From a virus, in IMG/VR virus record IMGVR_UViG_3300032240_000720, positions 1 to 27,395 of that record: a stretch of DNA of 27,395 bases. One strand, written 5' to 3'. Shown here in pieces: positions 1-27,395 of this stretch. The notes under the pieces are model-generated. The model was not told the DNA's origin and did not search any database. It worked only from the letters and a program-made list of their open reading frames with translations. Position numbers and translations under genes: made by a program. Every line of letters starts with the position of its first letter. Position 1 is the stretch's first letter.

Positions 1-1014
1 ACTATTCCACGAGCAAAAGCACAGTTTGACCGTGACTTTGCTGTAAAGATTTACGAAACAGATATTTATGGAGAAATTATCTTAGAAGATAATCTAACTA
101 TTTATAGACCATATGTAAACCCAAATAATTTGGCTACTACCACCCAAGATATTGCAGACTATAAGCAATATGAAATAACTGCTCGTTCTATTATTGATAC
201 CTATCTTCAAGAAGGTTCTGGAACAGGTGGAGCATTTTATAATCACAAACTTGTTATTCAACGCACAGGAGAAGGAAATGATTACTTTCCTGTATGGCAT
301 CCAGTAAACCGTGTTCTCAAAGTATATGAAAACAACGTTCTTGTTTATGATGCAGAAAATACCCCTATCGGTATTGCAATTCAGAATGTAAGTGTCACTA
401 GCGGTGTCCTGACACTTACTACTACCATCTCTCATGGATTCCAGGCTGGTCAAACAGTTACTATTTCTGGAGTGACCCCAACTAAATTTAACGGTACATT
501 TTATGTAACTGGAACACCAAGTGTTACTACATTCACACTAGATAACACAGGAATTGCTGCAACTAACAATGAAGCAATTACTACTCGTGGTGGAGTAGAG
601 TCTGTATGGGCTTATCAATACAAGCCATCACTAGATAACTCAGCAATTATGCGTATGGAATTTGGTGAGTATAATCGAATGGAACAGACTCCACTAAATC
701 TTCCAGGTGGCGTAGGCGACATTGGATTCTATGGATTCTATCCAATTGCATTCCCAAGAGGATATGACTACATAATTATTGTTGATGCTGGATATAAAGC
801 AATTCCACCAGACGTTGAGATTGCCATTAAGATGCTAATTGAAGATATTAAATGCGGTAACAATGATTACTATAACCGTTTTGTAACTGAGTATAGCACT
901 GACCAATTTGATATTAAGTTTGCCCCACAATTCTTGGAGGGTACTGGCAACATGATTGTAGATAAAATCCTAAATAACTATAAGGGTAATCTAATCAAGC
1001 CAGGGTTACTATAA
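1..1014 (+). CDS. Head-to-tail adaptor-like protein with inserted beta domain (5' partial)
   Basis: The reading frame is open from base 1 through the TAA at 1012-1014, so the gene begins upstream of the window; a TTG at 130 lies in the middle of coding sequence and is not the start. The C-terminal third (about nt 790-1010) is predicted helical and lies just before a stopper, a completion protein and a tail terminator, which is the usual place of the connector adaptor (SPP1 gp15/HK97 gp6 role: a ring under the portal). Between about nt 382 and 594 sits a small beta domain with the pattern HGF..G..V.ISGV....FNG.Y.V, found again in two tail proteins of this window. Such an insertion in an adaptor is uncommon and may be exposed at the neck surface. 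The role is from position and fold impression, not from a catalytic motif; a different neck protein is possible. Confidence 0.6.
   Translation, partial: TIPRAKAQFDRDFAVKIYETDIYGEIILEDNLTIYRPYVNPNNLATTTQDIADYKQYEITARSIIDTYLQEGSGTGGAFYNHKLVIQRTGEGNDYFPVWHPVNRVLKVYENNVLVYDAENTPIGIAIQNVSVTSGVLTLTTTISHGFQAGQTVTISGVTPTKFNGTFYVTGTPSVTTFTLDNTGIAATNNEAITTRGGVESVWAYQYKPSLDNSAIMRMEFGEYNRMEQTPLNLPGGVGDIGFYGFYPIAFPRGYDYIIIVDAGYKAIPPDVEIAIKMLIEDIKCGNNDYYNRFVTEYSTDQFDIKFAPQFLEGTGNMIVDKILNNYKGNLIKPGLL
382..594 (+). other. FCCH-like beta domain, copy 1 (in adaptor)
   Basis: Translated segment with two beta strands, then HGFQAGQTVTISGV, then FNGTFYVTG, then VTTFTL. The order HG(F/L)..G..V.I.G...(F/Y)NG.Y.V......F resembles the domain that Pfam calls UBA_E1_FCCH, often reported in phage tail proteins with no link to ubiquitin. 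It matches related segments near 17998-18190 and 21107-21313. Confidence 0.5.
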
Positions 1015-1463
1015 TGGCTACTTGTGAAAAAACAGACTTTACATACCCACTACTTGCTGATATTTACTATCCAGTTGTAGATACTGGTGCTTATGGTAAT
1101 TTAAAAAAGACTTGGGTTTTAGATAAAACTATTGCATGTGCATTTAATCCAGCAGGTCTTAAAAATAAAAAAGATGTAAATACAGAAGCAAATATCAACA
1201 TTGATAATTCAATTAGTGGCAGGGTACGAACAGATATCACTAAATCAAATACAGATAGCCTATACTCTATGACTAATATCATTGTTACAAATATTAGGGA
1301 CAAAGACGGAAATCTTATTTATAACGAAAGTGCAGGTCCTCGTTCTGGACTAGCATCGCTATTTGAAGTAGCAACAATGAATCCTGTTGTGGGGGCGTTT
1401 GGAAAAACAGAATACTATAAACTAATTCTTAGACGTTCTGAAAACCAAGCAATAGACCTATGA
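1014..1463 (+). CDS. Head-to-tail stopper-like protein
   Basis: 149 residues; its ATG shares one base with the upstream TAA (TAATG), implying translational coupling. The protein is mainly beta: an N-terminal strand block with YPLLADIYYPVVDTGAYGN, a central RVRTDI strand, TNIIVTNIRDKDG, and a C-terminal strand YYKLILRRS. Small all-beta proteins in this slot are usually the head-completion stopper (SPP1 gp16 type) that seals DNA under the adaptor and docks the tail. No enzyme motif is visible. The assignment leans on gene order: adaptor, this gene, gp10-like, terminator, tail tube. It could instead be another neck or minor head protein. Confidence 0.5.
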   Translation: MATCEKTDFTYPLLADIYYPVVDTGAYGNLKKTWVLDKTIACAFNPAGLKNKKDVNTEANINIDNSISGRVRTDITKSNTDSLYSMTNIIVTNIRDKDGNLIYNESAGPRSGLASLFEVATMNPVVGAFGKTEYYKLILRRSENQAIDL

Positions 1464-2137
1464 AAGTAGAACTAGACTTTAAAAATCTTTTGAGTGACCT
1501 AAAAGGAATTACCCAATATTCCATTGGTTTTTTGGATGGGGTCCAGGCAGCGAAACCAGAAATACTAGATAATTTTGGTAAAGCAATTATTGACTCATTA
1601 AAAAACTTTATAGATACAAATGCCAGGGTAGAGCCACAAGTTTTACATCACGTCTATGAATGGTATCAAACAGGCTCACCAGAGGCAAGGTTATTTGACA
1701 TTGAATATACAATTAAAGGTAAAGATAACTTATCATTTAATTATACATTTTCTCAATCAATGTCTTATTCAAAAGACTCTACAGTGCCATTTTATGACAA
1801 AGCAAACATTATGGAAAATGGAACACCAGTAATTATCAAACCTAAAACTGCAGGTGTTCTTGCTTTTCAAGATGGTACGGAACAGGTATTTACCAAAAAA
1901 TCTATTGTAGTTCAAAATCCTGGTGGTCCTGGTGTCCAGGGTGGATTTGAAAAAACAATATCACTATTTTTTGATAATTACTTTAGTCAATCATTTTTAA
2001 TGTCAAGCGGCATTTTTGAACACTTTAAAAATCCTAAAGAATATAAGGATAACTTTGCTGCAGGAGCCAGAGGCGGAAAAACATTAGGTTTTAAAATTGG
2101 CTACGAATGGGCAGTGAAAGGTGGTAGAATAGAATAA
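1460..2137 (+). CDS. HK97 gp10-like tail completion / neck protein
   Basis: 225 residues, beginning at an ATG that overlaps the previous stop (ATGA). The N-terminal 60 residues are helical (LLSDLKGITQYSIGFLDGVQ, then a helix ending in SLKNFIDTNAR). A middle beta part contains IMENGTPVIIKP and VLAF, recalling the 'veyGT...r...p.pfl' layout of HK97 gp10-like proteins, and a C-terminal helix region has FFDNYFSQSFL. These proteins complete the tail end or neck before head-tail joining. Its place between stopper and terminator fits. The protein is longer than typical gp10 (about 110-150 residues), and similarity is at pattern level only. Confidence 0.45.
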   Translation: MKVELDFKNLLSDLKGITQYSIGFLDGVQAAKPEILDNFGKAIIDSLKNFIDTNARVEPQVLHHVYEWYQTGSPEARLFDIEYTIKGKDNLSFNYTFSQSMSYSKDSTVPFYDKANIMENGTPVIIKPKTAGVLAFQDGTEQVFTKKSIVVQNPGGPGVQGGFEKTISLFFDNYFSQSFLMSSGIFEHFKNPKEYKDNFAAGARGGKTLGFKIGYEWAVKGGRIE

Positions 2138-2661
2138 TGAGTAAAACATCTATTTTAAATACTCCTGTACTATGGGTTAATGCATATCTTCAGGAAAAAC
2201 TTCAAGGACTTGGCTTTGATACCATTCCATTTTTTCCAACTACTCCATCAACAATCAATGATGTAACTGAATACTTTCCTGCAGGTGGTGTAATGTGTAC
2301 CTATGACCGTCTAATTAGAATGCGTAAGACTCCATTCCCACACATTAAATGTGAAGAACTTCTTTATTATTTTTATGCTACAGCAGAAAATTCAATCATT
2401 AATATGATTAAAATCACTGAAAAGGTTAATAGACTTATGGACCGTGAAGATGAAACTGCTGAAGAAATTAACGATTGGTGCATAAAGAAAGGCTCTATCC
2501 TTGTTGAAGGAGAAACAATTGAGCCTAATTTTAGATTTCATAATTTCAAGGTATTTCAACTTCAAGAAACCAGAGATATTGTAAACTTTGGTACAGCCAG
2601 AACCTATGGTGGTAATAAGATTATTATTTATTACGACTATACAATGCTGCAATTAGACTAA
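2137..2661 (+). CDS. Tail terminator-like protein
   Basis: 174 residues; TAATG junction with the gene before it. It starts with a helix (VLWVNAYLQEKLQGLGF), has a beta region with TYDRLIRMRKTPFPHIKCEE and LLYYFYAT, a long helix (NMIKITEKVNRLMDRE), and a final strand NKIIIYYDYTMLQ. The alpha-beta-alpha-beta order and its place directly before the major tail protein fit a tail terminator (lambda gpU/SPP1 gp17 role), which stops tube growth at the end set by the tape measure. No known catalytic site. It is the last gene of the connector operon; the next gene has its own promoter. Confidence 0.55.
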   Translation: MSKTSILNTPVLWVNAYLQEKLQGLGFDTIPFFPTTPSTINDVTEYFPAGGVMCTYDRLIRMRKTPFPHIKCEELLYYFYATAENSIINMIKITEKVNRLMDREDETAEEINDWCIKKGSILVEGETIEPNFRFHNFKVFQLQETRDIVNFGTARTYGGNKIIIYYDYTMLQLD

Positions 2662-2681
2662 TCTCAAAAGCATGGTATACT
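2653..2681 (+). promoter_or_regulatory. Promoter of the major tail protein gene
   Basis: TTAGAC (2653-2658), 17-base spacer, TATACT (2676-2681), preceded by TG at 2673-2674 so that the -10 is of extended TGnTATACT type. Predicted transcription start is near 2688, leaving a leader of about 50 nt before the ATG at 2739. The -35 lies in the last codons of the terminator gene. Confidence 0.6.
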
Positions 2682-2738
2682 ATTACAGAGGAAACACCGC
2701 ACCACAAAATTCATAAATGAAAGATGGTGAAATAAAAT

Positions 2739-3494
2739 ATGGCATATACAAGAGGCTCAAACGCTAACATTATCGTTGGTGCTGCAGCATTGTTCGTAAC
2801 TAAGGACTCGGCAACTCTAGATTCAACTACAATCCCAGGATTCGTTGATGGAGAATCGTACCGTGAGACCCTAAGTCTTCGTGAGACTGTTAAGTTCCGT
2901 AACGTTGGTTACACAAACAACGGTTTGGAAATTGCTTTTGCTCCAGATTTTGGTGAGGTAATGGTAGACCAACTACTAGACACCGCTAAAATCTTCAAGC
3001 AGGGCATGAAGGTTACACTAAAGACTACTCTTGCTGAAGCAACCTTGGAGAACCTTCTCCTATCGATTGCTGGCAAGACATCAGACTTTGGTGTTCTTAA
3101 CGTTGGAACATTTGCAGACACTGCGATTTTGGTTAACCCAACTGCTGCTCAGACAACATCTGTAGCAGGTGTTTCGACCGCAGCACTGACAACCGTTCAG
3201 ACTGCAACACTAAGCACTAATACCTTCCTGAACCTAACTTCAGGCGACCTGGGTGACTACCCAATCGAACGTGGTATCATTGCTATTGGTCCAGGACTTA
3301 ACAACCTTTCGGGTACAGGTGCTGACCAGTACAACAACCAGGGCGAGCGTGTTTACATTGCATACCGTGCTGTTTCAATCGACTCAGTAACAGTATCAGC
3401 AAAGCGTGACGCAGCAACATCATTCGAAGTATCGTTCCGTCTGCTTCCAGACAACAACGGTTCATACGGCAAGATTGTTGACCGCACTTACTAA
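2739..3494 (+). CDS. Major tail (tube) protein
   Basis: 251 residues, almost wholly beta with Thr/Ala-rich linkers, e.g. VKFRNVGYTNNGLEIAFAPD, a helix VDQLLDTAKIFKQG, then MKVTLKTTLAEATLENLLLS and a C-terminal SFEVSFRLLPDNNGSYGKIV. The EIAFAPDFGEV...TLKTTLAEAT.ENL pattern is that of siphophage tube subunits that stack as hexamers around the tape measure. Residues 125-205 look like an inserted Thr/Ser-rich domain. Codon use differs clearly from its neighbours: Asn AAC, Phe TTC, Arg CGT and Asp GAC dominate although the rest is AT-rich, as expected for a very highly expressed structural protein. It has its own promoter upstream and a strong terminator right after, so it is a single-gene unit. 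The SD before the ATG is weak. Confidence 0.8.
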   Translation: MAYTRGSNANIIVGAAALFVTKDSATLDSTTIPGFVDGESYRETLSLRETVKFRNVGYTNNGLEIAFAPDFGEVMVDQLLDTAKIFKQGMKVTLKTTLAEATLENLLLSIAGKTSDFGVLNVGTFADTAILVNPTAAQTTSVAGVSTAALTTVQTATLSTNTFLNLTSGDLGDYPIERGIIAIGPGLNNLSGTGADQYNNQGERVYIAYRAVSIDSVTVSAKRDAATSFEVSFRLLPDNNGSYGKIVDRTY

Positions 3495-3511
3495 AATTAA
3501 ATAGTGTTGAG

Positions 3512-3548
3512 ACTGCCCTGGGTTTATGCCTGGGGCAGTTTCTTTTTT
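3512..3548 (+). terminator. Rho-independent terminator after major tail protein gene
   Basis: Stem ACTGCCCTGGG (3512-3522), 6-base loop TTTATG, and CCTGGGGCAGT (3529-3539): 11 pairs including two G-U wobbles, followed by TTCTTTTTT (3540-3548). Classic intrinsic terminator. The last T of the tract is also the T of the TG in the next promoter's extended -10. Confidence 0.9.
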
Positions 3549-3556
3549 GGTATACT
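3548..3556 (+). promoter_or_regulatory. Leaderless promoter of long tail chaperone
   Basis: Extended -10 TGGTATACT at 3548-3556. With the hexamer's last base at -7 the start of transcription falls on 3563, the A of the ATG. No Shine-Dalgarno is present between the terminator U-tract and the ATG. No good -35 is seen; the -35 region is inside the terminator hairpin. Confidence 0.6.
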
Positions 3557-3562
3557 TAGTTA

Positions 3563-4270
3563 ATGCCTACAAAAATATATACTACAGATGAAGTCGAATT
3601 AGTAGACGGTACTGTAATTGAAGTTTCACCATTAAAGATTAAATACATGAGACAGTTCATGGATGTATTTGACACAATCAAAGAAGCAAAAACAGACGAA
3701 GAATCAATTGCTATTCTGTCTGAATGCGTAAGAATTGCTATGAAGCAATATCACCCAGTAATTAAAACAATTGAAGACCTAGAGGATTCAGTAGACTTAC
3801 CAACAATATATAAAATTATTGACATTTGTGCTGGTGTTAAGATTAATACAAATGAACAAACCAATGAGCCAATGCCTCAAACTGCAAAATCCAAAAATGA
3901 AAATACATGGGAAAAGTTAGATTTAATCAAATTAGAATCAGAAATATTCCTATTAGGCATATGGAAAAACTATGATGAATTAGAACGAAACATATCGATG
4001 CCAGAACTAATGGCTATACTAGAATCAAAGAGAGATTTGGATTATGTTGAAAAGAAATTCCTTGCTGCAATGCAAGGGGTAGACCTAGATGAAGCAAGTG
4101 GCAAACAAGAGGAAGACCCTTGGGAAGCCATGAAAGCCAGGGTAGCAGCACAAGCAAGTGGTATTGGTAATGGAGACCCTAATGACATTACATCTCTACA
4201 AGGTCAAAAAGCACAGCAATATGGCTTCGGAATTGGTATGGGACTTGATTACGAAGTTGTTTCAAAATAA
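3563..4270 (+). CDS. Tail assembly chaperone, long form (gpGT-like)
   Basis: 235 residues. Residues 1-95 (ELVDGTVIEVSPLKIKYMRQ, ECVRIAMKQY, DLPTIYKI) align with the whole of the next gene product (4314-4640), about half identical by eye. Residues 110-235 are an extra T-like domain: LESEIFLLGIWKNYDELERN, ILESKRDLDYVEKKFLAAMQ, a DPWEAMKARVAAQ helix and a C-terminal GFGIGMGLDYEVV. In most siphophages a G domain and a GT fusion come from one locus by programmed frameshifting; here the fusion is one uninterrupted frame and the short form is a separate gene. Its role would be to bring tail-tube subunits to the tape measure. Position directly between tube and tape-measure genes supports this. It starts at an ATG on the predicted transcription start (leaderless). 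Confidence 0.8.
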   Translation: MPTKIYTTDEVELVDGTVIEVSPLKIKYMRQFMDVFDTIKEAKTDEESIAILSECVRIAMKQYHPVIKTIEDLEDSVDLPTIYKIIDICAGVKINTNEQTNEPMPQTAKSKNENTWEKLDLIKLESEIFLLGIWKNYDELERNISMPELMAILESKRDLDYVEKKFLAAMQGVDLDEASGKQEEDPWEAMKARVAAQASGIGNGDPNDITSLQGQKAQQYGFGIGMGLDYEVVSK

Positions 4271-4279
4271 CATTCTTTA

Positions 4280-4288
4280 TGTTATAAT
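4280..4288 (+). promoter_or_regulatory. Promoter of short tail chaperone
   Basis: Extended -10 TGTTATAAT (4280-4288) in the 43-base gap between the two chaperone genes; predicted start near 4295, giving a short leader that carries a strong Shine-Dalgarno AAGGAGGA (4303-4310). No clear -35 hexamer is seen. This gives the short chaperone independent expression. Confidence 0.6.
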
Positions 4289-4313
4289 TGACTAGAAACC
4301 ATAAGGAGGATTC

Positions 4314-4640
4314 ATGTCTACAACTATTAACGAAACAAAAACTGTAGAACTACTAGACGGTACAAAGATTTCTGTCCGTCCACTAAAAATCTCACTTCTT
4401 CGCCCTTTTATGACAAAGTTTGAGGGTATTTCAGAAGTAGCAGACAACAATGAGAAGTCAATGACTCTTCTCATGGAATGTGTTCAGATTGCTCTGAAGC
4501 AGTATGCTCCAGAGATTGCCACAGACCTGAAGGCACTAGAAGAACTTCTAGACCTTCCAACCGTATACAAGATTGTCGAAGAGGCATCTGGTATCAAACT
4601 TAGCGAAGCCTCGCTAATGGGTGGTCTAGTAAACGGCTAA
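4314..4640 (+). CDS. Tail assembly chaperone, short form (gpG-like)
   Basis: 108 residues, homologous over its length to the N-terminal domain of the gene before it: shared VEL.DGT.I.V.PLKI, R.FM..F..I.E, ECV.IA.KQY.P.I, L...DLPT.YKI and G.K. It lacks the T-like C-terminal domain. It has the best Shine-Dalgarno of the structural region (AAGGAGGA, about 4 nt from the ATG) and more GC-rich codons (GAC, GTC, CGC) than the long form, suggesting higher expression. This matches the excess of G over GT needed in lambda-type tail assembly. No frameshift extension is possible: the tape measure starts 18 bases after its stop and the frame has no continuing T domain. It likely arose by duplication and truncation of the long gene, or the reverse. 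Confidence 0.8.
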   Translation: MSTTINETKTVELLDGTKISVRPLKISLLRPFMTKFEGISEVADNNEKSMTLLMECVQIALKQYAPEIATDLKALEELLDLPTVYKIVEEASGIKLSEASLMGGLVNG

Positions 4641-4658
4641 CAAAGCGGTGTAAGTTGA

Positions 4659-7600
4659 ATGGCTGATATTGAATCCAATGTAAAAGTAAATATAGATACG
4701 TCAGATGCTCTGGCGCAACTAAAACTTTTGCAACAGCAAATATCAGCCTTTCAGCAAGCCATGCGAAAAGCAGGTGCTGACAATGCACTGGCTGCACGAC
4801 AAATGCAGCAAAACCTTGTAAACTCTATCAATGGTACTGGTAAGTTTCAGGCAAACATTCAAACTATTCAAACAAGTGCAGAACGTTTTACAACATCACT
4901 TGAAAAGAACAAACTCACAATGGGTGAGTACTTCCGCTATGCAGGTGGAGCATCAAAAACTTTCGGTAAACTATTCAAATCTGAATTTGACACCATTAAT
5001 CAGGTTGCTCGTGAAAGAGTAAAAGACCTACAGACACAATACATCAAACTAGGTCGTGATGCTAATGGTGCTATGAAGGCTATTTCTGTTAGACCTCTAG
5101 CACTTGACATGGATAATTTGGGTACTAAAACTCAGATTACTGCTCAACGCCAAGCACTATTTAACCAACTTATGAAGCAGGGCTCTACCCAACTTCTAAA
5201 CTTTGGTAAGAATACACAATGGGCTGGTCGCCAACTTATGGTTGGTTTTACTGTACCGCTTATTATGATGGGTTCGGCAGCAGCAAAAGCCTATATGGAA
5301 ATTGAAAAGGCTTCTGTATCATTCCAACGTGTTTATGGAGACATGAATACAACAACAGAAGAAACCAATAAAATGGTTAAGTCTGTTAGGGCTTTGGCTA
5401 ATGAGTTTACTAAATATGGAATGTCTGTGTCTGGAACTATGGATATGGCAGCCAAGGCTGCTGCTATGGGTAAAACAGGGGCAGACCTACTTTCTCAAAT
5501 TTCTGAGGCTAATAAATTGGCGGTACTTGGTAACGTAGACCAAAACCAAGCACTAGAAACAACTATTTCACTAACAAATGCTTTTGGAATATCTGCACAA
5601 GACCTTGGTAAAAACATTGACTTCCTAAACGCAGTAGAAAACCAGACAGTAACATCCATTGAAGACTTGACAGTTGCTATCCCAAAGGCAGCACCAGTAA
5701 TTAAGCAACTTGGAGGAAATGTACAAGATTTGTCATTCTTCCTTACCGCTATGAAAGAAGGTGGCATAAATGCATCTGAAGGTGCAAATGCTCTAAAGTC
5801 TGGTCTTGCATCTATGATTAACCCAACTAAAAAGGCTTCCGACTTTCTTGCTGGATTTGGCATTAATGTAAGGGGAATTGTAGAGGGCGATAAAGGTAAC
5901 GTTAAAAAGACAGTTATTGATATGGCAAAGGCTTTCGACACCCTTGACCCACTAAACCGTGCTCGTGCTATTGAGCAGATGTTTGGTAAGTTCCAGTTCT
6001 CTCGTATTTCAACTTTGTTTCAAAACGTAATCAAAGAAGGTAGCCAAGCAAATGCTGTTGCAGGACTTGCAGGACAAACCGCAGAAGAACTTGCAGTACT
6101 ATCAGAACGAGAAATGAAAAAGATTTCAGATTCTCCTATGTACAAGTTTCAAAAATCTATTCAAGATATTCAGGCAAAACTTGCTCCAGTTGGAGAGGCA
6201 TTCCTAAAGGCTGTAACACCAATCATTGAATTTGTTGGAAAGATTTTAGATGGATTTAACAACCTAAGTGAAGGAACTAAATCTTTTGTAACTATTTTGG
6301 TTACTGCTGTTGCAGGTATTGGTCCTGCACTTCTTATGGGCTTTGGTCTTATTGCCAACGGTGTTGCAAACATTATGAAACTATTTACAAATATTAAAGG
6401 ATTTGTAAATAAAACAACAAAGCCATCTAACATACTTGGTGAGCAAACACAGTACATGAACTCTGAGCAGATGAAGGCTGCTGCTATTGCATCCTCACTT
6501 GACCAGGCTCACGCTAAACTTCGTCAAACATTTACATCTGAGGCAAGTGCCGTAAATGAACTTGCAACTGCATATAGAAATGCTATTCAGGCTCAACAGC
6601 AATTCCAGGGTGTTCCAAATGTTCCAACTGGAAATCCAAACATTAAACCAACAAGAAAATATGCTGCTGGTGTTAGCATGGTTCCTGGTCCTGCTGGTGC
6701 AGGAGACATTGTTCCAGCATTGCTATCTCCAGGTGAAGCAGTTATTCCTGCTAAACATGCAGCCAAGTATGCACCAGTAATTAGAGGAATGATTGCTGGC
6801 AACCTTCCTGGATTTATGGATGGTACTCCAGGTGCAGGTATGCTTCAGAGTACATATGGACCACTTACACAAAGACAAACAGAAGGTCTTCAAAGAACAG
6901 GACTTCAACTAAAAGATATTAGCGATGAAGTTATGGCTGGTCCATATGGCAAGGTCGCCCCTACTGATTTTGGTACACAGATTTCTCCAACTACTGGTCA
7001 CTCATTCCCTGCTTTTGAAGTAGGTGGAATTTACCAGAAACCAGACGGCACTAAGGTATTTGTCAAGCCACAGATGGATTTGACTGCAGCACTTGCAGAA
7101 GTTCGTGGAACAACCATCGCTCGTGATGCTCATGGTCTTGTAGCCCCGAAGCAAGATATTCGTGTAATGATGGACCCAACAGACCCAGAACACCGCCGTA
7201 GATTTATTGTCCTTGAGTCGCCATTGGATGAAAGACTTGCCAATGTTCCTCAAACATTTACTCAAGACCAATACTTTAAACAACTTGTTGCATCACTTCT
7301 TCGTGGAGATAAAGACCTTGGTGTTGGAAACCTCGGTGGAGATGTTCTTGCCGATGTTGGTCCTGCTGGTGTATTTGGCAGGGCATCTGGCAAACGTGCT
7401 CTTGGAAGTAAAATTAACTCAATGGAAGAACAAGCCATTATTAACCTTCTTGGTGTAAAGGGTGGTGCTAAGAGATTCTTTGCAACTGCAACAAAAGACA
7501 TTGCAGCAAAACTAACACCAGACGAATATGATGCAGCAATGAAGGCTGAGATTGCTACAGTTCTTCCAAAATTAGAAAATACAATTATTGGCTTTGGTCA

Positions 7601-10600
7601 AATGTCTCCAGACGAAGCCCAAGCATATAAAGATATGCTTCTTAGACTTCAACAAGGACAAACCACAGACTGGCGTAAATATCAGGCAATTCATGCTGGT
7701 GTAAAACTTAGTGGTGGCGGTAAAGTTGCTAGAGGTAAAACAGCACTTGAAATTCTAAATGAAGCACTTGGCATTCAGGAAAGTCACCTTCAAGGTGCAA
7801 TGGACCCTAATGACCCAGAGATTATGAAACAACTTCAAAGAGTTCATGGTAAAAATGTAACAGCAGCAGACTATAAAAACTTTGAGGTTCTTGGCAACCT
7901 AACAATGACACTTCCAGGAATTGTAAATCAAAGACTAAAATCTGGTGGTATGCAGTCCCAGCAATTCCTACAGGTATATAGTGCACTAACAGGAAAATTA
8001 AGTAAGACTGCTCTTCGTGCTGGAATCACAGACATGTCAATTTCTCAACAACTTGAGAACATGATTGGACAAAAAGCAGCAGAAGATGCAATCGTCACTG
8101 ACCCATCATTGGGCAAAGCGACTAAGGAAACACTATCAAATGCATCAACAGCACCTGGTGCTATAGGTGGTGCAGCAAACCTATTGCTTGCTAGAGCAAG
8201 ACAAGTTGGAACAGTACGTTCAAAACTAGACCTATCTGAAGGTAGCCAACATGACATTTTCTTAGGTATGTTAAAACGTAAAGAAATTAAACCTAATGCA
8301 ACTGGTACAGAATTTAATACTACATTTGGTGCTAGAATGGCTCGCTGGCGTATGCCAGGAGGAACTGGGGCAAAGGCAACAAAAGAAGACCTAGAACTTA
8401 GAAAAGCAGCACAAGTTGCTCTTGCACAATGGATGGCAACTGGTGCAAATCCTGAATCATTGCCAGTTGCAACATTTAATGGTAAACAATATCCTCTAAA
8501 ACTTAGAACAAATAGCGAAGGTGCTGGTACATTTGGAACAGGTTCTGGAGCATTACAACCATCATATGACCAAAATAAAAAGGGTTATGAGGGCAATCTT
8601 GGACTTGCTGATGGTGGAGTAGATGTTCTAAGAAATATTCTTGGTTTGCCTATGCAGGGATTTGCAGATGGTACTGCTAATGTAACTGGCAAGCCAAAGC
8701 CAAAAGCATCTGTATTTGATATTGATGATACCTTGCTTGAACTATCTGGATTTATGGAAAAGCATAAAGCAGAAAATGATAATCTTCCAGAAGACCAAAA
8801 GAAAAAATGGTATAAAGAAGTAGCCAAAAACCCACAACCAATTCCAGCAGGTATTGCAGCACTAAAAGCAGCCCAGGAACGTGGCAATAAAATCCTACTT
8901 ATGACTGCTCGTCCAGAATCATATGACCCACATACCATAGAAACTTTGAAAAAACTAGGTATTGATATGAATGGTGTAAAACTTATTTCAAGAAAAGATA
9001 AGGATTACCGTAAACCAGAACAGATGAAATATGACAAAACATCTGCCTACATGAAGTACTACGACATTGAAGAGTTCTATGATGATATGGCTGCTACTCG
9101 TGGTGCTATTAGTCTTTTGGGTATTCCAACAATTAATCCACTCAAACTTGCTGATGGAACAGCAGGAGTTCTACCACAAGGATTTTCTGCTATGCCAACA
9201 CAAGCAGAAAAAGATGCACAGGTTGCATTTGTTCAAAATTCCCCACTTGCTCAACTACAACGTGGCGATGCACTAGCAAGTCTAGTTGCTAAGTCTACAA
9301 TTGGAAAGGGCAATCAAATGTTCCGTGTTCCAACTATTAGACAAAATGAAGAACTAGCCACTAAACAGGTTGGTGACATAATTGACCTTGGTAATAGATT
9401 CTCTTCTATTGCATCACAATCTGAATTGCAAGCAATTGGAATGACCGCAGCAGGAAAACTTAATACTGGAAATAGAGAACGTGCTGTTAATACTATTTTG
9501 AAACTTGTTGCTGGTTATGATATGCCAGGAATTATGAATCATAATGCATATAACCCTGATTATAAGAAACAGGCATTTGGAGAAAAGGGTGGTGCAGAAT
9601 ATCCATTCCAATCAGAAGGGCTACTTCCTCCAGGACTAAAGGGTAAAATTACTAGTATTACTGGTGGCATACCAAAAATTATTGAAGTTCTAATGCTTAA
9701 ACTTGCTAAAGGTGGATTTATTCCTGGTTATGCTGATGGAGTGTTTTCAGTTCCAGGACCAAAAGGTGCTGGTGATGTAGTTCCTGCCATGCTATCTCCT
9801 GGTGAGGCTGTTATTCCTGCCAAACAAGCAGGTAAACATCGTGGACTAATACAGGGAATGATTTCTGGTAATTTGCCAGGATTTGCTAATGGTGGAATTG
9901 TTGGGTATGAAGATGGTGGATTTATTAGTGATAAATATAATGAAGGTCACCCAATGCCAGTTAAAGTCATGGAGGACATTAGTAAAAAGAAGGATGCTGA
10001 GGCTGCAAGATTAGCAGCATTGCAAGACAAGGCAGCAACTAAAGTTATTGCAGCAGCAGATGGAGTAGAAACAACTACCAAAGAAACTAAAATTACTGAT
10101 AAGGAAATTCGTCAGCAAATTAAAGAAGAAAAAGAAAGAGCAAAAAGAGAAGAAGCAGAAAATAAAAGAATTGCAGATAATCAAAAAAGAGTTAATGCTA
10201 ACTATGACCAAATGTCAAAAGAACAGCAGATTAAATTTGATAAACAACTTGCTGGCAAAGGTATTGCTGGAAAAATTTCTGGAGCATTTACAAGAAATGA
10301 AACAACTGGTAAAATACAGTCTGCAATGTATGCTCTTACAACTGTTGCTGGTCTAGCATCAACCATTCCAGGTAAAGTTGGTGAGGCTGCTCAAGCAGCA
10401 ATGGGACCAATCACTGCAGCAACTACAGCAATGTCATTAATTCCTGGTCCTGCTGGTTTGGTTGTAGCAGCATTTGCTGCTGTTGGAGTAGCATTGTTCC
10501 AGATTAATGACCATCTAAATAAACTTAGAGACGAATCTTTTAGACTAACAAATGCAATGGGTAGCGGAAAAGATGCTATGAGTAAGTTCTCAGAGTTTGC

Positions 10601-13600
10601 AAAAACTGTAAGCGGTACTGAAGCAATGGACAAACGCCGTCAACAAAGTGCTGGTCAATTCTTTAATGTGGTTCAAGGAAAAACAACTTTTGGTGAATCA
10701 TACATGAAGGGTGATTCTGGAAAACAACTTGTTAAAGATGTTAATCAGTCTATTAAACAAGGTGGTTTGGGAGAAGCAAAAACTCTTATTACCAATCAAC
10801 TTTCTACTGCTATTGCTTCTGGTGTAATGACTCCAGCACAAGCAAGAAGTATTGCTGCTAATCTTGGTGCACAACTTGGAGACATGTCATTTGGAATGGA
10901 AATTTCTGGAAAACTACTTGATTTGGTTGGTCCAAACGGAGAAAACCTTACAAAAGAACCATTGCTTGTAAGAATGAGGCTTGTTGAAGAAGCAAATTCT
11001 CAATTCCAAAAACAAGCAGGAGTGGCTAACGATAAAGTTAATGCTGGAACTACTACAAATGCTGTTGCAGGAGCAGGGACTACTGGTCTGGTTGCTGGTG
11101 GATTAGCCCTTGGCGGAGCAGCAGCCCTATCAACTGCAGTTGCTGGTAGTGCTGCACTGATGTCAACAGCCATTGGAGCAACAATTGCTTCTGGACCTTT
11201 TGCTCCTGTTGTTGGAGCAATTGCAGCAATAACAGTTGGAACAGCAATGATTGTTAACTATCAGGGAGAAGTGGCAAAACAAGCAGGTGCACTAGAGGCT
11301 AATCTGGGTAATGCACTTTCTGTTCAGCAACAGATGGTAGATTCTTTGCAGGTAGATTATGAAAAACGTATTGCTGCAGCAACGGCTGCTGGAGATACTG
11401 CTGAAGCAACAAGACTTCAAAATCAATACCTAGTTGACCAAGCAAAACTTCTAGAAGTAAACTCTGACAATATGAAGACAATGTATAAAACGCTTGATAA
11501 TCAAGCAACTGGATTCCTTGGTATTGGTGATATGCAAACTGCTCTTGGAAATACTGCAAATGAATCAATCAAAAAAGCATTTGAGGGTACTGGTCAAGAG
11601 GTTGGTGCACAACTAGCAACAGACACAATTAATGGAATGGCTGGAGCAACTAATAATCAAAAGACAATGATTAAAACAATGGTTGCACAAAAACTCATTG
11701 GCTTTGACCAATTGACTACTGCCAATAATGTATTTGGTAAGAGTGAAGAAGGTGCAGGACAATTCCAAAAACTTTTGGAACAAAGCCCAACAGAAGCCAA
11801 CAGGGCTTTGGGACTTGCAGGAAATCTAAAAGCAGAAGACCAAAAGAAATTCCTTGTAGATATGAGTCTAAAAGACCCTGCTGCAACTAAATTAATGAAT
11901 GATGCTCTTGAAATGGCTCAACAAACAACTGGAGTTTTCTTTGGTCAAAAGAAGGTAGCAGAAGCAGTTATGAAATTCTCTATTGAGAATCCAGAAAAAA
12001 TGCTTAAATTTAAAGAAAATATTGACAAACTTAAAGCCTCAAAAACAATTGATATTAAAGTTGTTCAAAAAATTCTTGGTCCAAGTATTGCTAAACTACT
12101 TGGTGATAAAGGTGTTGCTAAATATTTTGGTAAGTACAATAAAGAAAACAAGGTAGTTTTCCTTACAGAAATGCAACAGATTATGGCTATGAAGGGCGAC
12201 CCAAATATGATTGCCTCATGGAACCTTTGGAATAAAGAAAATGGTCAGACAAAAAGTTTTGCTGAATATGCAGCCTATCAGGCAGATAGAACTGTTACAA
12301 CATTTGGTGTGGATAATACTGGGGCTGGCGGTGGCGGTGGCGAAGGACCAAAAGCACCAGAGCCATCTATTCTTGACCCATATGTAAAAATGCTTCGTGA
12401 AGCAAATAACTGGCAGCAAAAACTTACAGTTGGTTGGAATGATTCTTATAAAGCAATTATGAAATATGGCACTGCTTCAATTAAACAAATGGGTGGTATT
12501 GCTGTTCTAATGAAACAACAGGGAGCAGATGCTGAAATTGTTAGAGACTTTATGAACGGTACTGAAGAAGAACAAAACAGAATTGTTGATAAAAAGACTG
12601 GTAAACTAAGGGCTAATGCTGGGGCACTTCTAAAGAAGTTGAAAGAAATTAAAGATGCTAGTGAGATTGGTCTTACCTATGTTCTTGCAACACCTGCCGA
12701 ACGTTTGGCAAAAGATAATGAACTTTACCAGGCTGGTCTTGATGTAATCTCTAACAAAGAAAAGAAAATCAATGACAAGTATGATGCTCGTGCAAAGGCT
12801 CTTGATGAAATTGGTAGAATTCAAGACAGAAATAATCAACAGCAACAAGACACCATGACACTTGCAGATGCACTTTCTAAAGGTGACATCGCTGCTGCTG
12901 CTAAGGCTGCTTTACAGGCTAAACAAAATGACCAAAAATCAGCATTGGATGATGCTAAAACAAGTATTGAAAATGCTAGAAAAACTGAACTTCAAGGAAT
13001 TGAAGTTAAAATTAATGGAGTTCTTACTAACCGTACAAAATTGGAAGCAATCCTACAAGACAATGCTGAAAAGATTGCAGGATTTAAACTTTTGGAAGCA
13101 CAGCGTACCGCAAACATTGAGCAGAATGCTCTTAAATCTGCAAAACATATGGCTAGTATTCTTAAAGATGGAAAGGCTCTTGCTCTTATAAAGCCATATA
13201 ATCCAACTACTAGTTCAGGTTCTAGTAGTAGTTCTGGAAGTAGTTCTAATGGTAGCAATGGCAATAACCCACCAACCCCTCCTGCTCCACCAACTGCCCC
13301 TACAGGTAGTGGATTATCTAGTCCAGTAATGAGTCCACTTCAGGATAAAGGTGCTCAGATGGGGCTTGTCGATGCTGCTATAACTGCTAGAAGTGATGCA
13401 AGTGTTGGTGCTAAAAAGGTGGCAGATGCTTATGCTGCTGCTAAGAAGGCTGCAGGTCCAACAATGTCAAATGCTGCAGCCGAAAAGAAATTTGGAAAAG
13501 GTACTGCTGCTTTTAAAGATTGGCAAAAAAATCAAACAGCACTTGCTACAGCCACAACAAATGCACAAAACTTTGGACTTTTACAAGCCGATGGCTCTGT

Positions 13601-14546
13601 TCTAACGTCAGCACAAATTGATACTGCTAATGCTACACAAAAACAAATGATTAATACTTCTCAAGGTGCAAAAGATTTTGCAGCAGCAGCAGTTGCAGCA
13701 ATTCCTCCAGCAATCAGTGAACGTGCAGCAGCAATTAAGGCTTCGGCAGAAAAGTTTAATAAGGACCAAGGTAAACTTAATTCTTTAAAGTCAGCACTTG
13801 ACTCAGCAAGAGATAAGATAACTGGAGCAGCAGCGGCAAAAAGAAATAAACCAATTAATGAACTATATCAGGAATGGCTAAATACTTCAGATGCTTTGAG
13901 ACCACAAACTGCTTTTGGACAATTAATTACACTAAAGGGTGACCCAGAGGCTTATATGAAAAAGGCAACTGCAATGGCTAAGTACTTTGTAACTATTGAT
14001 GGTTATAGAACAGACCTAAGAAATGGTGGCTATTCAGACCTAAAACTTTTCAATGCAGGTCTTTTTGATTATAATTTTGGAAGCAATGGTCAAACACTAA
14101 AGCAAAGTTCAGACTTTAAGACTGGTCAGATGTTCTCTCCACACAAGGCTTTTGGTGGTGCTGTAGGAAATATTGGTTTTGCTACTGGAAATGTTATTCC
14201 AGATGCAGCAAACCTTACTCAATTTGGTAATAAGTATTATGCCACTGGTGGTATGGTTTATGCAAATAGGGGAATGCGTATTAGTTCTAGCAAATATGCT
14301 CTTGGAACAGACACTATTCCTGCTATGCTTACCCCAGGAGAATTTGTTATGAGGAAATCAGCGGTAGATTCAATTGGTGCTGGCAAACTACAAGCAATGA
14401 ATAGTGGAATGTCTGGTGGAGAATCAGTGTATAATTATAGTATTACAGTCAATGCTAATTCTTCAGATGCCAGCGATATTGCAGATTCCGTGCTAAGAGA
14501 GATTAAGCGTATTGACTCAAGACGAATTAGGAGTAACACAATCTAA
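4659..14546 (+). CDS. Tape measure protein, giant and multi-modular
   Basis: 3,295 residues, the tail length ruler and a protein expected to be ejected at infection. Residues 1-180: helical, Gln-rich coiled coil. About 180-575: TP901-like tape-measure core (KAYMEIEKASVSFQRVYGD, later AAAMGKTGADLLSQISEAN, MKEGGINASEGANALKSGL) ending in a hydrophobic segment (about 545-575). 673-722 and 1696-1745: a 50-residue repeat with LSPGEAVIPAK, 35 of 50 identical. 724-1687: inserted modules (kinase-like, HAD-like, ADP-ribosyltransferase-like, listed separately) split by GFADG-type linkers. 1790-1860: charged coiled coil. About 1910-1960 and 2130-2200: Ala/Gly-rich hydrophobic stretches, possibly membrane-inserting. 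2847-2885: Ser/Asn/Pro-rich linker. 3215-3233: a third motif DTIPAMLTPGEFVMRK. Linear ruler scaling (about 0.15 nm per residue) gives near 490 nm, or about 350 nm if the globular modules do not count. The SD is weak. Confidence 0.9.
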   Translation: MADIESNVKVNIDTSDALAQLKLLQQQISAFQQAMRKAGADNALAARQMQQNLVNSINGTGKFQANIQTIQTSAERFTTSLEKNKLTMGEYFRYAGGASKTFGKLFKSEFDTINQVARERVKDLQTQYIKLGRDANGAMKAISVRPLALDMDNLGTKTQITAQRQALFNQLMKQGSTQLLNFGKNTQWAGRQLMVGFTVPLIMMGSAAAKAYMEIEKASVSFQRVYGDMNTTTEETNKMVKSVRALANEFTKYGMSVSGTMDMAAKAAAMGKTGADLLSQISEANKLAVLGNVDQNQALETTISLTNAFGISAQDLGKNIDFLNAVENQTVTSIEDLTVAIPKAAPVIKQLGGNVQDLSFFLTAMKEGGINASEGANALKSGLASMINPTKKASDFLAGFGINVRGIVEGDKGNVKKTVIDMAKAFDTLDPLNRARAIEQMFGKFQFSRISTLFQNVIKEGSQANAVAGLAGQTAEELAVLSEREMKKISDSPMYKFQKSIQDIQAKLAPVGEAFLKAVTPIIEFVGKILDGFNNLSEGTKSFVTILVTAVAGIGPALLMGFGLIANGVANIMKLFTNIKGFVNKTTKPSNILGEQTQYMNSEQMKAAAIASSLDQAHAKLRQTFTSEASAVNELATAYRNAIQAQQQFQGVPNVPTGNPNIKPTRKYAAGVSMVPGPAGAGDIVPALLSPGEAVIPAKHAAKYAPVIRGMIAGNLPGFMDGTPGAGMLQSTYGPLTQRQTEGLQRTGLQLKDISDEVMAGPYGKVAPTDFGTQISPTTGHSFPAFEVGGIYQKPDGTKVFVKPQMDLTAALAEVRGTTIARDAHGLVAPKQDIRVMMDPTDPEHRRRFIVLESPLDERLANVPQTFTQDQYFKQLVASLLRGDKDLGVGNLGGDVLADVGPAGVFGRASGKRALGSKINSMEEQAIINLLGVKGGAKRFFATATKDIAAKLTPDEYDAAMKAEIATVLPKLENTIIGFGQMSPDEAQAYKDMLLRLQQGQTTDWRKYQAIHAGVKLSGGGKVARGKTALEILNEALGIQESHLQGAMDPNDPEIMKQLQRVHGKNVTAADYKNFEVLGNLTMTLPGIVNQRLKSGGMQSQQFLQVYSALTGKLSKTALRAGITDMSISQQLENMIGQKAAEDAIVTDPSLGKATKETLSNASTAPGAIGGAANLLLARARQVGTVRSKLDLSEGSQHDIFLGMLKRKEIKPNATGTEFNTTFGARMARWRMPGGTGAKATKEDLELRKAAQVALAQWMATGANPESLPVATFNGKQYPLKLRTNSEGAGTFGTGSGALQPSYDQNKKGYEGNLGLADGGVDVLRNILGLPMQGFADGTANVTGKPKPKASVFDIDDTLLELSGFMEKHKAENDNLPEDQKKKWYKEVAKNPQPIPAGIAALKAAQERGNKILLMTARPESYDPHTIETLKKLGIDMNGVKLISRKDKDYRKPEQMKYDKTSAYMKYYDIEEFYDDMAATRGAISLLGIPTINPLKLADGTAGVLPQGFSAMPTQAEKDAQVAFVQNSPLAQLQRGDALASLVAKSTIGKGNQMFRVPTIRQNEELATKQVGDIIDLGNRFSSIASQSELQAIGMTAAGKLNTGNRERAVNTILKLVAGYDMPGIMNHNAYNPDYKKQAFGEKGGAEYPFQSEGLLPPGLKGKITSITGGIPKIIEVLMLKLAKGGFIPGYADGVFSVPGPKGAGDVVPAMLSPGEAVIPAKQAGKHRGLIQGMISGNLPGFANGGIVGYEDGGFISDKYNEGHPMPVKVMEDISKKKDAEAARLAALQDKAATKVIAAADGVETTTKETKITDKEIRQQIKEEKERAKREEAENKRIADNQKRVNANYDQMSKEQQIKFDKQLAGKGIAGKISGAFTRNETTGKIQSAMYALTTVAGLASTIPGKVGEAAQAAMGPITAATTAMSLIPGPAGLVVAAFAAVGVALFQINDHLNKLRDESFRLTNAMGSGKDAMSKFSEFAKTVSGTEAMDKRRQQSAGQFFNVVQGKTTFGESYMKGDSGKQLVKDVNQSIKQGGLGEAKTLITNQLSTAIASGVMTPAQARSIAANLGAQLGDMSFGMEISGKLLDLVGPNGENLTKEPLLVRMRLVEEANSQFQKQAGVANDKVNAGTTTNAVAGAGTTGLVAGGLALGGAAALSTAVAGSAALMSTAIGATIASGPFAPVVGAIAAITVGTAMIVNYQGEVAKQAGALEANLGNALSVQQQMVDSLQVDYEKRIAAATAAGDTAEATRLQNQYLVDQAKLLEVNSDNMKTMYKTLDNQATGFLGIGDMQTALGNTANESIKKAFEGTGQEVGAQLATDTINGMAGATNNQKTMIKTMVAQKLIGFDQLTTANNVFGKSEEGAGQFQKLLEQSPTEANRALGLAGNLKAEDQKKFLVDMSLKDPAATKLMNDALEMAQQTTGVFFGQKKVAEAVMKFSIENPEKMLKFKENIDKLKASKTIDIKVVQKILGPSIAKLLGDKGVAKYFGKYNKENKVVFLTEMQQIMAMKGDPNMIASWNLWNKENGQTKSFAEYAAYQADRTVTTFGVDNTGAGGGGGEGPKAPEPSILDPYVKMLREANNWQQKLTVGWNDSYKAIMKYGTASIKQMGGIAVLMKQQGADAEIVRDFMNGTEEEQNRIVDKKTGKLRANAGALLKKLKEIKDASEIGLTYVLATPAERLAKDNELYQAGLDVISNKEKKINDKYDARAKALDEIGRIQDRNNQQQQDTMTLADALSKGDIAAAAKAALQAKQNDQKSALDDAKTSIENARKTELQGIEVKINGVLTNRTKLEAILQDNAEKIAGFKLLEAQRTANIEQNALKSAKHMASILKDGKALALIKPYNPTTSSGSSSSSGSSSNGSNGNNPPTPPAPPTAPTGSGLSSPVMSPLQDKGAQMGLVDAAITARSDASVGAKKVADAYAAAKKAAGPTMSNAAAEKKFGKGTAAFKDWQKNQTALATATTNAQNFGLLQADGSVLTSAQIDTANATQKQMINTSQGAKDFAAAAVAAIPPAISERAAAIKASAEKFNKDQGKLNSLKSALDSARDKITGAAAAKRNKPINELYQEWLNTSDALRPQTAFGQLITLKGDPEAYMKKATAMAKYFVTIDGYRTDLRNGGYSDLKLFNAGLFDYNFGSNGQTLKQSSDFKTGQMFSPHKAFGGAVGNIGFATGNVIPDAANLTQFGNKYYATGGMVYANRGMRISSSKYALGTDTIPAMLTPGEFVMRKSAVDSIGAGKLQAMNSGMSGGESVYNYSITVNANSSDASDIADSVLREIKRIDSRRIRSNTI
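6675..6824 (+). repeat. PGE-type 50-residue repeat, copy 1 (tape measure residues 673-722)
   Basis: Protein-level direct repeat. Key residues: VPGP, GAGD, VPA, LSPGEAVIPAK, GMI, GNLPGF. It aligns without gaps to residues 1696-1745 with 35 of 50 identities. A related shorter motif (TPGEFV) occurs near the C-terminus. It immediately precedes the block of inserted modules. Confidence 0.85.
6828..8600 (+). other. Tape measure module with possible kinase-like fold (residues 724-1314)
   Basis: The module lies between PGFMDGT (717-723) and LADGG (1316-1320). Residues 786-907 read like a small kinase fold: a turn with VGGIYQKPDGTK then VFVKP (K803 as ATP lysine), helix with E814 (LAEVRGTTIARDAHGLVAP), a hinge-like strand FIVLESPLDE (849-858), then RGDKDLGVGNL (D884/D886, N891) and ADVGPAGVF (D899 in the metal-binding Asp position). 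This is the residue order of HipA or PI3/4-kinase-like folds, with D...N...D spacing. Residues about 930-1314 are mainly helical and unrecognised. The kinase reading is an inference from motif order only. Confidence 0.35.
8691..9146 (+). other. HAD phosphatase-like domain inside tape measure (residues 1345-1496)
   Basis: Motif I VFDIDDTLLE with nucleophile D1354 and acid D1356; motif II MTARPE with T1416; a Lys-rich stretch (SRKDKDYRKPEQMKYDK) in the motif III place; motif IV FYDD with D1475/D1476. All four HAD motifs are in order at normal spacing for a 150-residue domain, resembling polynucleotide 3'-phosphatase or small acid-phosphatase-type HADs. The catalytic residues are intact, so it may be active. 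It is bounded by GFADGT (1334-1339) and LADGT (1497-1501). Confidence 0.8.
9162..9719 (+). other. Possible ADP-ribosyltransferase-like domain in tape measure (residues 1502-1687)
   Basis: Residue order recalls the R-S-E class of mono-ADP-ribosyltransferases: MFRVPTI (R1556), then RFSSIAS (S1582/S1583, place of the STS motif), then YPFQSEGLLPPG (Q1651-x-E1653), where the Q/E-x-E motif directly followed by LLPPG is typical of toxin ARTs. R to E spacing is 97 residues. The first strand is weak and R to S spacing (26) is short, so this is tentative. Flanked by LADGT (1497-1501) and PGYADG (1689-1694). Confidence 0.4.
9744..9893 (+). repeat. PGE-type 50-residue repeat, copy 2 (tape measure residues 1696-1745)
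   Basis: Second copy of the repeat at residues 673-722, closing the block of inserted modules; followed by GIVGYEDGG and then the charged coiled coil. Codons differ from copy 1 at many third positions, so it is not a recent DNA duplication. Confidence 0.85.
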
Positions 14547-15154
14547 TGGCTACAAGTACATACCTGGCTGGTAGGAAAAAGTATAGAAGACCACAAGCAA
14601 TGCTATGGTCAGACTTACCTCCTATTACTTCTAATGGGTTTCTTGTACCAGATGGATATGAAGTTAATGCTGCAACTGCTGGAGATGACTTTATAGTTCT
14701 TTCTGACCACAATAGAAAAGATATTTCTTTTAAGCCAGAACGTATTGAAAAACGTGAACGTATGATTAATGGTCGTATGCGTTCATATCACATTGCAGAT
14801 AAAATGACTATTAGTACTTCTTGGGATATGCTTCCATCTAGAGCATTTAGCCTAGACCCACAATTTAATACAACTACAGGTGCGGTAACAGGCGTAGGAA
14901 CGCAATACACGGTTGACGGTGGTGCTGGTGGTAACGAGTTGCTAGACTGGTATCAAAATCATACAGGGTCATTCTATGTATTTTTAGCATATGATAAAAA
15001 GTCTAATTTTGCAGAATCTGGTCAATATGGACACCTTGCAGAATATAACGAAGTAATTGAAATGTTTATTTCTAGTTTTGATTACACAGTGGTAAAACGT
15101 GGTGGAAGCAACTTTGATTTTTGGAATATATCTGTGACGCTGGAAGAGGTATAA
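14546..15154 (+). CDS. Distal-tail-like minor tail protein
   Basis: 202 residues; ATG overlaps the last base of the tape-measure stop, with TAGGAG upstream. Mainly beta: KDISFKPERIEKRERMING, HIADKMTISTSWDMLPSR, a Gly/Thr-rich loop (TTGAVTGVGTQYTVDGGAGG), ELLDWYQNHTGSFYVFLAY, and a C-terminal FDFWNISVTLEEV. The position directly after the tape measure and a beta sandwich of this size fit a distal tail (Dit-like) or first minor tail protein that starts tube assembly and joins the hub. The WYQNHTGSFYVFL stretch followed by a strand on loads or force-feeding is common in such actinophage proteins by my recollection. No enzyme motif. The exact Dit call is inference. Confidence 0.55.
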   Translation: MATSTYLAGRKKYRRPQAMLWSDLPPITSNGFLVPDGYEVNAATAGDDFIVLSDHNRKDISFKPERIEKRERMINGRMRSYHIADKMTISTSWDMLPSRAFSLDPQFNTTTGAVTGVGTQYTVDGGAGGNELLDWYQNHTGSFYVFLAYDKKSNFAESGQYGHLAEYNEVIEMFISSFDYTVVKRGGSNFDFWNISVTLEEV

Positions 15155-18100
15155 TGTATCAAAATACTAACCTCAAAAACTATATTGAACAATCATCTAG
15201 CGTAAATCTACAGTCTTTAGTGATTGCAGAATGGAATATGAATTTTTCAGATAACATTATTGCTCTTGGTAATTATAGAAACAGACCATCCATCCTATCT
15301 CCAACACAGGCAAACTTTGGAACCATTGCACCAACCTACGATGCCACGGATACCCTTGGTGCATACACAGGGGCAACTGATTCTAATACCATTATTAATA
15401 CAGGAATTGACTTAAGTAATGGTAATCCAACCATTGATTCAAATATTAATCAGACAGAAAAAATGCTTTACTCCCTGACAGATACCATTTCAAGATTTAG
15501 ACCACGTTCTGGAATTAATAAGATTAGATATTTTGGTTTAAACTATCTCAACTTTGCTAACGCCGATATGCATAGTCAGCCAAGATTTTATCTAGCATCT
15601 AAAGATGACAAATTTAAATATTGGAGTTCTTATAGAATTGAGACTGCAACATTTGGTGGTCAGGAGCGAGGAATTTCTACAAACCTGCCAGGTAGTGGAA
15701 GTTACTATATTGATGATGCAGCACCTTTTGTAGTGTACACAATACCAGTTCCAGCAAATAGAATTGTTATTAAAATGCAAACTGGTGTTGGCGATGTAAA
15801 TCATGGACCATATAAAAAATCAAACAATACATCATATAATGACCCATTTTATGAAGACCCAACAAACACTAGCACTCTTGTTAATCAAAAGACTCCTACA
15901 AACTGGAAGATTCAGTATTTGAATACTTCTGGAACTTGGACAACTGCACAAACTTTTACACCATCATCTTTACGCACAACTGGTAAAAGAATAATCGGCT
16001 CTGATGGATATGTAGAATTGGCATATGGAATTACAAATTCTCCTACTAATTTTAGACTATTGGGTGAATATGCATCACAATATGCTATACCTCTCAATGG
16101 GGCTACAGGAGATGCCTATCTTGTACCAGATGCAACTAGCACTACTGCTGGCAAAATCTATGTGTGGAACGGAACTGACTGGACAACAAATTCATTTGTT
16201 CCAACTTATGGCTGGTATCTAAATGAAGAAGGTCTGACAGCCAAAACATCTAACGTAACTCAGTTAACTTCCCCAGAATTTTATGGTACAGCAACTACCC
16301 TATACACACCAACCTATAGAGAGTTCCAATTTATTAAAGGTATCCGTGTAGTTGTAGATACAATTGCACAACCACGCTCAACCTTTGACCTACTTGAAAT
16401 GTCCCCAAGATTAGTAGCAGACCTATCAGACAAAACAACACAGTATTCGATTGAAAAAATTGCATCAGATATTGGAAACACTGGTATTCCAGTCGGACAA
16501 TTGCTTGCATCTACAGGCTCAATAACACTGTTTGACTATGACCAATCTTTTAATGAATATAATGACTTAGCAGTTTCTAGTGGCAAAGTCACTGGCAGTT
16601 TAATTTCAAATATATCATCAAAAAATTTACAGTTTAAATTCTATGAGCATATAATTGATGATAGGTCATACCCAACATTATCAGAATACTTTGTCCCTGT
16701 TAAAACAATGTATGTAGATGGCTTTCCAGAAATTAGTACTTCAGACAGAATGGCAACAATTAAACTTAGAGATTTGTTGTTTTACTTTGAATCAATAACA
16801 GCACCATCGCTTTTACTTAAAAATGTTTCAGTTAGTTATGCAGTTGCTACGATGCTAGATAACATTGGTTTTTCTAATTATAAATTTTATAGAAATGCTG
16901 GAGAGTCGGAAGATAAAATTCCATACTTTTTTGTTGCACCAGATACTTCTGTTGCAGAAGTTTTAAATGATTTAGCCCAATCAACTCAGACTGCCATGTT
17001 TTTTGATGAAGATAATAACCTTATTTTAATGTCACGAAATTATATAATGCCACCAACTGCTGCTAATGGTGGTAGAGATGCAGTAATAACCTTATATGGA
17101 ACAAAAGATTTTGTGCAAAATGGAATTATTAAAAACCAATCAACAAATACTATTCTTTCAAATATTGTCAGCCTTGATGCAGAAGATAATCAAATCTATA
17201 ATGGTGGCAAGGTTACATATACTAATAGATATATTCAAAAATCATATTCTACTTTGCAAGAAGCAGGTATGTTAAATAAAGGTCAGGCATACAAATATAA
17301 ACCTGTATTGCTTTGGGAAGTTTCTGGTACAGAATCTCTAAGACCAACTAATGATGAAGTTGGCAATCAATCTAGTTACTCATTGAGTGCACTGGTATTA
17401 AACTCAGCACTTTCATCAACTTTGCCCACTGTATCTAGTGGAGTAATTGTAGACAACGTTATGGATTTTGGTCAATCAATTTACTGGCTAACTCGTTATA
17501 AAGGATATCTATATGCAAATGGTGAAATTATTAAATATGATGCTGTTGAGCATTCTGTTTCTGGCGTTGGAAATGTTTGGATTGAAGATATCACTGACTA
17601 TCAAAAATACTTTGCAGTGCTTCCATTTAATGGAAAGATTTTTCCAACTGGAAAAGTAAGAATTTATGCAGAACCAAAATATAATAACTCTGGCGTTGTC
17701 CAGGAAGGTGCTGTAGCAAAGCATGGTAGACAACAGTTTGGAACCGCTGTTGCAACACATACAGTACTAGATGAAACTAACGAATGGCTAGATACATCTA
17801 AACACAAAACTTTTCAGCAGCAATCTAAATGGATTTTCCAGGGCACACACCAGTATGAAGAAAATCTTTTTAAAATTACGCTAAGTGCTCTTGCAAACAA
17901 TGGAGCGACAACTTTAAGTGCAGTTACCACAGGTCTATCAGAGGGATTAATTTTTTATCCATATGCCCCATATACTAAAGTTCTAGGTACACAAACACCA
18001 ACAATTGCATCTGGAGTTATTACAATGACTTGCACATCACATGGGTTGGTTCCTGGTAATCAAATCAAGATTGATGGTGTAATTCCAACTGCATACAATG

Positions 18101-20049
18101 GAAAATATACTGTCCTGGCAACACCTACAGCAAACACTTTTAAGATAACAAATATTAATGGTGCTACTGGAGCAATTACAAACAGTGGTGAGGTAGCCCC
18201 ACAATACTATAACCGTGCCTGGAACTCTGCAATCGTGGAAGGTACAAGAATTAAATCTCTTACACCAACACAGATAACTCTTACAAATGCACTAGTATCA
18301 GGTATGGCTAGTGGTGCAATTATTTATGCAACAGACAATATCATAGAACCACTGGGAACAATTGAATATGACTCAGTACTTGACTCTATTGGATTCTTGC
18401 CAGAAAAACCAACGGTAACTGGAACGTCAAAAGACTTTTTTGATACATCATCATATACAGAATCAGCAGATGCTAATACCGTAGATAAGAATAAGCCAAA
18501 TGGTGTAATTAAAAGTTCTGCATTGTCAATCCAGGGACCATCAGAGTTTTCAACAATAAAAAATTCTTCAAATGCTGTTTCTTATGTTTATAAAAATTAT
18601 CAAACAAGTTGTCCAAACGCTTATTCTTTTGGAACACGAATGAGAATTATTGGAAAGCCACTAACATCCACTGAAGCCGTAAACGAAGCGAAACAAATTC
18701 CTGTTGGTGGAGAAATTCTATTCTCTAGTAATGGCTACGAGATTGCTGGAACAGGTGGCGGTATTGCATTCAACCTTGATGTTACAACTAATAGAAATAT
18801 AGGATACTTCTTTGAAATTGATGCATTGACAAGTGATGCTATTGTTACTAATACAGATAAAGATACAACTATTGACAGCGTTCCAAATGTTTACTTTTAT
18901 AAAAACCTAAAAGGTGCAAATAGTAAGTTGGGTATACCAGTTGTACTTTGGAGTGGCAACGCTCCAATTCTTGTTGATGATGGTCAATTTATTGGAATGT
19001 CTAAATCAATGAGTACAAAGACACCAACAGTATATGACCTGCTTGTAGAAACTGAGGACCTTGAACAAACAGGAACTGGCTCATATAGTAGAAAATTTTT
19101 GTTATATATTAACGGTAAATTAATTGCCACCGTTCAAGATGATGATGCAATTCCAGTTAATACTACTAACAAAAATATGGCACTATTTGTTCGTGGCAGT
19201 GGTCTTTGCTTGTTTGAACATGTGTTTGCAATTGGTGATTCTTCGGTTAACCCAAATTCACCAGAAGCAAAAAAGAATGTGTTTAATGAAGATAAACTAG
19301 ATAATGATAACTATCGCAAGTATTTAGTAAACCCTGCAATTTTGGATACATACCTTAAAGGACTTGGAAGTTCTCAGCATCCATCATACAAACTTTACTT
19401 TGAAGAATTTGGAACTATTATGCGTGAGGCTGCATACTTTAACATAAGATATGACAAAGCATATCCTGCACTTTACTCAAAGATATCTCCAACATTTAAT
19501 GATTCTCAGGGATACATTGTGTCTAATTTTAGGTCTAACCCATACGGTGCTGAATTTTTAATTTTTAATGCTACCGACTTTGCACTTAATCTAGATGAAT
19601 CAACTGGAAACTATTTAAGAATTCAAGGAGTTACTTTTACTCAACAGTCAGCCCATGACCTAACAGTGGATGAATATTTTCAAAAGAACAGCGACCTGAA
19701 TAACTATTCTAATTATTCTAACTTAAATAATAAATACATTGATATTCAAAATAGTAGAAATACATATGGCAAAAAAGACTTTACGCTAACAGGAAACTTT
19801 ATTCAAAATATAGATACAGCAAATAATTTAATGACCTGGATGGTAGATAAAGTTATGCATCCTAAAAAATCTGTAGCGGTAACAATTTTTGCTAATCCAA
19901 TGATTCAACTTGGAGACATAGTTACAATTAATTATAATATAGATAATGTTCTTCAAAACTCTACTGCAAGATTTGTTGTGTATCATATTACATACAGTAG
20001 AAGTTCAGATGGTCCAGAAATGAAACTTTATTTAAGTGAGGTAGTATAA
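15154..20049 (+). CDS. Large minor tail protein, hub/tail-tip (Tal-like) with FCCH and LamG-like domains
   Basis: 1,631 residues. I take the ATG at 15154, which shares a base with the previous stop and has GGAAGAGG ahead; an in-frame TTG at 15121 would only overlap the upstream gene. Residues 1-440: beta-rich, VIAEWNMNFSDNIIALG at the front. 446-630: hub-like alpha/beta part (STGSITLFDYDQSFNEYN, MATIKLRDLLFYFES, VAEVLNDLAQSTQTAMFFDE), recalling gp27/Tal-type baseplate hubs. 950-1005: FCCH-like beta domain. About 1142-1362: ConA/LamG-like jelly roll (KFLLYINGKLIATVQDDD, NMALFVRGSGLCLFEHVFAI), likely glycan binding. C-terminus: LGDIVTINYNIDN and MKLYLSEVV, the strand set that closes many phage hub proteins. 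It probably caps the tube and carries receptor-recognition domains. Specific ligand unknown. Confidence 0.7.
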   Translation: MYQNTNLKNYIEQSSSVNLQSLVIAEWNMNFSDNIIALGNYRNRPSILSPTQANFGTIAPTYDATDTLGAYTGATDSNTIINTGIDLSNGNPTIDSNINQTEKMLYSLTDTISRFRPRSGINKIRYFGLNYLNFANADMHSQPRFYLASKDDKFKYWSSYRIETATFGGQERGISTNLPGSGSYYIDDAAPFVVYTIPVPANRIVIKMQTGVGDVNHGPYKKSNNTSYNDPFYEDPTNTSTLVNQKTPTNWKIQYLNTSGTWTTAQTFTPSSLRTTGKRIIGSDGYVELAYGITNSPTNFRLLGEYASQYAIPLNGATGDAYLVPDATSTTAGKIYVWNGTDWTTNSFVPTYGWYLNEEGLTAKTSNVTQLTSPEFYGTATTLYTPTYREFQFIKGIRVVVDTIAQPRSTFDLLEMSPRLVADLSDKTTQYSIEKIASDIGNTGIPVGQLLASTGSITLFDYDQSFNEYNDLAVSSGKVTGSLISNISSKNLQFKFYEHIIDDRSYPTLSEYFVPVKTMYVDGFPEISTSDRMATIKLRDLLFYFESITAPSLLLKNVSVSYAVATMLDNIGFSNYKFYRNAGESEDKIPYFFVAPDTSVAEVLNDLAQSTQTAMFFDEDNNLILMSRNYIMPPTAANGGRDAVITLYGTKDFVQNGIIKNQSTNTILSNIVSLDAEDNQIYNGGKVTYTNRYIQKSYSTLQEAGMLNKGQAYKYKPVLLWEVSGTESLRPTNDEVGNQSSYSLSALVLNSALSSTLPTVSSGVIVDNVMDFGQSIYWLTRYKGYLYANGEIIKYDAVEHSVSGVGNVWIEDITDYQKYFAVLPFNGKIFPTGKVRIYAEPKYNNSGVVQEGAVAKHGRQQFGTAVATHTVLDETNEWLDTSKHKTFQQQSKWIFQGTHQYEENLFKITLSALANNGATTLSAVTTGLSEGLIFYPYAPYTKVLGTQTPTIASGVITMTCTSHGLVPGNQIKIDGVIPTAYNGKYTVLATPTANTFKITNINGATGAITNSGEVAPQYYNRAWNSAIVEGTRIKSLTPTQITLTNALVSGMASGAIIYATDNIIEPLGTIEYDSVLDSIGFLPEKPTVTGTSKDFFDTSSYTESADANTVDKNKPNGVIKSSALSIQGPSEFSTIKNSSNAVSYVYKNYQTSCPNAYSFGTRMRIIGKPLTSTEAVNEAKQIPVGGEILFSSNGYEIAGTGGGIAFNLDVTTNRNIGYFFEIDALTSDAIVTNTDKDTTIDSVPNVYFYKNLKGANSKLGIPVVLWSGNAPILVDDGQFIGMSKSMSTKTPTVYDLLVETEDLEQTGTGSYSRKFLLYINGKLIATVQDDDAIPVNTTNKNMALFVRGSGLCLFEHVFAIGDSSVNPNSPEAKKNVFNEDKLDNDNYRKYLVNPAILDTYLKGLGSSQHPSYKLYFEEFGTIMREAAYFNIRYDKAYPALYSKISPTFNDSQGYIVSNFRSNPYGAEFLIFNATDFALNLDESTGNYLRIQGVTFTQQSAHDLTVDEYFQKNSDLNNYSNYSNLNNKYIDIQNSRNTYGKKDFTLTGNFIQNIDTANNLMTWMVDKVMHPKKSVAVTIFANPMIQLGDIVTINYNIDNVLQNSTARFVVYHITYSRSSDGPEMKLYLSEVV
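17998..18190 (+). other. FCCH-like beta domain, copy 2 (in hub protein)
   Basis: SGVITMTCTSHGLVPGNQIK, then IDGVIPTAYNGKYTVLATPT and NTFKITN. It shares HG(F/L)..G..(V/I).I.GV.PT.(F/Y)NG.(F/Y).V..TP....F with copy 1 in the adaptor, including the uncommon PT before the aromatic-NG. Protein similarity is clear, DNA similarity is not. Confidence 0.55.
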
Positions 20050-20627
20050 TGACAACTGGTAAAAAATCACCCAAAAAAGCCAAGCCAGCAATACCCCCAG
20101 TTCCATCAAAAATTGGTTATAGCGTAGATGGTGGCAGAAGCAACATTCAAGTAAAGATTGCAACATCAAACCTATTCATTGATACAGGCTCTGTTCCAAT
20201 AGATTATATGACAGGTGCTGTATTTGACGGTATTGGTGGGAATGAATTTATAAATGGAGGCAGTTCTGAAATCATTTTGCAAGAAGGCAATAGTTTAATT
20301 TCAAATGCCAGCGATGTTTTATATAGCATTAGTTCTAAGGCTAATGAAAAACAATCAGATGGTACAGATACATATCTTAGTCAATTTCCAATTCTACTTA
20401 AAACTTATATTCCAACTATAAATGCTGTACCAGCACAGGGTGTTGGAATTACTGCCCCAATTACATTAGGAGCATCTACATATATTACTACTAGTTTTAC
20501 TGAAAAAAATGTATATTTTGATTCAACCTATAGCGTTATTTGCATAGAATTAACTAATCTTGCAGAAGATGAAGAAGTTGAGGTAGAATTCCTTACATCA
20601 GCAACTTATGATAGTGGTATAATATAG
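20049..20627 (+). CDS. Minor tail protein, unknown
   Basis: 192 residues; one-base overlap with the preceding stop and GAGG in the SD place. The N-terminus is Lys/Pro-rich and disordered (GKKSPKKAKPAIPPVPS), then a beta protein: IGYSVDGGRSNIQVKIATSN, TGAVFDGIGGNEFINGG, a Ser-rich middle, and a C-terminal strand pair (TYSVICIELTNLAEDEEVEV). I do not recognise the family. Its place between hub and fibre, with matching AT-rich codon use, suggests a tail-tip structural or linker protein. Its last codons (GGT ATA ATA TAG) contain the -10 of the next gene. Confidence 0.55.
   Translation: MTTGKKSPKKAKPAIPPVPSKIGYSVDGGRSNIQVKIATSNLFIDTGSVPIDYMTGAVFDGIGGNEFINGGSSEIILQEGNSLISNASDVLYSISSKANEKQSDGTDTYLSQFPILLKTYIPTINAVPAQGVGITAPITLGASTYITTSFTEKNVYFDSTYSVICIELTNLAEDEEVEVEFLTSATYDSGII
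20615..20623 (+). promoter_or_regulatory. Leaderless promoter of the 544-residue tail protein
   Basis: Extended -10 TGGTATAAT at 20615-20623, inside the last codons of the upstream gene. Its last base is 8 nt before the A of the ATG at 20631, so RNA would start at about the start codon. There is no Shine-Dalgarno in the interval. Confidence 0.6.
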
Positions 20628-20630
20628 CAT

Positions 20631-22265
20631 ATGATTACTAATGACGGTGTAGAACTTCTTTCTAAATATTTGGTTGGTCAGGCGACCTCCTATGCTTCTT
20701 ATATTGCGGTTGGGTCTGGAGCAAGACCTACCTCAAATAATCAACCAATTACTGTTGTTACGTCAGGAGGTATTGTTGGAACTGTTTCTGGTTCTGGACC
20801 ATACACAACAACAATAAGTCTAAGTTCTGGATACTGGGCTTACCTAGAAGTTGGCGATGTTATTACTGCTACAAGTACTAGCACTGGCTCTTTGGGTTCT
20901 GGAACAGTAACTGTTACAGCCATAAATAGTCCAACACAAATTGCGGTATCAAGTACTTCAACCATGACATCTGGTACAGGTTTAACAAATATTAAAGTAT
21001 ATTCAAATTTAACCTCACAATTATTAACAACAAAGAAAAATCTTGATTTTGAAGTGGCAAGATTTCCAATTTCTTCACGTTCATATGCAATTGAAAAACA
21101 AATTGTAAACCCAACATCTTTGTATATTGTTAGCCCAACATCAATAATTGTAAACATTGCTTCTGGTCATCCATTTGGAATTGGGGATGCAGTAAATATT
21201 TCTGGTGTATTGATTCCAGTAACTGGACCAACCGCTTTTAAAGAAGTAAATGGTTTATATACCATTACTGCTATTTCTAGTACAACATTTACAGCAACTA
21301 TTTATGACCCTACTGTTCCAACATACTGGGATGCAACAATGTATTCAACACCATATACTGGTCTTTCTTATAATGGTAATGTGTTTTATGCTACAGTATT
21401 TACCAAACAAATATCCCTAACATCTGAAATGTCAGATATTACTAAATATAATATTTCAGAATTAGGATTATACTCATTAGGCTCTAATCAATATAGTGCA
21501 TCTGGAAATAGTAGAATGCTTTTGGGATTCTCAGATACAGAAGGTTGGGAATACTATACTGGAACAACATTTTCTACTGTGCCTACCAACTCAGTAAGTA
21601 TTCCAATTTCTACTCCTTATATTTGTTCCACAAGCGATTCTTATTGGAATGGTTCGTCTGTAAATCTTAGACAAGAATTTCCAAGAATTTTTAGTCAGAG
21701 TTTGATTGTTCCAGGTGCTTTGTCAAATTATTCTTCTGGAACAACATTTACATCTAACTATATAAGGTTAAGAAATCCAGGGGTAGACTTATCAAAATCC
21801 TCTGGCTTAGATGAAATTAGATTGGCATACTCAATTATGAATGCGGTAACTACACCAACAGCATTGCCAACAGCCCTATATATTATGTTTGAATTCGTAT
21901 GTTCTGACGGTATAACTACATCTAAAATATTATTTAGTGACACTGGAACAACAGTTATTTATCCAAATAGATATAATGTACTTACAAAAAAGATGTCAGA
22001 TTTTGTTTCTTCGTCTGGATTTGACTGGGCAAAAGTTACTTCTGTAAATGTTTACTGTTCGCTTGAACCAGCGTCTGGTACACCAACAAACGATTATGCT
22101 GTTGTTATAGATGGTTTAAGATTTGAAAATACAGGAACAGAAAATCCACTGTATGCTCTTACAGCATATACAATTGTAAATAATACAACCGCAAGTCCAA
22201 TAGACAAGGTTGCAAACTCTAATGACTTAATTAATTTTAGAATGGATTTAGCAGTAGGTAAATAA
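20631..22265 (+). CDS. Minor tail protein / fibre with beta domains
   Basis: 544 residues. The first 35 residues (MITNDGVELLSKYLVGQATS then YIAVGSGARP) form a base seen in many phage fibre-like proteins, where the chain is anchored on the tail tip. About 45-115: a Gly/Ser/Thr-rich beta domain. About 160-230: a third FCCH-like domain (HPFGIGDAVNISGV, EVNGLYTITAISSTTFTATI). About 345-500: a beta-sandwich resembling a carbohydrate-binding module (FDWAKVTSVNVYC, then YAVVIDGLRFEN). Probably a cell-surface contact protein. Ligand unknown. Likely translated from a leaderless message; two bases separate it from the next gene, so the two are co-transcribed. Confidence 0.6.
   Translation: MITNDGVELLSKYLVGQATSYASYIAVGSGARPTSNNQPITVVTSGGIVGTVSGSGPYTTTISLSSGYWAYLEVGDVITATSTSTGSLGSGTVTVTAINSPTQIAVSSTSTMTSGTGLTNIKVYSNLTSQLLTTKKNLDFEVARFPISSRSYAIEKQIVNPTSLYIVSPTSIIVNIASGHPFGIGDAVNISGVLIPVTGPTAFKEVNGLYTITAISSTTFTATIYDPTVPTYWDATMYSTPYTGLSYNGNVFYATVFTKQISLTSEMSDITKYNISELGLYSLGSNQYSASGNSRMLLGFSDTEGWEYYTGTTFSTVPTNSVSIPISTPYICSTSDSYWNGSSVNLRQEFPRIFSQSLIVPGALSNYSSGTTFTSNYIRLRNPGVDLSKSSGLDEIRLAYSIMNAVTTPTALPTALYIMFEFVCSDGITTSKILFSDTGTTVIYPNRYNVLTKKMSDFVSSSGFDWAKVTSVNVYCSLEPASGTPTNDYAVVIDGLRFENTGTENPLYALTAYTIVNNTTASPIDKVANSNDLINFRMDLAVGK
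21107..21313 (+). other. FCCH-like beta domain, copy 3 (in fibre-like protein)
   Basis: SIIVNIASGHPFGIGDAVNI, then SGVLIPVTGPTAFKEVNGLY, then TITAISSTTFTATI. Same strand and HG/NG order as copies 1 and 2, with a longer loop before the NG. The most diverged of the three. Confidence 0.45.
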
Positions 22266-22267
22266 TT

Positions 22268-23209
22268 ATGACAAATAAAATAATTAAAATACCAATTTCA
22301 GATGTTGATGGTCTGCGTTCAGACGGAGGATATTCCCTTAGATATAGAATAGTATCAAAAGATGGTAACAGAAAATCAGAGTGGTCGGATTTAACAAACA
22401 TCAACTATGAGAGTGATTTGACCTATGGATATATAAAATCGTTTTATGAAAGACAGGGTTTTGGAAAACCATACTTATCTTATTATAATACTACATATGT
22501 ACCACCAGGAGGAACTCCAGACCCAAATAACTATTTAGACCCACATACAATTGGAACTACTGGTGGAATAGCATATTCTGTTCCATCAGTATCATATCTT
22601 TTAAATTCTGACCAATATATTACATCTTCAATATCTATTCCAGAAGATACAGAAGGTGTGCTTACTTATTCTTGGGGTTCTTTAGAAAACCTGCCATATC
22701 CACCAGAACAAAAATTTGATGTCTATTTGTCGTATAGAGATGCCACATTTGGATGGTCTGATTGGTCTTTTGCTGGTACAACAACATCAAATAATTTTTC
22801 TTTTACTTCACCATCTCAAGGACAGTATGTTCAAGCAGCAGTATTTCTTTCTAGTTATCCAAAACTAACTAATATATATAACCAACCTATGAATTTTGTT
22901 TCTATTTCTTCACAATTCAATGTATATAGAGATGCTGGAAGTTCTACTATTACTGCATCAGCAACAGCCCCTGCTGCTGGTGGAAAATATTCTGCAACAA
23001 TTACTAACCTTAATGAGGCTTTTCCAACAACTGGCTATTCTGGAAGAAGAGTCTATGCAGATAGCGGTGCTTCAACCCATGATAGGGCTGCTTTTGGAGA
23101 TGCAAAGGTTACAGTAAAATCAAGGGTAAGCACAAGCACTACCTCAATCATTGTTGAATCAAATACTGTTCTTCCTACAACAACTTTATATAACGTATCC
23201 CTAATTTAG
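22268..23209 (+). CDS. Minor tail protein, beta-rich
   Basis: 313 residues, starting 2 bases after the upstream stop with only a weak AGG ahead, so probably coupled to it. The front, KIPISDVDGL then GYSLRYRIVSKDGNRKSEWS, reads like a fibronectin-III-type start (alternating strands, 'R.R..S.DG.RKSEWS'). A second beta unit follows with FDVYLSYRDATFGWSDWSFA, again the 'Y.....GW.SDW.F.G' pattern, so there may be two tandem beta sandwiches joined by a Pro/Gly/Tyr loop (VPPGGTPDPNN). The C-terminal 90 residues are Ala/Thr/Ser-rich and include a stretch (FNVYRDAGSSTITA). A tail-tip adhesin component is likely; no enzyme motif is visible and no specific family is recognised. Confidence 0.55.
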   Translation: MTNKIIKIPISDVDGLRSDGGYSLRYRIVSKDGNRKSEWSDLTNINYESDLTYGYIKSFYERQGFGKPYLSYYNTTYVPPGGTPDPNNYLDPHTIGTTGGIAYSVPSVSYLLNSDQYITSSISIPEDTEGVLTYSWGSLENLPYPPEQKFDVYLSYRDATFGWSDWSFAGTTTSNNFSFTSPSQGQYVQAAVFLSSYPKLTNIYNQPMNFVSISSQFNVYRDAGSSTITASATAPAAGGKYSATITNLNEAFPTTGYSGRRVYADSGASTHDRAAFGDAKVTVKSRVSTSTTSIIVESNTVLPTTTLYNVSLI

Positions 23210-23212
23210 TTA

Positions 23213-23221
23213 TGGTATAAT
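23213..23221 (+). promoter_or_regulatory. Leaderless promoter of lectin-like gene
   Basis: Extended -10 TGGTATAAT at 23213-23221, in the 18-base gap between genes. With the last base at -7, transcription starts exactly on the A of ATG at 23228. No Shine-Dalgarno and no clear -35. Confidence 0.65.
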
Positions 23222-23227
23222 TAACGT

Positions 23228-23659
23228 ATGGCAAAAGTACCCTCACTACCAAGCAATGGTCAACCTATCGATACTCAGTATCTGTACGACATTGTAAACT
23301 CACTTATTAGCATTAATTCAGAACTTGCATCTTATGGTAATTCAAATATTAAAATTGCTGGTCAAACAGTTGCTAAAACAAAAACTAACTCCATTAGTTT
23401 TGATGCACAAACAGTAACTGCTGTTAGTGCTGGTAGTGACGTTAAAAAGGGAGAGTCAAAGACAGGCTCAGTAGCCTTTGCTACATTCTTCAACAAAGTT
23501 CCAGTTGTTACTGCAACTATTGTTTCTAAAAGTACTACAACAGTTAAGGCTACTGTTACCATCACTGCCGTAGATACAACATCAGTCTACTACAAGATTG
23601 ATTTTGACTCTAACGGTAAGACAACCCTAGACTTAAATATTATTGCTATCGGAGCATAA
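23228..23659 (+). CDS. Small tail protein with H-type-lectin-like domain
   Basis: 143 residues. Residues 1-40 are an anchoring part (SLPSNGQPIDTQYLYDIVNS, LISINSELAS). Residues about 75-143 have the layout of H-type lectin domains: a strand TGSVAFATFFNK, then VPVVTATIVSKS, strands with TVTITAV, and YYKIDFDSNGKT, which matches the 'v.F...F...P.V......vt......F.v' pattern. H-type lectins bind glycans and often form trimers or hexamers at fibre tips. It has its own leaderless promoter, so it may be made at a different level from the other tip genes. The TAATG overlap couples it to the DNA-binding protein gene downstream. The lectin call is fold-level and tentative. Confidence 0.5.
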   Translation: MAKVPSLPSNGQPIDTQYLYDIVNSLISINSELASYGNSNIKIAGQTVAKTKTNSISFDAQTVTAVSAGSDVKKGESKTGSVAFATFFNKVPVVTATIVSKSTTTVKATVTITAVDTTSVYYKIDFDSNGKTTLDLNIIAIGA

Positions 23660-24189
23660 TGGCAGCCCAGACAATGGAAGAGTATAACTCGTCCCCAATT
23701 ATTCCAGGGAATAAAAAGGTTTGGTTTCTAAATGGAGACCTAGTAAGAACACATCATTTAAATAAATCTAATGGTATTATGTCTGTTTATAATATTATTA
23801 AAGACCAGATTGAAAGTTGTTTAATTAGTGATTTTAAAAAGAATAGGGAACGTGCTTATACTGTTGGTCAAACAGCAGCCCTAGTAAATAGGCACAAAAA
23901 ATATATGCCAGAACTAGTAAAGAAAGGCGTTATCCCACAACCAATGGGTGCACAGCCTGGAGGAGCAAGGGCATGGCAAGTAAGAAGTTATTATTCAGAG
24001 TCGCAAGTTCGTGAACTTCGTGATATACTAGCATCATACCACCATGGAAGACCTCGCAATGACGGTCTGATTACCAACGATGTAACTCCTTCAAAACAAG
24101 AGTTGACAAGACGTATGGGAGATGGTATACTGACATATACAAGGACCGAAGACGGTAGATTTATCCCTATTTGGTCCGAATCAATTTAA
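23659..24189 (+). CDS. MerR-like helix-turn-helix DNA-binding protein
   Basis: 176 residues; ATG overlaps the upstream stop, with GGAG in the SD place. Residues 65-95 (RAYTVGQTAALVNRHKKYMP, then VKKGVIPQP) form a helix-turn-helix followed by a Gly/Pro-rich wing (96-108) and an aromatic/charged helix (YYSESQVRELRDILASYHHG), the order of MerR-type winged HTH domains without an effector domain. Before it, residues 18-60 hold KVWFLNGDLVRTHHLN and a helix. C-terminal ILTYTRTEDGRFIPIW looks like a small beta hairpin. It stands at the border between late tail genes and replication genes, so a role in transcription switching is reasonable but unproved. Confidence 0.65.
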   Translation: MAAQTMEEYNSSPIIPGNKKVWFLNGDLVRTHHLNKSNGIMSVYNIIKDQIESCLISDFKKNRERAYTVGQTAALVNRHKKYMPELVKKGVIPQPMGAQPGGARAWQVRSYYSESQVRELRDILASYHHGRPRNDGLITNDVTPSKQELTRRMGDGILTYTRTEDGRFIPIWSESI

Positions 24190-24204
24190 TCCATTAGGAG
24201 AGAC

Positions 24205-24414
24205 ATGGAAAACGACAGCACTAAAGTAACAGTGGGTTTGGGCTATACCCTTAATCTTGGCAACTTCCAATCACTACGCATTGACATTTCTATTGCAGAC
24301 AATAAGCGTGAGGGAGAAACTGCCAGCGAAGCCTTTGAACGAGTATACAAGTTTGTGGAAGAAAAACTTGCCGAAAAGGTTCGTGAATCTGTAGAAGAGA
24401 CTGAGAGTAAATAA
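24205..24414 (+). CDS. Conserved-looking small protein, unknown
   Basis: 69 residues with a good Shine-Dalgarno (AGGAGAG at 24196-24202). One small alpha/beta unit: strands TKVTVGLGYTLNLGN and SLRIDISIADN, then a charged helix ASEAFERVYKFVEEKLAEKV. Similar proteins, as far as I recall, occur beside replication genes of actinophages, but I know no function. More GC-rich codon use than the fibre genes suggests good expression. Followed by a one-base overlap to the next gene. Confidence 0.6.
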   Translation: MENDSTKVTVGLGYTLNLGNFQSLRIDISIADNKREGETASEAFERVYKFVEEKLAEKVRESVEETESK

Positions 24415-24722
24415 TGGCTGAACGCAAAGACCGAATGGCTTTGCTCAGTCGCTACAGTAAGTTACACACTGCAAGGTACGAGGAAAAGCCTTTACTAAAT
24501 TTGAATGTAGAGCAATGGGCATCTGATGCCCTTATTGAATCCTACGGTATTCCAGAATGCTACGATTTGCTGGAATACTACTTTGAAGTAGCACAATCAC
24601 CAACATGGAAATATTTTGCAAACTATGCCGATAAGATTATTGAGGCTAGAAAACAATTCCAGCAAGACCTTAAGGAGAGAGCCGAACGCCGTGCAAAGGC
24701 TAAGGAGTGGCTAAATGAGTAA
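24414..24722 (+). CDS. Small helical protein before DnaB, possible helicase loader
   Basis: 102 residues, all helical: MALLSRYSKLHTARYEEKPL, WASDALIESYGIPECYDLLE, then a long charged helix ending KERAERRAKAKEWLNE. There is no ATPase motif. The TAATG start couples it to the gene before, and the helicase start overlaps its end by 8 bases. Small helical proteins directly before phage DnaB genes are often loaders or helicase partners, so this is a candidate; the sequence itself gives no proof. Confidence 0.6.
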   Translation: MAERKDRMALLSRYSKLHTARYEEKPLLNLNVEQWASDALIESYGIPECYDLLEYYFEVAQSPTWKYFANYADKIIEARKQFQQDLKERAERRAKAKEWLNE

Positions 24723-25935
24723 TACAGAATCTAAACTAATCTCTGCAGTACTGGCAGACAAGCAGGTACATGTCCTGCTACAAGCAAACGTGGATAACAT
24801 TCTTCGTACACATAACGATATCTGGACTTTTATCCGCAACTATTCTGAAACTAATGGAACTGTTCCACCAGTCTCTCTAGTGGTAGACAAGTTCCGTGAC
24901 TTCTCCCCAGAAGATGGTGTTGGTGCTACCAAGTATCACCTAGAAGAACTACAGGCTGAATTCCTAAATGATAGTCTCAAGGATGTTCTACGCTCTACTG
25001 CTTCAGATGTTCAGGCAGGTCAGGGAACTAAGGCATTAGAAGACCTTATTCAAAAGACTTCAGAACTTAAGAAAAATACAGCAGTTATTAAAGACATTGA
25101 TGCTACTGATATTGATTCTGCTGTTGCTTACTTTGAGAACCTTGCAAGGATGAATGAACTTGGTTCAATTGGTATCAAAACTGGTCTTCCAGGATTTGAT
25201 AACTACCTACCTGCTGGTATTACTCCAGGTCAGTTGGGTGTCTTCCTTGCCTACCCAGGTATTGGTAAGTCTTGGTTTGCACTATACATGGCGGTACAGG
25301 CATGGAAGGCTGGCAAGTCTCCACTAATCATTTCACTTGAAATGTCAGAGGCAGAAGTTCGTAATCGTGTATTTGCAATTATGGGTGAAGGTCTATGGTC
25401 ACACCGTAAGTTGAGCAATGGTCAGGTAGACATTGAAGATTTAAAGCGTTGGCACAAGAAGGAACTGCAGGGTAAGCCAGAGTTCCATATCATTTCTAAT
25501 GATTCTGGTGGTGAAGTAACACCATCAGTTATTCGTGGTAAAATGGACCAGTATAAGCCAGACCTAGTTATCGTTGACTACCTACAGTTGATGTCTCCTA
25601 ATCAAAAGTCCGACAATGAGACTGTTCGTATGAAGAACCTTTCTCGTGAACTAAAACTTATGGCTATCTCAGAATCAATTCCAATCATTGCTATTTCATC
25701 TGCTACGCCAGATGATGTAAATAAGTTGGATACAGTGCCTACGCTTGGTCAAACTGCATGGTCACGTCAGATTGCTTACGATGCTGACTGGGTACTTGCT
25801 CTTGGTCGTGCCACTAACTCAGACATTCTAGAATGTGTATTCCGTAAGAACCGTAATGGATTTATGGGTGAGTTCTTAGTTCAGGTAGACTTTGACAAGG
25901 GCTGGTATAAATACAAGGATTTCGAAGAAAACTAG
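24715..25935 (+). CDS. dnaB: DnaB-like replicative helicase
   Basis: 406 residues with a strong SD (AAGGAG) inside the previous gene. Residues 1-110 are a short helical N-terminal domain. The RecA-like core starts near 160: GIKTGLPGFDNYLPAGITPG, Walker A AYPGIGKSW (K185), ISLEMSEAEVRNRV, Walker B LVIVDYLQLMS (D288), MKNLSRELKLMAISESIPII, and FRKNRNGFMGEFLVQVDFD with the motif-4-type residues. It unwinds DNA at the phage replication fork, with the TOPRIM primase encoded two genes on. Shorter than bacterial DnaB (about 450-470). Codon use (CGT, TTC, GAC) is adapted. Confidence 0.92.
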   Translation: MSNTESKLISAVLADKQVHVLLQANVDNILRTHNDIWTFIRNYSETNGTVPPVSLVVDKFRDFSPEDGVGATKYHLEELQAEFLNDSLKDVLRSTASDVQAGQGTKALEDLIQKTSELKKNTAVIKDIDATDIDSAVAYFENLARMNELGSIGIKTGLPGFDNYLPAGITPGQLGVFLAYPGIGKSWFALYMAVQAWKAGKSPLIISLEMSEAEVRNRVFAIMGEGLWSHRKLSNGQVDIEDLKRWHKKELQGKPEFHIISNDSGGEVTPSVIRGKMDQYKPDLVIVDYLQLMSPNQKSDNETVRMKNLSRELKLMAISESIPIIAISSATPDDVNKLDTVPTLGQTAWSRQIAYDADWVLALGRATNSDILECVFRKNRNGFMGEFLVQVDFDKGWYKYKDFEEN

Positions 25936-25936
25936 T

Positions 25937-25942
25937 TATAAT
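25937..25942 (+). promoter_or_regulatory. Possible leaderless promoter before 114-residue ORF
   Basis: TATAAT at 25937-25942, right after the helicase stop; its last T is 6 nt before the GTG at 25948. No TGn extension and no clear -35 at standard spacing. The only SD-like bases (GGAG, 25943-25946) are one nucleotide from the GTG, too close to work. Confidence 0.4.
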
Positions 25943-25947
25943 GGAGT

Positions 25948-26292
25948 GTGAAACATTTACATCATAAGTCTATTAAAACTTTTACTGTTGAAGGCATCAT
26001 TAAAGATGATGCTGTCATCGGTAGGGTTAGACTTGAGATTGAAAGATTAAAAACACTACAGATGCGTGAGTTGGGGTATGTGCCAAGACTTGACATAGAC
26101 CCAAACTTTACGATACAATATAACAACATAAAAGAATACTTTGAATTTACACTAACGCTATACGCAACATATTTAGGAAAGAAGAAATCAGAATGCATAA
26201 TGGGAATAGACGGAACACTACTAGTTCCTACTCACAAGAACAAATTAAAAGAGTTATCACTGGGTCTGGAATCAACATTGAATCAGAAGTAG
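25948..26292 (+). CDS. Unknown protein between helicase and primase
   Basis: 114 residues from GTG, the only usable start after the TAA in the same frame at 25939-25941. Alpha/beta: KTFTVEGIIKDDAVIGRVRL, a helix EIERLKTLQMRELG, then DPNFTIQYNNIKEYFEFTLT and a C-terminal helix KELSLGLESTLNQ. I do not recognise it. It lies between the helicase and primase genes on the same strand, so a replication accessory role is possible. Its last 100 bases are also coded in another frame by the primase start. Whether the GTG is right is uncertain. Confidence 0.6.
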   Translation: MKHLHHKSIKTFTVEGIIKDDAVIGRVRLEIERLKTLQMRELGYVPRLDIDPNFTIQYNNIKEYFEFTLTLYATYLGKKKSECIMGIDGTLLVPTHKNKLKELSLGLESTLNQK

Positions 26293-27137
26293 ACTCTGAC
26301 TACATTGTTTTTTGTCCATTCCACAATAACTATCGTTCACCTGCTGGTGAGGTAGATAAGAAGTCTGGTTTCTTCTTTTGCTTTTCCTGTCAGCATGTCT
26401 GTGACCTTACTAGTTTAATTATGCATACATCTGGTAGAACCTATTTTGAGTCAGTTCGGTATATCAAGTCTAAAGAAACAGAGACTGACTTATCTTATCA
26501 AATTAATCAGTCATTAGTAAACAAGCCAGACTACGTTCCATATGATGAATTGCTAATTAAGAGACTAAGTGCTCAAGCCCTAGAGTCTCCAAGAGCCATG
26601 AGATATTACTCAGGAAGGCTCATAAACGAGGCTTCAATAAACAAATTTAATTTGGGGTACTCAGAGAAGCAGGATATGGTTACAATCCCTGTAGCGTCCC
26701 CTGACGGCGTTTCTGTGGGGTTTGTGGGGCGGTCCATCGAAGGCAAAGACTTCAAGAATACTCCAGGATTGCCAAAGAGTAAAGTCCTATTCAACCTACA
26801 TCGTGTAAAGACTGCTGGAAAAGTCTATGTAGTTGAATCATCATTTGATGCTATCCGTCTAGACCAGTGTGGCTTCCCAGCAGTAGCAACCTTGGGTGCA
26901 AACGTATCCAGAATACAAACAGACTTGCTTCAGAAGTATTTCAATAACATCATTGTTATTGCTGATAATGACGAGGCTGGCGGTAACATGAAAGATAAGA
27001 TTGTAGAGCGACTAGGCTCTCGTGTTACTGTAATTAAAATAGATAAACAATACAAAGACATTGGTGACATGCCAGACGATGCAATAAAAAATATTGACGA
27101 ATCGTTTGACAAAACCATTGCTAGTATGCTAAACTAG
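26193..27137 (+). CDS. DnaG-type TOPRIM primase
   Basis: 314 residues. N-terminal zinc-binding site of CHC2 type, with C41, H44, C63 and C66 (FCPFHNNY then FFCFSCQH). Middle region FNLGYSEKQDMVTIPVASPD matches the catalytic-core entry of DnaG. TOPRIM: VYVVESSFDAIRL with E215 and IADNDEAGG with D258 and D260. It makes RNA primers for the phage replisome beside the DnaB-like helicase. Much shorter than bacterial DnaG (about 580-600), lacking a C-terminal helicase-binding domain, as usual for phage primases. The first ATG is at 26193; 12 residues later a helix SQEQIKRVITGSG begins, so no later start is needed and the 100-base overlap with the gene before is real. Confidence 0.9.
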   Translation: MHNGNRRNTTSSYSQEQIKRVITGSGINIESEVDSDYIVFCPFHNNYRSPAGEVDKKSGFFFCFSCQHVCDLTSLIMHTSGRTYFESVRYIKSKETETDLSYQINQSLVNKPDYVPYDELLIKRLSAQALESPRAMRYYSGRLINEASINKFNLGYSEKQDMVTIPVASPDGVSVGFVGRSIEGKDFKNTPGLPKSKVLFNLHRVKTAGKVYVVESSFDAIRLDQCGFPAVATLGANVSRIQTDLLQKYFNNIIVIADNDEAGGNMKDKIVERLGSRVTVIKIDKQYKDIGDMPDDAIKNIDESFDKTIASMLN

Positions 27138-27169
27138 TTATCCGCTAAACAAAACATAAGGAGAATATT

Positions 27170-27395
27170 ATGAGCGTAATTAAAGGGCTAAAAGATATCG
27201 GTGCACTAATGGATAAGCCAAAATATGAAAACACAGGTCAGAAAGTTCGTTGGGTCAAGTTGGCTGACGGACAGTCTGCAAAGATTCGCTTTGTCGAAGA
27301 ACTAGACAGCGATTCAGCAAACTACGCCGAAGAGCGTGGTCTCTCTGTAGTAATTGCAGAGCACACTAATCCAAAGGATTACAAGCGTAAGGCAG
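27170..27395 (+). CDS. Possible gp32-like ssDNA-binding protein (3' partial)
   Basis: Cut by the window end after 75 residues. ATG at 27170 with a strong SD AAGGAGA (27158-27164) 5-6 bases upstream. The visible part starts SVIKGLKDIGALMDKPKYEN, then GQKVRWVKLADGQSAKIRFV, EELDSDS and VVIAEHTNPKDYKRKA. A short helix followed by beta strands of this pattern directly after a primase gene resembles T4 gp32-like ssDNA-binding proteins of actinophages; a Cys-rich zinc loop would be expected just past the window edge. Adapted codon use fits an abundant protein. The identity is tentative because only the N-terminus is visible. Confidence 0.45.
   Translation, partial: MSVIKGLKDIGALMDKPKYENTGQKVRWVKLADGQSAKIRFVEELDSDSANYAEERGLSVVIAEHTNPKDYKRKA

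Follow-up and report, generated by a model that had tools for sequence, protein, structure and literature searches.

The frameshift that yields both G and GT, the short and long forms of the tail assembly chaperone, is a textbook case of recoding across tailed phages, and is usually explained in terms of a fixed protein ratio. According to a 2016 recoding review (PMC5009743), G-T frameshifting is widely conserved in long-tailed phages except T4, and in lambda the tape measure protein is bound by gpG and gpGT in a ratio of about 30:1, while T brings in the tail tube protein; for the -1 frameshift of this type in lambda and HK97 the same review cites Xu, Hendrix and Duda 2004. The locus analysed here, in a 27,395-base virus record (the window), raises the question of whether a phage may obtain both forms without that frameshift. 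The answer favoured, with a probability of roughly 80%, is that the locus makes G and GT from two paralogous genes, and not from one frameshifted gene, and that their ratio is set by initiation signals.

Two genes of the plus strand are concerned. The first (3563-4270) is a single open frame for a 235-aa product, the long chaperone or GT form, with a G domain at residues ~1-98, a linker at ~99-114 and a T domain at ~115-235; the second (4314-4640) encodes the short chaperone or G form, of 108 aa, as a gene of its own. As in cultured relatives, both are located between the genes of the major tail protein and of the tape measure protein, also on the plus strand. The former (2739-3494) encodes an Ig-domain type protein matching phrog_2175 (1e-27) and phrog_885, major tail protein (3e-4), and sits where Stanwilliamsviridae have their annotated major tail protein, while the latter (4659-14546) encodes 3295 aa matching phrog_10030, tape measure (1e-99), and PF10145 (9e-28).

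Two different families are matched by the long product, phrog_10504 (1e-23) at its N-terminus and phrog_10474 (1e-17) at its C-terminus, which makes it a two-domain fusion; the short product matches phrog_10504 and gives no match to phrog_10474. By BLASTP, the two products share 49% identity and 70% positives over 97 residues (E 2e-28), the aligned part of the long form being its N-terminal ~95-97 residues, and a profile-profile comparison of the short product with long residues 1-98 gives a probability of 100 (E 3e-39). As expected of the G/GT family, the short form corresponds to the N-terminal domain of the long form. An earlier sequence-only reading of the locus had described a continuous G-plus-T fusion, a 108-aa homologue about half identical to its start, and a reversed gene order with GT first; all three descriptions hold, and the reversed order recurs throughout the clade described below. 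That reading had left the homology to be decided by a profile alignment, in which the similarity proved highly significant. Sequence searches of the chaperone products against Pfam and PDB gave zero matches, and no Rfam families or tRNAs were found on scanning the window.

Structure prediction, proposed in the same reading, gives both G domains the same fold. In the AlphaFold models of the long (me24af07e969c, pLDDT 78) and short (mce9a2855560b, pLDDT 80) forms, based on an alignment built without cultured-phage rows, the G domains are predicted to follow the same strand-strand-helix-helix-helix-helix order. In the VIA second look, the top PDB match of both is the HK97 chaperone 2ob9, a weak one (Z 4.7 for the long and 4.6 for the short form). 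With Foldseek against PDB, 2ob9 also ranked first for the short form, again weakly (E 1.1), and the full long model had nothing significant, the HK97 chaperone being absent among its matches to E 10. Against viral models, the short form had a match named tail assembly chaperone (E 4e-6).

From the perspective of their architecture, the relatives of this locus can be grouped into two states. IMG/VR was searched for them with the two proteins separately and with alignments of the T domain, cultured phages were added, domains and frames were assigned by profile HMMs on all stop-to-stop ORFs, and loci were deduplicated by core sequence. In the fused state (201 deduplicated loci, 181 of them complete), G and T form one ORF that is followed by a second G gene. 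In all 181 complete loci this short G gene stands on its own ahead of the tape measure gene, which is the two-gene pattern that the sequence-only reading suggested seeking in relatives, and the six fused loci without a second G each lie at a contig end. In the single-G state (67 loci), T lies in the -1 frame, and a second G was found in none of the 67. A further scan, centred on the nearest single-G relative (L302), returned 80 loci, each with a single G and with T out of frame to it; the shift is a plain -1 in 78, and two (L393 and L446) show apparent indels; over the 67 and these 80 later loci, T is in another frame throughout, and in the -1 frame in all but one. In L297, L393 and L446 the chaperone gene is broken by an apparent single indel or an odd frame, and these are probably assembly errors. 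Intermediate architectures were absent from three T-domain alignment scans and from one scan with the T of the sister group, and none of the 59 pattern matches in prophage and host genomes was a relative. The 132 cultured phages matched, each at a single place, are without exception Streptomyces or Rhodococcus phages, and those read are in the single-G state. The phages with the fused pattern are tailed and uncultured, and form a large group.

The two states also differ in their slip sites. Among the 67 single-G loci, the G/T overlap (19-124 nt) contains an in-frame XXXYYYZ heptamer in 61, cultured Streptomyces phages among them, and it is CCCAAAC or CCCAAAT in 57; in five Streptomyces phages of Boydwoodruffvirinae (L135, L137, L139, L140 and L141), CCCAAAY is replaced by CCCGGAA, a variant slip site. 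Joined, frameshifted chaperones are annotated in Yaboi, NiceHouse and Francesca. Judged by its frames and heptamers, the single-G state is the classical frameshift. A lambda-type arrangement has T in the -1 frame overlapping G, together with a slippery heptamer, and the window departs from it in having one open frame. The fused linkers, of 12 to 26 residues, lack an in-frame XXXYYYZ in 164 of the 200 scanned, the window included; the remaining 36 contain one, mostly in A-runs and at variable positions. Residual slippage in the fused gene was considered and rejected as the heptamer is not conserved, although it may persist in a minority of fused loci, because about a fifth of the linkers hold XXXYYYZ. 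A frameshift making the short form from 3563-4270, a finding named beforehand as decisive against two genes, was looked for, and the fused gene has no conserved slip site, which agrees with the claim of two genes in place of a frameshift.

These counts bear on an explanation in which the fused gene would still yield some short form, by slippage in the linker or by internal termination, with the downstream G as an extra or diverged copy. The 36 linkers with a heptamer would be what it predicts, but the 164 without one, against 61 of 67 frameshift relatives that have one, argue the other way, as do the presence of the short gene in every complete fused locus, its slow evolution (dN/dS 0.14) and the retention of its promoter and Shine-Dalgarno sequence. 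This explanation is considered very improbable.

As for the origin of the two genes, the G-domain tree gathers the long copies in a clade of their own (98/99), and does the same with the short copies (98/95). The fused T domains likewise form one clade (98/96), to which the single-G loci L302 and L046/L047 are nearest, and for each gene the trees give what appears to be a single origin. Long and short copies are 39% identical within a locus and 40% across loci, and since both values are equal the split between them should predate the clade. A recent duplication or gene conversion was rejected on the same comparison. The best G tree places the L302-type G beside the short clade and the long clade elsewhere (98/91), as would be the case if the long gene were a GT-fused copy imported from a related phage beside a resident G. 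Trees with long and short copies as one clade were nevertheless not rejected (AU p 0.15 and 0.13), the long clade sits on a long branch, and the T tree sets the fused T next to the L302/L046 group, all of which tell against import. Import is considered the less probable reading; it concerns the origin of the long gene, and is compatible with the two-gene explanation preferred here. Tandem duplication followed by fast evolution of the long copy appears to be the simpler reading. The earlier description of the genes as duplicated is upheld as to their paralogy, and duplication is likely, with an imported GT copy as a less probable alternative in view of the AU tests.

What the sequences show, then, is that an ancestor of the -1 slippery type, with a single G, T in the -1 frame and CCCAAAY, gave rise, in what appears to be one event, to a clade in which G at the upstream position is joined to T in one frame and the slip site is lost. 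The second, downstream G copy has retained the native G end, promoter and Shine-Dalgarno sequence.

The control regions of the two genes are of different kinds. Between the major tail protein gene and the long gene, an intrinsic-terminator-like hairpin with a T-run occupies positions 3509-3548 of the plus strand (hairpin 3509-3542, -25.7 kcal/mol); all 40 relatives sampled have a terminator-like element here, against one case in shuffled sequences. It is followed by the extended -10 element of the long gene, TGGTATACT (3548-3556, plus strand), which ends 6 nt before the ATG at 3563. Among 83 divergent loci, TGNTANNNT ends 5-9 nt before the long-gene ATG in 76 (shuffled mean 1.9) and at exactly 6 nt in 57 (shuffled mean 0.4), and a Shine-Dalgarno sequence precedes the long gene in none. 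Leaderless genes have been recognised by a TANNNT motif some 12 bp ahead of the start codon, together with the lack of a Shine-Dalgarno sequence (PMC3160421); under this criterion, the spacing of TGNTANNNT and the missing Shine-Dalgarno sequence predict that the long-gene mRNA is leaderless. This anatomy, kept in about 200 relatives, goes far beyond chance (76 of 83 loci against 1.9 expected).

The short gene has its extended -10 element, TGTTATAAT (4280-4288, plus strand), in the intergenic gap, 25 nt before the ATG at 4314, and its Shine-Dalgarno sequence, AAGGAGGA, at 4303-4310 of the same strand. Of the 178 distinct short-gene starts, essentially all are preceded by an extended -10, mostly 24-30 nt before the ATG, and a Shine-Dalgarno sequence of at least 5 nt precedes 77 of the 83 divergent short genes. 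The G genes of the single-G loci share this layout, with a Shine-Dalgarno sequence in 95% and the -10 mostly 22-27 nt before the start, which suggests that the short gene has a control region of the ancestral type. Both extended -10 boxes had been noticed from the letters of the window, at 3548 and 4280, and recur in the clade; the contrast proposed with them, of a leaderless long form against a short form started from AAGGAGGA, is borne out as a prediction by the absence of Shine-Dalgarno sequences in all 83 long genes and their presence in 77 short ones. The notion of separate promoters stands as regards distinct promoter-like elements, but not as regards two isolated units, as terminators were found in none of 40 sampled loci between the long and short genes or between the short and tape measure genes. 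With no terminator after the long gene, transcription from its promoter probably continues into the short and tape measure genes.

Elsewhere in the window, two more genes look leaderless, with TGGTATAAT ending 6 nt before the ATG at 23228 and 7 nt before that at 20631 and no Shine-Dalgarno sequence, and some other genes also lack a Shine-Dalgarno sequence. A leaderless start need not, for this reason, be a weak one.

Regarding expression, codon adaptation was measured against the codons of the major tail protein. In the window, the short gene scores 0.668 whereas the long gene scores 0.51, and the short gene exceeds the long one in 84 of 84 divergent loci, in agreement with the better-adapted codons ascribed to it from the outset. 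Mean values are 0.676 for the major tail protein, 0.624 for the short gene, 0.547 for the tape measure gene and 0.465 for the long gene; the measure is a proxy only, and the helicase gene of the window scores as high as the short gene. Codon bias supports more short than long form, as an indication and not a proof of their amounts. Median dN/dS is 0.24 for the long G domain, 0.12 for T and 0.14 for the short G, all indicative of purifying selection, which implies that the G domain of the long copy is still in use.

In the mechanism proposed, the long form would be transcribed from its own extended -10 promoter, downstream of the terminator; its mRNA would be leaderless and its codons are poorly adapted, and both the start and the codons point to a low level. 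Transcripts of the short form would start at the promoter of its own gene, with a probable contribution from read-through of the long promoter, and a strong Shine-Dalgarno start would yield a surplus of it. On the lambda model, the tape measure protein would be covered by numerous G and few GT molecules, T would recruit the major tail protein, and the G:GT ratio would arise from transcription and translation initiation, with slippage not involved. The chaperone biochemistry is assumed to carry over from lambda on the grounds of homology, position and conservation. The initial proposal that separate promoters and start signals set the ratio can be kept in that the signals do differ, whereas the promoters are not independent and the ratio itself is deduced from them.

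Alternatively, the two genes could be a sub-functionalised pair, made in similar amounts but used at separate steps or for separate parts of the tape measure protein, with no lambda-like G:GT ratio. That the G domains had already fallen to about 40% identity when the clade began to radiate, and that the long one evolves faster (0.24 vs 0.14), is what such a pair might show. However, codons and start signals indicate unequal expression, the two G domains agree in predicted fold and in profile, and the requirement for a ratio is established in the literature for lambda, so that this alternative seems unlikely.

The two-gene locus can be compared with several known systems. It resembles lambda and HK97 in its position between the major tail protein and tape measure genes and in having two forms, G and G+T; its G fold weakly matches the HK97 chaperone and, as in lambda, the sister group has T in a different frame. 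It is unlike both in that there are two genes, with GT first, no slip site, and promoter-like and start signals for each. The Stanwilliamsviridae (Streptomyces phages Coruscant, BillNye, Gilson, Bmoc and Yaboi) have homologous G and T domains in the same neighbourhood, and the Rhodococcus phages NiceHouse, Trina and Francesca a homologous T domain in the same gene neighbourhood, but these phages have a single G, with T reached via a -1 frameshift (at CCCAAAT, or at CCCGGAA in Boydwoodruffvirinae).

The closest parallel comes from T4-like phages, which are contractile-tailed. Some of them have a separate short gene and a fused long gene without a frameshift, according to the account of Vladimirov, Gautam and Davidson 2022 given in PMC10885494. 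The same features are found here, the long gene likewise being a fusion of the short one and a downstream part, as far as that account describes the T4-like pair. In T4, gp26 and gp51, which are probably the published pair, are paralogous but barely similar (E 2e-6) and divergently transcribed, whereas the genes described here are in tandem, about 40-50% identical, with a long gene predicted to be leaderless and a known frameshifting sister group. The PHROG assignments differ as well (10504/10474 here vs 150 for the likely T4-like chaperones). Since two-gene chaperones occur in some T4-like phages, the kind is already known, and the present case would be a new and apparently independent variant; the open-licence literature searched did not contain such a gene pair among relatives of the Streptomyces phages, its frameshifting sister group or the split between leaderless and Shine-Dalgarno starts. 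It is fairly likely that a widespread clade dropped programmed frameshifting once, independently of the T4-like case, in favour of two paralogues dosed by leaderless GT and Shine-Dalgarno G starts, which would be a natural and phylogenetically resolved exchange of recoding for control at initiation.

A famous translational trick would then have been swapped for ordinary gene regulation. That the fusion is never found without the second G gene argues, on comparative grounds, that the phage requires both forms and that control of their ratio can shift to promoters and start signals. With both states in close lineages and one apparent switch between them, the purpose of the frameshift can be asked, namely whether it serves the ratio alone or the coupling of the products. 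For annotation, an adjacent pair of chaperone genes is not necessarily a missed frameshift.

Finally, the tape measure protein of the window contains an embedded HAD-superfamily phosphatase domain at residues ~1345-1493 (window positions 8691-9137; PF03767, E 1e-14; phrog_415, E 8e-13), which resembles the phosphatase part of phage polynucleotide kinases. An enzyme-like domain of this kind is unusual within a tape measure protein.
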